Source of the DNA: Streptomyces sp. SUK 48
GTDB taxonomy: Bacteria > Actinomycetota > Actinomycetes > Streptomycetales > Streptomycetaceae
Direction: 5' to 3'
Assembly (NCBI RefSeq): GCF_009650765.1
Contig: NZ_CP045740.1
Location: forward strand, 4,626,001 to 4,690,000
Length of the DNA: 64,000 nt
Every line of letters starts with the position of its first letter. Position 1 is the first letter of the stretch. The position numbers were made by a program, and so were the translations under genes. Positions 1-64,000 of this stretch are shown one piece after another. Under the pieces are notes generated by a model. That model saw only the letters and a list, made by a program, of their open reading frames with translations. It was not told the DNA's origin and did no database searches.

Positions 1-85
1 CCGACGCAGGGCGCGCGCCGGAGCGCCGGGGGACGGCACCGGCGCGCCGGAGGCGACGCCCGAGCGACCGGAGGGCGACGCCTGA
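1..85 (+). CDS. C-terminal tail of an unknown protein (partial)
   Basis: A forward reading frame is already open at the left edge and ends at a TGA at 83-85. The readable tail is 27 residues, rich in Arg, Ala, Gly, Pro and Glu, and ends in a typical disordered Streptomyces C-terminus (…PERPEGDA). A strong inverted repeat follows about 80 bases later, which fits the end of a forward transcript. With so little sequence no family can be named, and the open frame could be chance in such GC-rich DNA. Confidence 0.35.
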   Translation, partial: RRRARAGAPGDGTGAPEATPERPEGDA

Positions 86-90
86 GCCGT

Positions 91-132
91 CGTACGGCAC
101 GGACCGGACGGGTCGCCGTACGGCACGGACCG
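91..132. repeat. Short direct repeat, two 16-bp copies
   Basis: The 16-mer CGTACGGCACGGACCG occurs at 91-106 and again at 117-132, a period of 26 bp. It lies between the forward gene tail and the terminator-like stem. No function is evident. Confidence 0.6.
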
Positions 133-164
133 CGCGGGCGGCCGCAGCGTGCGGGCAGGCGCGA

Positions 165-209
165 ACCGCCCCGCCCCCGCGCCGAGAGATCGGCCGGGGG
201 CGGGGCGGT
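165..209. terminator. Strong inverted repeat between convergent genes
   Basis: Perfect 15-bp arms at 165-179 and 195-209 enclose a 15-nt loop. The stem lies between a forward gene end and the reverse SPFH gene end, so it could terminate both transcripts. There is no T-run, which is usual for Streptomyces stem-only terminators. Confidence 0.6.
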
Positions 210-232
210 CGGGTGGTGGTGCCGGGTGGTGA

Positions 233-1420
233 CTAGTCGACGTCCACCGGGCCGTCGTCCGACTTCTTCTCGCGGCGGGCGCTGAGCTGGAGCAGCCCGT
301 TGTCCCGGGACTGCTGCTCGGAGCGGTCGCCCTCGGAGTCCTGGCCGCCGAGGTTCTGGCGGACCGAGTCCAGGATGGTCAGACCCTGGGAGACCAGGCC
401 GGCCGCGATCTCGCCGAGGCCGTCCGCGCCGTTCAGGACGTTGACGTTGGCGCCCGCCAGACCGCCGGCCGCCTCCTTCACGATCTGCGGCAGCTGGTCG
501 ATCAGCATCCGGTCCAGCGCGACACGGTCGTACGACGCCGCCGCCTCCGCCTGGATCTTCATCCGCTGGGCCTCGGCCGCCGCGAGAATCCGGACCCGCT
601 CGGCCTCCGCCTCCGCGGGCTTGACGACCTCGGACACCAGCTGCTTCTGCCGCAGCAGGGCCTGACGCTCGGCCAACTCCGTCTGCGCGTGCAGCACTTC
701 CTGCTGCGCGTGCGCCTGTGCCAGCGGACCGGCCTGCGCTGCCTGGGCCTGCGCCCGGTCCACCTCGGCCGAGTACTCGGCCTTGACGACGGCGGTCTGC
801 CGGGCGAACTCCGCCTGCCGGCGGGCCGCCTCCTGCTCCGCCTCCACCGCGGCCTGCGTGGCCTGTGCCTGGGCGATCTGCGCCTGGCGCTGGATGGCCG
901 CCTTGTGCGGGGCGGACATCGCGTCGATGTAACCGGTGTTCCCGTCGTCGATCGACTGGATCTGGAGCGAGTCCACGATCAGACCGATCTTGGCCATCTC
1001 CATCTTGGAGGTGTCCAGCACCTCGGCGGCCAGCTTCTGCCGCTCGGTGACGATCTCCTCGACCGTCATCGAGCCGATGATGGCCCGCAGGTGACCGGCG
1101 AAGATCCGCCCGGTCAGCACCGACATCTGGTCCTGGTCGGACAGGAAGCGCTGACCGGCGTTGATGATGCTCTCGGCGTCATTGCCGACCTTGAAGGCGA
1201 TGACGGCCCGCACATGCAGGGCGATGCCCTGCTTGGTCACACAGGTCTCGGTGACCTCCGACTCGCACATGGCGAGCGAGAGGAAGCGGGTCTTGCGGAA
1301 GAACGGCACCACGAACTTGCCGTGGCCCGTCACCACTCGGAACGGCGCGCCCCCCAGTCCCCGTCGGCCGCCCGAGATCAACATCGCCTCGTCCGGCGCG
1401 GGTACGCGGTATCCGAACAT
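233..1420 (-). CDS. Flotillin-like SPFH/band-7 protein
   Basis: This 395-aa protein matches the flotillin branch of the SPFH family, which scaffolds functional membrane microdomains on the inner membrane face. Residues 1 to about 170 form the SPFH domain. Residues about 175-310 are a long Ala/Gln/Glu coiled coil with repeated QAQ and AEAE runs, and about 310-355 resembles the flotillin C-terminal oligomerisation segment. The tail is charged. No classical signal peptide or clear transmembrane helix is visible, so membrane attachment is probably by a hydrophobic hairpin near the N-terminus (…GKFVVPFF). The ATG is preceded by GAGGAG nine bases upstream, and that Shine-Dalgarno overlaps the stop of the upstream NfeD-like gene. 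The two genes therefore form a tight pair. Confidence 0.85.
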   Translation of the reverse strand: MFGYRVPAPDEAMLISGGRRGLGGAPFRVVTGHGKFVVPFFRKTRFLSLAMCESEVTETCVTKQGIALHVRAVIAFKVGNDAESIINAGQRFLSDQDQMSVLTGRIFAGHLRAIIGSMTVEEIVTERQKLAAEVLDTSKMEMAKIGLIVDSLQIQSIDDGNTGYIDAMSAPHKAAIQRQAQIAQAQATQAAVEAEQEAARRQAEFARQTAVVKAEYSAEVDRAQAQAAQAGPLAQAHAQQEVLHAQTELAERQALLRQKQLVSEVVKPAEAEAERVRILAAAEAQRMKIQAEAAASYDRVALDRMLIDQLPQIVKEAAGGLAGANVNVLNGADGLGEIAAGLVSQGLTILDSVRQNLGGQDSEGDRSEQQSRDNGLLQLSARREKKSDDGPVDVD

Positions 1421-1433
1421 TTTCTTGTACTCC

Positions 1434-1685
1434 TCAGCAGGCGTCGACGGCGTCGCCGCCGAGCGCGTCCAATGGATCTGCCCACTCGATGACGCCGACC
1501 TCGCGGCATCCCCGTGATTCGATCACGAGGACCGTCGAACCCGGCGGCAGGGGATCCTCCGACCAGGCGAGAAACGTCTCGGAGCCACCCCGGACCCGGA
1601 CCAGTACCTCGCCGGGTCCCGCGGATCCACGTGTTCCGATGAGGACCTTCCCCGTACAGCCGATCACGGCCTCGTCCTGCGTCAT
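1434..1685 (-). CDS. Small NfeD-like OB-fold protein, flotillin partner
   Basis: An 83-aa soluble protein starting at ATG 1685 with a GAGGAGG Shine-Dalgarno. Its pattern (G-x-V-L-I-G-T-R-G, then an acidic and hydrophobic strand set, then GSTVLVIE) resembles the C-terminal OB-fold of NfeD proteins. NfeD genes are classically next to flotillin genes, and here only 13 bases separate the two. Unlike full-length NfeD, no transmembrane segments or protease domain are present, so it would be a stand-alone OB domain that docks on the SPFH protein. The family call rests on pattern and context. Confidence 0.6.
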   Translation of the reverse strand: MTQDEAVIGCTGKVLIGTRGSAGPGEVLVRVRGGSETFLAWSEDPLPPGSTVLVIESRGCREVGVIEWADPLDALGGDAVDAC

Positions 1686-1762
1686 CACCGGCCGTCCTCC
1701 TCGCGCTGGCCTCAGGATTCCGACGATAGCCCTCCTCGGCCCGTGCACCAACGGGCAGGAGG

Positions 1763-3844
1763 TCACAGCACGTGCACGGACTCCGCCAGCTGCCCGGGCA
1801 GGGGTGCCGTGTGGGTCACCAGGAGGCCGGAGACGGCACGGGTGAGGGCCACGTACAGCCGTCGCAGGCCGGTCCGCTCGTCCGGTTCGCCGTCGACGAC
1901 CGCCTGCGGCTCGTCCAGGACCACGTAGTCGTACTCCAGGCCCTTGGCGAGCGAGGCCGGTACCAGGGTCAGCCGGGTCTCGCGGGTCGTCTCCTCGCCC
2001 GGCGCGAGGAATCCGATCCCGGCCGCGGTCAGCGCCCCGGCCAGCGCGGGGATGCGGGCGTCGGCGGCGATCAGGCCGGTCGAGCCCTCGTGGGCCAGCA
2101 ACTCCTCGCAGGCGGCCACGACTTCGTCCGCGTCCTCGATCGCGCGGACCTCGAAGAAGCCCGGGTTCTCCCGGACGGAGGCGACCGGGGTCAGGCCCGG
2201 CGCGATGTGCGGGAGCAGCCGGGAGGCGTACGTGATGACATCGGTCGGCACCCGGAAACCGGCCGTCAACTCCTCGATCACGCCCTCCTGTTTGCCCAGG
2301 TGGCTCAGCGCCTCGTCCCAACTCCGCGTCGCCCAGGGCGTCGTGCCCTGTGCCAGGTCGCCGAGGACGGTCGCGCTGCCCGTGGTGCAGCGGCGGCCCA
2401 CCGCCCGGTACTGCATGGGGGAGAGGTCCTGCGCCTCGTCCAGGACCACATGGCCGAGCGAGTGGGTGCGCTGGATCAGGTCGGCGGCCTCGTCGATCAA
2501 CACCGCGTCCGCGGCGGACCACTTGGCCGACTTCACGCTGCGGACCGGCTTCGCCCACAGGATCGTCCTGCGCTCGTCCTCGTCGAGGAGCCCGGCCGCG
2601 TGCTCGTCGAGGAACTCCGGCTCGGTGAGCAGCCGCAGCACCAGTTTCGCCGGGTCGACGACGGGCCAGACGGCCTTCACGGCCGCCTTCACCGCGCTGT
2701 TGCGCGCGACCGCGTCCTGCACCCGGTCGTCCGGCGCCTCCCCGGCCCGCTCCATCTGCACCAGCACCGCGTGCGCGATCCGCTGCGGCAGGGCCTCGCG
2801 GGCGGCGCCGTACCGGATCTCCCGGTCGAGCAACTGTCGTACCAGCTCCTCCAGTTCGTACGCCGGTACCCGCCAGCGCCGGGAGCCGCGCACGACCACC
2901 ACCGGTTCCGTCGGCAGGGACACGTACGCGTACAGGGCCCGGCGCAGCACCTCGGCCATCCGGGCGTCGCCCTTGATCACGGCGGCGGGCGCCTCGTCCG
3001 TGCCGCGCACCTCCACCCGCGCCACCAGGTCGTCCACGGTGGCCTGCTGCACGGACAGCTCGCCCAGCGCGGGCAGCACCTGCTCGATGTAGTGCAGGAA
3101 GGACTTGTTCGGGCCGATGACGAGGGTGCCGGTGCGGGCGAGGCGCTCGCGGTGCGCGTACAGCAGATACGCCACCCGGTGCAGGCCGACGGCGGTCTTC
3201 CCGGTGCCGGGGCCGCCCTGGACGCAGACGGTGCCGCCGAGCCCGCTGCGGACGATCTCGTCCTGCTCCGGCTGGATGGTGGCGACGATGTCCCGCATCG
3301 GGCCGACGCGCGGCCGCTCGATCTCCCGCTGGAGCAGCTTGCTGGTGGTGGCCGCCTCGTCCGGGTCGGACAGCCGCTCGTCCTCGTACGCGGTCAGGTC
3401 CCCGCCGGTGTAGCCGAAGCGGCGGCGCAGCCCGATGTCCATCGGGTCCTTCTTGGACGCCCGGTAGAACGGCTGGGAGACCGGCGCGCGCCAGTCGATG
3501 ACCATGGGGTCGCCGTCGGCGTCGTGCACATGCCGGCGCCCGATGTAGAACTGCTCGCCCGACGCGCCCTCCGCCCGGTCCTCGCCCGGGGCGTGCAGGT
3601 AGTCGAGCCGGCCGAAGAACAGCGGGGTGTCACTGAGGTCGGCCAGCGCCTTGATGCGGTCGTCGATCTGGCGGCTGAGCACCGCCGCGTTGACCCAGTT
3701 CGCGGTGACGTCCCGGATGTCCAGCGCCTCCGCGTCCTCCCGCATGGCGCGCAGCGCGGCCCGCGAGTCGGCGAGGTGCGAACGCTCCCGGGAGAGCGGG
3801 TCCCCCGCGGGGTCGATGGCCTGTTCCTGGGCGTGCGTGGACAA
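1763..3844 (-). CDS. HelD-family UvrD-like ATPase (RNA polymerase recycling)
   Basis: A 693-aa superfamily-1 ATPase of the HelD/HelR group. These proteins bind RNA polymerase through N- and C-terminal arms and prise it off stalled DNA or away from rifamycin. Visible motifs are a Q-motif region (QPEQDEI, about 191), Walker A GGPGTGKT at about 210-217, Walker B VVLDEAQD at about 466-473, and a C-terminal motif RRLYVALTRA. The N-terminal 60 residues form a charged coiled coil as in the HelD secondary-channel arm. The start is TTG at 3844, supported by GGAGG seven bases upstream. No rifamycin-associated element was recognised upstream, so the HelR (rifampicin resistance) subgroup cannot be assigned. 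Confidence 0.85.
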   Translation of the reverse strand: MSTHAQEQAIDPAGDPLSRERSHLADSRAALRAMREDAEALDIRDVTANWVNAAVLSRQIDDRIKALADLSDTPLFFGRLDYLHAPGEDRAEGASGEQFYIGRRHVHDADGDPMVIDWRAPVSQPFYRASKKDPMDIGLRRRFGYTGGDLTAYEDERLSDPDEAATTSKLLQREIERPRVGPMRDIVATIQPEQDEIVRSGLGGTVCVQGGPGTGKTAVGLHRVAYLLYAHRERLARTGTLVIGPNKSFLHYIEQVLPALGELSVQQATVDDLVARVEVRGTDEAPAAVIKGDARMAEVLRRALYAYVSLPTEPVVVVRGSRRWRVPAYELEELVRQLLDREIRYGAAREALPQRIAHAVLVQMERAGEAPDDRVQDAVARNSAVKAAVKAVWPVVDPAKLVLRLLTEPEFLDEHAAGLLDEDERRTILWAKPVRSVKSAKWSAADAVLIDEAADLIQRTHSLGHVVLDEAQDLSPMQYRAVGRRCTTGSATVLGDLAQGTTPWATRSWDEALSHLGKQEGVIEELTAGFRVPTDVITYASRLLPHIAPGLTPVASVRENPGFFEVRAIEDADEVVAACEELLAHEGSTGLIAADARIPALAGALTAAGIGFLAPGEETTRETRLTLVPASLAKGLEYDYVVLDEPQAVVDGEPDERTGLRRLYVALTRAVSGLLVTHTAPLPGQLAESVHVL

Positions 3845-4296
3845 GGGGGTGCCTCCGGTGGACCTGCTGCGGGCGGTACGACGGCGCCACCCGGTTTCCG
3901 TCCGGACGGCAGCTCTCCGCGAGGGAGGCGGGCAAGAGAGGGGATCTTAGTGAGGGGGGTGGGGGAACGCCAATGGATATTCGCCGGGGAGGGCCGGCGC
4001 AGCGGCCCGGCCGCCCACAGGGGGGGGAGATCGCCGAAGGCGCACGCAGTGGCCGGCGAAGTCGCCCCCTTGCTCCGCCCGGCTCCCGGCGCTCTTGCCC
4101 CGCAAATCCCCTAGGGGGTGCGGGCGGGGCCGGTGCAGGGGGCGGGCCGGGTCGGCTCCACCCCGGGGTGCAGACGGGGGCGCCGGAACTGGACCCGTGG
4201 ACCGATACCGCGAAGCCGCTCGGAGTTCCACCATGGAGTCATGAGCGCAGCAACCGTTTCCCCCACCATTCCCCGCCCCCGACCGGAGCCACGGCG
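3845..4296. other. 452-base spacer upstream of the HelD gene
   Basis: This is the divergent promoter region of the HelD-type gene and the 41-aa gene. It contains C-rich and G-rich patches and a 10-bp palindrome CCCCTAGGGG near 4107-4116. Overlapping reading frames run through it on both strands but lack ribosome sites and recognisable products. No repeat array or RNA gene was seen. Confidence 0.5.
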
Positions 4297-4422
4297 GTGG
4301 ACGGCGCCCCGCGTCACCTCCTGGGCAGCGCCCTGCGCGCGCTCAAGGTGTTCGCGCAGGCGGCGTTCGGCGTCGTCGTCCTCGGCGAGTACGGCGAGGA
4401 AGCGGGCATACGCCGGGTGTGA
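4297..4422 (+). CDS. 41-aa conserved-looking small protein
   Basis: A GTG start at 4297 has GGAG eight bases upstream and opens a 41-aa frame. The product has an amphipathic or hydrophobic central segment (LLGSALRALKVFAQAAFGVVVLG) and a charged end (EYGEEAGIRR). It resembles small single-helix proteins annotated as hypothetical in Streptomyces, and it ends inside a terminator-like stem shared with the convergent helicase gene. A membrane-associated peptide is the best guess. Function unknown. Confidence 0.5.
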   Translation: MDGAPRHLLGSALRALKVFAQAAFGVVVLGEYGEEAGIRRV

Positions 4423-4440
4423 CGGCACCGCCCGTCACAC
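4417..4440. terminator. Bidirectional terminator-like stem
   Basis: GTGTGACGG at 4417-4425 pairs perfectly with CCGTCACAC at 4432-4440 around a 6-nt loop. The left arm contains the stop codon of the 41-aa gene, and the helicase gene ends 14 bases beyond on the other strand. Confidence 0.6.
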
Positions 4441-4453
4441 CCGCCCCGCCCCG

Positions 4454-6136
4454 TCAGCCCTCCGTCTCGGACCGGCCCCGGCCCTCCGCCTCCGCGAGGA
4501 TCTCGTCCGCGTCCATGATCCGGTAGGCATAGCCCTGTTCGGCCAGGAAGCGCTGGCGGTGGGCGGCGAAGTCCTGGTCGATGGTGTCGCGGGCCACGAC
4601 CGAGTAGAAGTGGGCCTGGTGGCCGTCGGCCTTGGGCCGCAGCACCCGGCCGAGCCGCTGGGCCTCCTCCTGGCGGGAGCCGAAGGTGCCGGACACCTGG
4701 ATGGCGACCGTGGCCTCGGGCAGGTCGATGGAGAAGTTCGCGACCTTGGACACCACCAGCACGTTGATCTCGCCCTCACGGAAGGCGTCGAAGAGCTTCT
4801 CACGCTGGGCGTTGGAGGTCTCGCCCTTGATGACCGGCGCGTTCAAGTGCTCGCCCAGCTCGTCGAGTTGGTCGATGTACTGGCCGATCACCAGGATCTG
4901 CTGGCCCGTGAACCGGCGGACGATCGCCTCCGTCACCTTCCGCTTGGTGTCCGTGGTGGCACAGAAGCGGTACTTCTCCTCCGTCTCGGCCGTCGCGTAC
5001 GCCAGCCGCTCGGACTCCGTCAGGTTCACCCGGACCTCGACGCAGTCGGCGGGCGCGATATAGCCCTGCGCCTCGATCTCCTTCCAGGGCGCGTCGAACC
5101 GCTTGGGCCCGATCAGGGAGAACACATCCGACTCACGGCCGTCCTCGCGCACCAGCGTGGCGGTCAGCCCCAGCCGCCGCCGAGCCTGGAGATCGGCGGT
5201 GAACTTGAAGACGGGAGCCGGCAGCAGATGCACCTCGTCGTAGACGATCAGTCCCCAGTCCCGGGAGTCGAACAGCTCCAGGTGCGGATAGACGCCCTTC
5301 CGCTTGGTCGTCAGCACCTGGTAGGTGGCGATGGTGACCGGGCGGATCTCCTTGCGCGTCCCGCTGTACTCGCCGATCTCGTCCTCGGTCAGCGAGGTCC
5401 GCTTCACCAGCTCGTGCTTCCACTGCCGGGCGGAGACGGTGTTGGTCACGAGAATCAGCGTGGTCGACTTCGCCTCCGCCATGGACGCGGCGCCCACCAG
5501 CGTCTTGCCCGCGCCACAGGGCAGTACGACGACACCGCTGCCGCCGTGCCAGAAGTTCTCCACGGCCTGCCGCTGGTACGGCCGCAGGGTCCAGCCGTCC
5601 TCGCGCAGGTCGATGGGGTGCGCCTCGCCGTCCACGTAGCCCGCGAGGTCCTCGGCCGGCCAGCCCAGCTTGAGCAGCGTCTGCTTGATCTGCCCGCGCT
5701 CGGAGGGGTGCACCACCACGGTGTCCGGGTCGATCCGCGCGCCGACCAGCGGGCTGATCCGCTTGGACTTCAGGACCTCCTCGAGCACCGGCCGGTCGGT
5801 GGTCGTCAGGACCAGTCCGTGCGCGGGGTGCTTGGAGAGGGTGAGGCGGCCGTAGCGGTCCATCGTCTCGGCGATGTCCACGAGCAGCGCGTGCGGCACC
5901 GGGTACCGGCTGTACTCCACCAGCGCGTCCACGACCTGCTCCGCGTCGTGCCCCGCGGCCCGCGCGTTCCACAGGCCGAGGGGCGTCACCCGGTAGGTGT
6001 GGATGTGCTCGGGCGCCCGCTCCAGCTCGGCGAACGGCGCGATGGCCCGCCGGCAGTCGTCGGCCCGCTCGTGGTCGACCTCCAGGAGCAGGGTCTTGTC
6101 GGACTGCACGATCAGTGGACCGTTCACGCGCGGCAC
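4454..6136 (-). CDS. XPB/Rad25-type DNA repair helicase
   Basis: A 560-aa superfamily-2 helicase of the bacterial XPB family, 3'-5' translocases linked to nucleotide-excision repair. The first 170 residues are the damage-recognition-like N-terminal domain. Walker A LPCGAGKT lies at about 205-212 and the DEVH box at about 300-303. A GLTAT motif follows, then the XPB-specific RED motif in VREDGRE. The C-terminal RecA-like domain carries QRLGRVLRPK (motif VI). A GTG start at 6136 gives the usual MPRVNGPLIVQSDKT opening. It lies 96 bases downstream of the helicase-associated gene on the same strand, the arrangement expected for a two-component repair motor. Confidence 0.93.
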   Translation of the reverse strand: MPRVNGPLIVQSDKTLLLEVDHERADDCRRAIAPFAELERAPEHIHTYRVTPLGLWNARAAGHDAEQVVDALVEYSRYPVPHALLVDIAETMDRYGRLTLSKHPAHGLVLTTTDRPVLEEVLKSKRISPLVGARIDPDTVVVHPSERGQIKQTLLKLGWPAEDLAGYVDGEAHPIDLREDGWTLRPYQRQAVENFWHGGSGVVVLPCGAGKTLVGAASMAEAKSTTLILVTNTVSARQWKHELVKRTSLTEDEIGEYSGTRKEIRPVTIATYQVLTTKRKGVYPHLELFDSRDWGLIVYDEVHLLPAPVFKFTADLQARRRLGLTATLVREDGRESDVFSLIGPKRFDAPWKEIEAQGYIAPADCVEVRVNLTESERLAYATAETEEKYRFCATTDTKRKVTEAIVRRFTGQQILVIGQYIDQLDELGEHLNAPVIKGETSNAQREKLFDAFREGEINVLVVSKVANFSIDLPEATVAIQVSGTFGSRQEEAQRLGRVLRPKADGHQAHFYSVVARDTIDQDFAAHRQRFLAEQGYAYRIMDADEILAEAEGRGRSETEG

Positions 6137-6232
6137 ACCCTTTCCACTACGGCCTTCACCGGGACCAAACGTCCAGTGTGCCCCATCCGGGGACGGTCGC
6201 GGCAGGTCGTGGGCCGCCGTGAGTGTCCCCGC

Positions 6233-8926
6233 TCACTCCTCGGCGAGTTCGGCGACCCCGGTGACGCGGTGCAGCGGGTAGGTGCGGACCTCGTCCGCGG
6301 TGTGGTCGTAGGCCGTCACGAAGCCGCCCTCCACGCGGATCGGGGCGATGACGCGCTGGCTGGCGGCGCCCTCGGCGTTGACGTAGCCGATCCACAGGGA
6401 GTCGCCGGTGAGCACGGCGGCCTGCACGGTCGCCAGGGTCTCGGCGGCGGAGGTGCGGGGCAGCTCACCGGCCGCCGGGTCGGTGCCGGAGGGCTTGCGG
6501 GGGGCCGTGGCGGCCAGGTCACCGGCCCGGATCGCGCGGATCGCGGCGGACAGCAGCGTGGCGTCGGGCGGCGGCGGGCCGTCGGGCACCGGCTCGGGCG
6601 CGGTCCGGGGCGGGGTGCGGTGGGCGTGCGCGCGGGTGATCAGCACATCGCCCTCGGCGGACTCGGCGGCGGGCGCGAAGCCCATCGCGCGCAGGCCCTC
6701 CAGCAGGGCGGCCGGGTCGCTCTGGGCGGCCAGCACGGTCGGGGCGAGGCGGCGCAGGCGCAGGGCGGTGGCGCGCTTGTCGGCGAGGATCTCGCTCAGC
6801 AGGGCGTCGTCGTCGCAGCGGACGTACGCCGAGGCGGCGCCGATCCGCAGATGGCCGTGCTTACGGGCCACGTCGTCGATCAGGTAGGCGAGCGGCTGCG
6901 GGATCGGGGTGCGCGAGTGCCGGGCGAGGAAGTCGTGCAGATCGGCGGCGGTCCGCCCGGCGTCCAGGGCCCGGCGCACCGACCCCGGCGTGAACCGGTA
7001 CACCGTCGCGCCGCCCTTCGACTCCACGTCCGCGAGCACCCCGAGCATCTCCGCGAGCGGCCGCTCCAACGGCCCCGGCGCGACCGCCGTCAGATCGGCC
7101 TGGAGGAGGACGTGGTCGAGGGGCTCGGGCAGGAGCGGGGCGAGGAGCCGGGCAGCGGTGGCGACGGCGACGGCCTGCGCGGCGGGGGAGAGGGGGACGA
7201 GGGGCACGAGGGGGGCGAGGGGCACGGCGGTGCTCGGGGCTGTGGGGGTGGCGGCGCGGTGGTGGTGGACGGGGAGCTTGTCCCCGGGACCGCCGGGCTC
7301 GCCCGCACCGGACAGGCCGCTCGCACCCAGATCGCCGGCCGGGCCGCCGGTACCGCCCGCGCCGACACCTCCGGTCGCGCCTGCCACCCCGTTCGGGCCG
7401 GCGCCCGAGGTCCCCGCCCCCGGTGCCCCCAGCAGCGCCCTGCCGTGCGTGGACAGCGCGCCGCGCCCCGTCACGCCCAGGAGTTCCGCCTCCATGAGGG
7501 TCCAGCGGGCGAGGCGGGTGCGGAGGTCCTCGGCGGGGGTGTCCTTGCCGGGGCGGGGGGTGCCCGCGGTGCCCCGCAGGGGGCGTTCCCAGTACAGGCG
7601 GGTCAGGACCGACTCCGGGGCGGGCGCGGCGCCCGCCGGGAGGCCGGACAGCAGGGTCAGGACCCGGTGCCGTACCTCGGGCGCGGCCGAGCGGTCCAGG
7701 CCCGGGCCGAGCGTGGAGAGGGTGCGGTCCTTCGCGTCCCGCCCGCCGACCAGGCCCGGCGCCCGGGTCGCCGTCAGCCAGGCCCCGGCGAGCAGCGCCC
7801 AGCGCTCGGCCGGGGGGCGCTCCATCCACTCGTCGTAGAAGGGGGTGGCGGCGTACCGCTCGTCGGCCTCACCGTCGGAGGCCAACAGGCCCGCCGCATA
7901 GGCCAGTTCGACCCAGAACGCGGCGACCGGCTCCGGCGCGTCCAGGGCGACGGCGGTCCGCTTGAGGTCGCGCACGCTGAGCCCGCCGGCCCGCAGCACC
8001 GCGGGCCCGCCCTCGTCCCAGTCCTTCAGCAGCTCCTCGACGGTGGCGAGCGCGGTGTGCGCCTGGCCGGCCGCCGTCGCGTCCACACCCTGTGGACGGT
8101 GGGTCGCGGCCGGCTCCACCGCGGGCGGCAGCGGCTCGGGCTCCCGGTGGGCACGGCCCGCGCGCAGGTGCAGGGCGACCTCGCGGGGCAGTACGACGGT
8201 GCCCGGAGCCGTCGGCAGCAGCAGGCCCCGGTCCAGCAGCCAGCGCAGATGGGCGGCCGGTTCCGCGGTGACCTGTCCGTACGGCGGCCCCCACACCAGC
8301 CGGGACAGCACCTCCAGGGAGCCCTCCGGCGCCCCGGAGAGCAGCTTGGCCATCTTCTTCCGGTGGGTGAACAGCGCGGCCAGCGCGGTCACCGCCGACA
8401 CCGAGTCATGGGTCGAGGCCAGCCCCGCCGTGATCACGATCTCCTGGATCCGCCCCGGGGACATGCCCGAGGTGGCCTCGTGCACGGTGGGTCCGAGCCC
8501 GGTCGGCGAGGGGTGTTGCGGGGACGGCGCGAGCAGTTCGCGGGCGGTGCGCACCAGGCGCAGCCGCTCGTCGTCGCCCCACACCAGCGCCTGTTCGCGC
8601 AGGGTGGCGAGGGCGCGGGGGAGCGCGGCGGCCACCGTCTCGTCCCCGGCGTCCCCGGCCATCAGCCCGAGCAGCGCGGCCTTGGAGGCCGGGTCCGGGG
8701 CCACGGCCAGCGCCTCGGCGGTCTGGAGCGCGAAGCGGTCCAGCCGTTCCAGGGCCCGCAGCACCGAGGCCCGGGTGCCGGCCCGGGTGGCCAGCTGGGT
8801 CAGGTCGGTGGGGACGGGCGTGATGAGGTCCGGGCGGCTGCGCAGCAGCGCGGCCAGGGAGGCGTCGTCCCTGGCGCGGAGCGCCTCCGCGAGGGACCGA
8901 GGAGCTGGGTTGGCCTCTTGGCTCAT
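6233..8926 (-). CDS. Helicase-associated (XPB/Ssl2-like N-terminal) domain protein
   Basis: An 897-aa protein of the actinobacterial helicase-associated family, whose C-terminal third matches the XPB/Ssl2 N-terminal type domain. There is no Walker A motif, so it is not an ATPase; it probably works with the XPB helicase encoded immediately downstream. The N-terminal half is helical, winged-helix-like repeats (SLAEALRARDDASLAALLRSRPD). About residues 495-550 form an unusual Gly/Ala/Pro-rich insert. The C-terminal region has a WYL-like tail with VNAEG…RVIAPIRVEGGFVTAYDH. The ATG at 8926 has no Shine-Dalgarno but sits seven bases after a TACCGT -10 box, so the transcript is probably leaderless. 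Confidence 0.85.
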   Translation of the reverse strand: MSQEANPAPRSLAEALRARDDASLAALLRSRPDLITPVPTDLTQLATRAGTRASVLRALERLDRFALQTAEALAVAPDPASKAALLGLMAGDAGDETVAAALPRALATLREQALVWGDDERLRLVRTARELLAPSPQHPSPTGLGPTVHEATSGMSPGRIQEIVITAGLASTHDSVSAVTALAALFTHRKKMAKLLSGAPEGSLEVLSRLVWGPPYGQVTAEPAAHLRWLLDRGLLLPTAPGTVVLPREVALHLRAGRAHREPEPLPPAVEPAATHRPQGVDATAAGQAHTALATVEELLKDWDEGGPAVLRAGGLSVRDLKRTAVALDAPEPVAAFWVELAYAAGLLASDGEADERYAATPFYDEWMERPPAERWALLAGAWLTATRAPGLVGGRDAKDRTLSTLGPGLDRSAAPEVRHRVLTLLSGLPAGAAPAPESVLTRLYWERPLRGTAGTPRPGKDTPAEDLRTRLARWTLMEAELLGVTGRGALSTHGRALLGAPGAGTSGAGPNGVAGATGGVGAGGTGGPAGDLGASGLSGAGEPGGPGDKLPVHHHRAATPTAPSTAVPLAPLVPLVPLSPAAQAVAVATAARLLAPLLPEPLDHVLLQADLTAVAPGPLERPLAEMLGVLADVESKGGATVYRFTPGSVRRALDAGRTAADLHDFLARHSRTPIPQPLAYLIDDVARKHGHLRIGAASAYVRCDDDALLSEILADKRATALRLRRLAPTVLAAQSDPAALLEGLRAMGFAPAAESAEGDVLITRAHAHRTPPRTAPEPVPDGPPPPDATLLSAAIRAIRAGDLAATAPRKPSGTDPAAGELPRTSAAETLATVQAAVLTGDSLWIGYVNAEGAASQRVIAPIRVEGGFVTAYDHTADEVRTYPLHRVTGVAELAEE

Positions 8927-8933
8927 CCGGCCA

Positions 8934-8962
8934 ACGGTAGCGGGTTACCCCGGCCGGTTCAG
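8934..8962 (-). promoter_or_regulatory. Leaderless promoter of the helicase-associated gene
   Basis: On the minus strand CTGAAC (8962-8957), a 17-base spacer and TACCGT (8939-8934) are followed by seven bases and the ATG at 8926. Spacing and the TAnnnT -10 fit a HrdB-type promoter with transcription starting at the start codon. Confidence 0.5.
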
Positions 8963-9036
8963 CCGTGGCGGGCGGGGCCCCGCTCTGCGCTACCGTCCTC
9001 ACGGGGTTTCAGTCGGCGTCACCCCGGAGGGATTCC

Positions 9037-10155
9037 GTGGGCATCGAGAGCGACAAGGTCGTCTACGAGTACCTGAGCCGCGTCGGGGACATCGCGTCGC
9101 GACGGCAGTTGCCGTCGTCCACGCGCATGCGGCTGGTCTCGGAGCTGCGCAACGAGATCGACCGGGACCGGGCCAGGGCGACGGTGGACAGTCCCGCCGC
9201 GGTCCGCCGCATCCTGGACCGCCTGGGCACGCCCGACGAGGTGGTCGAGGCCGCGGGCGGCACCGGGCCCGCCGGCGGCGCGGGCCGCCCGTCCGCCGCC
9301 GTACCGGCGCAGCCCGTGCCGCGCGAGCGGGAGCCCGAGCGTGTCTCGCCGGGCGACGAGCGGCCGAAGGGGCTGCGCCGGGTCGTCCCCCGGCCGCGGC
9401 CCACCGAGCCCCGGCCCGAGCCGTCCGTGCCCAGGGACGGGCCGCCCGCCGCCTCGCACGAACTGTGGGAGGCCGCGCCGGCGCCCGACTGGTGGCGCAC
9501 CGCCGGCGGCCCCTTCGGCGGCGCCGGGAACAGCCCCTTCCTGGACACCGACCCGGTGCCGGGCTTCGTCGGCGGGGTGGAGATCCCGGATCTGCTCCGC
9601 CGCCCGCCGCACGAGATCGAGAAGGAGAAGGAGGAGAAGGAGGAGCGGGAGGAGAGGGAGAAGGCGGCGCGGGCACCCGCTCCCGCCCCCGCCCGGCGCT
9701 TCGGACTGTTCCCGCGCCGTACCCCGGCGGCCGCCTTGGACCCGGACCCGGCCCCCGAGCTCGCCCCGGACGCCGGTGCCGCCGCCCCCGCCCGCCGCCT
9801 CCTGCCCGGTCCCGCGGCCGGCTGGTCCAACCCGTTCCTGCTGCTGGCCGCCGCCGCGCTGGTCGCCGGGGCGGTGCTCGGCAACTGGTTCGTGCTGCTC
9901 GCGGGCTGGGCGATGGCCTACACCTCCCGGCGGCTGAGCCCCTCCGAGAGCAAGTGGGCCGTGCTCGTGCTGCCCGGCGGCGCGGCCGTGGCGGGCCTGG
10001 TGTGGCTCTGGGGCCGGCAGAACGGCCGCTGGGGCGACCCGATCGCCCAGGGGCAGATGGGCGACGCCCTCGCCCAGACCTGGCCCTGGGTGGTGCGGGG
10101 CGCGGCCGTCGCCTCGGCGCTCTACGTCCTGTGGCGCTCACAACGCAGGGGCTGA
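9037..10155 (+). CDS. HAAS-like N-terminal, multi-pass membrane protein
   Basis: A 372-aa protein starting at GTG 9037 with GGAGG six bases upstream. Residues 1-75 (EYLSRVGDIA…LRNEIDRD…RILDRLGTPDEVVEAAG) resemble the HAAS-type helical signalling domain that precedes membrane segments in DUF1700-like proteins. A long Pro/Glu/Arg-rich disordered section follows, with an acidic-basic stretch of repeated EKE units. The C-terminal third has two to three hydrophobic helices (LLLAAAALVAGAVLGNW and others). The stop codon lies inside the first unit of the 21-bp minisatellite. Function unknown; it may be a sensor or scaffold. Confidence 0.7.
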   Translation: MGIESDKVVYEYLSRVGDIASRRQLPSSTRMRLVSELRNEIDRDRARATVDSPAAVRRILDRLGTPDEVVEAAGGTGPAGGAGRPSAAVPAQPVPREREPERVSPGDERPKGLRRVVPRPRPTEPRPEPSVPRDGPPAASHELWEAAPAPDWWRTAGGPFGGAGNSPFLDTDPVPGFVGGVEIPDLLRRPPHEIEKEKEEKEEREEREKAARAPAPAPARRFGLFPRRTPAAALDPDPAPELAPDAGAAAPARRLLPGPAAGWSNPFLLLAAAALVAGAVLGNWFVLLAGWAMAYTSRRLSPSESKWAVLVLPGGAAVAGLVWLWGRQNGRWGDPIAQGQMGDALAQTWPWVVRGAAVASALYVLWRSQRRG

Positions 10156-10992
10156 CGCTCACCGCGCGAAGGCTGACGCTCACCGCGCGAAGGCCGACGC
10201 CCCACCGCGCGAAGGGCGGCGCCCACCGCGCGAAGGCTGACGCCCACCGCGTGAAGGGTGGCGCCAGCGGCGCTGAGGCCGATGCCCGCCGGGCGAAGGC
10301 CGACGCAGGTGGTCCGAAGGCTGGCGCCCGCTGGACGAAGGCTGATGCACGTGGCCGCGGAGGCTGACGCTCGCCTTGTGGAGGTGGCGTCAGCGGTGCG
10401 AAGGCCCGGCGCACGTGGTCCGAAGTCTGGCGCCTGCCGCACGAAGGCTGATGCCCGTGGCTGCGGAGGCTGACGCTCGCCTTGTGGAGGGTGGCGTCAG
10501 CGGTGCGAAGGCCCGGCGCACGTGGTCCGAAGTCTGGCGCCTGCCGCACGAAGGTTGATGCCCGTGGCCGCGGAGGCTGACGCTCGCCGCCGTGTGAAGG
10601 GTGGCGTCAGTGGCGCGAAGGCCCGGCGCACGTGGTCCGAAGTCTGGCGCCTGCCGCACGAAGGCCGATGCCCGTGGCCGCGAAGGCTGACGCTCGCCGC
10701 CGCGTGAAGAGTGGCGCCAGCGGCGCTGAGGCTGGCGCCCGCCGGACAAAGGCCGACGCCCGCCGGGCGAGGGCCGGCGCACGTGGCCCGAAGCTCGGCG
10801 CCTGCCGCACGAAGGCCGACGCCCGTGGCCGCGGAGGCTGACGCTCGCCGAGTGAAGGGTGGCGTCAGCGGCGCTGAGGCCGACGCCCGCCGTACGAAGG
10901 TCGATGCCCGCCGGGCGAAGGCCGACGCACGTGGCGGCGAAGGCCGGGGCCCCCGTACGAAGGCCGACGCCCGTGGCCCGAAGGCCGGATGG
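10150..10992. repeat. Intergenic minisatellite of about 21-bp units
   Basis: About 40 degenerate units built on GAAGGCYGACGCYCRC fill the whole gap between the membrane-protein stop and the HAD gene. Most units are 21 bp and some are 22 bp. A second-order repeat is superimposed, with a recognisable block starting at 10341, 10447, 10554, 10664 and 10815 (steps of 106, 107, 110 and 151 bp). The 22-bp units and unequal steps shift the reading frame, so although every frame stays open and reads as Lys/Ala/Asp/Arg heptads, this is most likely non-coding. The unit length equals two turns of B-DNA, which would place each copy on the same face of the helix. Confidence 0.85.
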
Positions 10993-11033
10993 GGGCCGGT
11001 GCGCCGTCGTAGCGGCCTGGCACCATGTCCCCC

Positions 11034-11642
11034 ATGGCCTCCCTCACCGTCGGCTTCGACCTCGACATGACCCTCATCGACTCCCGGCCGGGCATCCGCG
11101 CGTGCTACATCGCGCTGGCGGAGCGTACGGGGGCGTACATCGACGCCGACCTGGCGGTCACCCGGCTCGGGCCGCCGCTCGCGGACGAGCTGGTGAACTG
11201 GTTCCCGGCCGAGCGCGTGCCCGCGATGGCCGAGCTGTACCGGGAGATGTACCCGTCCATAGCCATCGCCGCGACCCCCGCCATGGCGGGCGCCCGCGAG
11301 GCCATGGCGGCGGTGCGCGCGGCCGGCGGCCGGACCATGGTGGTCACCGCCAAGTACGAGCCGAACGCGAAGCTGCACCTGTCCCATCTGGGCATCGAGC
11401 CGGACGTGGTCGTGGGCGACCTGTGGGCCGAGCAGAAGGCACGGGCGCTGCGCGAGCACGGCGCGGGGGTGTACGTCGGCGACCACACCGGCGATGTGCG
11501 CGGGGCGCGTACCGCGGGCGCGCTGTCGGTCGCGGTGGCGACCGGACCCTGCCCCGCGGACGAGCTGCGCGCGGCCGGGGCGGACGTCGTCCTGGACGAT
11601 CTGTCCGCCTTCCCGGCGTGGCTGGCCGATTACCGCCCCTGA
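11034..11642 (+). CDS. HAD-superfamily phosphatase (Gph-like)
   Basis: A 202-aa haloacid-dehalogenase hydrolase. The catalytic motif I DLDMTLIDS follows the first beta strand, motif II/III are VVTAKYE with K in LHLSHLG context, and motif IV is the acidic GDHTGD. A helical cap lies between about 20 and 85, as in phosphoglycolate-phosphatase-like enzymes. ATG 11034 (MASLTVGFDLD) gives the best N-terminus; ATG 11025 is nine bases upstream and in frame. Neither has a convincing Shine-Dalgarno. It is the first gene after the minisatellite. Substrate not predictable. Confidence 0.85.
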   Translation: MASLTVGFDLDMTLIDSRPGIRACYIALAERTGAYIDADLAVTRLGPPLADELVNWFPAERVPAMAELYREMYPSIAIAATPAMAGAREAMAAVRAAGGRTMVVTAKYEPNAKLHLSHLGIEPDVVVGDLWAEQKARALREHGAGVYVGDHTGDVRGARTAGALSVAVATGPCPADELRAAGADVVLDDLSAFPAWLADYRP

Positions 11643-11685
11643 CGAAACCGGGTCCGGCGGCCCGAGGACGGCCCGGTCCCGTCCG

Positions 11686-11943
11686 CTACCGGGACGCCGC
11701 GGCGCTCCTCGCCCGGCGCCGGCCGGCCGCGATCGACCGCAGCACCCCCGCGCCGGCCACGAGGAAGCCGACGCCCATGAGCATGCACAGTCCGTACATG
11801 TAGGTCGGAAACGGTTTGGTGCCGAGGAACAACGGGACCATCGTGACCAGGGTGGCCAGGGCTCCGACGAAGAACACGATGGCGCCGGCACGGATCAGTC
11901 CGTCGCCGGGCCCGGCGGAATTCGCTTGGGTTTTGTCACGCAC
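11686..11943 (-). CDS. Small two-helix membrane protein
   Basis: An 85-aa protein with two hydrophobic helices (GAIVFFVGALATLVTMVPLFL and GLCMLMGVGFLVAGAGVL) and a basic Arg-rich tail, predicted to lie in the cytoplasmic membrane with both ends inside. It starts at GTG 11943, six bases after a TACCCT -10 box and with no Shine-Dalgarno, so it is probably leaderless. It is convergent with the HAD gene and divergent from the cold-shock gene. No function is known to me. Confidence 0.7.
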   Translation of the reverse strand: MRDKTQANSAGPGDGLIRAGAIVFFVGALATLVTMVPLFLGTKPFPTYMYGLCMLMGVGFLVAGAGVLRSIAAGRRRARSAAASR

Positions 11944-11949
11944 CGGACC

Positions 11950-11955
11950 AGGGTA
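11950..11955 (-). promoter_or_regulatory. -10 box of a leaderless promoter
   Basis: TACCCT on the minus strand is six bases before GTG 11943, placing the transcript start at the start codon. No good -35 was found. Confidence 0.4.
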
Positions 11956-11986
11956 GTTCCTGCGCGAGAGAACGACCGGGGACGTC

Positions 11987-12014
11987 TTGTCACCGGGTCC
12001 AGGACCATTAGCCT
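11987..12014 (+). promoter_or_regulatory. Promoter of the cold-shock gene
   Basis: TTGTCA (11987-11992), a 16-base spacer and TAGCCT (12009-12014) form a good vegetative promoter. Transcription from about 12021 would give an 84-nt leader before GTG 12105, the kind of 5' UTR often used for temperature control in csp genes. Confidence 0.5.
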
Positions 12015-12104
12015 TGATGACAGCGGGTCACGGCGACCCGCTGCAGTGCTATCAAGAGCCGTTTCCGAGCAGTTTTCCCGACGAGTACGAGGACGAGGAC
12101 AGAC

Positions 12105-12488
12105 GTGCCTACCGGCAAGGTCAAGTGGTTCAACAGCGAGAAGGGCTTCGGCTTTCTCTCCCGCGACGACGGCGGTGACGTCTTCGTCCATTCCTCGGTT
12201 CTCCCCGCCGGAGTCGATGTGCTCAAGCCGGGACAGCGGGTGGAGTTCGGCGTGGTCGCCGGCCAGCGCGGCGACCAGGCGCTCTCGGTGGTCGTGCTCG
12301 ACCCGACGCCGTCCGTGGCCGCCGCCCAGCGCAAGAAGCCCGACGAGCTGGCCTCGATCGTGCAGGACCTGACGACCCTCCTCGAGAACATCACCCCGAT
12401 GCTGGAGAAGGGCCGCTACCCGGAGAAGGCATCCGGCAAGAAGATCGCCGGGCTGCTCCGCGCGGTCGCCGACCAGCTGGACGTCTGA
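12105..12488 (+). CDS. Cold-shock domain protein with C-terminal extension
   Basis: A 127-aa protein. Residues 1-67 are a complete cold-shock OB-fold with GKVKWFNSEKGFGFLSRD (RNP1) and DVFVHSS (RNP2), which bind single-stranded RNA or DNA. Residues 68-127 are a helical extension (KKPDELASIVQDLTTLLENI) absent from classical 67-aa CspA proteins but common in the actinobacterial long form. The GTG start is preceded by a GAGGACGAGGACAG purine tract. Likely an RNA chaperone; the tail may mediate dimerisation. Confidence 0.93.
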   Translation: MPTGKVKWFNSEKGFGFLSRDDGGDVFVHSSVLPAGVDVLKPGQRVEFGVVAGQRGDQALSVVVLDPTPSVAAAQRKKPDELASIVQDLTTLLENITPMLEKGRYPEKASGKKIAGLLRAVADQLDV

Positions 12489-12512
12489 CCGCGCCCGCTC
12501 CTCAGGGCTCCC

Positions 12513-13361
12513 TCAGGGAAACGCGAGCGCGTCCGGGCCGAGGGGCGGCACCAGTCCCTCGGCCGCGGCCCGGGTGAGCAGCCCGCGGACCGCCGCGTAG
12601 CCGTCCTCGCCGAGGTCGGCGGTGAACTCGTTGACGTACAGCCCGATGTGCTGGTCGGCCACGGCCGGGTCCATCTCCTGGGCGTGCGCCATGACGTACG
12701 GCCGGGAGACCTCGGGCGCGTCCCACGCGGCCCGCACGGAGGCGCGCACGGACTCGGCGAGCCCCTTCAGCGTCCCGGCGCCCAGCGACCGCTTGGCCAC
12801 GATCGCGCCCAGCGGGATCGGCAGCCCGGTCGTCAGCTCCCAGTGCTCGCCCATGTCGGCGAGCTTGTGCAGCCCGTAGTTCCGGTAGGTGAAGCGGGCC
12901 TCGTGGATCACCAGGCCCGCGTCCACCGTGCCGTCCCGCACGGCCGGCATGATCTCGTGGAACGGCATGACCACGATCTCGCCGACCCCGCCGGGCACCA
13001 CGTCCGCGGCCCACAGCCGGAACAGCAGGTAGGCCGTCGACTTCTCGCTGGGCACCGCGACCGTACGGCCCGTCAGGTCGACGCCGGCCTCCCGCGTGAG
13101 CACCAGCGGCCCGCAGCCCCGGCCGAGCGCGCCGCCGCAGGGCAGCAGCGCGTACTCGTCGAGGACGTACGGCAGGACGGCGTACGACACCTTCAGCACA
13201 TCGAACTCGCCGCGCTCGGCCATGCCGTTGGTGAGGTCGATGTCGGCGAAGGTCACGTCCAGCGCGGGGGCGCCGGGGACGCGGCCGTGGGCCAGGGCGT
13301 CGAAGACGAAGGTGTCGTTCGGGCAGGGCGAGTACGCGATCTGCAAGGGCTCACTGGTCAT
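12513..13361 (-). CDS. mqnD: 1,4-dihydroxy-6-naphthoate synthase (menaquinone, futalosine route)
   Basis: A 282-aa protein with the MqnD signature YSPCPNDTF near the N-terminus and the periplasmic-binding-protein-like fold of the family. MqnD converts cyclic dehypoxanthinylfutalosine to 1,4-dihydroxy-6-naphthoate. ATG 13361 is chosen because it forms an ATGA overlap with the mqnB stop and has GGAG upstream; the TTG at 13373 is four codons longer, but its Shine-Dalgarno would be too close. The overlap implies translational coupling with futalosine hydrolase. Confidence 0.93.
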   Translation of the reverse strand: MTSEPLQIAYSPCPNDTFVFDALAHGRVPGAPALDVTFADIDLTNGMAERGEFDVLKVSYAVLPYVLDEYALLPCGGALGRGCGPLVLTREAGVDLTGRTVAVPSEKSTAYLLFRLWAADVVPGGVGEIVVMPFHEIMPAVRDGTVDAGLVIHEARFTYRNYGLHKLADMGEHWELTTGLPIPLGAIVAKRSLGAGTLKGLAESVRASVRAAWDAPEVSRPYVMAHAQEMDPAVADQHIGLYVNEFTADLGEDGYAAVRGLLTRAAAEGLVPPLGPDALAFP

Positions 13362-14170
13362 ACGGATTTCCAACTCTCCAATGCGGGCGCGAACTTCCCG
13401 AAGGCCGCGGTGAGGGCGGCGAGGGCGTCGCCGATGCGCCAGGCGGCGCGGTCGCGCGGGCCGACCGGGTTGGAGACCGCGCGGATCTCCAGCACCGGCA
13501 CGCCCTGGGCCCCGGCGGCCTCGGCGACCCCGAAGCCCTCCATGCCCTCGGCGAGCGCGCGGGGGTGCCGGGCGCCCAGCGCGGCGGCGCGGGCGGCGGT
13601 CCCGGTCACGGTGGACACGGTCAGGACCGTGCCGGTGCGGGCACCGGTGGCCTCGGCCACGGCCCGTACGAGTGATTGAGGCGGGCGATGGGTGACGGTC
13701 CCGAAGCCCAGTTCGGTGACCGGCACAAAGCCGTCGGCGGTCTCGGCGCCCAGGTCGGCGACGGTGATCGCGTCGGCGACGACGAGCGAGCCGAGCGGCG
13801 CCCCGGGCGCGAACCCGCCGCCGATCCCGGCCGAGACGACCAGGTCGTAGGGGGCGCCGGCGAGCGCGGCCGCGGTGAGCGCGGCACCGGTGGAGGCGGC
13901 GGCCCGCGCGGGCCCGACCCCGGCGGCCAGCAGATCGATCACGGCGGCGGTACGAGGGGGAGCGGCCCCGGTGGACGGGGCGGCACCGGCGGTCGTACCG
14001 GACGGGACGGCGCCGGCGGTCGTGCGGAACAGCGCCGCGCCCGGCAGCCGTACCTCTTCCCCGGAGCCGGGGAACGCCCGTGCCACCGCGTCCCGTTCGG
14101 CGGGGACCGCGGTGGCCACGAGGACGCGTGCGGGGGCCGTGATCAGTCCTTCTTCAGCTTGAAGGACCAC
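13358..14170 (-). CDS. mqnB: Futalosine hydrolase
   Basis: A nucleosidase-fold protein of up to 270 aa. MqnB removes hypoxanthine from futalosine in the menaquinone pathway, and the next gene in the operon is mqnD. Family features are VLVATAVPAERDAV at the start, the VSAGIGGGF loop, and the EGMEGFGVAEAA motif carrying the catalytic/ribose-binding residues. The start is uncertain. GTG 14170 overlaps the upstream DUF2771 gene by 28 bases, while a near-ATG start just after that gene's stop (around 14143) would give the usual N-terminus. A repetitive Gly/Thr/Ala/Pro insertion (AGAVPSGTTAGAAPS) at about 55-75 is unusual for the family. Confidence 0.88.
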   Translation of the reverse strand: MVLQAEEGLITAPARVLVATAVPAERDAVARAFPGSGEEVRLPGAALFRTTAGAVPSGTTAGAAPSTGAAPPRTAAVIDLLAAGVGPARAAASTGAALTAAALAGAPYDLVVSAGIGGGFAPGAPLGSLVVADAITVADLGAETADGFVPVTELGFGTVTHRPPQSLVRAVAEATGARTGTVLTVSTVTGTAARAAALGARHPRALAEGMEGFGVAEAAGAQGVPVLEIRAVSNPVGPRDRAAWRIGDALAALTAAFGKFAPALESWKSV

Positions 14171-14640
14171 ACGCCCTTGGTCGGGTTGGAGCCCATCTGG
14201 ATCACCAGCGTGTTGGACGCGCCGCCGGTGCCGTACTGCTCGTTGAAGAACGCGTTGCCCGGCAGGGTGCGGTACGTCTCCTTGCTCAGGCTGGTGAAGG
14301 GGCGGCCGTTGACCAGCACGGCCCAGCCGGCGTCCGCGATCTTCGGGTCGACACCGATCCGGATCGTCGAGTCCTCGCCGACCGAGATCGCCTTCGCGTC
14401 GCCGGTCTTCTTGGCGCAGTCGGCCAGGGCCTTGGCGTCGAGCGCCTTGCCGTCGTTGTAGCAGACCGCCTCGGAGTGCACCGAGTCCTTGCCGACGGTG
14501 ATCGTCGCGGTGGGCGTCGGCTTGTCGCAGGCGGACAGGACGAGCAGTCCGGCGGCAACGGCGCCGGCGGCGGCGACGGCGCGGCGGCGCCGCGCGACGC
14601 GGTGTACTTCAGCGGCTTCGCCGCGGGGCAGCGTGGTCAT
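14143..14640 (-). CDS. DUF2771 lipoprotein
   Basis: A 165-aa exported lipoprotein. A basic N-terminus (RRRR) and hydrophobic core precede the lipobox LLVLSAC, so the Cys is the predicted lipid-attached residue. The mature part (ATITVGKDSVHSE…CYNDGKAL) matches the DUF2771 family of actinobacterial cell-surface proteins of unknown function. ATG 14640 is chosen; a longer frame to 14679 lacks any ribosome site. The -10 box TAATCT lies seven bases before the ATG with no Shine-Dalgarno, which indicates a leaderless start. It opens the mqnB-mqnD operon. Confidence 0.85.
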   Translation of the reverse strand: MTTLPRGEAAEVHRVARRRRAVAAAGAVAAGLLVLSACDKPTPTATITVGKDSVHSEAVCYNDGKALDAKALADCAKKTGDAKAISVGEDSTIRIGVDPKIADAGWAVLVNGRPFTSLSKETYRTLPGNAFFNEQYGTGGASNTLVIQMGSNPTKGVWSFKLKKD

Positions 14641-14647
14641 GGTCGAA

Positions 14648-14653
14648 AGATTA
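14648..14653 (-). promoter_or_regulatory. -10 box of a leaderless promoter
   Basis: TAATCT on the minus strand is seven bases before ATG 14640. It would drive the DUF2771-mqnB-mqnD unit. No clear -35 was seen. Confidence 0.45.
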
Positions 14654-14825
14654 TCGGTCGCCCGGAGCCGTCCGCCCACGCGGGGTGCGGCGTGCCCGGT
14701 TCGTTACGCCAGTCGTGTCCGCGACAACCGAAGCGTGTCCCGGTTCGTCACGCCACCTGCCCCTTTACGACACCGCCCCGCCACACCGCCCCGCCACTCC
14801 GGAGCGCCCGCTCCGGAGCGCCCGC

Positions 14826-16160
14826 TCACGCCACCCGGGCGCGGGGCCGGCCGCCGTACCGCGCGGAGGCGATCAGACCGCGCAGGGTGCTCAGCCAGCC
14901 CACCGCCACGAACGCGGCGCCGGCCAGCAGCCCCACCGTGCCGTTGAGCGGCATCACGATGCCCACCGCGCCGCCGAACACCCACGCCATCTGGAGCAGC
15001 GTCTCGGAGCGGGCGAAGGCGGAGCTGCGCACCAGTTCCGGCACGTCCCGCTGGATCAGCGCGTCCAGCGCCAGCTTGGCCAGCGCCTGCGCGAACCCGG
15101 CGACCGCCGCCAGACAGGTCACCAGGACCGCCCCGAAGAACGCCGCGGCCACGAGCGCCATGCCCAGCGCCGCCGCGACGACGGTCACGATGATGATCTC
15201 CGGCGCCCGTGATCTGAGCCACGCGCCCACCGCCGTGCCCAGCGCGTTTCCCGCGCCGGCCGCGACGCCCACCAGCCCCAGCGAGACCACCGCGCTCCGG
15301 CCGCCGAGCGGATGCTCGCGCAGCAGGAAGGCGAGGAAGAAGATCAGGAAGCCGGACAGGCAGCGCAGGGCCGCGTTGGCGCCGAGGGCGTGGGTCACGG
15401 CGGGCCCGACCGTGCGCAGCCCGGGCCGCTTCACCTTGGTCCTCGGCAGCCGCGTCTCCTCGGCGGCGAGCAGCGCCGGCGCCTCGCCGCGGGCGGAGTC
15501 CACCTTGGGCGGCAGCGAGAAGGACAGCGCCGTGCCCGCGGCGAAGATCACGGAGGCGCCGTACAGCGGCCAGGGATCGCCGAGCCGGTGCAGTCCCGCG
15601 GCGATCGGCGCGGCCACCCCGGTGGCCAGCAGCCCGGCCAGGGTGACCCGGGAGTTGGCCTTCACCAGCGAGAACAGCGGTGGCAGCAGCCGCGGTACGA
15701 CGGCGCTGCGCACCACGCCGTACGCCTTGGAGGCCACCAGCACGCCGAGCGCGGCGGGATACAGCTCCAGGCTCCCGGTCGCCACCGCGCCCGAGATCAG
15801 CAGGGCGAGCAGCACCCGCGCCAGCATGGCCGCCGCCATCGCGGCCCGGCGCCCGTGCGGGAGCCGGTCGAGGAGCGGGCCGATGACCGGGGCGAGGACG
15901 GTGAACGGCGCCATGGTGATCGCCAGGTACAGCGCGACCCGCCCGCGCGCCTCGTCGGTCGGCACGGAGAAGAAGACCGTGGAGGCGAGCGCCACGGTGA
16001 TCATGACGTCCCCGGCGCCGTTCACCGCGTGCAGTTCGATCAGCTTGCCGAGGCCCGACTCGCCCGCGCCGTGCGCGTGTGTGACCCGGCGGATACCGCG
16101 CGCGGCGCCGGTGACGGGCAGGTGCAGGGCACGCCCGACGGACCGGGCGGCACCGCCCAC
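14826..16160 (-). CDS. MFS transporter
   Basis: A major-facilitator carrier of about 444 aa with twelve hydrophobic segments and the Gly/Arg loop-2 signature (GPLLDRLPHGRRA). The N-terminal half (HGAGESGLGKLIELHAVNGAG) is typical of a Streptomyces MFS group of unknown substrate. GTG 16160 is taken as the start because the upstream extension is Arg/Pro-rich and unlike the family; the exact start is uncertain because no strong Shine-Dalgarno is present. The gene is divergent from the DUF3027 gene. Confidence 0.8.
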   Translation of the reverse strand: MGGAARSVGRALHLPVTGAARGIRRVTHAHGAGESGLGKLIELHAVNGAGDVMITVALASTVFFSVPTDEARGRVALYLAITMAPFTVLAPVIGPLLDRLPHGRRAAMAAAMLARVLLALLISGAVATGSLELYPAALGVLVASKAYGVVRSAVVPRLLPPLFSLVKANSRVTLAGLLATGVAAPIAAGLHRLGDPWPLYGASVIFAAGTALSFSLPPKVDSARGEAPALLAAEETRLPRTKVKRPGLRTVGPAVTHALGANAALRCLSGFLIFFLAFLLREHPLGGRSAVVSLGLVGVAAGAGNALGTAVGAWLRSRAPEIIIVTVVAAALGMALVAAAFFGAVLVTCLAAVAGFAQALAKLALDALIQRDVPELVRSSAFARSETLLQMAWVFGGAVGIVMPLNGTVGLLAGAAFVAVGWLSTLRGLIASARYGGRPRARVA

Positions 16161-16504
16161 CCGGCGCGCACCGCCCCCCGAACGCCACGCCTGTCCGCGG
16201 TTGCCACGAGGTTCATAGTGCCCCGAGATGCCGCCGGATAGTGCGGATAGGGCACGTATGGCGGCGAACCGCGCCCGCCGAGGGGGCGGAAGGAGCGGGT
16301 GAAGTGGGGGAGAATGCCGCCGAGCGGCAATGAATCCTGTTCGGTGTAGCGTGCGTATCTCAGCCATAACGCAGAATGGATGGCAGAGGTGCGCCCGAGC
16401 GCGCGGATGATGCAGACGTCGATGCGGTCCTGAGGTCCGCTCCGTCGGCCAACCCGCCTAAGGCAGCCGCCTGGACGAGACGGCGTAGGAGAGAAGCGAT
16501 ACCT

Positions 16505-17431
16505 GTGAGCGCAGCGACAACGCGAAGCCGCACCCCCGACCGCCTGTGCGCCGAGGCGGTCGACCTCGCCCGTGCTGCAGCCGAGGAGGCTGCCGCACCC
16601 GGTGTGGTCGGCGAGCACTCCGGGTGCGTCTCCGAAGGCGACCGTGTTGTCACGCACTTCTTCGCGTGCAAGGAACCGGGCTACCGGGGCTGGCGCTGGG
16701 CCGTGACCGTGGCCCGCGCCTCCCGCGCCAAGATCGTCACACTGGACGAGGTGGTGCTGCTCCCCGGCCGGGACGCGCTGCTGGCGCCGGAGTGGGTGCC
16801 GTGGAGCGAGCGGCTGCGGCCCGGCGACCTCGGACCCGGCGATCTGCTCCCCACCGACCAGGACGACCTGCGTCTGGAACCGGGCTACGCCGGCGACGAC
16901 CAGCCGCCGGCCGACTCCGCGGTGTCGGAGGAGATGGCGGAGCTGGCGGAGGCCGAGGACGCGGACGTGAGTCCGGGCGCGCCGGCCGTCCAGCCGACGG
17001 TGCCCATGCGGGGCTCCATCGCCTCGGTCGCCGAGGAACTGGGCATGCGCAGAGCACGCGTTCTGTCCCGTTACGGCCTGCACAGCGCCGCCGACCGCTG
17101 GGAGGAGTCGTTCGGACCGAAGACGCCGATGGCCCAGGCGGCGCCGGCCACCTGTCTGACCTGTGGCTTCCTCGCGCCCATCGGCGGCTCGCTGGGCCAG
17201 GCGTTCGGGGTGTGCGCCAACGAGTTCGCCCCGGCGGACGGCCGGGTGGTCTCCCTCGCCTACGGCTGCGGCGGCCACTCCGAGGCGGCGGTCATGCCCA
17301 AGCCCCCGCAGCCGGCCGCGCCGGTCATCGACGAGACCCGGGTGGAGCCCTTCCCGCTGCACCCCGCCCGCGACTCCGGCTCGGTGCCGGAGACGGCGGA
17401 CGAGGAGACGGCGGAACTGGGCCACTCGTGA
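16505..17431 (+). CDS. DUF3027 protein with C-terminal Cys cluster
   Basis: A 308-aa cytosolic protein of the DUF3027 family, conserved in actinobacteria without known function. The N-terminal half (HFFACKEPGYRGWRWAVTVARA) is the family core. An acidic linker rich in Glu/Ala/Asp follows. The C-terminal section has a CLTCGF pair, then a further Cys in GVCANEF and in YGCGGHSE, so a zinc-ribbon site is plausible. GTG 16505 is used because it gives the conserved VSAATTRSRTPDRL opening; a GGAG lies 13 bases upstream. The stop overlaps the start of the next gene (GTGA), so translation is coupled to the acetyltransferase. Confidence 0.8.
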   Translation: MSAATTRSRTPDRLCAEAVDLARAAAEEAAAPGVVGEHSGCVSEGDRVVTHFFACKEPGYRGWRWAVTVARASRAKIVTLDEVVLLPGRDALLAPEWVPWSERLRPGDLGPGDLLPTDQDDLRLEPGYAGDDQPPADSAVSEEMAELAEAEDADVSPGAPAVQPTVPMRGSIASVAEELGMRRARVLSRYGLHSAADRWEESFGPKTPMAQAAPATCLTCGFLAPIGGSLGQAFGVCANEFAPADGRVVSLAYGCGGHSEAAVMPKPPQPAAPVIDETRVEPFPLHPARDSGSVPETADEETAELGHS

Positions 17432-17895
17432 CCCCGGTCCGCCTCGCGCGGGACTCGGATCTCCCCGGGTTCCTCGCCCTGGCGGCAGAGGTGGAGCACT
17501 GGTTCGGCCCGATGGTGGACGATCCCGGTTTCACCGAGGCCGTGGAGCGGAGCATCGGCCGCGGCGCGGCGCTGGTGGCCCAGGCCGCGTCCGGGGAGCT
17601 CCTGGGCGCCCTCCTCTTCGGCGGCAACCCCCCGGTGCACCAGGTGCACTGGCTGGTCGTCACGGAACGGGCCCGGGGCGAGGGCGTGGGCCGCGCCCTG
17701 CTGGCCGACGCGATCCACCGCTTCGTCCGGCCCCCGGCCACCATCGAGGTGGTCACCTTCGGCCCGGACCACCCCGGCGCGGCGGCGAGCGGCGCCCGTG
17801 CCTTCTACGAGACCCTCGCCTTCACCCCGGCCGAAGCGGCCGCCCCGGGCCCGGAGGGCGGTTCCCGCCAGGTGTACCGCCGGACGCTGGCCTGA
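17428..17895 (+). CDS. GNAT acetyltransferase
   Basis: A 155-aa GNAT-fold enzyme. The acetyl-CoA binding motif A is ERARGEGVGRALLADAI and the C-terminal strand carries ARAFYETLAF. It starts at GTG 17428, overlapping the DUF3027 stop by four bases, so the two proteins are made together. The substrate is unknown; co-translation hints at the DUF3027 protein or a shared partner. Confidence 0.85.
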   Translation: MTPVRLARDSDLPGFLALAAEVEHWFGPMVDDPGFTEAVERSIGRGAALVAQAASGELLGALLFGGNPPVHQVHWLVVTERARGEGVGRALLADAIHRFVRPPATIEVVTFGPDHPGAAASGARAFYETLAFTPAEAAAPGPEGGSRQVYRRTLA

Positions 17896-17976
17896 CGGGC
17901 GAGGCGTGCCGACGGGTGGGGCGCGGGACGGTCCGACGGGCCACGCGCACCCCGCTCACCGCCGCCCGCCCCCTCA

Positions 17977-17995
17977 CCCACCCGCCCCACACCCC
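17977..17995 (-). other. Possible G-quadruplex on the minus strand
   Basis: Read on the minus strand, four G-runs (4, 4, 3 and 3) are separated by loops of 3, 1 and 1 bases, matching the G3+N1-7 pattern. It lies in a C-rich, G-poor tract about 110 bases upstream of the sacsin-like gene. Confidence 0.4.
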
Positions 17996-18102
17996 ACTCA
18001 CCACCACCCCCGCCCCGCCAAGTGGATTGCGCGGGTAGGCGGGAAACCGGGATGTCGGCGAGGCGCTGTACCTTCTTCCTCACGTCGACGAGGAGTGTGA
18101 AC

Positions 18103-21100
18103 GTGAGCAGCAAGTACGTGCGGCCGGCGGCCGAGGGTGCCGATCCCTTCGGGACGGCCCGGCTGCGTCGCGGTGTCATCGACGCCTGGGCCACCAGCCC
18201 CGCCCGCTTCCGCGAGGACGCCAACGCCGAGGAGGACCTCGTCCTGGGCGGCTACCGGGACCGCCTGGTGATCGAGCTGGCGCAGAACGCCGCCGACGCC
18301 GCCGCCCGCGCCCGCGTGCCGGGCCGGCTGCGCCTCACCCTGCGCGACGGCGTGCTGATCGCGGCCAACACCGGCGCCCCGCTGGACGCGACCGGCGTCG
18401 AGTCGCTGTCCACGCTGCGCGCCTCCGCCAAGCGCGACGCCGACTCCACGCACGGCTCCGTCGGCCGCTTCGGCGTCGGTTTCGCCGCCGTCCTCTCGGT
18501 CACCGACGAGCCCGCCGTCGTCGGCCGGCACGGCGGCGTCCGCTGGTCCCTCGCCGAGTCGCGCGAGCTGGCCGCCGACGCCGCCCGGCACAGCCCCGGA
18601 CTCGGTGACGAGGTCCGGCGCCGCGCGGGCCATGTCCCGCTGCTCCGGCTGCCCTTCGCCGCCGAGGGCACCGCCCCCGACCCGTACGACACCGCCGTCA
18701 TCCTGCCGCTGCGCGACGCGGCCGCCGCCGGCCTCGCCGAGCGCCTGCTCGACGCCGTGGACGACGCGCTCCTCCTCACCCTCCCGGGTCTGGCGGAGGT
18801 CGTCATCGAGATCGGCGACGACGCGCCCCGCACCCTGCGCCGCGGCACCGAGGGCGCCGTCACCGTCGTAGCGGATTCCCGGGAGGGCACCACCCGCTGG
18901 CGCACCGCCTCCGCGCACGGGCCGCTCACCCCGGAGCTGCTCGCCGACCGGCCGGTGGAGGAGCGGCTGCGGCCCCACTGGTCGGTGACCTGGGCCGTCC
19001 CCACCGACGAGCAGGGGCGCCCGGCGCGGCCCCGCACGTCCCCCGTCGTGCACGCCCCCACGCCCAGCGACGAACCCCTCGGCGTGCCCGCCCTCCTCAT
19101 CGCCTCCTTCCCGCTCGACACCACCCGCCGGCACACCGCGCCCGGCCCGCTGACCGACTTCCTGGTGCGCCGCGCGGCCGACGTGTACACCGAACTGCTC
19201 GCCGGCTGGCGCCCGGTGACCGAGGCCGCCGTCGATCTCGTGCCCGGCCCGCTGGGCAAGGGCGAACTGGACGGCGCGCTGCGCCAGGCCCTCCTGGAGC
19301 GGCTGCCGCGCACCGCGTTCCTGCCGCCCGCGCTGCCCGGCGACGGCGGCGAGGACGAGCTGCCCGAGGCGCTTCGGCCCCGGGACGCGGAGATCGTGGA
19401 GGGCGCGGGCGCCGAGACCGTGCGGGTGCTCGCCGAGGTGCTGCCCACCCTGCTGCCCGCCGGTCTGGAGCGCCGCGCCGAGCTGCGCGCCCTCGGCGTC
19501 GCCCGGCTCCCGCTCGCCGACGCCGTCGACCGGCTCGCGGGCCTGGAGAAGGACCCCGACTGGTGGTGGCGGCTCTACGACAGCCTCGCGGGCGTGGACG
19601 TGGAGCGGCTCTCGGGCCTGCCGGTACCGCTCGCCGGGGGCGCCTCCCAGGCTTTCGGCTCCGGAGCAGGCCGTACGGCCATCGGCCCGCGCCAGGTGCT
19701 GCTGCCCACCCCCGACGGCGCCCGGCTCGACGCGGACGTGCTCGCCCGGCTCGGCCTGAAGGTCGCCCACGAGGACGCCGCCCATCCGCTGCTGGAGAAG
19801 CTCGGCGCGCTGCCCGCCACCCCGCGCGCGGTGCTCACCACCCCCCAGGTGCGGGCCGCCGTCGCCGCCTCCCTGGACGACGGGGGCGCCCTCGGCTGGG
19901 AGGAGGACGCCCTGGACGCGGAGGAACTCGCCGACACCGTCCTCGCCTTGGTGCGGGACGCGGGCCTGGCACCCGGTGACGAGCCCTGGCTCGGCGCCCT
20001 CGCGCTGCCCGACGAGGACGGCGAACTCGCCCCCGCCGGCGAGCTGGTGTTCCCCGGCAGCCCCTTCGCCCGGGTGATCCGCGAGGACGAACTGGCGGCC
20101 GTCGAGCAGGAGTTGGCGGACAAGTGGGGCGAACAGCCGCTGACCGCCTGCGGGGTGCTCGCCACCTTCGCCCTGGTGCGCGCCACCGACGTCGTCCTCG
20201 ACCCGGACGAACTGGAGCCCCGCGAGGGCGACTTCGCCGAACCGGACGACGCCGGACTGCTGGACGCCGTGGACGTGTGGTGCGAGGACATCCTCGACCG
20301 CTTCCCGGACAGCCCCGTCCCCCCGGTCGCCACCGAACTCGTCGCCGTCCGCGACCTCGACCTCGTGGACGACGACCACTGGCCCGAGGCCCTCGCCCTG
20401 CTCGCCCGCCCGCCGCTGCGCGACGCCCTCACCCAGCCGGTGCGCGTCCTGCTGCCCGACGGCACCCACGAGGTCGTACGGCCGTACACCGCCTGGTGGC
20501 TGCGCGGGCACCCGGTGCTGGACGGCCGGCGCCCCGCGGGCCTCCTCGCCGCCGGCGGCGATCCGCTGCTGCGCGGCCTGTACGACGAGGCCGACGCCAC
20601 CGGGTTCGAGGACGAACAGGTACTGCGCGCCCTCGGCGTACGGACCTCGGTGGGCGCCCTGCTGGACGAGCCCGGCGGCGCCGCCGAACTCCTGGGCCGG
20701 CTCGCCGACCCGGACCGCCCGGTCACCGGCACCCAACTGCACGGCCTGTACGGTGCGTTGGCCGACACCGATCCGGAACAGGTCACCCTGCCGGACGAGG
20801 TGCGGGCCGTGAGGGACGGGCGGGTGACGGTGGTGGACGCCGCCGACGCCGTGGTCGTCGACTCCCCGGACCTGCTGCCCTTCACCTCCGGCGTGCCCCT
20901 GCTGCCCGTACGGCCCGCGCGCGCCGCCGAGTTGGCCGAACTGTTCCAGGTGCGCCGGCTCAGCGAGTCCGTCACCGGCGAGGTGCACTCCGAGGGCGCC
21001 GAGCACGACGTACCGGACCCGGTGCGGGTGCTCCTCGGCCCGCGCACCCCCGAGACGTACGTCGAGCACGACGAACTGGTCGTGGACGGCGTGGAGATCG

Positions 21101-21267
21101 ACTGGCGGCTCACCGACGACGGGGTGCTGCACGCGGCCACCCTGGAGGGCGTGGCCGCCGGACTCGCCTGGGCGGCCCGGCAGTGGCCGCGCCGCTTCGA
21201 GGTCGCCGCCCTCCTGGAGGACCCGTCCCGGACGGAGGAGCTGGCCCGGGACCGCTGGTTCGACTGA
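18103..21267 (+). CDS. Sacsin/HSP90-like N-terminal ATPase, large protein
   Basis: A 1054-aa protein whose first about 180 residues form a GHKL/HSP90-type ATP-binding domain of the sacsin group. Visible are the Asn box ELAQNAADA, a degenerate ANTGAPL in the place of DxGxG, and the GRFGVGF glycine loop. The remaining 850 residues are acidic, helical and without a recognised catalytic motif, so this may be a chaperone-like or scaffold ATPase rather than a histidine kinase or topoisomerase. GTG 18103 is preferred, with GAGGAG seven bases upstream; GTG 18097 would be too close to it. It follows DUF3027 and the GNAT on the same strand after about 200 bases. Confidence 0.8.
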   Translation: MSSKYVRPAAEGADPFGTARLRRGVIDAWATSPARFREDANAEEDLVLGGYRDRLVIELAQNAADAAARARVPGRLRLTLRDGVLIAANTGAPLDATGVESLSTLRASAKRDADSTHGSVGRFGVGFAAVLSVTDEPAVVGRHGGVRWSLAESRELAADAARHSPGLGDEVRRRAGHVPLLRLPFAAEGTAPDPYDTAVILPLRDAAAAGLAERLLDAVDDALLLTLPGLAEVVIEIGDDAPRTLRRGTEGAVTVVADSREGTTRWRTASAHGPLTPELLADRPVEERLRPHWSVTWAVPTDEQGRPARPRTSPVVHAPTPSDEPLGVPALLIASFPLDTTRRHTAPGPLTDFLVRRAADVYTELLAGWRPVTEAAVDLVPGPLGKGELDGALRQALLERLPRTAFLPPALPGDGGEDELPEALRPRDAEIVEGAGAETVRVLAEVLPTLLPAGLERRAELRALGVARLPLADAVDRLAGLEKDPDWWWRLYDSLAGVDVERLSGLPVPLAGGASQAFGSGAGRTAIGPRQVLLPTPDGARLDADVLARLGLKVAHEDAAHPLLEKLGALPATPRAVLTTPQVRAAVAASLDDGGALGWEEDALDAEELADTVLALVRDAGLAPGDEPWLGALALPDEDGELAPAGELVFPGSPFARVIREDELAAVEQELADKWGEQPLTACGVLATFALVRATDVVLDPDELEPREGDFAEPDDAGLLDAVDVWCEDILDRFPDSPVPPVATELVAVRDLDLVDDDHWPEALALLARPPLRDALTQPVRVLLPDGTHEVVRPYTAWWLRGHPVLDGRRPAGLLAAGGDPLLRGLYDEADATGFEDEQVLRALGVRTSVGALLDEPGGAAELLGRLADPDRPVTGTQLHGLYGALADTDPEQVTLPDEVRAVRDGRVTVVDAADAVVVDSPDLLPFTSGVPLLPVRPARAAELAELFQVRRLSESVTGEVHSEGAEHDVPDPVRVLLGPRTPETYVEHDELVVDGVEIDWRLTDDGVLHAATLEGVAAGLAWAARQWPRRFEVAALLEDPSRTEELARDRWFD

Positions 21268-21304
21268 CCTCCAGAGGTCTCTCACGAAATTCACACGTCC
21301 CGTA

Positions 21305-21331
21305 CAACCGTTGCCCTGCCCGCGTTGTCTG
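21305..21331 (+). promoter_or_regulatory. Possible ECF-type promoter
   Basis: CAACC (21305-21309) and GTCTGA (21327-21332 region) upstream of the secreted-protein gene resemble the AAC/GTC type boxes of extracytoplasmic-function sigma factors, which often control envelope or secreted proteins. The spacing of 18 bases after AAC is at the long end. Confidence 0.3.
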
Positions 21332-21383
21332 ATCTTCAGGAGTCGTCCGGCTCCCGTCTACTTCGTACGCAGGGGAACCGCAC

Positions 21384-22298
21384 ATGCGTATTCGTGCCAC
21401 CGTGGCCGCCGTCTCCGGCGCCCTGGCCCTCTCCGCCCTCGCCCTGCCCGCGGCGCACGCCGCCGGGCAGGAGCGGGTGCCCGCGGGGAACTCCGCGAGC
21501 AAGGCCGCCCACGCCGCCCACCCGGGCCGCGCGGCCTTCGCCGTCGCCGCCTCGGGCACGCCCTACCAGCTGAACGCCACCTTCTCCGCCGTGAAGGTGA
21601 ACAACGGCAAGAACATCGCCGCCGGCACCACCAACGTCGTCAAGGTGCCCGTCTCCTTCACGCTGACGCACGGCACCGAGGTCAACATCCACGCCAAGGA
21701 CTTCGTCGCGGCCATCGAGCTGTACCGCGGCACCTCCTTCGACGACTCGATCTTCTACTTCGACAGCACGGTCTCGGCCTGCACGGACACCTCCAAGACG
21801 GTGGCCTCCTGCAAGGCCACCGTGGCCATCGACCCGACCGAGCTGCTCAGCGAGGACGCCGGCGCCTGGAAGGCCGCCGCCTACGCCGTCGCGTTCAACG
21901 GCCAGAACCCCAGCAAGCCGGCCGACATGACCAAGGTGGGCGTGGCCGTCAAGGACCCGACCAACTCCTACAGCCTCCAGCGCTGGGCGACCCTGAACAC
22001 CGACGCCGCCCCGGAGCCGGTGAAGAAGGGCAAGACCGTCACGGTCTCCGGCAAGCTGGCCCGCGCGGACTGGGAGGACGGCAAGTACCACGGCTACGCC
22101 GGCCAGTCCGTCAAGCTCCAGTTCCGCAAGAGCGGCTCCAGCACGTACACCACGCTGAAGACCGTCAAGACGAACTCCACGGGCGCTCTGAAGACCACGA
22201 CCACCGCCACGGTCGACGGCTACTTCCGCTACGCCTTCGCGGGCACCACGACCACCCCGGCGACCACCGCCACGGGTGACTACGTCGACGTGAAGTAA
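21384..22298 (+). CDS. Secreted protein of unknown function
   Basis: A 304-aa protein with a clear Sec signal peptide (MRIRATVAAVSGALALSALA, then an AHAA cleavage site). The mature part is beta-rich and Thr/Lys-rich, with two Cys in the DSTVSACTDTSK…CKATV loop that could form a disulphide. The C-terminal 100 residues (KKGKTVTVSGKLARADW…AGQSVKLQF) resemble an Ig-like or bacterial surface beta-sandwich domain. It is convergent with the P-type ATPase gene and has its own upstream ECF-like boxes. Confidence 0.8.
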   Translation: MRIRATVAAVSGALALSALALPAAHAAGQERVPAGNSASKAAHAAHPGRAAFAVAASGTPYQLNATFSAVKVNNGKNIAAGTTNVVKVPVSFTLTHGTEVNIHAKDFVAAIELYRGTSFDDSIFYFDSTVSACTDTSKTVASCKATVAIDPTELLSEDAGAWKAAAYAVAFNGQNPSKPADMTKVGVAVKDPTNSYSLQRWATLNTDAAPEPVKKGKTVTVSGKLARADWEDGKYHGYAGQSVKLQFRKSGSSTYTTLKTVKTNSTGALKTTTTATVDGYFRYAFAGTTTTPATTATGDYVDVK

Positions 22299-22329
22299 GC
22301 GTCGCGGCAAGCCGGTGACGCGGGCCCCG

Positions 22330-24726
22330 CTAGGCGGGGAAGCGGCGGTCGACCCACTTCCACAGGAACTCCAGGGCGGCCGCCGCCACCACCGACACCG
22401 CCACCGCCGTCCACGGCATGGCGAGCCCCACCAGGCGTACCGCGAAGAAGTCCTGGAGCGCCGGGACGACCAGCACCAGCAGGAACGCCAGCGCCATCGA
22501 GGCCACCAGCACCACCCGCCACCAGGTGTAGGGCCGGGCGACGATCGACAGCACCCACATGGAGATCAGGAACAGGGTCAGCGTGGCCGCGCTGGTCTCC
22601 GCCGCCAGCTGGCCGGGCCCCGTGTAGTAGTGCCGGGCGATCAGGTACGTCACGAAGGTCGCCACCCCCGCCACCACGCCGCCCGGGATCGAGTACCGCA
22701 TCACCTGGTGCACGAAGTGCGGTCTGGCCCGCTCGTTGTTGGGCGCCAGCGCCAGGAAGAAGGCCGGGACGCCGATGGTGAGCGTGGACAGCAGGGTCAG
22801 ATGGCGCGGCAGGAACGGGTACTCCACCTGCCAGCAGACCACCAGCACCGCCAGCAGGACCGAGTAGACCGTCTTCACCAGGAACAGCGTCGCCACCCGC
22901 GTGATGTTGCCGATCACCCGGCGGCCCTCGCCGACCACCGACGGCAGGCTCGCGAAGCTGTTGTCCAGCAGCACGATCTGCGCCACCGCCCGGGTCGCCT
23001 CCGAGCCCGAGCCCATGGCCACCCCGATGTCGGCGTCCTTGAGGGCGAGCACGTCGTTCACGCCGTCGCCGGTCATCGCCACCGTGTGCCCGCGCGACTG
23101 GAGCGCGCCCACCATGTCCCGCTTCTGCTGCGGGGTGACCCGCCCGAAGACCGTGCCCTCGTCCAGCACCTGGGCCATCTCCGCCGTGTCCTCGGGCAGC
23201 CGCCGCGCGTCCGTCGCCGTCCCGTCCAGGCCCAGCTTGGCCGCGACCGCGCCGACCGAGACCGCGTTGTCCCCGGAGATGACCTTGGCCGAAACCCGCT
23301 GGTCGGCGAAGTAGCGCAGGGTGTCGGCCGCGTCCGGGCGCAGCCGCTGTTCGAGGACGACCAGGGCGGTCGGGCGGGCGCCCTTGGCCGGCGCGGCGTC
23401 GTCCAGGTCCCGGCGGGCCCGCGCCAGCAGCAGCACCCGCAGCCCCTGCTCGTTGAGCCGCTCGGTCTCCGCGAGCGCCGGGTCGTCGGCGCCGAGCAGC
23501 ACGTCCGGGGCGCCCAGCAGCCAGGTGCTGGTCTCCCCGTCGCCCTCGCTGAACGCGGCCCCGCTGTACTTGCGGGCCGAGGAGAAGGGGAGCGACTCGA
23601 CGCAGCGCCACTCCTCGTTGTCCGGGTAGGCGTCGATGATCGCCTGGAGCGAGGCGTTGGGCCGGGGATCGGACTCGCCGAGCGCGCCGAGCACCTTGCG
23701 CACGTACGACTCCTGCGCGCCGTCGAGCGTGCGCAGCTCGGTGACGTCCATGCCGCCCTCGGTGAGCGTGCCGGTCTTGTCCAGGCAGACGGTGTCCACA
23801 CGGGCGAGGCCCTCGATCGCGGGCAGCTCCTGCACCAGGCACTGCTTGCGGCCGAGCCGGATGACCCCGATCGCGAAGGCCACCGACGTGAGCAGCACCA
23901 GGCCCTCCGGGACCATCGGCACGATGCCGCCGATGGTGCGGGCGACCGCGCCCTTGAGGTCGTCGTTCTTGACCACGAGCTGGGTGACGACCAGGCCGAT
24001 CGCGGCCGGGACCATCATCCAGGTGACGTACTTGAGGATCGTGGAGATACCGGTGCGCAGCTCGGAGTGGACGAGGGTGAAGCGCGACGCCTCCTCGGCG
24101 AGCTTGACGGCGTACGCCCCCCGGCCCACCTTGGTCGCGGCGAAGGCCCCGCCGCCCGCGACCACGAAGCTGCCGGACATCACCGGATCGCCCGGCCGCT
24201 TGACCACCGGGTCGGCCTCGCCGGTGAGCAGCGACTCGTCGATCTCCAGCCCGTCGGCCTCCGCGCACGCCCCGTCCACGACGATCTTGTCGCCCGGCCC
24301 GATCTCGATCAGGTCGTCCAGGACGATCTCGTCGGTGCCGATCTCCACGGCCTCGCCGTCCCGGCGCACCGTCGGCCGGGCCTCCCCGATCACCGCGAGC
24401 GAGTCCAGGGTCTGCTTGGCCCGCCACTCCTGGACGATGCCGATGCCGGTGTTGGCGAGGATCACGAACCCGAACAGACTGTCCTGGATCGGCGCGACGA
24501 ACAGGGTGATCACCCACAGCACGCCGATGATCGCGTTGAACCGGGTGAACACGTTCGCCCGGACGATCTCCCCGAGCGAGCGGCTGCTGCGCACGGGGAC
24601 GTCGTTGACCTGGCCACGCGCCCGGCGCTCCGCGACCTCCGCGCCGGTCAGCCCCGTTGCCCGGGTTCTGGGCAGGGCCACCGGGTGCACCGGATCGAGT
24701 TCGGCGCCGGCGTCTATATGGCTCAT
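22330..24726 (-). CDS. CtpE-like cation-translocating P-type ATPase
   Basis: A 798-aa P-type ATPase with LTGE at 167-170 (actuator), PEGL at 273-276 in the ion-binding helix, and the phosphorylated Asp of DKTGTLT at 316, followed by GDGVND later. The MVPEGLVLLTS helix and the 798-aa length resemble mycobacterial CtpE, a calcium-linked P-type ATPase. Ten hydrophobic segments are expected. The ATG at 24726 follows a TAACGT box by seven bases with no Shine-Dalgarno, so it is probably leaderless. The DUF2530 gene lies upstream on the same strand. Confidence 0.88.
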   Translation of the reverse strand: MSHIDAGAELDPVHPVALPRTRATGLTGAEVAERRARGQVNDVPVRSSRSLGEIVRANVFTRFNAIIGVLWVITLFVAPIQDSLFGFVILANTGIGIVQEWRAKQTLDSLAVIGEARPTVRRDGEAVEIGTDEIVLDDLIEIGPGDKIVVDGACAEADGLEIDESLLTGEADPVVKRPGDPVMSGSFVVAGGGAFAATKVGRGAYAVKLAEEASRFTLVHSELRTGISTILKYVTWMMVPAAIGLVVTQLVVKNDDLKGAVARTIGGIVPMVPEGLVLLTSVAFAIGVIRLGRKQCLVQELPAIEGLARVDTVCLDKTGTLTEGGMDVTELRTLDGAQESYVRKVLGALGESDPRPNASLQAIIDAYPDNEEWRCVESLPFSSARKYSGAAFSEGDGETSTWLLGAPDVLLGADDPALAETERLNEQGLRVLLLARARRDLDDAAPAKGARPTALVVLEQRLRPDAADTLRYFADQRVSAKVISGDNAVSVGAVAAKLGLDGTATDARRLPEDTAEMAQVLDEGTVFGRVTPQQKRDMVGALQSRGHTVAMTGDGVNDVLALKDADIGVAMGSGSEATRAVAQIVLLDNSFASLPSVVGEGRRVIGNITRVATLFLVKTVYSVLLAVLVVCWQVEYPFLPRHLTLLSTLTIGVPAFFLALAPNNERARPHFVHQVMRYSIPGGVVAGVATFVTYLIARHYYTGPGQLAAETSAATLTLFLISMWVLSIVARPYTWWRVVLVASMALAFLLVLVVPALQDFFAVRLVGLAMPWTAVAVSVVAAAALEFLWKWVDRRFPA

Positions 24727-24828
24727 GTATCCGACGTTACGTGGCCTTTGCGTGGCCGCCCACCCGGCCTTCCGGTGACGGCGTGGGGCCGTCCGGACCC
24801 GGGGGCCGCTCCACGGGAGTCTCCGGGA

Positions 24829-25101
24829 CTACTCCACAGGGGTGGATTCCGGCCGCTCCCGCGCCGCCCGCTTGAGCGCCGCGTCCCGCCCCCGCACGTA
24901 CCAGATGCCGATCAGGCCGAGCCCGCCCCCGGCCAGACAGGTCCACAGCCACCACAGATGGCCGTGGTCGTGGAACCAGCCGTAGAAGGGGAGCTGGACG
25001 AGGAACAGGACGAACCAGACGATCGTGCCGCCGGTGATGGTGGCGACCACGGGCCCCTCAAGGGGCTCGGGCGCCTCGTGCTGGGGGATCCACTTGGCCA
25101 T
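24829..25101 (-). CDS. DUF2530 small membrane protein
   Basis: A 90-aa protein with two predicted transmembrane helices (TGGTIVWFVLFLVQLPFYGWF and LWWLWTCLAGGGLGLIGIWYV), Trp-rich, and a charged C-terminus. It fits the actinobacterial DUF2530 family of unknown function. It is divergent from the purine permease, with a shared AT-rich promoter region. Confidence 0.8.
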   Translation of the reverse strand: MAKWIPQHEAPEPLEGPVVATITGGTIVWFVLFLVQLPFYGWFHDHGHLWWLWTCLAGGGLGLIGIWYVRGRDAALKRAARERPESTPVE

Positions 25102-25246
25102 GCCCGACAGCTTACGAGGCGATCGGAGGACGGCCCGATCCGCACAAGGACTGCATACGTTCTACGCGCGGAGATAGCGATCTAGTAGTCATACCTTCAT
25201 ACTGAAACCGTTTGTCTTTGACCGCTTCTAATCGTAGGAAACTCCA

Positions 25247-25267
25247 AGAGGGCTCGGGGAACCCTCT
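25247..25267 (+). promoter_or_regulatory. Hairpin in the 5' leader of the purine permease
   Basis: AGAGGG (25247-25252) pairs with CCCTCT (25262-25267) across a nine-base loop (CTCGGGGAA). It ends seven bases before the Shine-Dalgarno (GAGG, 25274-25277). It could hinder or mark ribosome access; no known purine riboswitch pattern is seen. Confidence 0.3.
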
Positions 25268-25283
25268 GGTGATGAGGTCCCGC

Positions 25284-26735
25284 ATGTCCACCTCGGCGCC
25301 TGCCAAGGTCCCCACCCCCGAAAAGCCGGGCGGCGCGTTCGCCGGCGGCCCCCTCGACCGCTACTTCAAGATCTCCGAGCGCGGCAGCACCGTCGCGCGG
25401 GAGGTCCGGGGCGGTCTCGCCACCTTCTTCGCGATGGCCTACATCATCGTGCTGAACCCGATCATTCTGGGCAGCGCGAAGGACATGTACGGGCACCACC
25501 TGGACAACGCCCAGCTGGTGACGGCGACCGCGCTGACGGCCGCCTTCAGCACCCTGCTGATGGGTGTCATCGGCAATGTGCCGATCGCCATGGCCGCGGG
25601 ACTCGGTGTGAACTCGGTCGTCGCCCTCCAGCTGGCGCCCCGGATGACCTGGCCGGACGCGATGGGCATGGTCGTCCTGGCCGGTTTCGTGGTCATGCTG
25701 CTGGTCGCCACGGGTCTGCGGGAGCGCGTGATGAACGCGGTGCCGTTCGGCCTGCGCAAGGCGATCGCGATCGGTATCGGTCTGTTCATCATGCTGATCG
25801 GCCTGGTGGACTCCGGCTTCGTCAGCCGCATCCCGGACGCCGCCCAGACCACCGTCCCGCTCCAGCTGGGCACCGGCGGTCACCTCACCGGCTGGCCGGT
25901 GCTGATCTTCATCCTGGGCGCGCTGCTCACCTTCGCCCTGATGGTGCGCAAGGTGCCGGGCGCCATCCTGATCTCCATCGTCGGCATGACCGTCCTCGCG
26001 ATGATCATCAACGCCGTCGCCACGATCCCCTCCTGGGGCCTGACGGTCCCGAAGTGGCCCGGCAACCCGGTCTCCACCCCGGACTTCGGCCTGGTCGGCC
26101 AGGTCAGCCTGTTCGGCGGCTTCTCCAAGGTCGGCGTGCTGACCGGCATCCTCTTCGTCTTCACGGTCCTGCTGTCGTGCTTCTTCGACGCGATGGGCAC
26201 GATCATGGGCATCAGCGACGAGGCCAAGCTGACCGACGCCGAGGGCTACATGCCGGGCATCAACCGGGTGCTGTTCGTGGACGGCCTCTCGGTCGCGGCC
26301 GGCGGCGCCGGCTCCGCCTCGGCCACCACCGCCTTCGTGGAGTCCACCGCCGGCGTCGGCGAGGGCGCCCGCACCGGTTTCGCGAACATCGTCACCGGCG
26401 GCCTGTTCGCCATCTCGCTCTTCCTCACCCCGATCGCCACGATGGTGCCGTCCCAGGCGGCCACCCCGGCACTGATCGCGGTCGGCTTCCTGATCCTGTC
26501 GCACTCCGTCAAGGAGATCGACTGGGCCGACTACACGATCGCGATCCCGGCGTTCGTGACCATGCTGATGATGCCGTTCACCTACTCGATCACGAACGGC
26601 ATCGGCATGGGCTTCATCACCTTCACCGTCCTGCGCCTGGCCGCGGGCCGCTACCGCGAGATCCCGGTGGCGATGTACGCCGTCTCGGCCGTCTTCGCCT
26701 TCTACTACCTGATGCCGGCCCTGGGCCTGACCTGA
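25284..26735 (+). CDS. NCS2 purine permease (AzgA-like)
   Basis: A 483-aa NCS2-family transporter. The AzgA hallmarks are FFAMAYIIVLNP in helix 1, GNVPIAMAAGLGVNS, the DAMGTIMG-type element in helix 8, and GGAGSASATTAFVESTAGVGEGA-like NCS2 signature residues (split across about 330-355). It imports hypoxanthine, adenine or guanine with protons. ATG 25284 is chosen because GAGG lies six bases upstream; ATG 25272 would start within the Shine-Dalgarno. It is divergent from the DUF2530 gene. Confidence 0.92.
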   Translation: MSTSAPAKVPTPEKPGGAFAGGPLDRYFKISERGSTVAREVRGGLATFFAMAYIIVLNPIILGSAKDMYGHHLDNAQLVTATALTAAFSTLLMGVIGNVPIAMAAGLGVNSVVALQLAPRMTWPDAMGMVVLAGFVVMLLVATGLRERVMNAVPFGLRKAIAIGIGLFIMLIGLVDSGFVSRIPDAAQTTVPLQLGTGGHLTGWPVLIFILGALLTFALMVRKVPGAILISIVGMTVLAMIINAVATIPSWGLTVPKWPGNPVSTPDFGLVGQVSLFGGFSKVGVLTGILFVFTVLLSCFFDAMGTIMGISDEAKLTDAEGYMPGINRVLFVDGLSVAAGGAGSASATTAFVESTAGVGEGARTGFANIVTGGLFAISLFLTPIATMVPSQAATPALIAVGFLILSHSVKEIDWADYTIAIPAFVTMLMMPFTYSITNGIGMGFITFTVLRLAAGRYREIPVAMYAVSAVFAFYYLMPALGLT

Positions 26736-26757
26736 GCCGGTCCGTTCCGCGGCGTCC

Positions 26758-26940
26758 TCAGGTGACGCCGTAGAACCTCTCCGTCTCCTCGACGGCGGTC
26801 CGGAACCGCTGGTCGAAGTCGTCACGAATGAGCGTGCGGACCACATAGTCCTGCACGCTCATTCCTCTTTTCGCCGCGTGCTGCCGGAGCCGTTCGAGCA
26901 GCTCCTCGTCTATCCGCAGGCTGAGCACAGTGGTCCCCAT
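26758..26940 (-). CDS. Ribbon-helix-helix DNA-binding protein
   Basis: A 60-aa protein with the RHH pattern TVLSLRIDEELLERLRQHAAKRGMS and a second helix VQDYVVRTLIRDDF, as in CopG/Arc antitoxin-type regulators. No toxin gene neighbours it. ATG 26940 is taken as the start. A longer form from GTG 26958 would include a TTA leucine codon, which in Streptomyces would make translation depend on the bldA tRNA; no strong Shine-Dalgarno supports either. It is convergent with the purine permease. Confidence 0.7.
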   Translation of the reverse strand: MGTTVLSLRIDEELLERLRQHAAKRGMSVQDYVVRTLIRDDFDQRFRTAVEETERFYGVT

Positions 26941-27118
26941 GGGTAAGAGGGTCGCCACCGCCGTCCCGTGGATGCGTCATTTTCCGGCGACTACTCACTC
27001 ATATGGGTGATGGAACGTGTGGGAGGAGCCCCGGTGGCGCCCCAGGAGAGCCCCGGTGGAGTGCCAGTGGCGCCTCAGTGGCGGGCATCACGGACACCCC
27101 CGCGCGCCCGGGTGGTCT

Positions 27119-27147
27119 TTAGTTAGAGTAATGAGTTACGCTAAGGA
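27119..27147 (+). promoter_or_regulatory. Promoter/operator region of the marR gene
   Basis: TAGAGT (27124-27129) is a good -10, and an inverted repeat GTAA-TGAG-TTAC overlaps it and the expected transcript start. Autoregulation by the MarR protein is likely. Flanking TTAG and CTAA could extend the palindrome. Confidence 0.45.
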
Positions 27148-27148
27148 C

Positions 27149-27586
27149 ATGCCGGACCTCAACCATGGCGACGATGCTGCCGCCGTGAACTCCCTTCGCT
27201 CCGCCGTGATGCGGCTGTCCCGTCGGCTCAAGCACCAGCGGGTGGACGAGTCGCTGAGCCCCACCGAGATGTCGGTGCTCGGCACCCTGTTCCGCTGCGG
27301 CTCGGCCACGCCGGGCGAGCTGGCCCGCAAGGAGCACGTCCAGCCGCCTTCGATGACCCGCATCGTCGCGCTGCTCGAAGCCAAGGGACTGGTGCGTCTC
27401 GAACCGCACCCGGAGGACCGGCGCCAGAAGGTCGTCACCCAGACCGAGCAGGCCGAGACGATGCTCGAGGAGAGCCGCCGCAAGCGCAACGCGTTCCTGG
27501 CGAACCTCGCCGACGGTCTCGACGAGGACGAGTGGGCGAAGCTGCGCGCCGCCGCCCCCGTGCTGGAAAAACTCGCACACCTGTAA
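27149..27586 (+). CDS. MarR-family regulator
   Basis: A 145-aa winged-helix MarR protein (LRSAVMRLSRRLKHQR, then the wing-helix LARKEHVQPPSMTRIVALLEAKGLV, and the DRRQK loop). It probably represses the downstream MFS gene and itself. ATG 27149 is used because it lies downstream of the predicted transcript start; ATG 27131 is in frame but too close to the -10. The MFS gene follows by 27 bases. Confidence 0.9.
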   Translation: MPDLNHGDDAAAVNSLRSAVMRLSRRLKHQRVDESLSPTEMSVLGTLFRCGSATPGELARKEHVQPPSMTRIVALLEAKGLVRLEPHPEDRRQKVVTQTEQAETMLEESRRKRNAFLANLADGLDEDEWAKLRAAAPVLEKLAHL

Positions 27587-27613
27587 AGCAGCAGCCTGAG
27601 GAGGCGAATCCGT

Positions 27614-28957
27614 TTGAGTACGGGATCCGGAACACCTTCCGCCCCCGCACCGACCGCCCCTACTACCCCCGCCCGCACGTCCTCGATGTTCAGCTCGCTG
27701 AAGGTCAGGAACTACCGCCTCTTCTTCATCGGCCAGGTCGTCTCCAACACGGGCACCTGGATGCAGCGCATCGCCCAGGACTGGCTCGTCCTGAGCCTCA
27801 CCGGCTCCTCCGCGGCCGTCGGCATCACGACGGCCCTGCAGTTCCTGCCGATGCTCCTGTTCGGTCTCTACGGCGGTGTCCTCGTCGACCGGCTGCCCAA
27901 GCGCCCCGCGCTGCTGGTCACCCAGTCCGCGATGGCCCTCAGCGGTCTCGCGCTCGCCGCGCTGACCCTCACCGGCCAGGTGCAGGTCTGGCACGTCTAT
28001 CTCGCCGCGTTCTTCGTCGGCCTCGCCACGGTGGTCGACAACCCCGCCCGGCAGTCCTTCGTCTCCGAGATGGTCGGCCCCGACCAGCTGCACAACGCGG
28101 TCAGCCTGAACTCCGCGAACTTCCAGTCCGCGCGCCTCGTCGGCCCGGCCGTCGCCGGTCTCATGATCACCGGAGTGGGCACCGGCTGGGCGTTCCTCGC
28201 CAACGGCCTGTCCTTCGCCGCGCCGATCGCCGGCCTGCTCCTGATGCGCGCCCGTGAGCTGTACCCGGTCAAGCGGACCCCGCGCGGCAAGGGACAGCTG
28301 CGGGAGGGCCTCCAGTACGTGGCCGGGCGCCCGGAACTGATCTGGTCCGTCGTCCTCGTCGGCTTCATCGGGACCTTCGGCTTCAACTTCCCGGTGTGGC
28401 TGTCCGCCTTCGCCGACAACGTCTTCCATGTCGGCGCCGGCGGCTACAGCCTCCTCAACACCCTGATGGCCCTGGGCTCCCTCGGCGGCGCGCTGCTGGC
28501 CGCCCGCCGCGGCTCGGCCCGGATGCGGCTGCTGATCCTCGCCGCGCTCACCTTCGGCGCGCTGGAGATCGTGGCCTCGCTGGCACCGTCGTACTGGCTG
28601 TTCGCCCTGCTCATGGTGCCGATCGGGATCTTCGGCCTCACGGTCAACGTGACCGCGAACACCACCGTGCAGATGGCCACCGACCCGGCCATGCGCGGCC
28701 GGGTGATGTCGCTGTTCATGATGGTCTTCATGGGCGGCACCCCGCTCGGCGCCCCGGTCATCGGCTGGATCACCGACACCTACGGCGCCCGCGTCGGCTT
28801 CGCCCTCGGCGGTGTCGTCTCCGCGCTCGCGGCCGGTGTCATCGGCCTGGTCCTCGCCCGCGTCGGCGGTCTGCGGCTCGCGGTGGGCTGGGAGCGGGGC
28901 ACACCGCGGCTGCGGTTCGTACCGCGGCAGCGCAAGGAGCTCGCCGCGGCGGCGTGA
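27614..28957 (+). CDS. MFS exporter (EntS-like)
   Basis: A 447-aa MFS_3 type carrier of the enterobactin-exporter-like group, with 12 hydrophobic segments, VVSNTGTWMQRIAQDWLVL at helix 1, and LVDRLPKRP as loop 2-3 motif. It likely exports a drug or siderophore-like molecule under control of the MarR gene just upstream. A TTG start at 27614 has GAGGAGG nine bases upstream. It ends two bases before the convergent GNAT gene. Confidence 0.85.
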   Translation: MSTGSGTPSAPAPTAPTTPARTSSMFSSLKVRNYRLFFIGQVVSNTGTWMQRIAQDWLVLSLTGSSAAVGITTALQFLPMLLFGLYGGVLVDRLPKRPALLVTQSAMALSGLALAALTLTGQVQVWHVYLAAFFVGLATVVDNPARQSFVSEMVGPDQLHNAVSLNSANFQSARLVGPAVAGLMITGVGTGWAFLANGLSFAAPIAGLLLMRARELYPVKRTPRGKGQLREGLQYVAGRPELIWSVVLVGFIGTFGFNFPVWLSAFADNVFHVGAGGYSLLNTLMALGSLGGALLAARRGSARMRLLILAALTFGALEIVASLAPSYWLFALLMVPIGIFGLTVNVTANTTVQMATDPAMRGRVMSLFMMVFMGGTPLGAPVIGWITDTYGARVGFALGGVVSALAAGVIGLVLARVGGLRLAVGWERGTPRLRFVPRQRKELAAAA

Positions 28958-28958
28958 A

Positions 28959-29474
28959 CTACCGCACCCGCTGGGCCAGCACCTGTCCCGGCCACGCGTC
29001 CGGACCGTGGGTGAACGCCTCGGTCCGGACGAAGCCGTTGCCCTCGTAGAAGGCGACCAGCTTGCCGTCGTCGCCCGCGTAGCAGTCCACCCGCAGCAGC
29101 GAGACCCCGGCCCGCCGGGTCACCTCGGCCGCGTGCGCGAGCAGCGCGGCACCGGCGCCCCGCCCCTTGAAGCGGCGGTCCGAGGCCAGCAGATGGATGT
29201 ACCGCTCGGGCTCGCCGGCGGGCTCCAGATAGGCGCCGGGCGCGTCGCTGAGGGTGAGGGTGGCGGCCGGTACGCCGGCTATCTCGGCGAAGTACGGGGT
29301 GCCCGTGGTGGCGTACCGCCGCACCACCTCCACCGCCTTGGGACTCGCCGACCAGGGCTCGGTGCCCCACTGCCCGGTGCGGCCCTGGGCCACCAGCCAC
29401 TCCACGCTGCTGTCCAGCATGGCCAGGATCAGCGGAGTGTCGCCGGGGCCGCCCGCGCGGATCGTGATCGTCAT
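28959..29474 (-). CDS. GNAT acetyltransferase
   Basis: A 171-aa GNAT enzyme with motif A RFKGRGAGAALLAHAAE and C-terminal FYEGNGFVRTEAF. The first residues MTITIRAG are the usual opening, so ATG 29474 is the start; the long upstream open frame is a shadow of thpR. It is divergent from thpR with 39 bases between, so the promoters must be packed together. Substrate unknown. Confidence 0.85.
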   Translation of the reverse strand: MTITIRAGGPGDTPLILAMLDSSVEWLVAQGRTGQWGTEPWSASPKAVEVVRRYATTGTPYFAEIAGVPAATLTLSDAPGAYLEPAGEPERYIHLLASDRRFKGRGAGAALLAHAAEVTRRAGVSLLRVDCYAGDDGKLVAFYEGNGFVRTEAFTHGPDAWPGQVLAQRVR

Positions 29475-29513
29475 GGCGGCATCATGCCCGGGTGACTCTG
29501 GGATCGTGAAGGC

Positions 29514-30086
29514 ATGAGACTCTTCGCCGCTGTGCTGCCGCCGGAGGACGTCACCGCCGAACTGGCCCTGGAGGTCGACCGGTTGCGGCGGCTGCCGGGC
29601 GCCGACGGGCTGCGCTGGACGGACCGCCCCGGCTGGCACTTCACCCTCGCCTTCTACGGCGAGGTCGCGGAGGACGTCGTACCCGACCTGTCGGCCCGCC
29701 TGGCCCGCGCCGCCCGGCACACCGACCCCTTCGAGCTGGCTCTTGGCGGTGGCGGCCAGTTCGGCCACGGCCGCGCGCTGTGGACCGGCGCGGCGGGCGA
29801 CGTGGACGCGCTGCGCCTGCTGGCCGGGCGGGCGGAGGCGGCGGGCCGCAAGGCGGGGCTGCGGATGGCGGAGCACCGCCGCTACCAGGCCCACCTCACG
29901 CTGGCGCGCGGCCGGGAGGCGGTGGACGTACGGCCGTACGTGGAGCTGCTGCGCCCGTTCGCCGGCCGGAGCTGGCGGGTGACCGAGCTGGCGCTGGTGC
30001 GGAGCAACCTGCCGACGTCGGGGGTGCGGGGGCAGCGGCCGCGGTACGAGGCGGTCGGGCGCTGGGCGTGCGGGGCGTCCGGTTAG
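29514..30086 (+). CDS. thpR: RNA 2',3'-cyclic phosphodiesterase (2H family)
   Basis: A 190-aa 2H phosphoesterase with two His-x-Thr motifs, H42-F-T44 and H127-L-T129, the paired catalytic residues that open 2',3'-cyclic phosphates to 2'-phosphates. It acts on tRNA-like or other RNA ends in the cytoplasm. ATG 29514 has GAAGG just upstream. Length is normal for ThpR/LigT. Confidence 0.93.
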   Translation: MRLFAAVLPPEDVTAELALEVDRLRRLPGADGLRWTDRPGWHFTLAFYGEVAEDVVPDLSARLARAARHTDPFELALGGGGQFGHGRALWTGAAGDVDALRLLAGRAEAAGRKAGLRMAEHRRYQAHLTLARGREAVDVRPYVELLRPFAGRSWRVTELALVRSNLPTSGVRGQRPRYEAVGRWACGASG

Positions 30087-30095
30087 GCTCGATGC

Positions 30096-30182
30096 GTGGA
30101 CCCGAAAACCCGGAACCGGATCATGGCCGGTGCGCTTGTTCTCATGCTGGTGGTCGTCGCCGTGGCTGCTGCCATGCGGTAG
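30096..30182 (+). CDS. 28-aa single-helix membrane peptide
   Basis: A GTG at 30096 opens a 28-codon frame: a basic start (VDPKTRNRIMAG) then one hydrophobic helix (ALVLMLVVVAVAAAM) and a terminal Arg. There is no Shine-Dalgarno within reach, but a TAGGCT box lies six bases before the GTG, so it fits a leaderless transcript starting at the codon. It looks like a small conserved Streptomyces membrane protein and lies just after thpR. Function unknown. Confidence 0.5.
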   Translation: MDPKTRNRIMAGALVLMLVVVAVAAAMR

Positions 30183-30317
30183 CGGCCGGCCGACGGGCGC
30201 CCGAGGGACGCGGCGTCGACGGCGGCTGCCGGCCGTCATCGGGTGAGCGCGCCCGCGCGGCGCGGCCGCAGGCCGGACACGGCCCCCGCCCCTCGGGGCG
30301 CTCGGCCCGCAGGGTGG

Positions 30318-31310
30318 CTACCAGGCGAAGGCTTCCGGGGAGGGGCCCGGGCCCGGGAAGATCTCGTCCAGAGCGGTCAGCAGCTCCTCGCTCAGCTCCA
30401 GCTCCACGGCCCGCAGCGCCGACCGGAGCTGCTCCGCCGTACGCGGGCCGACGATCGGACCCGTGACACCGGGACGAGTGAGCAGCCAGGCCAGGGCGGT
30501 CTCGCCGGGTTCCAGGCCGTGCTTGTCGAGCAGGTCCTCGTACGACTGGATGCGCGCGCGGGCGGCCGGGTCGGCGAGGGTGTCCGCGGCGCGCCCGGAG
30601 GCACGGCGTCCGCCCTGCACCTCCTTCTTGATCACACCGCCGAGCAGCCCGCCGTGCAGCGGGGACCAGGGGATGACCCCGAGGCCGTACTCCCGCGCGG
30701 CCGGGATGACCTCCATCTCGGCGCGGCGCTCGGCGAGGTTGTAGAGGCACTGCTCGCTGACCAGGCCGATGGTGCCCCCGCGGCGGGCGGCGGCCCCGTT
30801 GGCCTGGGCGATCTTGTAGCCGGGGAAGTTGGAGGAGCCGACGTAGAGGATCTTGCCCTGCTGGACCAGGGTGTCGACCGCCTGCCAGATCTCCTCGAAG
30901 GGGGTGTTCCGGTCGACGTGGTGGAACTGGTAGAGGTCGATGTGATCGGTCTGGAGCCGCTTCAGGCTGGCGTCCACCGCGCGCCGGATGTTCAGCGCGG
31001 AGAGCTTGTCGTGGTTCGGCCAGGCGTCGCCCTCGGCGGCCATGTTGGCGTAGACCTTGGTGGCGAGCACGACCTTGTCCCGGCGGTCGCCGCCCTTGGC
31101 GAACCAGTTCCCGATGATGCTCTCGGTCCGGCCCTTGTTCTCCCCCCACCCGTACACATTGGCGGTGTCGAAGAAGTTGATGCCCGCGTCCAGCGCCGCG
31201 TCCATGATCGCGTGACTGCCGGCTTCGTCCGTCTGCGGCCCGAAGTTCATCGTCCCGAGAACCAGCCGGCTGACCTTGAGCCCCGTGCGTCCAAGCTGCG
31301 TGTACTTCAT
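30318..31310 (-). CDS. Aldo/keto reductase
   Basis: A 330-aa aldo/keto reductase with (beta/alpha)8 fold. The catalytic tetrad is visible as D48 (INFFDTANVYG), Y53, K85 and H130 (DLYQFHH). The C-terminal GVTGPIVGPRTAEQLRSAL is the NADPH-binding region. It reduces aldehydes or ketones with NADPH; substrate unknown. ATG 31310 gives the typical MKYTQLGRTGLKVS opening; the longer upstream open frame lies over the Uma2 gene. Confidence 0.92.
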   Translation of the reverse strand: MKYTQLGRTGLKVSRLVLGTMNFGPQTDEAGSHAIMDAALDAGINFFDTANVYGWGENKGRTESIIGNWFAKGGDRRDKVVLATKVYANMAAEGDAWPNHDKLSALNIRRAVDASLKRLQTDHIDLYQFHHVDRNTPFEEIWQAVDTLVQQGKILYVGSSNFPGYKIAQANGAAARRGGTIGLVSEQCLYNLAERRAEMEVIPAAREYGLGVIPWSPLHGGLLGGVIKKEVQGGRRASGRAADTLADPAARARIQSYEDLLDKHGLEPGETALAWLLTRPGVTGPIVGPRTAEQLRSALRAVELELSEELLTALDEIFPGPGPSPEAFAW

Positions 31311-31354
31311 GGCCACCAGCCAACGGCTTGGAGTGGGCTCAAGGCAAGGGCGGG

Positions 31355-31900
31355 TCAGTCGCGGGGGAAGTCGCCGGTCCTGAGGACGAGCCCGAGCGGC
31401 GTGGTCAGGTCGATGTCCATGCCGAAGGCGACCGTCAGTTCGCGGAGGTACTCGCCGTCCACCGGCTCGGAGTGCAGACGGCACTTGCCCTGGTGGGGAT
31501 CGGCGATGAGGAAGGCGGCCACCCCGGCGGTGGCGTACGCCGTCCTCTTCGGCCCGTAGTCGTGGTGCGCGGTGCCCTCCGAGATGACCTCGGCGACGAA
31601 CTCGACGTCCTCGCAGCTCCAAAGACCTCGGGGTGATCTCCCGGCGCCTTCGGCCACGAGGGTGACATCGGAGGCGAAGCCGTTGTGGTGGCCCGGGTAA
31701 TCGACGCGGACGGCCGACTTGACGCATCTGCGCGGGTACTTGGCGCGCAACTGCTCCACGATGTCCAGGGTGATCTCCCAGGACGTGTCCCGCTGCGGTG
31801 ACACGAAGACGGCCCCCTCGACGACCTCGGTCCTGTATCCCTCGGGGGCGATCCGCTCGAAAGACGCGAACAGGTCGTCCAGAGCCGGCCCGTCGTCCAT
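31355..31900 (-). CDS. Uma2-family (DUF820) nuclease-fold protein
   Basis: A 181-aa protein with a PD-(D/E)xK nuclease-like fold of the Uma2/DUF820 group, found in many copies in actinobacteria and cyanobacteria. Visible elements are RTEVVEGAVFVSP, DVTLVAEGA, and FVAEVISEGTAHHDYGPKRTAYATAGV, the last carrying the E-x-K style pair. ATG 31900 has GGAGGAG upstream. Role unknown. Confidence 0.85.
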   Translation of the reverse strand: MDDGPALDDLFASFERIAPEGYRTEVVEGAVFVSPQRDTSWEITLDIVEQLRAKYPRRCVKSAVRVDYPGHHNGFASDVTLVAEGAGRSPRGLWSCEDVEFVAEVISEGTAHHDYGPKRTAYATAGVAAFLIADPHQGKCRLHSEPVDGEYLRELTVAFGMDIDLTTPLGLVLRTGDFPRD

Positions 31901-31994
31901 GGCGCTCCTCCCCGGCCCCCTCACGGGCGAGGGCGACCACACGGTACAACGCTACGCACGGTGACGAAGTGACGCCGAAATCCAGCCAAACTGC

Positions 31995-32684
31995 TCAGGC
32001 TGTTCTAGCCACGCACGCCCGTCCGATTCCCCACGCCTGCCGCATCGCCCCCGCGAACGCCTCCGCGATCCGCTGCTCGCCGCTCGCGTTGGGGTGGGTG
32101 CCGTCGTACGTGTCGGTGTGGATGTCGTACGACCGCGGGGGTGACGCCAGCAGGAGCGGCGACCGGGGCTCGTCGAGGTCGGCGACCGCCTTGGCGAGGA
32201 GGACGTTGAAGAGGGCGACCTGGTCGGCGAAGGGGGCGTCGGACTCGGCACGGACGTTGGGGATCACCGGCAGCAGGACCATGCGGACGCCCGGGTCGGC
32301 CGCGCGGGCGGCGCCGACGAAGGCGCGGACGTTCTCGGCGGTCTGCTCGGCGTTGGTGTAGAAGCCGAGGTCGATGAGGCCGAGGGAGACGAGCAGGACG
32401 TCCGGCCGGCAGGTGCGTATCGCGTCACCGATCAGCGGGGCCATGTGCAGCCAGCCCTCGCCCCAGCCCGCGAGATGGGCGCGGGGGAAATCGGGGTCCG
32501 GGTCGGCGTAGGCGAGGGACGTCGGGGCGCCGGTCTCCTTGTCGTACAGCGTCTCGCGCGGGCCGACGAGCGTGACGGCGGGGTCGTACGTACCGCGAAG
32601 GAGCTGCCACAGCCGGTGACGCCATGTGTGTTCGCCCGCGCTCCCGATCGTCATGGAGTCGCCCACGGGCATGAACCTGAGCAT
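31995..32684 (-). CDS. SGNH/GDSL hydrolase
   Basis: A 229-aa SGNH hydrolase. Block I is GDSMTIGS with nucleophile Ser10, a Gly block follows (SLGLIDLGFYTN, with Asn), and block V is DGTHPNASG with the catalytic Asp/His. Such enzymes cleave esters or acetyl groups, possibly on polysaccharides. ATG 32684 is used; no signal peptide is apparent, so it may be cytosolic unless the longer upstream frame is used. It is divergent from the propeller gene. Confidence 0.87.
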   Translation of the reverse strand: MLRFMPVGDSMTIGSAGEHTWRHRLWQLLRGTYDPAVTLVGPRETLYDKETGAPTSLAYADPDPDFPRAHLAGWGEGWLHMAPLIGDAIRTCRPDVLLVSLGLIDLGFYTNAEQTAENVRAFVGAARAADPGVRMVLLPVIPNVRAESDAPFADQVALFNVLLAKAVADLDEPRSPLLLASPPRSYDIHTDTYDGTHPNASGEQRIAEAFAGAMRQAWGIGRACVARTA

Positions 32685-32796
32685 CCGATCATCATGGACG
32701 ATCACCGCGACGGGTGGGGTGTGAGGCCCGCCACGTGGGGATGCCCGGGCGGTGGCCACGAGGGTGAACCACAGGCGGTGATGGCAGGCTTGGGGG

Positions 32797-33780
32797 ATGC
32801 GCCGACCGTTCGCCGTCCTTGCCGCCGTCCTGCTCGCCGGCGCCTGCACGCTGCCCGCCTCCGCCGCGGAGGGCACGGGGAGCACCGTGAGCGCGGGTGA
32901 CAAGGGGTTCACGCTGAAGGACCCGAGGATCACGGAGTCCAGCGGCCTGGCCGCGTCCCACCTCCACCCCGGCGTCTACTGGACGCACAACGACAGCGGC
33001 GACGGCCCGTACATCTACGCCGTGGACGGCGCGACCGGCAAGACGGTGGCCCGGGTGACGCTGCGGGGCGTCGGCAGCCCGCGCGACGTCGAGGCGATCT
33101 CGATCGGGCCGCACAACGAGATCTACGTCGGCGACATCGGGGACAACTTCGACGGCCGCTGGCCCTATGTGTGGATCTACCGCCTCCCGGAGCCGAAGGT
33201 CCTCGAGGACCAGACGATCACGGCCACCCAGTACGTGGTGAAGTACGCGAACGGCCCCCGCAACGCGGAGTCGCTGCTGGTCCACCCCAGGACCGGCCGG
33301 GTCTACATCATCGACAAGAAGGAGGACGGCGGCCACCTCTACGAGGGCCCCGCCACCCTCTCCACCACCGGCGCCAACCTCTTCAAGCCGATCGCCCCCG
33401 TCGACCTGTGGGCCACGGACGCCACCTTCTCGCCCGACGGCGACCACCTCGCCGTGCGCGGCTACATCGGCGGCATCTACTACTCCTGGAACGACGGCCA
33501 CCCCAAGCGCACCGAGATGCTCGACGTCCCCCTCCAGGGCCAGGGCGAGGGCATCACCTACTCGGCCGACGGCACGAAACTCCTCTACAGCAGCGAGGGC
33601 GCCGGCAGCGAGGTCGTCGCCAAGGACGCCCCGGACAGCCCGAAGCCCTCCCCGACCCCCGGGACCGGCTCATCGAGCGGCTCGATGACCGGCGGTGCAC
33701 GCGTCAAGTGGGGGGCGGCGGCGCTGGTGGCCGTGGTGGTGGGGCTGTTCGGGGTGGGACGGCTGCGACGTCGACGGTGA
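32797..33780 (+). CDS. Secreted beta-propeller protein with C-terminal anchor
   Basis: A 327-aa exported protein. A signal peptide (MRRPFAVLAAVLLAGACTLP…) includes a Cys that could be a lipobox variant. The core has repeated WD-like blades (VYWTHNDSGDG, IYVGDIGDN, GYIGGIYYSWNDG), consistent with a beta-propeller. A Pro/Ser/Thr linker precedes a C-terminal helix (WGAAALVAVVVGLFGVG) and RLRRRR, the pattern of a membrane anchor. A diverged copy of this 3' end lies 560 bases downstream. Confidence 0.8.
   Translation: MRRPFAVLAAVLLAGACTLPASAAEGTGSTVSAGDKGFTLKDPRITESSGLAASHLHPGVYWTHNDSGDGPYIYAVDGATGKTVARVTLRGVGSPRDVEAISIGPHNEIYVGDIGDNFDGRWPYVWIYRLPEPKVLEDQTITATQYVVKYANGPRNAESLLVHPRTGRVYIIDKKEDGGHLYEGPATLSTTGANLFKPIAPVDLWATDATFSPDGDHLAVRGYIGGIYYSWNDGHPKRTEMLDVPLQGQGEGITYSADGTKLLYSSEGAGSEVVAKDAPDSPKPSPTPGTGSSSGSMTGGARVKWGAAALVAVVVGLFGVGRLRRRR
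33667..33780 (+). repeat. 3' end of the propeller gene (copy A of a duplication)
   Basis: This is the source or paired copy of the sequence at 34228-34345. It encodes TGGARVKWGAAALVAVVVG and the Arg tail. Confidence 0.7.
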
Positions 33781-34813
33781 GCAACGGGCCGGCCGGTGAG
33801 GGTGGACGTACCGCCGGTTCGTCCGTGCGGGCCACCTGTGCCGCGAACTCGTCGTAGGCGATGGCGTGATGCATCGCGGCATCACGCACCTGGCAGTATC
33901 GCAGCACCTCCCCAGGTTCTGTGATGGCCTCGATGCCGAGCAAGGTGTCGTCGTCATCGAAGTCGAGTACGGCCACCAGCCTGCTGTCGAAGATCCAGAA
34001 ATCCTCGCCGGGCAGCCGTGCCCGCATCGCCTCCGCGCGCCACAGGTTGCGCACATCCTCGCCTGTGGCCGCATTGCGATGAACGCCGCGTAGGACGGGT
34101 CCTCCCGGTCCGACGCGTAACCGCGCCGCGTCTCGAGGTGCCATGCCGAGTGCTCGAAGGTCTCGAAGAGCCGTCCGAACTCCTCCAGGTCGATCAGGTG
34201 GGGCACGCGTGTGACCTCCTTCGGGCCGTGGTCGGCCAGCGGTTCGTTGACCGGCGGGTCGAGCGTCACATGGGGGGCGGTGGCGTTGATGGTCGTGGTG
34301 GTGGGGGTGTTCGGTTGGGGACGGCGGCGGCGCCGCAATGGTTGACTCGGGCAGCGGACAGGGGAGTTCGGGTCTCGCCCGGTTCGGGGAGCAGGTGACG
34401 AGGGAGAGGGACAGGTAGGCGGGCCGTTCGAGGTAGAAGCCGAGCGACACGTCACCGCCTGCGGCGAGCCGCTCGACCACGGAGGCGACGAGGGCGTCCC
34501 GTGCTCGCTGTCCACTCTGTGCTTCACCGGCGAACCGCCGCGCAAACGCGTCCAGTTGCCGCCGTACCCAGGCTGCGGACTCCTGCGCGGAGTGCCAGGT
34601 GCCACGTACGAGCGAGCCCGGCTTGAGCAGCCAGTAGGCGGTCTCCAGCGGGGGCAGGTCCGAGACCGGGAACTCGGCGGTCACCTCGCGGTACCGCGCG
34701 ATCAGCTCGGGCCGGCTGCCGGGTGGGGGCGGCTCGGGATGCGGGGGCCGCCGTAACGCCTCTTGATCGAAGCGCGCCTTGGGGCCGGTCCACAGGTAGC
34801 CGTGGTGGTGCAC
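33704..34813 (-). CDS. Conserved hypothetical protein reading into displaced sequence
   Basis: An open frame of 369 aa from GTG 34813. About the first 155 residues (YLWTGPKARFDQEALRRPP, LETAYWLLKPGS, GGDVSLGFYLERPAYLSL, CSPNRARPELPCP) look like a hypothetical protein I have seen beside DUF397/HTH genes. After about residue 155 the frame runs antisense through the duplicated propeller end, then out of frame across the DUF6879 5' half, and finally in frame with the DUF6879 3' half. The real product probably ends near 34340. AGGA lies eight bases before the GTG. The chimera is probably a by-product of rearrangement. Confidence 0.5.
   Translation of the reverse strand: MHHHGYLWTGPKARFDQEALRRPPHPEPPPPGSRPELIARYREVTAEFPVSDLPPLETAYWLLKPGSLVRGTWHSAQESAAWVRRQLDAFARRFAGEAQSGQRARDALVASVVERLAAGGDVSLGFYLERPAYLSLSLVTCSPNRARPELPCPLPESTIAAPPPSPTEHPHHHDHQRHRPPCDARPAGQRTAGRPRPEGGHTRAPPDRPGGVRTALRDLRALGMAPRDAARLRVGPGGPVLRGVHRNAATGEDVRNLWRAEAMRARLPGEDFWIFDSRLVAVLDFDDDDTLLGIEAITEPGEVLRYCQVRDAAMHHAIAYDEFAAQVARTDEPAVRPPSPAGPLLTVDVAAVPPRTAPPPRPPAPPPPT
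33790..34206 (-). pseudogene. DUF6879 gene, internally deleted and frameshifted (copy 1)
   Basis: From GTG 34206 (GGAGG eight bases upstream) the frame encodes the DUF6879 N-terminus (HLIDLEEFGRLFETFEHSAW, then LETRRGYASD). It loses the frame near 34090. The C-terminal half is intact in another frame (GEDVRNLWRAEAMRARLPGE, then DFWIFDSRLVAVLDFDDDD). About 40 residues that I expect between the halves in this family are missing, so this is an out-of-frame deletion. DUF6879 proteins normally accompany HTH-DUF5753 and DUF397 regulators, as here. Confidence 0.7.
34228..34345 (+). repeat. Diverged copy of the propeller gene 3' end (copy B)
   Basis: Forward translation gives SLTGGSSVTWGAVALMVVVV, then GVFGWGRRRRRNG and a stop. 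It matches copy A (SMTGGARVKWGAAALVAVVV, GLFGVGRLRRRR, stop) closely, at roughly three quarters identity by eye. It has no start of its own and lies head-on to the 5' end of the deleted DUF6879 gene. Confidence 0.75.
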
Positions 34814-34893
34814 CGGGGGTCCTGTTCGTGAGGGCTCGGCCGGTCCTGGCGGGTTCGACGCGCCGCCAGGACCGAAGGTGAGTGCCGGGACGA

Positions 34894-35118
34894 TCAGTTG
34901 GCGAGCCCGAACCGCGCCGGATCGATCCCGGCCACGCTCAGCTCCTCCGTGGTGAACCGCAGCGGCGCCACGTCGGGCCGCTTGCTGTCCCCGAGCGCCC
35001 AGGCGTCCACGTCGATGCGGGCGAGGGTGACGCACCCCTCGGTGCAGGGACCGCTGCATGCCTGGACGAAGGCGGCGGAGGTGATGTCGAGTGCGTAGAG
35101 GTCGCTTCCGTTCGGCAT
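34894..35118 (-). CDS. DUF397-type small protein
   Basis: A 74-aa acidic protein resembling DUF397 (GCVTLARIDVDAWALGDSKR, then PDVAPLRFTTEEL). In Streptomyces such proteins partner WhiJ-like HTH regulators and modulate their DNA binding. It carries two Cys in CSGPCTEGC. The ATG at 35118 lacks a strong Shine-Dalgarno. The hypothetical gene follows after 80 bases on the same strand. Confidence 0.7.
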   Translation of the reverse strand: MPNGSDLYALDITSAAFVQACSGPCTEGCVTLARIDVDAWALGDSKRPDVAPLRFTTEELSVAGIDPARFGLAN

Positions 35119-35203
35119 GGGTGTGCCTTCCTGTTCTGCCTGTTGAGGCCGGTGGCTGGTCTGGGCAGGACCGTAGACGGACGAAGGGAAGCAAGGCAGC
35201 GAA

Positions 35204-35221
35204 TATTCTCAACTATTCTCA
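35204..35221. promoter_or_regulatory. Direct repeat, possible regulator operator
   Basis: TATTCTCA occurs at 35204-35211 and 35214-35221, ten bases apart and so on the same DNA face. The first copy overlaps the palindrome GAATATTC. It is the most AT-rich spot in the region and lies between the DUF397 gene and the divergent copy-2 gene, as expected for an HTH-regulator site. Confidence 0.45.
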
Positions 35222-35311
35222 TGCGGTGACTCTGGATGCATGGACATTCACTCAGAGGCGCCAGGATGCTGTGCCTACCGAGATCGCCAAACCTCAAGGG
35301 GTGGGTCGTAG

Positions 35312-35886
35312 ATGGCACGCAGGTTGCGCTTCAACGGGACTGGTAGCGACGTGGGTGGCTGTCCGTCCGTGCACGAGGACTTGGACAGCGGGGAGGTGAT
35401 CGTGCATGGCTCTCCGCTCACCGACTCCGAGGACATCGCGCAGCTTCAGCACCTTTCCGAGGGTGAGGTCGCGGTGGCGGTCCCGCGTGAGCTGCTGGTG
35501 GACTGGACGCCGAAGGAGCGCACACGGCAGGTGCGGACCATCGGACTGGACGAGTTCAATGATCTGTTCGCGAAGTTCGAGCACACCGCTTGGCGGTTGG
35601 AGACGCGTCGGCGCTACGCGATCGACGAGGCCAGCGATCGCTGGGAGACATCCGTACCCTCTGGCGCGGCGACGCCGACCGACTCCGTCTCCCCGCCGAG
35701 GACTTCTGGCTGTTCGACAGTCGTCTCATCGCACTCCTGCGCTTCGATGACGACGACCAGCTCACGCACGTGGACCTGATCACCGAGCCCGCGGAGGTGG
35801 TGCGCTGCTCCATGGTGCGGGATGCTGCTTGGCATCACGCCGTACCGTGGCGGAAGTTCACGGCGGAGCTGCGCGAAGGCGCGTAA
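35312..35886 (+). pseudogene. N-terminal module + DUF6879, internally deleted (copy 2)
   Basis: ATG 35312 opens a frame with a module of about 70 residues (LRFNGTGSDVGGCPSVHEDL … VAVAVPRELLVDWTPKE), then the DUF6879 start (TIGLDEFNDLFAKFEHTAW, LETRRRYAIDE). The frame is lost at about 35625-35645. The DUF6879 C-terminal half continues in the next frame (LGDIRTLWRGDADRLRLPAE, then DFWLFDSRLIALLRF, to 35886). The missing middle segment is the same one missing in copy 1, so both paralogs carry a comparable deletion. It lies 18 bases upstream of the HTH regulator gene. Confidence 0.7.
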
Positions 35887-35904
35887 GGACACGAACGGGT
35901 ACCG

Positions 35905-36753
35905 GTGAGCACGGATTATCAAAGGGCGCGCGAGGAACTCGGCCGCAGGCTCCGCGAGCTACGCGTCGAGTGCCCTGACGGCCGGCTCACCGGTATCCAG
36001 CTCGCACAACGGCTCGGGTGGCAGCAATCGAAGGTCAGCAAGCTGGAGAACGGCCGGCAGACGCCCACCGACGAAGACCTGCGGGCTTGGGCCGAAGCCA
36101 CCGGGCAGCCCGACACCTTCGATGAACTACGCGCCCGGCTCAAGGGCTTCGAAAGCCAGATCCGTTCCTGGCGGCGACAGCTGGCGGCGGGCCATCGCCC
36201 CGTCCAGGAGACCTGGAACAGCATCGTCGCCAATTCTCGGACCTTGCACGTATGGGACAGCCAAGTCATCTGCGGTCTGCTCCAGACCGCCGACTACGCC
36301 CGGTACGTCTTCGAGGGCCATGCCGAACTCCAGAGGTCCCCGCGGGACACGGAGGAGGCGGTGCGTGCCCGCATGAAACGGCAGGAGTGGCTGTACCAGC
36401 CGGGCAAACGGTTGGACCTGGTCATGTGGGAGGGCGCACTGCATTCCCGAGTGTGTCCCCCGGAGGTGCTGGCGGCTCAACTTGACCGCGTACTGGGCGT
36501 AGTGGGCATGGACACCGTCCATCTGGGGATCGTGCCTCTCGATGCCGGACTGAGGCTGCTTCCCGGGAACAGCTTCTGGATCATGGACGAACGCCTCGTC
36601 GTGGCCGAGGACTGGCACGCCGAACTCTGGCTGGACGACGCCGAAACGATGGCCCTCTACCGGCGCGTCTGGGACACCTTCGCGGAATCGGCCGTCTACG
36701 GCGCCGAGGCCCAGCAGGTGATCGCCCGCGTCCGCCGGAGCATCAGGGACTGA
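35905..36753 (+). CDS. HTH (XRE) regulator with DUF5753, WhiJ-like
   Basis: A 282-aa regulator. Residues 5-65 form an XRE helix-turn-helix (ELGRRLRELRVECPDGRLTG, IQLAQRLGWQQSKVSKLENG), and about 90-275 is the DUF5753 sensor-like domain (WDSQVICGLLQTADYARYVF, LHLGIVPLDAGL-type core). These proteins belong to the WhiJ-like group that works with DUF397 and DUF6879 partners in development and antibiotic control. A GTG start at 35905 follows the pseudogene by 18 bases. Its partner genes here are broken, so it may be partly orphaned. Confidence 0.87.
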   Translation: MSTDYQRAREELGRRLRELRVECPDGRLTGIQLAQRLGWQQSKVSKLENGRQTPTDEDLRAWAEATGQPDTFDELRARLKGFESQIRSWRRQLAAGHRPVQETWNSIVANSRTLHVWDSQVICGLLQTADYARYVFEGHAELQRSPRDTEEAVRARMKRQEWLYQPGKRLDLVMWEGALHSRVCPPEVLAAQLDRVLGVVGMDTVHLGIVPLDAGLRLLPGNSFWIMDERLVVAEDWHAELWLDDAETMALYRRVWDTFAESAVYGAEAQQVIARVRRSIRD

Positions 36754-36884
36754 TCCCCACCCCCGGCTGGGGACCGCCCACCAGGGCTAAGAAACCGCGC
36801 GAAACGATCTCTGTCGCCGCCGGACCGGCGGGCCGTGAGGTATGCCGGGAGGTGACAGCCGGAGCCCGACGGGAGTGTGCCGCG

Positions 36885-37379
36885 ATGACGAACGCACAGC
36901 TTGTCAAGATCACGCGCTACGTGTGCCTGCTGGGCGGGGGCGTGCTCACCGGGGGCGCGCTGACCACGTTCGTGCTGGAACTCGCCCTGCGGAGGCTGGG
37001 CGCGACGGCCTGCATCCAGGTGCGGCAGGCGGAGCACGACTACTTCCCGTGGTTCATCGGTGTCGTCTTCGTGCCCACGTTCATCGCCGTGGTGGCGCTG
37101 GTGTACCTCGCGCGCAAGGCCGACAGCCCGGCGCTGCGGCCCGTGGCCGCCGCACTCGTACTGCTCGTGCTGTCCCTGGTCGTCACGTTCGTGGTCAACG
37201 CCCCCATCAACCTGGACCAGTTCGAGTGGAACGCGCAGGCGCCCCCGGCCGACTGGGCGGGCGTCCGGGACCGCTGGCAGATCGCGCACGCCGTCCGGAC
37301 CGCCTTCTGCGTGATCGCGCTCGGCTGCCTCGGGGCCGCGATCATCGACCGGCCGTTCGAACGCGAGGCCGTCACCTGA
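36885..37379 (+). CDS. DUF1772 family membrane protein
   Basis: A 164-aa protein with four hydrophobic segments (VCLLGGGVLTGGALTTFVLEL, FIGVVFVPTFIAVVALVYLA and others) and the NxPIN and Trp motifs (VNAPINLDQFEWNAQ) typical of DUF1772, a family related to anthrone oxygenase-like proteins. ATG 36885 has GGGAG upstream; the in-frame ATG at 36852 gives an atypical start. It lies 130 bases after the HTH gene, and a terminator stem follows. Confidence 0.75.
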   Translation: MTNAQLVKITRYVCLLGGGVLTGGALTTFVLELALRRLGATACIQVRQAEHDYFPWFIGVVFVPTFIAVVALVYLARKADSPALRPVAAALVLLVLSLVVTFVVNAPINLDQFEWNAQAPPADWAGVRDRWQIAHAVRTAFCVIALGCLGAAIIDRPFEREAVT

Positions 37380-37420
37380 GCCCCGTGGGTCGCACCCCGG
37401 CGGGTGCGGCTGACGGCGAA

Positions 37421-37448
37421 GGGCGCCCGGCACGATCGCCGGGCGCCC
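37421..37448. terminator. Bidirectional terminator stem
   Basis: Perfect 11-bp arms GGGCGCCCGGC and GCCGGGCGCCC flank a six-base loop. It lies between the convergent DUF1772 and serC genes. Confidence 0.75.
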
Positions 37449-37469
37449 CTCACCGTCGTACCCGAGAGG

Positions 37470-38683
<1,214 letters not shown>

Positions 38684-38766
38684 TCACGGGTGGGTTTGTA
38701 TGAGGATCAAGGTGGTGCTGTGGATAACTTTCGGTGACGGTCGGTGATCGGATGCATCCTGAACGC

Positions 38767-41700
38767 ATGACGGATCACACGGATCGGACGGATCTCCCCG
38801 GGCCTTCGGCCGCCTCGGGTCTCCCGGGCGGCCCAGGTCTCCCGGATGCCCCGGCCCTCTCGGCCCTCGAAGCAGAGCTGCGCGCCCGCCTCCGCGGCGA
38901 GGTCCGCTTCGACGCCACCGCCCGCGCGCTCATGACCATGGACGCCTCCAACTACCGGCGCGTCCCCGCCGGAGTGGTCGCCCCCCGGGACGCCGAGGAC
39001 GTGGCGGCGGCGCTGGAGGTGTGCCGAGCCCGCGGGGTGCCGGTGGTCGCCCGCGGCGGGGGGACGTCCATCGCCGGGCAGGCCACGGGAACAGGGGTCG
39101 TACTGGATTTCACGCGCCACATGAACCGTCTGGTGGAGCTGGACCCCGGCACGCGCACGGCCGTCGTACAGCCCGGCCTGGTCCTCGACAGCCTCCAGCG
39201 CGCCGCCGCCCCGCACGGCCTGCGCTTCGGCCCCGATCCGTCCACGCACGGCCGCTGCACCCTCGGCGGGATGGTCGGCAACAACTCCTGCGGCTCCCAC
39301 TCGGTGGCCTGGGGGACGACCGCCGACAACATCGCGGGGCTGGACGTGCTCACCGCGCGCGGTGAGCGGCTGCGGCTCGGGCCGGGGTGGGCCGGCGCGC
39401 CCGAGGGGCTGCGGGAGCTGGCGGAGGGCGAGCTGGCCCGGCTGCGCACCGGCTTCCCGGACCTGCCCCGCCGCATCTCCGGGTACGCACTGGACGCGCT
39501 GCTGCCGGAGAAGGGCGCCGACGTGGCCCGCTCCTTCTGCGGCTCCGAGGGCACCCTCGGCATCCTCACCGAGGCGGTCGTCCGCCTGGTCGAGGCCCCG
39601 CCCGCCCGCGCTCTCGCGGTGCTGGGGTACGGCGACGAGAGCGCCGCCGCCGAGGCCGCCGCCGGCCTCCTGCCGCACCGCCCGCTGACGGTGGAGGGCA
39701 TGGCCGCCGACCTGGTGCCCCCGGGGGCGGGACTGCCCGAGGGCGGCGCCTGGCTGTTCGTGGAGACCGGCGGGGAGTCGCCGGCGGAGGCCCGTGCGCG
39801 CGCGGAGGAGATCGTCCGGGCCGCCGATGTCGTGGACGCCCTCGTGGTGACCGAGCCCGCCGCCCAGCTCACCCTGTGGCGCATCCGCGAGGACGCGAGC
39901 GGCACGGCGACGCGGATGCCGGACGGCTCCAAGGCATGGCCCGGCTGGGAGGACTGCGCGGTGCCCCCCGCCCGGCTCGGCGCCTATCTGCGCGACTTCC
40001 GCGCCCTGCTCTCCTCGCACGCCCTGCGCGGCACCCCGTACGGCCACTTCGGCGACGGCTGTATCCACGTCCGCATCGACTTCGACCTGCTCACCCGGGA
40101 CGGCATCGGCCGCTTCCGGCGCTTCTCGGAGGAACTGGCCGGCCTGGTGGTGGCCCACGGCGGCTCGCTGTCCGGGGAGCACGGCGACGGCCAGGCCCGC
40201 GCGGAACTGCTGCCCCGGATGTACGGCGCCGAGACGGTGCGCCTGTTCGAGCGCGCCAAGGCCCTGTGGGACCCGGACGACCTGCTCAACCCCGGCATGC
40301 TGGTCCGCCCCGCCCCGCTCGACGGCAACCTCCGCTTCTCCGTGCTCCCGGCCGGGGCCGTGGACGTGGCCTTCGGCTACCCGGCCGACGGCGGCGACTT
40401 CCGTGCGGCCGTCCGCCGCTGCGTCGGCGTGGCCAAGTGCCGTACGACCACGGCGGCGGGACCCGCTGTGATGTGCCCGTCGTTCCGGGCCACCGGCGAG
40501 GAGGAGCACTCCACCCGGGGCCGGGCCCGGCTGCTGCACGAGATGCTGGCGGGGGAGCTGATCACCGACGGCTGGCGCTCCACCGAGGTCCGCGACGCCC
40601 TCGATCTCTGCCTCGCCTGCAAGGGCTGCCGCACGGACTGCCCGGTCGGCGTCGACATGGCCACCTACAAGGCCGAGTTCCTGCACCACCACTACGCGGA
40701 CCGCCGCCGCCCCGCCGCCCACCACAGCATGGGCCGCCTGCCGGAGTGGCTGCGCGGGATCGCCCGCACCCGCACGGCTCCCCTGCTGAACGCGCTCGCC
40801 GCCGTCCCGCCCCTGGCGGCCGCCGCGAAGCGCCTCGGCGGGATCGCGCCCGAGCGGCGGCTGCCCCGGCTCGCCCCGAGAACCTTCACCGGCTGGTGGC
40901 GGCGCCGGAAGCCCGCGCCGGCCCCGGGCGCAGGGGACCTGGTCGTCCTCTGGCCGGACACCTTCACCGAACACCTGTCCCCCTCGGTCGGCCGGGCGGC
41001 CGTCCGCGTCCTGGAGGCCGCCGGGCTGCGGGTGACCCTCCCTCCGGCCCGGCTGCCCCGTCGGAGCCCCCTCGCGCGGCCCGGCGACGCCGCCCCGGCC
41101 CCCTCCCTCCTCCCGGCCCGCCACGCCCGGGTCTGCTGCGGGCTGACCTACGTCTCCACCGGCCAGCTGGACCGGGCCCGTACGGTGCTGCGCCGCACGC
41201 TCGATCTGCTGGAGCCGGTGCTGCGCGCGGGCGCCCCGGTCGTCGTGCTGGAACCGAGCTGCGCGGCCGCCCTGCGCACCGATCTCCCGGAACTCCTGCA
41301 CGACGACCCGCGCGCGGCCCGGCTCGCCGCCGCCGTCCGCACCTTCGCCGAGACCCTGGAGCGGCACGCCCCGCACTGGACCCCGCCCGCCGTGGACCGC
41401 CCCGTCGCGGGCCAGACCCACTGCCATCAGCACGCGGTGCTCGGCGACGACCCGGACCGCCGGCTGCGCGAGTCGGCCGGCCTCACCGGGGAACTTTCCG
41501 GCGGCTGCTGTGGCCTGGCCGGCAACTTCGGCTTCGAGAAGGGCCACTTCGAGGTCTCCCGGGCCTGCGCGGAGGAGCGGCTGCTGCCCTCCATACGGGA
41601 GGCGGCCCCGGACACCGTGGTCCTGGCCGACGGCTACTCCTGCCGCACCCAGCTGGAGCAACTGGGCGGGGTGAAGGGGCGGCACCTGGCGGAGGTGCTG

Positions 41701-41805
41701 GCCGAGGCGCTGGACCGGGACACGGGCGCGCCGGACCGGGACACGGGCGCGGGAGAGGGGGACGGCGGGCCGCCGGCGGACGGTCGTTTCCCTAGGCTGA
41801 GGTGA
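38767..41805 (+). CDS. GlcD/GlcF-type fusion: FAD-linked oxidase and Fe-S/CCG protein
   Basis: A 1012-aa protein joining two modules that are often separate subunits. The N-terminal half is an FAD-binding D-lactate/glycolate-oxidase domain (VVARGGGTSIAGQATGTGVV, GGMVGNNSCGSH) with its C-terminal domain ending HGDGQARAELLPRMYG. The C-terminal half has 4Fe-4S Cys motifs (CLACKGCRTDCPVG) and two CCG domains (CCGLTYVSTGQLD and GGCCGLAGNFGFEKGH). It is predicted to oxidise a 2-hydroxy acid and pass electrons to a quinone at the membrane. ATG 38767 is chosen; ATG 38752 is in frame and neither has a clear Shine-Dalgarno. Confidence 0.88.
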   Translation: MTDHTDRTDLPGPSAASGLPGGPGLPDAPALSALEAELRARLRGEVRFDATARALMTMDASNYRRVPAGVVAPRDAEDVAAALEVCRARGVPVVARGGGTSIAGQATGTGVVLDFTRHMNRLVELDPGTRTAVVQPGLVLDSLQRAAAPHGLRFGPDPSTHGRCTLGGMVGNNSCGSHSVAWGTTADNIAGLDVLTARGERLRLGPGWAGAPEGLRELAEGELARLRTGFPDLPRRISGYALDALLPEKGADVARSFCGSEGTLGILTEAVVRLVEAPPARALAVLGYGDESAAAEAAAGLLPHRPLTVEGMAADLVPPGAGLPEGGAWLFVETGGESPAEARARAEEIVRAADVVDALVVTEPAAQLTLWRIREDASGTATRMPDGSKAWPGWEDCAVPPARLGAYLRDFRALLSSHALRGTPYGHFGDGCIHVRIDFDLLTRDGIGRFRRFSEELAGLVVAHGGSLSGEHGDGQARAELLPRMYGAETVRLFERAKALWDPDDLLNPGMLVRPAPLDGNLRFSVLPAGAVDVAFGYPADGGDFRAAVRRCVGVAKCRTTTAAGPAVMCPSFRATGEEEHSTRGRARLLHEMLAGELITDGWRSTEVRDALDLCLACKGCRTDCPVGVDMATYKAEFLHHHYADRRRPAAHHSMGRLPEWLRGIARTRTAPLLNALAAVPPLAAAAKRLGGIAPERRLPRLAPRTFTGWWRRRKPAPAPGAGDLVVLWPDTFTEHLSPSVGRAAVRVLEAAGLRVTLPPARLPRRSPLARPGDAAPAPSLLPARHARVCCGLTYVSTGQLDRARTVLRRTLDLLEPVLRAGAPVVVLEPSCAAALRTDLPELLHDDPRAARLAAAVRTFAETLERHAPHWTPPAVDRPVAGQTHCHQHAVLGDDPDRRLRESAGLTGELSGGCCGLAGNFGFEKGHFEVSRACAEERLLPSIREAAPDTVVLADGYSCRTQLEQLGGVKGRHLAEVLAEALDRDTGAPDRDTGAGEGDGGPPADGRFPRLR

Positions 41806-41832
41806 TCAGCGAGCCGTGAAGGAGCAACGCGT

Positions 41833-42954
41833 ATGAGCCTCACCGTCCGTCCGGTCACCCGCGCCGAACACCTCGCCTTCGTGGCGGGCCGCCCCTCGGC
41901 CAGCCATCTCCAGCTGCCGTCCTGGGGGGACGTGAAGCCGGACTGGCGGGCGGAGAGCCTGGGGTGGTTCGAGGCGGACGGGCGGCTCGTCGGGGTGGGC
42001 CTGGTGCTGCTGCGGCCGTTGCCCAAGGTCAAGCGGTATCTGGCGTATCTGCCCGAGGGCCCGGTCATCGACTGGGACGCGTCCGGCCTGGAGCGCTGGC
42101 TGGACCCGATGCTGGCCCATCTCAAGGGGCTCGGCGCCTTCTCGGTGAAGATGGGGCCGCCCGTGGTGGTGCGGCGGTGGAGCCCCGAGGCGGTCAAGGC
42201 CGCCATCGCCGACCCGGACGCGCACCGGCTGCGGGACGCGCCGCCGACCTCCGAGGAGCCGGGGGCGCTCGCCCTCGTCGAGCGGCTGCGCCGGATGGGC
42301 TGGCGGCAGACCGAGCCCGGCGGCGAGGACGGCTTCGCCGCGGGGCAGCCCCGGTACGTCTGCCAGGTGCCGTACGCCGGACGGTCCCTGGAGGACATCC
42401 AGCGCGGGCTCAACCAGCAGTGGCGGCGCAACATCAAGAAGGCCGAGAAGGCGGGGGTGAAGGTCGTACGGGGGGACCAGGAGGACCTGCCGGCGTTCTA
42501 CGAGCTGCACGCGGAGACGGCGGAGCGGGACCGTTTCATCCCGCGCCCGCTGTCGTACTTCCAGCGGATGTGGACGGCGCTCACCGCCGAGGACCCGGAC
42601 CGGATGCGGCTGTACCTCGCACAGCACGACGGCGAGGTGCTCGCCGCGGCCACGATGCTGATCGTCGGCGGCCATGTCTGGTACTCCTACGGCGCCTCCA
42701 CGAGCCGCAAGCGGGAGGTGCAGCCCAACAACGCGATGCAGTGGCGGATGATGTGCGACGCCCATGAGCTGGGCGCCGAGGTCTACGACTTCCGGGGCAT
42801 CACCGACACCCTGGAGGAGTCCAACCACCTCCTCGGTCTGCTCCGCTTCAAGGTGGGCGCGGGCGGCGGGGCGGCGGAGTACGTGGGCGAGTGGGACTTC
42901 CCGCTGAACCGCCTGCTGCACAAGGCGTTCGACATGTATATGGCGCGCCGCTGA
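41833..42954 (+). CDS. femX: Lipid II:glycine glycyltransferase
   Basis: A 373-aa FemABX-family protein with two GNAT-like domains, including NQQWRRNIKKAEKAGVKVVR and EVYDFRGITDT. FemX attaches the first Gly to the LL-diaminopimelate of lipid II, needed for the glycine bridge of Streptomyces peptidoglycan. ATG 41833 is preceded by GAAGGAG at usual spacing. It follows the large oxidoreductase by 27 bases. Confidence 0.92.
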   Translation: MSLTVRPVTRAEHLAFVAGRPSASHLQLPSWGDVKPDWRAESLGWFEADGRLVGVGLVLLRPLPKVKRYLAYLPEGPVIDWDASGLERWLDPMLAHLKGLGAFSVKMGPPVVVRRWSPEAVKAAIADPDAHRLRDAPPTSEEPGALALVERLRRMGWRQTEPGGEDGFAAGQPRYVCQVPYAGRSLEDIQRGLNQQWRRNIKKAEKAGVKVVRGDQEDLPAFYELHAETAERDRFIPRPLSYFQRMWTALTAEDPDRMRLYLAQHDGEVLAAATMLIVGGHVWYSYGASTSRKREVQPNNAMQWRMMCDAHELGAEVYDFRGITDTLEESNHLLGLLRFKVGAGGGAAEYVGEWDFPLNRLLHKAFDMYMARR

Positions 42955-43026
42955 GGGGGCCGGCGGGCCGGGTGCCCGTCATGCGAGAGGGGCGTATCTC
43001 AGCATCCAGGACAGTGGCATAAGAGG

Positions 43027-43081
43027 TTCACACTCCTGACGGGGTCTACTACCCTGGACCGGGTAGTACAGGGAGCTGTAC
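43027..43081 (+). promoter_or_regulatory. Promoter with two overlapping dyads before the exporter
   Basis: TTCACA (43027-43032), 17 bases, TACCCT (43050-43055). The perfect dyad TACTACCC-tggacc-GGGTAGTA (43047-43068) covers the -10 and the start site, and GTACA-gggagc-TGTAC (43066-43081) follows. This looks like a repressor site; the repressor is not encoded next to it. Confidence 0.6.
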
Positions 43082-43109
43082 ATGATCTGAGCCGAGCACC
43101 GGGACCGCC

Positions 43110-44048
43110 GTGAGTACCGTCAACACCCCCCGCGCCACTTCCGGGTCGTCCGTGACGACGCCCGGTTCCCCGGGTACTCCGGGCCGTCTCGGCGCGCTCG
43201 GCCCGGTGGGGCTGGTGCTGGCCGGCGGGGTGTCGGTGCAGTTCGGCGGGGCGCTCGCGGTGACGCTGATGCCGAGGGCGGGCGCGCTGGGCGTGGTGAC
43301 GCTCCGGCTCGTCGCGGCGGCCGTGGTGCTGCTGCTGTTCTGCCGCCCCCGGCTGCGCGGCCACTCGCGCGCCGACTGGGGCACGGTGATCGCCTTCGGT
43401 TTCGCGGTGGGCGGTATGAACAGCCTGTTCTACGAGGCCGTGGCCCGTATCCCGCTCGGCCCCGCCGTCACCCTCGAAGTGCTCGGCCCGCTCGCCCTCT
43501 CGGTCGTGACCTCCCGCCGTCTGGTCAACGTGGTGTGGGCGGCGCTCGCCCTGGGCGGAGTGTTCCTGCTCGGCGGCGGGGGCTTCAGCGGGGTGGACCC
43601 CGCGGGGGTGGCCTTCGCGCTGGGCGCGGGCGTGATGTGGGCGGCGTACATAGTCTTCAGCGCGCGTACCGGACGGCGCTTCCCGCAGGCGGACGGGCTG
43701 GCGATGGCCATGACGGTCGCGGCGCTGCTCGTCCTGCCGCTCGGCATCGCCTCCTCCGGCGACCGCCTCCTCGATCCGACCACCCTCGGCCTCGGCTCGG
43801 CGGTGGCCGTGCTCTCCTCGGTCCTGCCCTACACCCTCGAACTCCTGGCCCTGCGCAACCTGCCCGCCGCGACCTTCGCCATCCTGATGAGCCTGGACCC
43901 GGCCCTCGCCGCCACCGCCGGCTTCCTCATCCTCGGCCAGTCCCTCTCCGCCCCGGAGATCGCCGCGATCGCCCTGGTCGTCGCGGCGAGCATCGGCGCG
44001 GTACGCACCCAGGTGGGCCGCTCCAGGACACCGGTCCTGGACGCCTAG
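43110..44048 (+). CDS. EamA-type exporter (RhtA-like)
   Basis: A 312-aa drug/metabolite transporter with ten hydrophobic helices in two EamA halves. The Gly-rich MPRAGALGVVTLRLV and the second half (GVDPAGVAFALGAGVMWAAY) resemble RhtA, an amino-acid (threonine/homoserine) exporter. GTG 43110 is the start. A promoter with two dyads lies upstream, so expression is probably ligand-controlled. Confidence 0.85.
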   Translation: MSTVNTPRATSGSSVTTPGSPGTPGRLGALGPVGLVLAGGVSVQFGGALAVTLMPRAGALGVVTLRLVAAAVVLLLFCRPRLRGHSRADWGTVIAFGFAVGGMNSLFYEAVARIPLGPAVTLEVLGPLALSVVTSRRLVNVVWAALALGGVFLLGGGGFSGVDPAGVAFALGAGVMWAAYIVFSARTGRRFPQADGLAMAMTVAALLVLPLGIASSGDRLLDPTTLGLGSAVAVLSSVLPYTLELLALRNLPAATFAILMSLDPALAATAGFLILGQSLSAPEIAAIALVVAASIGAVRTQVGRSRTPVLDA

Positions 44049-44205
44049 GGGTCACGCAGGCGTGCGGCGCCCGGGCTTTCCCGTGGCGGGTTGGCCGAAT
44101 GGGCAGGGGTGGACCGGGCCGGGGGCGGGGGCGATGTGTACGTTGGCGGAAAGGGGTCCACGGCGTCCTCGGGGGCGCCGGCAACAGGCAGGGGAACAGG
44201 AACGC

Positions 44206-45417
44206 ATGGCACGTGTCGCCGTCATCACCGCGCCCAACATCGGCTACCGCAACACCGGGATGCTGACCGTCGACCTGGCCTTCGAGGCGATGCGGCGGCG
44301 GATGGGGGACGCGGTCGAGGCGAGCTGGTACACGCTGCATCTGCCGCAGACCGTGCCGCTGCGGGGGTTGCGGGAGGGTGTGCGCGGCGCGGAACTCCCC
44401 TTCCGGTTCCGTTCGTTGATCGACGAGGTCGACACCCTGCGCGAGCACGACGCGGTCGTCTTCTGGGGCGACTTCCTGCACGCCCGGCACTACCTCGTCC
44501 AGGACGCCTCCAACCGGCTCCTCGACTACGGGCTGGTGAAGGACCGGGCCGCCGCCCGCGCCCTGCTCAACCGGACGCTGCTGCTCGCCGACCAGCCGGA
44601 CGAACTGCTCGACCGCACCCTCAGCTACGGCGGCACGATCCTGCACAACACGCAGTCGGACCACGAGGACAAGGAGTACGGCCCCCTGTTCACGCGGCTG
44701 ATGACGCGCAGCCACCGGATCTGGCTGCGTGATCCGCTGTCGGCGGCCAAGCTGGGGCATCTGCGCGGGGACCGTGCGACCGACCACTTCGGCTCCGACG
44801 CGGCCCTGCTCAACCGCCCCGGCGACCTGGACTGTCTGCCGGTCACGCCGTGGTCCCAGGACCTCCCGGAGGGCGGCGCGATCGGGGTGTTCCTCGGTGC
44901 CCGTACGAAGATCCCCGACTGGCTCCCCGGGTTCTGCCAGGGGCTCGCGGAGCGGCTGGACGCGCCCCTGGAGTGGATCCCCTGGTTCGACGGGGACGTC
45001 CCGCGGCAGGCCGGGCACCTTCCCACCCGCCCCGGTGATCCCACCGTCGGCGACCTGCTCGGCGTCCTGCCCCGCTACCGCCTCGTCATCACCGACACCT
45101 ACCACCTGTGCGTCAACGCCTGGGGCGCCGGCACCCCGGTGGTCTGCGTCGGCGCGCCCGAGCCGGTGCCGACGACCGACCGCGACTACCTGACGCTCAG
45201 CGATGTGAAGAAGCACGTCCTGCACATGGCGTACGACGCGGCCGACTTCTACCTGCCCACCGTCGACAACAGCCCCGAGGGGCACGAGCGGCGGGCCGAG
45301 CGGATCGTCCGTCTCGTGGAGGGCGGAGGAGCGGCCGCCGTGGCCGAGCGGATCCGCGAGCACGCCGACCACTCGGCCGACTCCTTCACGAAGACCCTCG
45401 GCTCACTCCTGGGATGA
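44206..45417 (+). CDS. Polysaccharide pyruvyl transferase family protein
   Basis: A 403-aa protein with the GT-B-like fold of polysaccharide pyruvyl transferases ([38 protein letters not shown] near the C-terminus). Such enzymes add ketal-linked pyruvate from PEP to sugars of the cell surface. ATG 44206 has AGGAA upstream. It ends just before the 9-bp minisatellite. Surface polymer not identified. Confidence 0.85.
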
Positions 45418-45434
45418 ACCCGGGCCCACCCCGG

Positions 45435-45755
45435 AAAAGAGCCCGCACCGGCCCCACCGACCCCACCGGCCCCACTGGTCCAGTCGGACCTGCCGGTCGG
45501 GCCGGACCTGCCGGCCCCACGGGCCCCACGGGCCCCACGGGCCCCCACCGATCCAGTCGGCCTCACCGGTCCGGTCGGACCTGCCAGCCCAGTCGGTCCC
45601 TCCAGTCCGGTCGGCCCCACCGGCCCCACCGGCCCCACCAACTCCACCAACCACACCAACCCCACCGGAGCCGCCGGTCCAGTGGCACCACTCGGTCCCA
45701 CCGATCCAGGCGGCCCCGCCAGTCCCACCGACCCCACTGGCCCCCCCCGGAACCC
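45435..45755. repeat. 9-bp minisatellite with collagen-like codons
   Basis: About 35 degenerate nine-base units (CCCCACCGG, CCAGTCGGA and variants) fill most of the 410-base gap between the pyruvyl transferase and the acyl-CoA operon. Read forward it gives Gly-Pro-Thr triplets for 90 bases and then shifts frame; read in reverse it gives long Gly-x-y triplets ([20 protein letters not shown] and similar). No start, signal peptide or ribosome site attaches to either frame, so it is probably non-coding. The forward strand is strongly C-rich. Confidence 0.8.
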
Positions 45756-45783
45756 AATCCCAACGTCGGCCGAATAAATCATG

Positions 45784-45821
45784 CAAGCACGCTTGATTGT
45801 TTCCACCCCCGCTGCCATGCT
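45784..45821 (+). promoter_or_regulatory. Leaderless promoter and TetR-type operator
   Basis: TTGATT (45793-45798), 17 bases and CATGCT (45816-45821) are followed by six bases and the ATG at 45828. The palindrome CAAGC-AC-GCTTG (45784-45795) overlaps the -35, so a bound repressor would block polymerase. The TetR gene at the operon end is the natural candidate. Confidence 0.6.
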
Positions 45822-45827
45822 CCCCTC

Positions 45828-46664
45828 ATGGCCGACCCGACGCCCGTCATCGACGATCTGCGTGCCGAGAGCGAAGAACTGGACCGGCTCGTCGCCCGGT
45901 TGACGCCCGAGCGGTGGGCGCTCGCCACCCCGGCGCCCGGCTGGACCCTCGCCCACCAGATCGCCCATCTCGCCTGGACCGACCGCGCGGCGCTGGCCGC
46001 CGTCACCGACGCGGACGGGTTCCGCGCGCTGGTCGAGAAGGCCCTCGCCCAGGGCGATTCCTTCGTGGACGAGGGCGCGGAGGAGGACGCCGGGCTGCCG
46101 CCCGCGGAGCTCCTCGCGCGCTGGCGGTCCGGCCGCGACGCCCTCGACGCGGCCCTGCGCGCGGCCGAACCCGGCGCCCGTTTCCCCTGGTTCGGGCCGC
46201 AGATGGCTATCGCCTCCATGGCCACCGCCCGTCTCATGGAGACCTGGGCCCACGGCCTGGACATCGCCGACGCGCTCGGTGTCACCCGCGCCCCCACCGG
46301 CCGCCTCGCCCACATCGTCCGACTCGGCGTGCGCACCCGGGACTTCGCGTACACGGTGCACGGACTCACCCCGCCCGCCGAGGAGTTCCGCGTCCGGCTC
46401 ACCGCGCCCAGCGGCGCCGTGTGGGGGTACGGTCCCGACGACGCCCCGCAGCGCGTCACCGGACCGGCCCTCGACTTCTGCCTCCTCGTCACCCAGCGCG
46501 CCCACCGCGACGACCTCGCCCTGACCGCCGTGGGCCCCGACGCGGACCGCTGGCTGGACATCGCCCAGGCGTTCGCGGGCCCACCGGGAAGCGGCCGGAA
46601 GGCGAGGCTGCCGCAGGAGCCGACGGACGGGACGACCGGCCCGGCGGCGGGAACCGGCCGGTGA
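45828..46664 (+). CDS. TIGR03084-type DinB/maleylpyruvate-isomerase-fold protein
   Basis: A 278-aa protein of the mycothiol-dependent maleylpyruvate-isomerase/DinB fold, TIGR03084 type. His-containing helices ([15 protein letters not shown] and [20 protein letters not shown]) supply the metal site. This family is usually first in acyl-CoA carboxylase/AtuA operons. It starts at ATG 45828 in a leaderless setting, and its stop overlaps the AtuA start (GTGA), coupling translation. Exact role unknown. Confidence 0.85.
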
Positions 46665-48337
46665 ACCCGCTGCGGATAGGCAACTTCTCCGGCTTCTACG
46701 GCGACCGCGCCGACGCCCTGCGCGAGATGCTCACCGGCGGCGAACTCGACGTCCTCACCGGCGACTACCTCGCCGAACTCACCATGCTGATCCTCGCCCG
46801 CGACCGGCTGAAGGACCCCGGCGCCGGATACGCCCGCACCTTCCTGCGCCAGCTGGAGGAGTGCCTCGGCCTGATCCAGGAGCGCGGGGTGCGGATCGTC
46901 ACCAACGCGGGCGGGCTCAACCCCGCCGGACTAGCGGCAAAGACACGCGAGTTGGCCGACCGGCTGGGCATACCCCTGCGCGTCGCGCACGTCGAGGGCG
47001 ACGACCTGACCGCCGCCCACCCCGGCACCCTCGCCGCCCACGCCTACCTCGGCGGGTTCGGCATCGCCGAGTGCCTGCGGGCGGGCGCGGACATCGTGGT
47101 CACCGGGCGGGTGACCGACGCGGCCCTCGTCACCGGGCCCGCCGCGGCCCATTTCGGCTGGGAGCCGGGGGAGTTCGACAAGCTGGCCGGGGCCGTCGTC
47201 GCCGGGCACGTGCTGGAGTGCGGGACGCAGGCCACCGGCGGGAACTACGCCTTCTTCCGGGAGGGCGACGTACGGCGGCCCGGCTTCCCGCTCGCCGAGA
47301 TCCACGCCGACGGCAGCAGCGTCATCACCAAGCACCCCGGCACCGGCGGGTTCGTGGACATCGGCACGGTCACCGCGCAGCTGCTGTACGAGACCGGGGG
47401 CGCCCGGTACGCCGGACCCGATGTCACCGCCCGGCTCGACAGCGTCCGGCTCAGCCAGGACGGACCCGACCGGGTGCGCGTCGAGGGGGTGCGCGGGGAG
47501 GCGCCCCCGCCGACGCTCAAGGCCGGGCTCAACCGGCTCGGGGGCTTTCGCAACGAGGTCGTCTTCGTGCTCACCGGGCTCGACATCGAGGCCAAGGCGG
47601 AACTCGTCCAGGACCAGCTGGCGGCGGAGATCGCGACGTCGCCGCCGGCCGACGTCCGCTGGGAACTCGTCCGCACCGACCGCCCCGACGCCGGCACCGA
47701 GGAGACCGCGAGCGCCCTGCTGCGTCTCGTCGTACGGGATCCGGACCAGCGGGTCGTGGGGCGGGCGCTCAGCGGAGCGGCCATCGAGCTGGCGCTCGCC
47801 AGTTACCCCGGATTCCATGTGCTCGCCCCGCCCGGCAAGGGCGACCCCTACGGGATCTTCGAGGACGCGTACGTGCCCCAGGGGGAGGTGCCCCACACGG
47901 CCGTCCTCCCCGACGGGCGGCCCGTACGGGTCCCCCCGCCGCCGCGGACGCGGCCCCTGGAGGAGGCCCCCTCCCCGGACCTGCCCGACCCGCTCCCGCC
48001 CGGTGCCACCCGCCGCGCCCCCCTCGGCCTCGTCGCCGGCGCCCGCAGCGGGGACAAGGGCGGGAACGCCAACGTGGGGGTGTGGGCCCGCACCGACGAG
48101 GCGTGGCGGTGGCTCGCGCACGAGCTGACCGTGGACCGCTTCCGGGAGCTGCTCCCCGAGAGCCGCGACCTGCCCGTCACCCGTCACCCGCTCCCCGGGC
48201 TGCGCGCCCTGAACTTCGTCGTCACCGGCATCCTCGGCGCCGGCGTCGCCTCCCGGCACCGCTTCGACCCGCAGGCCAAGGCCCTCGGCGAATGGCTGCG
48301 CTCCCGCCACCTGGACATCCCGGAGGCCCTCCTGTGA
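46661..48337 (+). CDS. AtuA-type acyclic terpene utilisation protein
   Basis: A 558-aa protein of the AtuA family, found in operons for degradation of acyclic terpenoids via geranyl-CoA carboxylase-like enzymes. Hallmarks are the opening [13 protein letters not shown], the VTNAGGLNP and [11 protein letters not shown] segments, and a C-terminal module ([20 protein letters not shown]). It starts at GTG 46661 overlapping the previous stop, and its end overlaps the carboxylase start (GTGA). The biochemical role is not settled in the family. Confidence 0.9.
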
Positions 48338-49932
48338 CCGTCCTCGACACGGCCCTGGACACCCACCACCCCGACTACACGGCCCGTCGCGAGGCCATGC
48401 TCGGCAAACTCGCCGCACTGGACGGCGAACACACCAAGGCGCTCGCGGGCGGCGGCGAGAAGTACGTCCAACGGCACCGCGAGCGTGGCAAGTTGCTCGC
48501 CCGGGAGCGTATCGAGCTGCTCCTCGACCCGGACACCCCGTTCCTGGAGCTGTCCCCGCTCGCCGCCTGGGGCAGCGAGTACGCCGTCGGCGCCTCGCTC
48601 GTCACCGGCATCGGCGTGGTCGAGGGCGTGGAGTGCCTGATCACCGCCAACGACCCGACCGTGCGCGGCGGCGCCAGCAATCCCTGGAGCCTGAGGAAGG
48701 CCCTGCGCGCCAACGACATCGCGCTCGCCAACCGGCTGCCCTGCATCAGCCTGGTGGAGTCGGGCGGCGCCGATCTGCCCTCGCAGAAAGAGATCTTCAT
48801 CCCCGGCGGCGCCATCTTCCGTGATCTCACCCGGCTTTCGGCCGCCGGAATCCCGACCGTGGCCGTCGTCTTCGGCAACTCCACGGCGGGCGGCGCCTAC
48901 GTCCCCGGCATGTCCGACCACGTGATCATGGTCAAGGAACGGGCCAAGGTGTTCCTCGGCGGCCCGCCGCTGGTGAAGATGGCCACCGGCGAGGAGAGCG
49001 ACGACGAGTCCCTGGGCGGCGCCGAGATGCACGCCCGCGTCTCCGGGCTCGCCGACTACTTCGCCGTGGACGAGCGGGACGCCCTGCGCCAGGCGCGCCG
49101 GGTGGTCGCGCGGCTCAACCACCGCAAGGCGGGCGCCGATCCGGGCCCGGCCGAGCCGCCCGAGTACGACCCGGAGGAACTGCTGGGCATCGTCCCCGGG
49201 GACCTGAAGATCCCCTTCGATCCGCGCGAGGTCGTCGCCCGGATCGTGGACGGCTCCGACTTCGACGAGTTCAAGCCGCTGTACGGCACCAGCCTGGTGA
49301 CCGGCTGGGCGGCGCTGCACGGCTACCCCGTCGGCATCCTCGCCAACGCCCAAGGGGTGCTGTTCAGCGCGGAGTCGCAGAAGGCCGCCCAGTTCATCCA
49401 GCTCGCCAACCAGCGCGACATCCCGCTGCTCTTCCTGCACAACACCACCGGCTACATGGTCGGCAAGGAGTACGAGCAGGGCGGGATCATCAAGCACGGC
49501 GCGATGATGATCAACGCGGTGTCCAACTCCCGGGTCCCGCACCTCTCCGTCCTCATGGGCGCCTCCTACGGCGCCGGGCACTACGGCATGTGCGGCCGGG
49601 CCTACGACCCCCGCTTCCTGTTCGCCTGGCCCAGCGCCAAGTCCGCCGTCATGGGCCCCCAGCAGCTCGCGGGGGTGCTGTCGATCGTCGCCCGGCAGTC
49701 GGCGGCGGCGAAGGGCCGGCCGTACGACGAGGACGCGGACGCCGCCCTGCGCGCCATGGTGGAGCAGCAGATCGAGTCCGAGTCGCTGCCGATGTTCCTG
49801 TCGGGGCGGCTGTACGACGACGGCGTCATCGACCCGCGCGACACCCGTACCGTCCTCGGCCTGTGCCTCTCCGCGATCCACACCGCCCCCTACGAGGGCG
49901 CGCGCGGCGGCTTCGGCGTCTTCCGGATGTGA
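48334..49932 (+). CDS. Acyl-CoA carboxylase, carboxyltransferase (beta) subunit
   Basis: A 532-aa carboxyltransferase with two crotonase-like halves. It has the family features GNSTAGGAYVPGMSD (oxyanion/CoA region) and LHNTTGYMVGKEYEQGGII. It resembles methylcrotonyl/geranyl-CoA carboxylase beta subunits more than AccD of fatty-acid synthesis. It transfers CO2 from biotin to the acyl-CoA. Starts at GTG 48334 overlapping AtuA's stop; the alpha subunit gene follows by five bases. Confidence 0.92.
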   Translation: MTVLDTALDTHHPDYTARREAMLGKLAALDGEHTKALAGGGEKYVQRHRERGKLLARERIELLLDPDTPFLELSPLAAWGSEYAVGASLVTGIGVVEGVECLITANDPTVRGGASNPWSLRKALRANDIALANRLPCISLVESGGADLPSQKEIFIPGGAIFRDLTRLSAAGIPTVAVVFGNSTAGGAYVPGMSDHVIMVKERAKVFLGGPPLVKMATGEESDDESLGGAEMHARVSGLADYFAVDERDALRQARRVVARLNHRKAGADPGPAEPPEYDPEELLGIVPGDLKIPFDPREVVARIVDGSDFDEFKPLYGTSLVTGWAALHGYPVGILANAQGVLFSAESQKAAQFIQLANQRDIPLLFLHNTTGYMVGKEYEQGGIIKHGAMMINAVSNSRVPHLSVLMGASYGAGHYGMCGRAYDPRFLFAWPSAKSAVMGPQQLAGVLSIVARQSAAAKGRPYDEDADAALRAMVEQQIESESLPMFLSGRLYDDGVIDPRDTRTVLGLCLSAIHTAPYEGARGGFGVFRM

Positions 49933-49937
49933 GGCCC

Positions 49938-51779
49938 ATGATCCAGACACTGCTGGTCGCCAACCGCGGCGAGATCGCCTGCCGTATCTTCCGCACCTGC
50001 GCCGACCTCGGCATCCGTACGGTCGCCGTGTACTCGGACGCCGATGAGCGCGCCCTGCACACGCGCCGGGCGGACGCGGCGGTACGGCTGCCGGGCGCGG
50101 CGCCCGCCGACACCTATCTGCGCGGCGACCTGGTCGTGAAGGCCGCCCTCGCGACCGGCGCGGACGCCGTGCACCCCGGTTACGGCTTCCTCTCCGAGAA
50201 TCCGGACTTCGCCCGCGCGGTCCTGGACGCCGGTCTGACCTGGATCGGGCCGCCCCCCGAGGCCATCGAGGCCATGGCCTCCAAGACGCGCGCCAAGCGG
50301 CTGATGGGCCTCGAACCCCTGGGGGAGGTCACCCAGGGGGACCTGCCGGTCCTGGTGAAGGCGGCGGCCGGCGGCGGGGGGCGCGGAATGCGGATCGTGC
50401 GCCGCCTGGACGAGCTCCGGGACGCCCTGGAAGGGGCGCGCGCGGAAGCGGCGAGCGCCTTCGGGGACGGCGAGGTGTTCGTCGAGCCGTACCTGGAGAA
50501 CGGCCGCCACATCGAGGTGCAGATCCTCGCCGACACCCACGGCACCGTCTGGCCGCTGGGCACCCGCGACTGCTCCCTCCAGCGCCGTCACCAGAAGGTG
50601 ATCGAGGAGGCCCCGGCACCCGGCCTGCCCGAGCGCCTGGCGCGGGAGCTGCGGACGCTGGCGGTGCGGGCCGCGCGCGCCGTCTCCTACGTCGGCGCGG
50701 GCACCGTCGAGTTCCTGGTCGCCGACGGCCGCGCGCACTTCCTGGAGATGAACACCCGGCTCCAGGTCGAACACCCGGTGACGGAGGCGGTGTTCGGGCT
50801 CGACCTGGTCGCCGAGCAGCTCCGGATCGCCGAGGGCCACGCCCTGGAGCAGGACCCGCCGGGCCCGCGCGGCCACGCGATCGAGGTCCGCCTCTACGCC
50901 GAGGACCCGGCCCGCGACTGGGCCCCGCAGACCGGCACCCTGCACCGGCTCGCCGTACCGCCCGGGGTCCGCCTGGACACCGGCTACGGCGACGGCGATC
51001 CCATCGGCGTCCACTACGACCCGATGCTCGCCAAGCTCGTCGCCCACGCCCCGACCCGGGCGGAGGCGGTCCGGCGGCTCGCGGGCGCCCTGGAGTCGGC
51101 GGTGCTGCACGGCCCCGTCACCAACCGCGACCTGCTCGTCCGCTCCCTGCGCCACGAGGAGTTCACCTCCGGCCGGATGGACACCGGCTTCTACGACCGC
51201 CACTTGGCCGCCCTCACCGCGCCCGCCCCCGACCCGCTCGCCCCGCTGGCCGCCGCCCTCGCCGACGCCCACGGCCGCTCCCGCTTCGGCGGCTGGCGCA
51301 ACGTGCCGTCCCAGGACCAGGTCAAGCGGTACGCGGCGGCGGGGGAGGAGACCGAGGTCCGCTACCGGCACACCCGCGCGGGCCTGGCGGCGGACGGGGT
51401 ACGGATCGTCCGCGCCGACGCGGGCACGGTCGTACTCGAAGCGGACGGCGTACGACGGACGTTCGCGGTGGCGCGGTACGGCGACGAGGTGTACGTGAAC
51501 ACCGAGCGGCTTCTCGCGCTGCCCCGCTTTCCCGATCCCACCGCCCAGCTCGCCCCGGGCTCCCTGGTGGCGCCGATGCCCGGCACGGTCGTACGTGTCG
51601 CCGAGGGCCTGACGGAGGGCGCGACGGTCACCGCCGGCCAGCCCCTGATCTGGCTGGAGGCGATGAAGATGCAGCACCAGATCTCGGCCCCGACCGCGGG
51701 CACCCTGACCTCTCTGCACGCCGAGCCGGGACAGCAGGTGGAGCCCGGTCTGCTGCTGGCGGTGGTGCAGCCGGCCTGA
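49938..51779 (+). CDS. Acyl-CoA carboxylase, biotin-carrying (alpha) subunit
   Basis: A 613-aa biotin carboxylase/biotin carrier protein. N-terminal biotin-carboxylase domain (LLVANRGEIACRIFRTC, AAAGGGGRGMRIV, MNTRLQVEHPVTEAV), then a linker, and a C-terminal biotinyl domain with the EAMKM lysine that carries biotin. It charges biotin with ATP and bicarbonate for the partner beta subunit. ATG 49938 has GAGG upstream. Confidence 0.93.
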   Translation: MIQTLLVANRGEIACRIFRTCADLGIRTVAVYSDADERALHTRRADAAVRLPGAAPADTYLRGDLVVKAALATGADAVHPGYGFLSENPDFARAVLDAGLTWIGPPPEAIEAMASKTRAKRLMGLEPLGEVTQGDLPVLVKAAAGGGGRGMRIVRRLDELRDALEGARAEAASAFGDGEVFVEPYLENGRHIEVQILADTHGTVWPLGTRDCSLQRRHQKVIEEAPAPGLPERLARELRTLAVRAARAVSYVGAGTVEFLVADGRAHFLEMNTRLQVEHPVTEAVFGLDLVAEQLRIAEGHALEQDPPGPRGHAIEVRLYAEDPARDWAPQTGTLHRLAVPPGVRLDTGYGDGDPIGVHYDPMLAKLVAHAPTRAEAVRRLAGALESAVLHGPVTNRDLLVRSLRHEEFTSGRMDTGFYDRHLAALTAPAPDPLAPLAAALADAHGRSRFGGWRNVPSQDQVKRYAAAGEETEVRYRHTRAGLAADGVRIVRADAGTVVLEADGVRRTFAVARYGDEVYVNTERLLALPRFPDPTAQLAPGSLVAPMPGTVVRVAEGLTEGATVTAGQPLIWLEAMKMQHQISAPTAGTLTSLHAEPGQQVEPGLLLAVVQPA

Positions 51780-51833
51780 GGGCCGCGGGAACCGCGCGAT
51801 CAACCACATCGAAGCCGCACCCGGAGGACTCGC

Positions 51834-52994
51834 ATGACCACCCACATCGAATCCGAAGAACACACGGCCCTGCGGTCGGCCGTATCCGCCCTCGGCAACC
51901 GTTACGGCCGCGACTACCTCACCCGCACCCTCGCCGAGGGCAAACCCCTCACCGAACTCTGGTCGGAGGCCGGGAAGCTGGGCTATCTCGGCGTCAACCT
52001 GCCGGAGGCGTACGGCGGTGGCGGCGGCGGTATCACCGAACTCTCCATCGTCCTGGAGGAGTTGGGTGCCGCCGGCTCCCCCCTGCTCATGCTCGTCGTG
52101 TCCCCCGCCATCTGCGGCACCGTGATCGCCCGCTTCGGCACCGAGGCGCAGAAGCGCGACTGGCTGCCCGGCCTCGCCGACGGCACGAAGCTGATGGCCT
52201 TCGGCATCACCGAACCCGACGCCGGTTCCAACAGCCACCGCATCACCACCACCGCCCGCCGCGACGGCGCGGACTGGCTGCTCACCGGCCGAAAGGTGTT
52301 CATCTCCGGCGTGGACATGGCCGACGCGGTACTGATCGTCGGCCGCACCGAGGACGCCCGCACCGGCCGCCTCAAGCCCTGCCTGTTCATCGTGCCGACC
52401 GACGCACCCGGCTTCCGGAAGCACCCGATCGACATGGAACTCAAGGCCGCGGAGAAGCAGTTCGAGCTGGTCCTGGACGATGTGCGGCTGCCCGCCGACG
52501 CGCTCGTCGGCGACGAGGACGCGGGCCTGCTCCAGCTGTTCGCCGGGCTCAACCCGGAGCGCGTCATGACGGCCGCGTTCGCCATCGGGATGGGCCGCTA
52601 CGCGCTCGGCCGGGCCATCGAGTACGCCCGGGACCGCACCGTCTGGAAGACGCCCATCGGCGCGCACCAGGCGATCGCGCACCCCCTGGCGCAGGCGCAC
52701 ATCGACCTGGAGCTGGCCCGGCTGATGATGCAGAAGGCGGCCCGGCTCTACGACGCGGGCGACGACATCGGCGCGGGCGAGGCCGCCAACATGGCCAAGT
52801 ACGCGGCCGGCGAGGCATGCGTGAAGGCCGTCGACCAGGCCGTGCACACCCTCGGCGGCAACGGCCTCACCCGCGAGTACGGGCTCGCCTCGCTGATCAC
52901 GGCCGCGCGGGTGGCCCGTATCGCGCCGGTGAGCCGGGAGATGATCCTCAACTACGTCTCCCACCAGAGTCTGGGCCTGCCCAAGTCGTACTGA
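51834..52994 (+). CDS. Acyl-CoA dehydrogenase
   Basis: A 386-aa FAD enzyme. Signatures are MAFGITEPDAGSNSHRIT and the C-terminal LGGNGLTREYGLASLI with an ARIAPVS element. It introduces a 2,3 double bond in the acyl-CoA. It is the first oxidation step of the pathway encoded by this operon. ATG 51834 has GGAGG upstream. Confidence 0.93.
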   Translation: MTTHIESEEHTALRSAVSALGNRYGRDYLTRTLAEGKPLTELWSEAGKLGYLGVNLPEAYGGGGGGITELSIVLEELGAAGSPLLMLVVSPAICGTVIARFGTEAQKRDWLPGLADGTKLMAFGITEPDAGSNSHRITTTARRDGADWLLTGRKVFISGVDMADAVLIVGRTEDARTGRLKPCLFIVPTDAPGFRKHPIDMELKAAEKQFELVLDDVRLPADALVGDEDAGLLQLFAGLNPERVMTAAFAIGMGRYALGRAIEYARDRTVWKTPIGAHQAIAHPLAQAHIDLELARLMMQKAARLYDAGDDIGAGEAANMAKYAAGEACVKAVDQAVHTLGGNGLTREYGLASLITAARVARIAPVSREMILNYVSHQSLGLPKSY

Positions 52995-53016
52995 GCCGCA
53001 GCCGCTTGGAGGAACC

Positions 53017-54585
53017 GTGTTCCGCAGCGCGTACGCGCCCGTCCCGCCCGTCGAACTCCCCGTCCATGACGCCGTGCTGGGCCACGCGGCCGGCTTCGGT
53101 GAGCGGCCCGCGCTGGTCGACGGCACGGACGGGACCACGCTCACGTACGAGCAGCTGGACCGGTTCCACCGGCGGCTCGCCGCCGCGTTCGCCGAGGCGG
53201 GCGTTCGCAAGGGCGATGTCCTCGCCCTGCACAGCCCCAACACCATCGCCTTCCCGACCGCCTTCTACGCCGCCACCCGCGCGGGCGCCACCGTCACCAC
53301 GGCCCATCCGCTCGCCACCGCCGAGGAGCTGGCCAAGCAGCTGCGGGACAGCGGGGCCCGCTGGCTGGTCACCGTCTCCCCGCTGCTGGCCACCGCCCGC
53401 CGCGCCGCCGAACTGGCGGGCGGCGTACGGGAGATCTTCGTGTGCGACAGCGCCCCCGGGCACCGCTCGCTGATCGACCTGCTCGGCACGGCGGCGCCCG
53501 AACCGGAGATCACCTTCGACGTGGCGGAGGACGTCGCGGTGCTGCCGTACTCCTCCGGCACCACCGGCGTGCCCAAGGGGGTGATGCTCACCCACCGGCA
53601 GATCGCCACCAACCTGGCGCAGCTGCAGTCCGCCGCGCCCACCGGACCCGGTGAACGCATCCTCGCCGTCCTGCCGTTCTTCCACATCTACGGCCTGACC
53701 GCGCTGATGAACGCGCCCCTGCGCCTGGGCAGCACGGTCGTCGTGCTGCCCCGCTTCGACCTGGAGACCTTCCTCGCCGCGATCGAGAAGCACCGCATCA
53801 CCGGCCTCTACGTCGCCCCGCCGATCGTCCTCGCCCTCGCCAAGCACCCCGCGGTCACCCGCTACGACCTCTCCTGCCTCCGGTACGTCCTGTGCGCCGC
53901 CGCCCCGCTGGACGCCGCGCTCGCCCGCGCCTGCGCGCACCGCCTCGGACTGCCCCCGATCGGCCAGGCGTACGGCATGACCGAACTGTCCCCGGGCAGC
54001 CATGTCGTCCCGCTCGACCGGCTGCACGACGCGCCCGCCGGGACCGTCGGCAAGCTGATCGCGGACACCGAGATGCGGATCACCGCCCTGGACGACCCCG
54101 CCCGCGACCTCGGCGCGGGCGAGACGGGCGAGATCCTGATCCGGGGACCCCAGGTGATGAAGGGCTACCTGGGCCGGCCCGAGGCCACCGCCGAGCTGAT
54201 CGACGCGGACGGCTGGCTGCACACCGGCGACGTGGGCCGAGTCGACGGCGACGGCTGGCTGTTCGTGGTGGACCGGGTGAAGGAACTCATCAAGTACAAG
54301 GGCTTCCAGGTGGCCCCCGCCGAACTGGAGGCCCTGCTGCTCACCCATCCCGGCATCGCCGACGCGGCGGTCGTCGGCCACTACGACGAGGACGGCAACG
54401 AGGTGCCGCACGCCTTCGTCGTCCGCCGCTCCGACGGCGGCGAACCCACCGAGAACGACGTGCTGCTCTACGTGGCCGAGCGCGTCGCACCGTACAAACG
54501 CGTCCGCGAGGTCACCTTCACCCACAGCGTGCCGCGCGCCGCCTCCGGGAAGATCCTGCGGCGCGAGCTCAGGGAGCGCATATGA
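53017..54585 (+). CDS. 4-coumarate:CoA ligase-like acyl-CoA synthetase
   Basis: A 522-aa ANL-family adenylating ligase. The AMP motif is LPYSSGTTGVPKGVMLTH, the second is YGMTELSP, and the C-terminal Lys is in GKILRRELRE. It resembles the characterised Streptomyces coelicolor 4-coumarate:CoA ligase, which activates cinnamate and 4-coumarate. In this operon it would form the acyl-CoA fed to the dehydrogenase and carboxylase. GTG 53017 has GGAGG upstream. Confidence 0.9.
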   Translation: MFRSAYAPVPPVELPVHDAVLGHAAGFGERPALVDGTDGTTLTYEQLDRFHRRLAAAFAEAGVRKGDVLALHSPNTIAFPTAFYAATRAGATVTTAHPLATAEELAKQLRDSGARWLVTVSPLLATARRAAELAGGVREIFVCDSAPGHRSLIDLLGTAAPEPEITFDVAEDVAVLPYSSGTTGVPKGVMLTHRQIATNLAQLQSAAPTGPGERILAVLPFFHIYGLTALMNAPLRLGSTVVVLPRFDLETFLAAIEKHRITGLYVAPPIVLALAKHPAVTRYDLSCLRYVLCAAAPLDAALARACAHRLGLPPIGQAYGMTELSPGSHVVPLDRLHDAPAGTVGKLIADTEMRITALDDPARDLGAGETGEILIRGPQVMKGYLGRPEATAELIDADGWLHTGDVGRVDGDGWLFVVDRVKELIKYKGFQVAPAELEALLLTHPGIADAAVVGHYDEDGNEVPHAFVVRRSDGGEPTENDVLLYVAERVAPYKRVREVTFTHSVPRAASGKILRRELRERI

Positions 54586-55319
54586 CCACCACCATCGGAC
54601 GCTCGCGCACCCGCGGCGTCGAGACCCTCAGCCTGGACGCCACCGGCACCCGCAACGCCCTGTCCGCGAGCCTCGTCGCCGCCCTCGCCGACGCGCTGGC
54701 CGAGTGCGGCGGGGACCCGGACGTACGGGCCGTCGTCCTCACCCACACCGGCACCACCTTCTCGGCCGGCGCCGACCTGCGCGAACCGCCGCACCCGGAC
54801 GCGCTGGTCGCCCTGCTGCGGCAGCTCGTCGCCCTGCCCAAGCCGGTCCTCGCCCGGGTCACCGGGCATGTCCGCGCGGGCGGCCTCGGCCTGCTCGCCG
54901 CCTGCGACCTGGCCTTCGCGGGCGCCGCGGCCACCTTCGCCTTCACCGAGGTGCGCATCGGGGTGGCCCCCGCGGTGATCTCGCTGCCGCTGCTGCCGCG
55001 CGCCGATCCGCGCGCCCTGGCCCGCTACTACCTCACCGGGGAGCGCTTCGGCCCCGGGGAGGCCGTGCGCACCGGGCTGCTCACGGCCGCGGCCGACGAT
55101 GTGGACGAGGCCCTGGCACCCGCCCTGGACGGGCTGCGCCGCTCCGCGCCCGAGGCCCTGACGGAGACGAAACGGCTGCTCACGGCTAGGGTGCTGGAGA
55201 CATTCGACCGGGACGCGGCCGACCTGACCGCGCTCTCGGCCCGCCTGTTCGCCTCCGACCAGGCCCGGGAGGGGATGACGGCCTTCCTGGAGAAGCGGGA
55301 TTCGGCATGGGTGGTGTGA
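54582..55319 (+). CDS. Enoyl-CoA hydratase family protein
   Basis: A 245-aa crotonase-fold protein. The oxyanion hole lies in FSAGADLRE and RAGGLGLLAACDLAFA. The acid/base Glu positions of mitochondrial-type hydratase (at the AAVAG…EEAL segment) are only partly recognisable, so the exact reaction (hydratase, isomerase or hydrolase) is open. It starts in an ATGA overlap with the ligase stop and is followed by the TetR gene after four bases. Confidence 0.88.
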   Translation: MTTTIGRSRTRGVETLSLDATGTRNALSASLVAALADALAECGGDPDVRAVVLTHTGTTFSAGADLREPPHPDALVALLRQLVALPKPVLARVTGHVRAGGLGLLAACDLAFAGAAATFAFTEVRIGVAPAVISLPLLPRADPRALARYYLTGERFGPGEAVRTGLLTAAADDVDEALAPALDGLRRSAPEALTETKRLLTARVLETFDRDAADLTALSARLFASDQAREGMTAFLEKRDSAWVV

Positions 55320-55323
55320 GCAG

Positions 55324-55950
55324 ATGAGTACGACGGCGGACCGCGCCCGCGGGCCACGGACGGACCGGGACCGGCAGCCCAAGCAGGACCGCAGCCGGGC
55401 CACCCGGCAGCGGCTCCTGGAGGCCGCCGTCGCCTGTCTCGCCGAACACGGCTGGGCGGGCTCCACGGTCGCCGTCGTCGCCGAGCGCGCCGGGGTCTCC
55501 CGGGGCGCGGCCCAGCACCACTTCCCGACCCGCGAGGACCTGTTCACGGCGGCCGTCGAGTACGTCGCCGAGGAGCGCTCCAGCGCGCTGCGCGAACTCT
55601 TCCCGGACGGCGCCGAGGGCGACCGCCGGGCCGTCGTCACCGCCCTGGTCGACCTCTACACCGGCCCGCTCTTCCGGGCCGCCCTCCAGCTGTGGGTGGC
55701 CGCCTCCAACGAGGAGCAACTGCGCGGCCGGGTCACCGAACTGGAGGCCCGCGTCGGCCGCGAGACCCATCGCATCGCCGTCGATCTGCTGTGCGCCGAC
55801 GAATCCCGGCCCGGTGTCCGCGAGACCGTCCAGGGCCTCCTCGACATGGCCCGCGGCCTCGGCCTCGCCAACGTCCTCACCGACGACACGGTCCGCCGCG
55901 AACGGGTCGTGGCGCAGTGGGCGGCCCTGGTGGAGACGTCACTCGGCTGA
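55324..55950 (+). CDS. TetR-family regulator of the acyl-CoA operon
   Basis: A 208-aa TetR protein with N-terminal HTH (ATRQRLLEAAVACLAEHGWA, GVSRGAAQHHFPTREDL) and a ligand domain. It lies four bases after the hydratase, so it is in the same transcript and probably represses it through the palindrome at 45784-45795. The inducer may be an acyl-CoA of the pathway. Confidence 0.9.
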   Translation: MSTTADRARGPRTDRDRQPKQDRSRATRQRLLEAAVACLAEHGWAGSTVAVVAERAGVSRGAAQHHFPTREDLFTAAVEYVAEERSSALRELFPDGAEGDRRAVVTALVDLYTGPLFRAALQLWVAASNEEQLRGRVTELEARVGRETHRIAVDLLCADESRPGVRETVQGLLDMARGLGLANVLTDDTVRRERVVAQWAALVETSLG

Positions 55951-56026
55951 GCCGGGGGCTTCGCCGGGCTCCGGCGGCGTGACGCGCGCCACATCCCTAT
56001 CGCGGTGCGCGCAGTACGCTGGGCGC

Positions 56027-56107
56027 ATGCTTCTGATGCTCGTCCGACGCCGCCACGTGGACTACGTGCGCGTCACGAGCATGGGCTGTCGGCGCCACGT
56101 CGCCTGA
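56027..56107 (+). CDS. 26-aa leader peptide with Cys
   Basis: ATG 56027 opens a 26-codon frame with two Arg/His-rich parts (LVRRRHVDYVRVTSMGCRRH) and a single Cys near the end. It resembles the 'putative leader peptide' class of Streptomyces upstream ORFs, which carry an RRRHVD motif and a terminal Cys and lie before sulfur or cysteine-linked genes. A TACGCT box lies six bases before the ATG, so it is probably leaderless. The oxygenase gene starts 105 bases downstream, so it may attenuate that gene in response to Cys-tRNA. Confidence 0.65.
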   Translation: MLLMLVRRRHVDYVRVTSMGCRRHVA

Positions 56108-56212
56108 TCCAGCCCCCAACTCGCGCCACATTCTGCGCGCTTCCTCTTTCCGGCACCCGGGGGCCGTGTACCCCTGCGGCCGCCCGTGCCCCGTACACCC
56201 TGCGGACACACC

Positions 56213-57244
56213 ATGACTTCGCACACCGCGACGACGTCGTCGTACGACCAGCTGCCCGTCATCGACCTCTCCGCCGCCGACCGCGGCCCCCGCAGCCGGG
56301 ACCTGCTGCACGCCCAGCTGCACGGCGCCGCGCACGACGTCGGCTTCTTCCAGCTGGTCGGGCACGGCGTGACCAGGGCCGAGACCGACGCGCTGATCAC
56401 CGCCATGCGCGCCTTCTTCGAGCTCCCCGAGGCCGACCGGCTGGCGCTGGACAACGTCAACTCCCCGCACTTCCGGGGCTATACGCGCACCGGCGACGAG
56501 CGCACCGGCGGCGCCCGCGACTGGCGCGACCAGCTCGACATCGGCGCCGAGCGGCCCGCCCGGGTGCCCGGCCCCGGCGAGCCGCCGTACTGGTGGCTTC
56601 AGGGCCCCAACCAGTGGCCGGCCGCCCTGCCCGAGCTGCGCACCGCCGCCCTCGCCTGGATCGACCGGCTCAGCGCGGTCGCCCAGCGCCTGCTGCACGA
56701 GCTGCTGACCGCCATCGGCGCCCCCGCCGACTTCTACGACCCGATCTTCGGCGACCGGGCCCACCCGCACCTCAAGCTGGTGCGCTACCCCGGCAGCGCG
56801 GGCGACGGCGCGGACCAGGGCGTCGGCGCGCACAAGGACTACGGCTTCCTCACCCTGCTGCTTCAGGACACCGTCGGCGGCCTCCAGGTCCAGCGCGAGG
56901 ACGGCCGCTTCCACGACGTGCCGCCGCTGGAGAACGCCTTCGTCGTCAACCTCGGCGAACTCCTGGAGGTCGCCACCAACGGCTACCTCCTCGCCACCAA
57001 CCACCGGGTGGTCAGCCCGGCGGGGGCGACGGAACGCTTCTCGATCCCGTTCTTCTACAACCCCCGCCTGGACGGCAAGGTCGCCCCGCTCCCCTTCCCG
57101 GGCGCCACCCGGGCCCCGGGCATCACCACCGACCCGACGAACCCCCTGTTCGCCGAGTACGGCTACAACGAGCTGAAGGGCAAGCTGCGGGCGCACCCGC
57201 TGGTGGCGGAGCGGCACCACGGCGACCTGCTGACACCGGCCTAG
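56213..57244 (+). CDS. 2-oxoglutarate/Fe(II) dioxygenase (isopenicillin N synthase family)
   Basis: A 343-aa cupin-fold non-haem iron oxygenase. The N-terminal DIOX domain is followed by the iron triad H-x-D (GAHKDYGFLTLLL) and the distal His (NHRVV), with Arg/Ser for 2-oxoglutarate in ERFSIPFF. It hydroxylates or desaturates a small substrate. ATG 56213 gives the conserved opening; no strong Shine-Dalgarno is seen. It follows the leader peptide. Confidence 0.88.
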   Translation: MTSHTATTSSYDQLPVIDLSAADRGPRSRDLLHAQLHGAAHDVGFFQLVGHGVTRAETDALITAMRAFFELPEADRLALDNVNSPHFRGYTRTGDERTGGARDWRDQLDIGAERPARVPGPGEPPYWWLQGPNQWPAALPELRTAALAWIDRLSAVAQRLLHELLTAIGAPADFYDPIFGDRAHPHLKLVRYPGSAGDGADQGVGAHKDYGFLTLLLQDTVGGLQVQREDGRFHDVPPLENAFVVNLGELLEVATNGYLLATNHRVVSPAGATERFSIPFFYNPRLDGKVAPLPFPGATRAPGITTDPTNPLFAEYGYNELKGKLRAHPLVAERHHGDLLTPA

Positions 57245-57271
57245 GCGGCGCCCCCAGGGGGCGCCACCCCC

Positions 57272-58372
57272 CTACTGGGCGATATCCGCGTACCCCTCGA
57301 TGTCCTGCGGCCGGCGCGACCCCGGGCCCACATACCTCGCGGTCGGCCGCACCAGCCGGCCCGTCCGCTTCTGCTCCAGGATGTGGGCCGACCACCCCGC
57401 CGTGCGCGCACACGTGAACATCGACGTGAACATGTGCGCCGGCACCTCCGCGAAGTCCAGCATGATCGCCGCCCAGAACTCCACGTTCGTGGCCAGCACC
57501 CGGTCCGGCCTGCGGTTGTGCAGTTCCTCCAGGGCCGCCTTCTCCAGCGCCTCCGCGACCTCGAAGCGCGGCGCGCCCAACTCCCGCGCCGTACGCCGCA
57601 GCACCCGCGCCCGCGGGTCCTCGGCCCGGTACACCCGGTGCCCGAACCCCATGAGCCGCTCGCCCCGGTCCAGGGCCCGCTTCACATAGCCCTCCGCGTC
57701 CCCGGTGCGCTCGATCTCCTCGATCATCCCGAGCACCCGGGAGGGCGCCCCGCCGTGCAGCGGGCCGGACATCGCGCCGACGGCGCCGGAGAGCGCGGCG
57801 GCGACGTCCGCGCCGGTGGAGGCGATGACCCGGGCGGTGAACGTGGACGCGTTCATGCCGTGCTCCGCGGCCGACGTCCAGTACGCGTCGACCGCCGCGA
57901 CATGCCGGGGGTCCGGCTCCCCGCGCCAGCGGATCATGAACCGTTCCACGACCGACCTGGCCTTGTCGATCTCCCGCTGCGGCACCATCGCCAGGCCCTG
58001 CCCGCGCGCGGACTGGGCGACGTACGACAGGGCCATCACGGCGGCCCGCGCCAGGTCCTCGCGCGCCTGCCGCTCGTCGATGTCGAGCAGGGGCTGCAAC
58101 CCCCAGACGGGGGCCAGCATGGCGAGCGCGGACTGGACGTCCACGCGGATGTCACCGGAGTGGACCGGGATGGGGAAGGGCTCGGCGGGCGGCAGTCCCG
58201 GGTTGAAGGAGCCGTCGACCAGCAGGCCCCACACATTGCCGAAGGAGACATGGCCGACCAGGTCCTCGATGTCGACGCCCCGGTAGCGCAGGGCACCGCC
58301 CTCCTTGTCCGGTTCGGCGATCTCCGTCTCGAACGCTACGACTCCTTCGAGCCCGGGTACGAAGTCGGACAT
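57272..58372 (-). CDS. Citrate synthase, type 2
   Basis: A 366-aa citrate synthase of the short actinobacterial type (citrate synthase 2). The catalytic His residues are in EHGMNAST and GPLHGG, and the Asp/Arg pair is in the C-terminal FGHRVYRAEDPRARVL and MLDFAEVP. It condenses oxaloacetate and acetyl-CoA; a methylcitrate role is possible. The start has GAGGAG upstream. It is divergent from pdxH with 138 bases between. Confidence 0.92.
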   Translation of the reverse strand: MSDFVPGLEGVVAFETEIAEPDKEGGALRYRGVDIEDLVGHVSFGNVWGLLVDGSFNPGLPPAEPFPIPVHSGDIRVDVQSALAMLAPVWGLQPLLDIDERQAREDLARAAVMALSYVAQSARGQGLAMVPQREIDKARSVVERFMIRWRGEPDPRHVAAVDAYWTSAAEHGMNASTFTARVIASTGADVAAALSGAVGAMSGPLHGGAPSRVLGMIEEIERTGDAEGYVKRALDRGERLMGFGHRVYRAEDPRARVLRRTARELGAPRFEVAEALEKAALEELHNRRPDRVLATNVEFWAAIMLDFAEVPAHMFTSMFTCARTAGWSAHILEQKRTGRLVRPTARYVGPGSRRPQDIEGYADIAQ

Positions 58373-58510
58373 CAGGCGGCTCCTCGTGCTGGGCGGGCGG
58401 CGCGGCTCTGAACGGGCCTGGGATCAGCACGATAGCTGCCTATCCCGCTCTTGGAGAGACTTGACGACACTGAGTGCCAGCAGGCCCATTAGATACGGCA
58501 AGATGACCGC

Positions 58511-59197
58511 GTGACCGACCGCGAACCACTCCTGGATCCCGTCCTCGACCCCGCCGCGATGCGCAAGCAGTACCGGGCCGACGGACTCGCCGAACAGGAC
58601 CTCGCCACGCACCCGATGGACCAGTTCGCACGCTGGTTCGAGGATGCGGCCCGGGCGGCCCTTCACGGCACGCTCTACGAGCCGAACGCCATGGTCGTCG
58701 CCACGGCGGACGCCGAGGGGCGGCCCAGCTCACGCACCGTGCTGATGAAACAGTTCGACACCGAGGGCTTCGTCTTCTACACGAACTACGACTCCCGCAA
58801 GGGCCGGGACCTCACCGCGAACCCGTACGTCTCGCTGCTCTTCCCCTGGCATCCGCTGGCCCGGCAGGTCATCGTCACGGGCGGCGTCCGGCGCACCGGG
58901 CGGGACGAGACCGCGGCCTACTTCCGCACCCGGCCGCACGGCTCCCAGCTGGGCGCCTGGGCCAGCACGCAGTCCACGGTGATCGGCACGCGCGCCGAAC
59001 TGGACGCCGCCTACGCCGAGTTGGCGGAGCGCTACCCCGAGGGCGAGCGGGTCCCGGTGCCCCCGCACTGGGGCGGCTTCCGTGTCGTACCCACGCGTGT
59101 GGAGTTCTGGCAGGGCCGCGAGAACCGGCTGCACGACCGGCTGCGCTACACCGCCCGCCCGGACGGCGGCTGGGAGGTCGACCGCCTCAGCCCCTGA
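58511..59197 (+). CDS. pdxH: Pyridoxamine 5'-phosphate oxidase
   Basis: A 228-aa FMN-dependent oxidase ([35 protein letters not shown], and C-terminal [14 protein letters not shown]). It makes pyridoxal 5'-phosphate. GTG 58511 is the start; a partial promoter with TTGACG (58461) and TAGATA is present but badly spaced (23). It is convergent with the candidate small RNA at 59.2-59.5 kb. Confidence 0.95.
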
Positions 59198-59234
59198 GGG
59201 CCCCCGGAAACGTCCGAAAAGGGCCCCCGGAACG

Positions 59235-59446
59235 CAGACGACCCGCGAGCTGGGTTCCTCCGGGGAGGAGCCGGCCGGACGTACCGGCAGCTCGCGGGTC
59301 GGGTGACTGCTTGGGATTGGGCCGGCTGCACGCATCTCTCACGTGCCGGTCCGGCACCGCACTGAGCGTGGTGACGGGCCGCTAGCCCGCAGCCACCTCA
59401 CGCGTCCGGTATCCATACATTCGCCGAACCACCTCCCTTCTGTGTG
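59235..59446 (-). ncRNA. Candidate small RNA or short-ORF transcript
   Basis: From the promoter at 59480-59452, transcription would start near 59445. The RNA includes a GGGAGG (59437-59432), ATG at 59420 opening a 12-codon ORF (MYGYRTREVAAG, stop TAG at 59384-59382), a hairpin CGGGC/GCCCG around the stop, a 7-bp palindrome near 59343-59357, and a perfect 13-bp stem (59240-59252 with 59288-59300) containing inner hairpins. It ends opposite the pdxH 3' end. No downstream gene is on this strand within reach, so it looks like a stand-alone RNA or peptide unit. The +strand alternative is the same stem acting as pdxH terminator. Confidence 0.45.
59240..59300. terminator. 13-bp perfect stem, terminator-like, possibly bidirectional
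   Basis: GACCCGCGAGCTG (59240-59252) pairs with CAGCTCGCGGGTC (59288-59300), enclosing smaller hairpins. It lies 43 bases after pdxH's stop and at the 3' end of the candidate minus-strand RNA. Confidence 0.65.
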
Positions 59447-59451
59447 CCTAC

Positions 59452-59480
59452 AGCCTAGGAACCGGCCGGGGCGGGCTCAA
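59452..59480 (-). promoter_or_regulatory. Strong minus-strand promoter
   Basis: Minus strand TTGAGC (59480-59475), exactly 17 bases, TAGGCT (59457-59452). This is among the best-looking vegetative promoters in the window and it faces away from the GNAT gene. Confidence 0.6.
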
Positions 59481-59559
59481 CTGTTTTTTCCGGGGCGTCC
59501 GCCGGCGCTCCCGGATCGCCCGAATGGACCAGCCGCGTCGGTGGGGAGGACTGCTCCCT

Positions 59560-59889
59560 GTGAACGATCTTCGGACGGCCCCGGTCGTGGGCGGCGACCT
59601 GCCGAAGCGGTGGCGGCCCGTGCGCGACGCGGTGGTGGCGACCGTGATCACGCGGACGCCGCCCGAATTCCGGCGCCGGGGATTCGGGACGGTGATCTAC
59701 GGGAACGCGCTGGACCGGGCCCGCGCACGGGGCGCCGGCGTCGTCGAGACCCGCGTGCCGGCGGCCGACGGGGACGGGCCGCGGTTCGCCGTACGACGGG
59801 GATTCGAGGAGGTCGAGCGCCACATGCCGGACGGTGAGCGGGACGAATGGGTCGACCTGCGACTTCTGGGGACGGGAGCCGGGGATTGA
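59560..59889 (+). CDS. Short GNAT-like protein, probably truncated
   Basis: A 109-aa frame from GTG 59560 (GGGAGGA upstream). It contains only the acetyl-CoA binding half of a GNAT fold (TPPEFRRRGFGTVIYGNALD, FAVRRGFEEVERHM). The N-terminal strands expected of a complete enzyme are missing, so it may be a remnant. An alternative ATG start is at 59524. Confidence 0.5.
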   Translation: MNDLRTAPVVGGDLPKRWRPVRDAVVATVITRTPPEFRRRGFGTVIYGNALDRARARGAGVVETRVPAADGDGPRFAVRRGFEEVERHMPDGERDEWVDLRLLGTGAGD

Positions 59890-60002
59890 TTCCCTTCATC
59901 TTGAGGGAACAGGATGTGGGCTGCGTCACGTTCGAGTTGAATGAGGGGCAGTGAGCGGAACGGGCGCCTTACGTGCGCCGACGCAGCGTGCAGGGGGTCC
60001 AG

Positions 60003-61409
60003 GTGAGTGCTTCCCGGCGGAGTGGGGCCACCGATGAGCTCGGGCCCGACGAGCCCGGCGCGTCGGAGCGGCCCGGCGGGTCGGATCTGCTGGCCGCGCT
60101 GCTGGACGGCATGGACGCGGCCCTGTGCGCCTTCGACGCGGACGGCGTCGTCACGCACTGGAACCGCGAGGCCGAGCGCATCCTCGGCTGGAGCGCCAAG
60201 GACGCGGTCGGGCGGCAGGGGTTCGCCGGCTGGGCCGTGCGCAGCGCGGACGCCGGGGAGGTGCAGGCCCGCCTGCTCTCCGCGATGCGGGCGCAGGGAC
60301 GGCAGGTGCACGAGTTCGCGCTGCTGACCAAGGACGGCGGCCGGGTCCTCGTGCGCACCCAGTCCGCCGCCGTACGGGGCGCCGACGGCGAGCCCGCGGG
60401 CGTGTACTGCGCCTTCAGCGAGGTGCACGCCCAGATCGACCTGGAGCGGTCCATCGCCCTGAGCGAGGCCCTGTTCGAGGACGCCGAGTGGGGTGTCGTC
60501 CTGGTCGACGCCGATCTGCGCCCCGCCGTCGTCAACGCGCACGCCTCGCGCGCCCTCGGCATCGGGCGCGCCTCCGCGCTGGGGCGGCCGCTCGGCGAAC
60601 TGCTCGCCCAGGGCGTGGAGGAGCTGGAGGCCGCGCTGACCCATGTCCTCGCCGAGGGCGCGCCGCCCGCGCCCGCCGAGGTGTGGGTGACCCTGCGGAA
60701 CCCCGCCGAGGGCGAGCAGCGCCGCTGCTGGCGCAACGCCTTCCTGCCGCTCGCCTCCCCGCTCGCCGAGGAGCCCGTGCCGCTCGGCGTCGGCTGGCTC
60801 TTCACGGACGTCACCGAGGCCAAGCGGGGCGAGCAGGAGGCCGCGCTGCTGCGCTTCCGCACCAAGCAGCTGCACCGCGCGGCCCGTGCCGCCGCCGAGT
60901 GCGAGGACCCGCTGGAGGCGGCCACCGTCCACCTCGACTACGCCCTCGCCGGGTTCGCCGACCACGCCCTGATCGACCGGGTCGCGGACGCGCCGCGCAC
61001 CCCGGGCGCCGAGGGGGCGGGCGCGGTACGACTCGTACGGCTCGCCGCCACCCCCGCCGGGGCGCCGGGCCCGAGCGTGCTCACCGGGGCCGCCGGGCTG
61101 CCCGTGCGCTACGAGCCGGGGCATCCGGCGCTGAGCTGCGTGGAGCGCACCGGGTGCGTGCGCGCGGAGGCCGGTTCGGTGCCGCCGGAGCTGGCCCGGG
61201 AGTGGGCGCTGCGCCGGCAGTGGCCCGGGGACGCGGTGCACGCCCTGTGCGCGGTGCTGCGCAGCCGGGGCCGCACGCTCGGCGTCGTGACCTTCCTGCG
61301 CGGCGCCGCCCGCACCCCCTTCGAGCGCTCCGACGCGTCGTACGCCGAGGACGTGGCGCTGCGGATAGCGGCGTCGCTGGACCTCGCGGGGGCGGTGCGG
61401 GAGCGCTGA
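60003..61409 (+). CDS. PAS-PAS-GAF-like signalling protein
   Basis: A 468-aa cytosolic protein. Residues about 25-140 form a PAS domain (DGMDAALCAFDADGVVTHWN), about 150-280 a second PAS (VVLVDADLRPAVVNAHASRA), and about 290-460 a GAF-like region. No kinase, phosphatase, GGDEF or HTH output domain is seen, so it must signal to a partner. GTG 60003 has GGGGG six bases upstream. Confidence 0.8.
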   Translation: MSASRRSGATDELGPDEPGASERPGGSDLLAALLDGMDAALCAFDADGVVTHWNREAERILGWSAKDAVGRQGFAGWAVRSADAGEVQARLLSAMRAQGRQVHEFALLTKDGGRVLVRTQSAAVRGADGEPAGVYCAFSEVHAQIDLERSIALSEALFEDAEWGVVLVDADLRPAVVNAHASRALGIGRASALGRPLGELLAQGVEELEAALTHVLAEGAPPAPAEVWVTLRNPAEGEQRRCWRNAFLPLASPLAEEPVPLGVGWLFTDVTEAKRGEQEAALLRFRTKQLHRAARAAAECEDPLEAATVHLDYALAGFADHALIDRVADAPRTPGAEGAGAVRLVRLAATPAGAPGPSVLTGAAGLPVRYEPGHPALSCVERTGCVRAEAGSVPPELAREWALRRQWPGDAVHALCAVLRSRGRTLGVVTFLRGAARTPFERSDASYAEDVALRIAASLDLAGAVRER

Positions 61410-61428
61410 GACCGGGCGGCCGAAGGGG

Positions 61429-62184
61429 TCAGCGGCGGTAGAAGATCCGGTCGCCGTACTCGTCCATCACCCGGTTGTTCCAGTCGTGGCCGCCGTCCAC
61501 GTTCCCCGAGCGCAGCAGCGGGGGTTCGACGCCGCGGTCGGCGAGGGTGGCGGCGGTGGTGGCGAGGACGGCCTGCATCAGCGCCGTGGTGACCACCGTG
61601 GAGGCGGGGGCGAAGGGGGCCGGGATGGTGTCGAGGGTCAGTTCCGCGTCGCCGACCGCGATCTTCGAGTCGAGGACGAGGTCGCAGTGGTCCTTCAGGA
61701 ACGTGCCGGAGGAGTGCCGGGACGTCGTCTGCGCCGCGTAGGCCACCGAGGTCACGCCGATCACCGTGATGCCGAGGGCGCGGGCCCGCTGGGCCATCTC
61801 GACGGGCAGCGCGTTGCGTCCCGACAGGGAGATGATCACGAGGGCGTCGCCGGAGCGCAGCGGCGAGGTGTCGAGCACGGCGCTCGCGAGCCCGTCGACG
61901 CGTTCGAGCGCGGAGCCGAGGGTGGCGGGGGTGACGTCCACGCCCACCACGCCGGGGACGGTGAGCAGATTCATCAGGGCGAGCCCGCCCGCGCGGTAGA
62001 CGACGTCCTGCGCGGCGAGCGAGGAGTGCCCGGCACCGAAGGCGAACAGCCGGCCGCCGCTCACGACGGTGTCGGCGAGCAGGGTGCCGGCGGCCTCGAT
62101 CGCCTCCGCCTCCTCCTCCTTGAGCCGTCGCAGGAGGGTGATGGCGGCGTCCAAGAACAGGTCGGCAGGCGTGCCGTCGCTCAT
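61429..62184 (-). CDS. SIS-domain protein (UPF0309-like)
   Basis: A 251-aa sugar isomerase (SIS) domain protein (VVSGGRLFAFGAGHSSLAA, DALVIISLSGRNALPVE). It likely binds a phosphosugar. ATG 62184 has GAAGGGG upstream. It is divergent from dmdR1, an arrangement I recall from S. coelicolor. Confidence 0.87.
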   Translation of the reverse strand: MSDGTPADLFLDAAITLLRRLKEEEAEAIEAAGTLLADTVVSGGRLFAFGAGHSSLAAQDVVYRAGGLALMNLLTVPGVVGVDVTPATLGSALERVDGLASAVLDTSPLRSGDALVIISLSGRNALPVEMAQRARALGITVIGVTSVAYAAQTTSRHSSGTFLKDHCDLVLDSKIAVGDAELTLDTIPAPFAPASTVVTTALMQAVLATTAATLADRGVEPPLLRSGNVDGGHDWNNRVMDEYGDRIFYRR

Positions 62185-62253
62185 GCGGTGCCCCTTCGCA
62201 GCGTCTGTGTCGCGGATCACGGTGCGGTCTGGACCAGTGCGGTGTCAATACGG

Positions 62254-62325
62254 CCGCCGCCGTTCCGGCACGGGGGCCGCCGCCGTTCCGGCACGGAGCC
62301 CGCTCCGCTTCCGGCGCGGGGGCCG
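62254..62325. repeat. Short tandem repeat, about 23 bp, two to three copies
   Basis: The unit CGCCGTTCCGGCACGG occurs at 62258 and 62281 (period 23), with a diverged third copy near 62308. It lies upstream of dmdR1 in the space shared with the SIS gene. Confidence 0.55.
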
Positions 62326-62446
62326 CTCCCGTCCCCCGATCCGCCTCGTTCCCACCGGTGCCACCCGCTTGTCGGTGGCATCCGGCAGAATTGGGTTGAG
62401 GCCAGCGCACGCGCCAGGTGCCGGCAGAGGTAATCGAGGGGCACGT

Positions 62447-63139
62447 ATGTCCGGACTGATCGACACCACGGAGATGTATCTCCGCACCATCCTCGAACTG
62501 GAGGAGGAAGGCGTCGTCCCCATGCGCGCCCGGATCGCGGAGCGGCTCGACCAGAGCGGGCCGACGGTGAGCCAGACGGTGGCGCGGATGGAGCGGGACG
62601 GCCTGGTCGCCGTCGCCAGCGACCGCCATCTGGAGCTGACCGGCGAGGGCCGCAGGCTCGCCACCCGGGTGATGCGCAAGCACCGCCTCGCCGAGTGCCT
62701 GCTGGTCGATGTGATCGGCCTGGAGTGGGAGCAGGTGCACGCGGAGGCGTGCCGCTGGGAGCACGTGATGAGCGAGGCCGTCGAGCGCCGCGTCATGGAG
62801 CTGCTGCGCCACCCGACCGAGTCGCCGTACGGCAACCCGATCCCCGGGCTCGAGGAGCTGGGCGAGAAGGACGGCGCCGATCCGTTCCTGGACGAGGGCA
62901 TGGTCTCCCTGGCCGACCTGGACGCGGGCACGGACGGCAAGACCGTCGTCGTACGCCGGATCGGCGAGCCCATCCAGATGGACGCGCAGCTGATGTACAC
63001 CCTGCGCCGGGCCGGTGTGCAGCCCGGTTCCGTGGTGAGCGTGACCGAGTCGGCCGGCGGGGTGCTGGTCGGCAGCGGCGGTGAGGCCGCCGAGCTGGAG
63101 GCCGACATCGCCTCCCACGTGTTCGTCGCCAAGCGCTGA
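62447..63139 (+). CDS. dmdR1: DtxR-family iron-dependent regulator (DmdR1-type)
   Basis: A 230-aa DtxR/IdeR-type repressor. N-terminal winged helix (IDTTEMYLRTILELEEEGVV, LDQSGPTVSQTVARMERDGL), metal sites of the dimerisation domain (HRLAECLLVDVIGLEWEQVH, CRWEHVMSE), and an SH3-like C-terminus. With Fe(II) it represses siderophore genes. ATG 62447 has GAGGGG six bases upstream. In S. coelicolor an antisense gene (adm) overlapping dmdR1 has been reported; long open frames also exist antisense here. Confidence 0.93.
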   Translation: MSGLIDTTEMYLRTILELEEEGVVPMRARIAERLDQSGPTVSQTVARMERDGLVAVASDRHLELTGEGRRLATRVMRKHRLAECLLVDVIGLEWEQVHAEACRWEHVMSEAVERRVMELLRHPTESPYGNPIPGLEELGEKDGADPFLDEGMVSLADLDAGTDGKTVVVRRIGEPIQMDAQLMYTLRRAGVQPGSVVSVTESAGGVLVGSGGEAAELEADIASHVFVAKR

Positions 63140-63170
63140 GCCGCACCGGCCCGGTACGGGTACGACAGAG

Positions 63171-63198
63171 GGCCCCGGCGCCTCGCGGCACCGGGGCC
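63171..63198 (+). terminator. Terminator-like stem after dmdR1
   Basis: GGCCCCGG (63171-63178) pairs with CCGGGGCC (63191-63198) around a 12-base loop, 32 bases after the stop codon. No T-run. Confidence 0.55.
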
Positions 63199-63382
63199 TG
63201 TCCTCCCCTGCGCTGACCCGGAGCCCCGAGCTCCCAGGGTCAGTCCCCTTCGGACCGTTTTTCCCCGAGCGGTCCGCCTCCCGCCAGAAAGATCCCCTCC
63301 GAGACGGCGATCATTCCTGACGCGGTGTCACTCGAATGAGCGGTGTTGTCCGCAGGGGCAGTATTTTCGAACGCAGGTTCGC

Positions 63383-63408
63383 AAAAACGGCCCGTCCGGA
63401 CGGGCCGT
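63383..63408 (-). terminator. Rho-independent terminator of the glycosyltransferase
   Basis: A 22-base perfect palindrome (63387-63408) is followed on the minus strand by a run of five T (63387-63383). It lies five bases after the stop of the reverse gene. This is the only classical stem-plus-T-run seen in the window. Confidence 0.8.
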
Positions 63409-63412
63409 GGCC

Positions 63413-64000
63413 TCACGCGTACATCCGCAGCTCCGGCCAGATCTCCCCCCACGCCCGCCGCGGCCCCTCGCACACGTACACATGCCCGCCGCGCTCGATG
63501 TTCGGCGCGCCCCCGGGGTCGGAGAGCGTCGCCGCCTCCCGCACGTGACGGAAGTAGCGGCGCAGCTTCGCCTCGTACCCCGGGAGATACCGGGGGTCGG
63601 GCGCGATCGCCACCACCGTCGTGGCGCCCGGGTCGCCGGGGCCCCACCACCAGTCGGTGTTCTGCGCGCCCGCGGCGGCCGGCAGCCCGGTGCCGCGCCC
63701 CAGCTCGTTCACGGCGCCCGCCTCCCCGTAGTCCGCCGCGAAGATCACCGCGTGCGCGCGCCGCCCGGCCGGCAGCCCGGTCCACACCTGCCGCACGGTC
63801 CCCACCAGCCGGGGCCAGCCCTGGGTCTCCCCGGAGATCGGGCTGATGCCGTACGTCCAGGCCACGTCGGCGGGCGGCAGCACCGGCAGCACGATCACGG
63901 CGGACACCGCGGTCGCCACGGCCGTGCCGAGCACCAGGCCGCGCCGCCGCTCCCGGCCGGCGTACAGCGTCCCGTCGAGCGCCACCGCCCCGGCCGCGAG
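63413..64000 (-). CDS. C-terminal part of a GT39-like membrane glycosyltransferase (partial)
   Basis: The open frame runs from the right edge to TGA at 63413, about 195 aa. It contains a hydrophobic segment (GLVLGTAVATAVSAVIVLPVL), then an extracellular domain (IFAADYGEAGAVNELG, NTDWWWGPGDPGATTVVAIA, HVYVCEGPRRAWGEIWPEL) typical of the C-terminus of family-39 glycosyltransferases of the ArnT/PMT type. Those use polyprenyl-phosphate sugars at the outer membrane face. The start lies outside the window. Confidence 0.75.
   Translation of the reverse strand, partial: LAAGAVALDGTLYAGRERRRGLVLGTAVATAVSAVIVLPVLPPADVAWTYGISPISGETQGWPRLVGTVRQVWTGLPAGRRAHAVIFAADYGEAGAVNELGRGTGLPAAAGAQNTDWWWGPGDPGATTVVAIAPDPRYLPGYEAKLRRYFRHVREAATLSDPGGAPNIERGGHVYVCEGPRRAWGEIWPELRMYA

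Follow-up and report, generated by a model that had tools for sequence, protein, structure and literature searches.

A lineage-specific intergenic minisatellite in Streptomyces sp. SUK 48, probably born from the 3′ end of a membrane-protein gene

In Streptomyces sp. SUK 48, a HAAS-like membrane-protein gene and a HAD-family hydrolase gene are separated by a long array of imperfect tandem repeats, located within the 64-kb stretch of chromosome analyzed here (positions 4,626,001–4,690,000 of NZ_CP045740.1; hereafter, the window). Sequence comparison makes it quite probable that this array is a lineage-specific intergenic minisatellite, born from the 3′ end of the membrane-protein gene, and that it is a rapidly changing side product of DNA copying and not an element conserved for its function.

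Results

Structure of the Array

TRF detects periods of 21, 42 and ~107/110 bp over positions 10150–10988, and segmentation of positions 10135–10988 yields 40 units, of which 26 span 21 bp, 10 span 22 bp, two span 20 bp and two span 24 bp (Table 1). These results establish as real the minisatellite of about forty 21-bp units between two genes put forward in the original prediction, although its mostly 21-bp spacing does not extend to the remaining 14 units. The array fills nearly all of the 869 bp between the stop codon of the membrane-protein gene and the ATG at 11025, and ranks second by TRF score among 149 non-overlapping rows in a 464-kb sample (the window and 20 further 20-kb stretches) in which it occupies more than one row. 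The recurring core proposed for the units holds for a close variant, which at up to two mismatches has 26 matches in the 64-kb window, 23 of them inside the array (2.4 expected), but not for the exact core GAAGGCYGACGCYCRC, which is found in the array three times (11, 18 and 29 times at up to one, two and three mismatches, respectively). The scarcity of exact and near copies hence indicates that the units are more degenerate than originally implied.

Table 1. Coordinates of the array, its flanking genes and associated elements in the window.
Feature	Position	Strand	Description	Basis
HAAS-like membrane-protein gene	9037..10155	+	Codon-usage start 9037, ORF-list start 8965; ends LWRSQRRG-stop	
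Unit 1, probable seed	10135..10155	+	Final 7 codons, stop codon TGA among them; in array register	
Minisatellite	10156..10988	+	39 further imperfect units of 20–24 bp, consensus CGCCCGCCGCGCGAAGGCTGA	TRF, segmentation
Higher-order block, ~5 units (~107 bp)	10293..10698	+	3.8 copies, 91% matches	TRF
Promoter −10-like CACCAT + 7 nt + ATG 11034	11021..11033	+	Putative leaderless arrangement	
HAD-family hydrolase gene	11034..11642	+	Pfam HAD, E 7.2e-16	

Two known classes of bacterial repeat were considered and rejected. The units abut, with no unique spacers between repeats, which discards a CRISPR array. Dispersed repeats of the MIRU type are recognized by the scattering of related units over many sites of a genome. 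In the SUK 48 genome, a single contig of 8.34 Mb, the exact core has only three matches, all within the array, and the 223 matches obtained at up to two mismatches compare with 196 for a reversed control pattern, arguing against a dispersed element. Across 295 genomes of the genus, a DNA search with the whole array returned matches in 90 at E ≤ 1e-3, own genome included; those outside the own genome are partial (best E 9.9e-9), and several of the 29 match loci inspected (L010–L038) fall in or beside other tandem repeats (e.g., L010, L011, L017, L018, L032). One of these, at positions 1235–1845 of L017 (genome G139), is a 20-bp minisatellite of ~30 copies with a GGAGGCAGACGCC core that bears some resemblance to the array at the sequence level.

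Other repeats were noticed in the sampled DNA. The highest TRF score of the 149 rows belongs to a 276-bp repeat with 10 copies (L192, 5715–8464); 701 bases of it were translated, revealing one open frame on each strand, and we take the minus-strand frame to be HAMP-like. The window also harbors a tract of 9-bp and 73-bp repeats (45440–45744), which translates to Gly-X-Y-like sequence in at least two minus-strand frames; its 45440–45590 portion is intergenic by our own gene calls. Elsewhere in the same genome, two tandem tRNA-Asn (GTT) genes lie five bases apart (L200, 12116–12268).

Origin of the Array at the Membrane-Gene End

The array was originally described as starting in the stop-codon region of the membrane-protein gene, and unit 1 is indeed the gene end itself, stop included (CGC TCA CAA CGC AGG GGC TGA; RSQRRG-stop). 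Of the 21 positions of this gene end, 16 are shared with the directly adjoining 21 bases, as compared with a mean of 7.0 and a maximum of 11 at 104 other loci, and outside the array region the window contains no 21-mer with as many as 16 matches to it. When unit 1 is set against 105 orthologous gene ends, the observed register is the best one, with a mean of 12.65 matches; the best-fitting of the 20 other rotations averages 8.49. Agreement between the gene end and the array consensus is limited to 14 of 21 positions. The gene ends of array-free relatives match unit 1 at 18 (G003), 17 (G365) and 15 (G327) of 21 positions; elsewhere in the window, beyond the array region, seven 21-mers score as high for G327 and none for G003 or G365. 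The WRSQ motif near the C-terminus of the membrane protein is present in 98 of 106 distinct orthologues, and it is this conservation of the gene end where the array is absent that leads us to propose the gene end as the seed. Copying of the gene's final 21 bases is hence the most likely starting point of the array.

By contrast, a free alignment of the last 30 bases of the gene to its own spacer fails to set this locus apart: it comes 43rd of 88, and 34 of its 60 controls reach at least its score. Across loci, only two of 88 beat all 60 controls (~1.4 expected; not significant overall), in a test whose controls include near-duplicate spacers and whose scoring penalizes scattered mismatches. 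The fixed-register comparisons (16/21 agreement and rotations) were made after this free-alignment test, and favor seeding at this locus. Copies of the gene end are also seen in other orthologous spacers, spanning 28 of 30 bases in L050, 20 of 21 in L098, and 13 of 14 in both L146 and L128; the number of controls scoring as high was 0, 1, 0 and 5 of 60, respectively.

Distribution in Near Relatives

Three near relatives with 96.0% (G327), 93.0% (G003) and 91.5% (G365) identity to the window over ~2 kb lack the array, and their spacers span 57, 113 and 65 bp, respectively. The best named match among those listed, Streptomyces murinus NRRL B-2286 (HAD 97%), has a contig that starts inside a related, diverged array and shares its downstream junction with the window. 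Scored against the array of the window, the S. murinus fragment reaches 67, whereas 200 Markov-simulated arrays do not exceed 49 and the top one among 66 other spacers, each 100 bp or longer, gives 45. A search of the S. murinus genome with the membrane-protein gene for the other flank of its array returned only eight weak matches. The lack of repeats in orthologous strains, which the original prediction had named as evidence against itself, is thus seen in three near relatives but not in S. murinus, and in other species the orthologous spacer does carry arrays, but with different units among those listed. These are differences between species; a bacterial VNTR is recognized by copy number varying among strains of one species.

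The window, S. murinus and G327 form a trichotomy in a tree that omits G117, one of ten rows, which the anchor pattern missed. Since the tree does not order these three lineages, the array may have been gained in the ancestor of two of them or lost in G327. The persistence of the S. murinus array while diverging is a pattern that selection could also produce.

Orthologous Spacers Across the Genus

Both genes were present at 133 of 141 loci, the other eight being excluded because one flanking gene could not be located, and removal of 27 duplicates left 106 distinct loci; these are the best HAD matches among those listed, rather than a random sample of the genus. Their spacers measure between 20 and 869 bp, with a median of 139.5 bp, and the window has the longest of the 106. 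Tandem repeats with TRF scores of at least 100 occur in 26 of the 106 spacers, window included, and scores of at least 50 in 36, whereas five Markov controls average 0.0 and 4.6, respectively. The listed repeat units vary from species to species, some of them with a common element. In 40 genomes, seven membrane-HAD spacers reach a TRF score of 100, a count uncorrected for length; for eight neighboring spacers, some of which look badly bounded, perhaps from partial tblastn hits, the corresponding counts are 1/40, 3/33, 0/40, 1/40, 2/40, 0/40, 2/40 and 3/39. These figures make a modest case for the membrane-HAD spacer as an array hotspot.

An element resembling GGGGCGCGGGGAACTGCGCG was observed in 24 of the 106 orthologous spacers (e.g., L066, L132, L156 and L080), with up to five same-orientation copies per spacer, and has no counterpart in the 64-kb window when up to two substitutions are allowed. 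Searched as literal strings, neither this element nor the array unit had a match in the literature, a weak test given that few papers print such letters.

A broader reading would see this spacer as a genus-wide nursery of recurrent, apparently unrelated minisatellites, some of them born from gene ends, whose length would set HAD expression or shield the promoter from read-through; we regard this reading as doubtful.

The Putative Promoter of the Downstream Gene

The upstream gene is assigned as HAAS-like on a Pfam match that is below cut-off (E 1.4e-4). For the HAD-family gene, both the ORF list and the codon-usage call place the start at 11025, but ATG 11034 is the likelier start, because the arrangement of a promoter-like hexamer and start codon is conserved across loci. 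A CACAAT, CAGAAT or CACCAT hexamer followed by a start codon is found at 96 of 106 loci, versus one of 106 shuffled regions; among these 96 loci the gap is 7 nt in 95 and 6 nt in one, and the start codon is ATG in 95 and GTG in one. Judged from sequence, this pattern suggests a leaderless HAD transcript whose promoter survives next to very different spacers.

The end of the array lies 32 bases from the CACCAT hexamer at 11021, directly upstream of the conserved promoter motif, and the array might hence tune the HAD gene by analogy with the rnc-fpg1 repeats of Mycobacterium tuberculosis (ETR-F/VNTR3239), where, in the parts of the report drawn on here, intergenic repeat length is described as tracking fpg1 transcription and copy number as differing among isolates (PMC2734929). 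The two systems share an array between two conserved genes that reaches hundreds of bases in one lineage and is short in congeners. Going by the same parts of that report, they differ in that the rnc-fpg1 units are 37, 26, 18 and 16 bp long, as opposed to 20–24 bp, and in that the rnc-fpg1 array begins 40 bp past the stop codon, instead of inside it (PMC2734929). In Streptomyces, however, the three array-free relatives retain both the motif and the HAD gene behind spacers of 57–113 bp, and orthologous spacers carry arrays of differing listed units, or none, making a tuning role for the array unlikely.

Evidence on Function

A transcribed 3′ trailer or terminator, in which repeated RNA structure would end or stabilize the membrane-gene transcript, would fit an array that starts at a stop codon, is G+C-rich and has a strong absolute folding energy. 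Yet the predicted folding of the array is no better than that of 20 dinucleotide shuffles on either strand (z-scores of 0.00 and 0.43), a simple promoter and terminator consensus scan detected no terminator-like or sigma-70-like site, Rfam returned no match at gathering score, and the three near relatives do without the array altogether. We therefore consider a trailer very unlikely, and the folding results likewise disfavor the transcript of repeated hairpins that had been among the options first proposed.

The original prediction also had each core facing the same side of the helix, with a nucleoid or partition-like protein as a possible ligand of such a phased array. Although 26 of the 40 units measure 21 bp and runs within the array stay in phase, the unit ends sweep a full circle at 10.5 bp per turn (resultant 0.55) and 14 units depart from 21 bp, so that neither the common face nor the phased array holds as proposed; the confinement of exact core matches to this locus of the genome and the failure of three near relatives to keep the array further render such a binding array highly improbable.

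Translation was the remaining prospect, a heptad protein in one intact frame having been named at the outset as grounds for rejecting a minisatellite. A period of 21 bp does correspond to seven codons, and the minus-strand frames are mostly open, but all six frames contain between 1 and 8 stops (longest open run, 198 codons), with the 1, 2 and 3 stops of the minus-strand frames exceeding the ~0.8 each expected from composition. Furthermore, 14 of the 40 units change length and the two minus-strand ORFs that overlap the array have no Pfam family match, leaving a single-frame repeat protein scarcely credible. The slippage-prone tract is hence the best supported of the three options originally offered. 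The array shows no sign of function in these analyses, and may exert a weak or lineage-specific effect on its neighbors.

Arrays and Gene Ends in Streptomyces DNA

The position of arrays relative to genes was assessed in 1.26 Mb of Streptomyces DNA, with genes called by our own script; the sample comprises 61 stretches, and the arrays in it are not all independent, because 41 of these stretches, window included, are orthologous regions. At TRF scores of at least 80, 13 arrays overlap gene 3′ ends and one overlaps a gene 5′ end, against 12.2 expected in each case under random placement; at scores of at least 50, the overlaps are 20 (21.4 expected) for 3′ ends and three (16.7 expected) for 5′ ends. 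The 5′ depletion hinges partly on codon-usage start calls, which tend to move starts out of repeats, and is weaker when longest-ORF starts are used (30 versus 39.0 expected at scores of at least 80, and 51 versus 68.2 at scores of at least 50).

A preference of arrays for gene 3′ ends, suggested by a first count of 13 in 69 3′ edges versus one in 77 5′ edges, was discarded: random placement matches the 3′ overlap, and the contrast arises from the 5′ depletion. The pattern fits neutral array birth with removal of those arrays that harm gene starts.

Discussion

In the model that we favor, the minisatellite would have started with a tandem duplication of the gene's final 21 bases, encoding RSQRRG and the stop codon, that reached into the sequence 3′ of the membrane-protein gene, and slippage or unequal exchange would then have extended the array to ~40 units, which subsequently diverged; a block of five units would have been re-amplified later. 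The array would be tolerated because its first copy retains the real stop codon, leaving the protein unchanged, and because the conserved HAD promoter motif lies beyond its far end.

Bacterial intergenic minisatellites are an already known kind of element, of which this array is most likely one new instance. In the sections of a survey of bacterial satellites and minisatellites drawn on here, a table entry for Streptomyces coelicolor, as we read it, gives 38 satellites (PMC6749651). The array shares with these satellites the arrangement of at least four head-to-tail units of 10–200 nt, here 40 units of 20–24 bp; this assignment is made on unit count and length for an array whose units have diverged, while the survey also demands internal regularity by a measure of its own (PMC6749651). 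The tandem-repeat regions of archaeal Borgs, as far as the account consulted describes them, differ in consisting of A-enriched units on extrachromosomal elements, as opposed to G+C-rich units on a chromosome.

The locus offers a readable case of possible minisatellite birth, in which array-free relatives at 91–96% identity retain the likely seed, a gene end. In the DNA sampled, intergenic arrays that avoid gene starts and cross gene ends at chance frequency point to a simple selection-filter view of repeat survival in Streptomyces. Lastly, if its copy number varies, the locus would be usable as a marker for strain typing.
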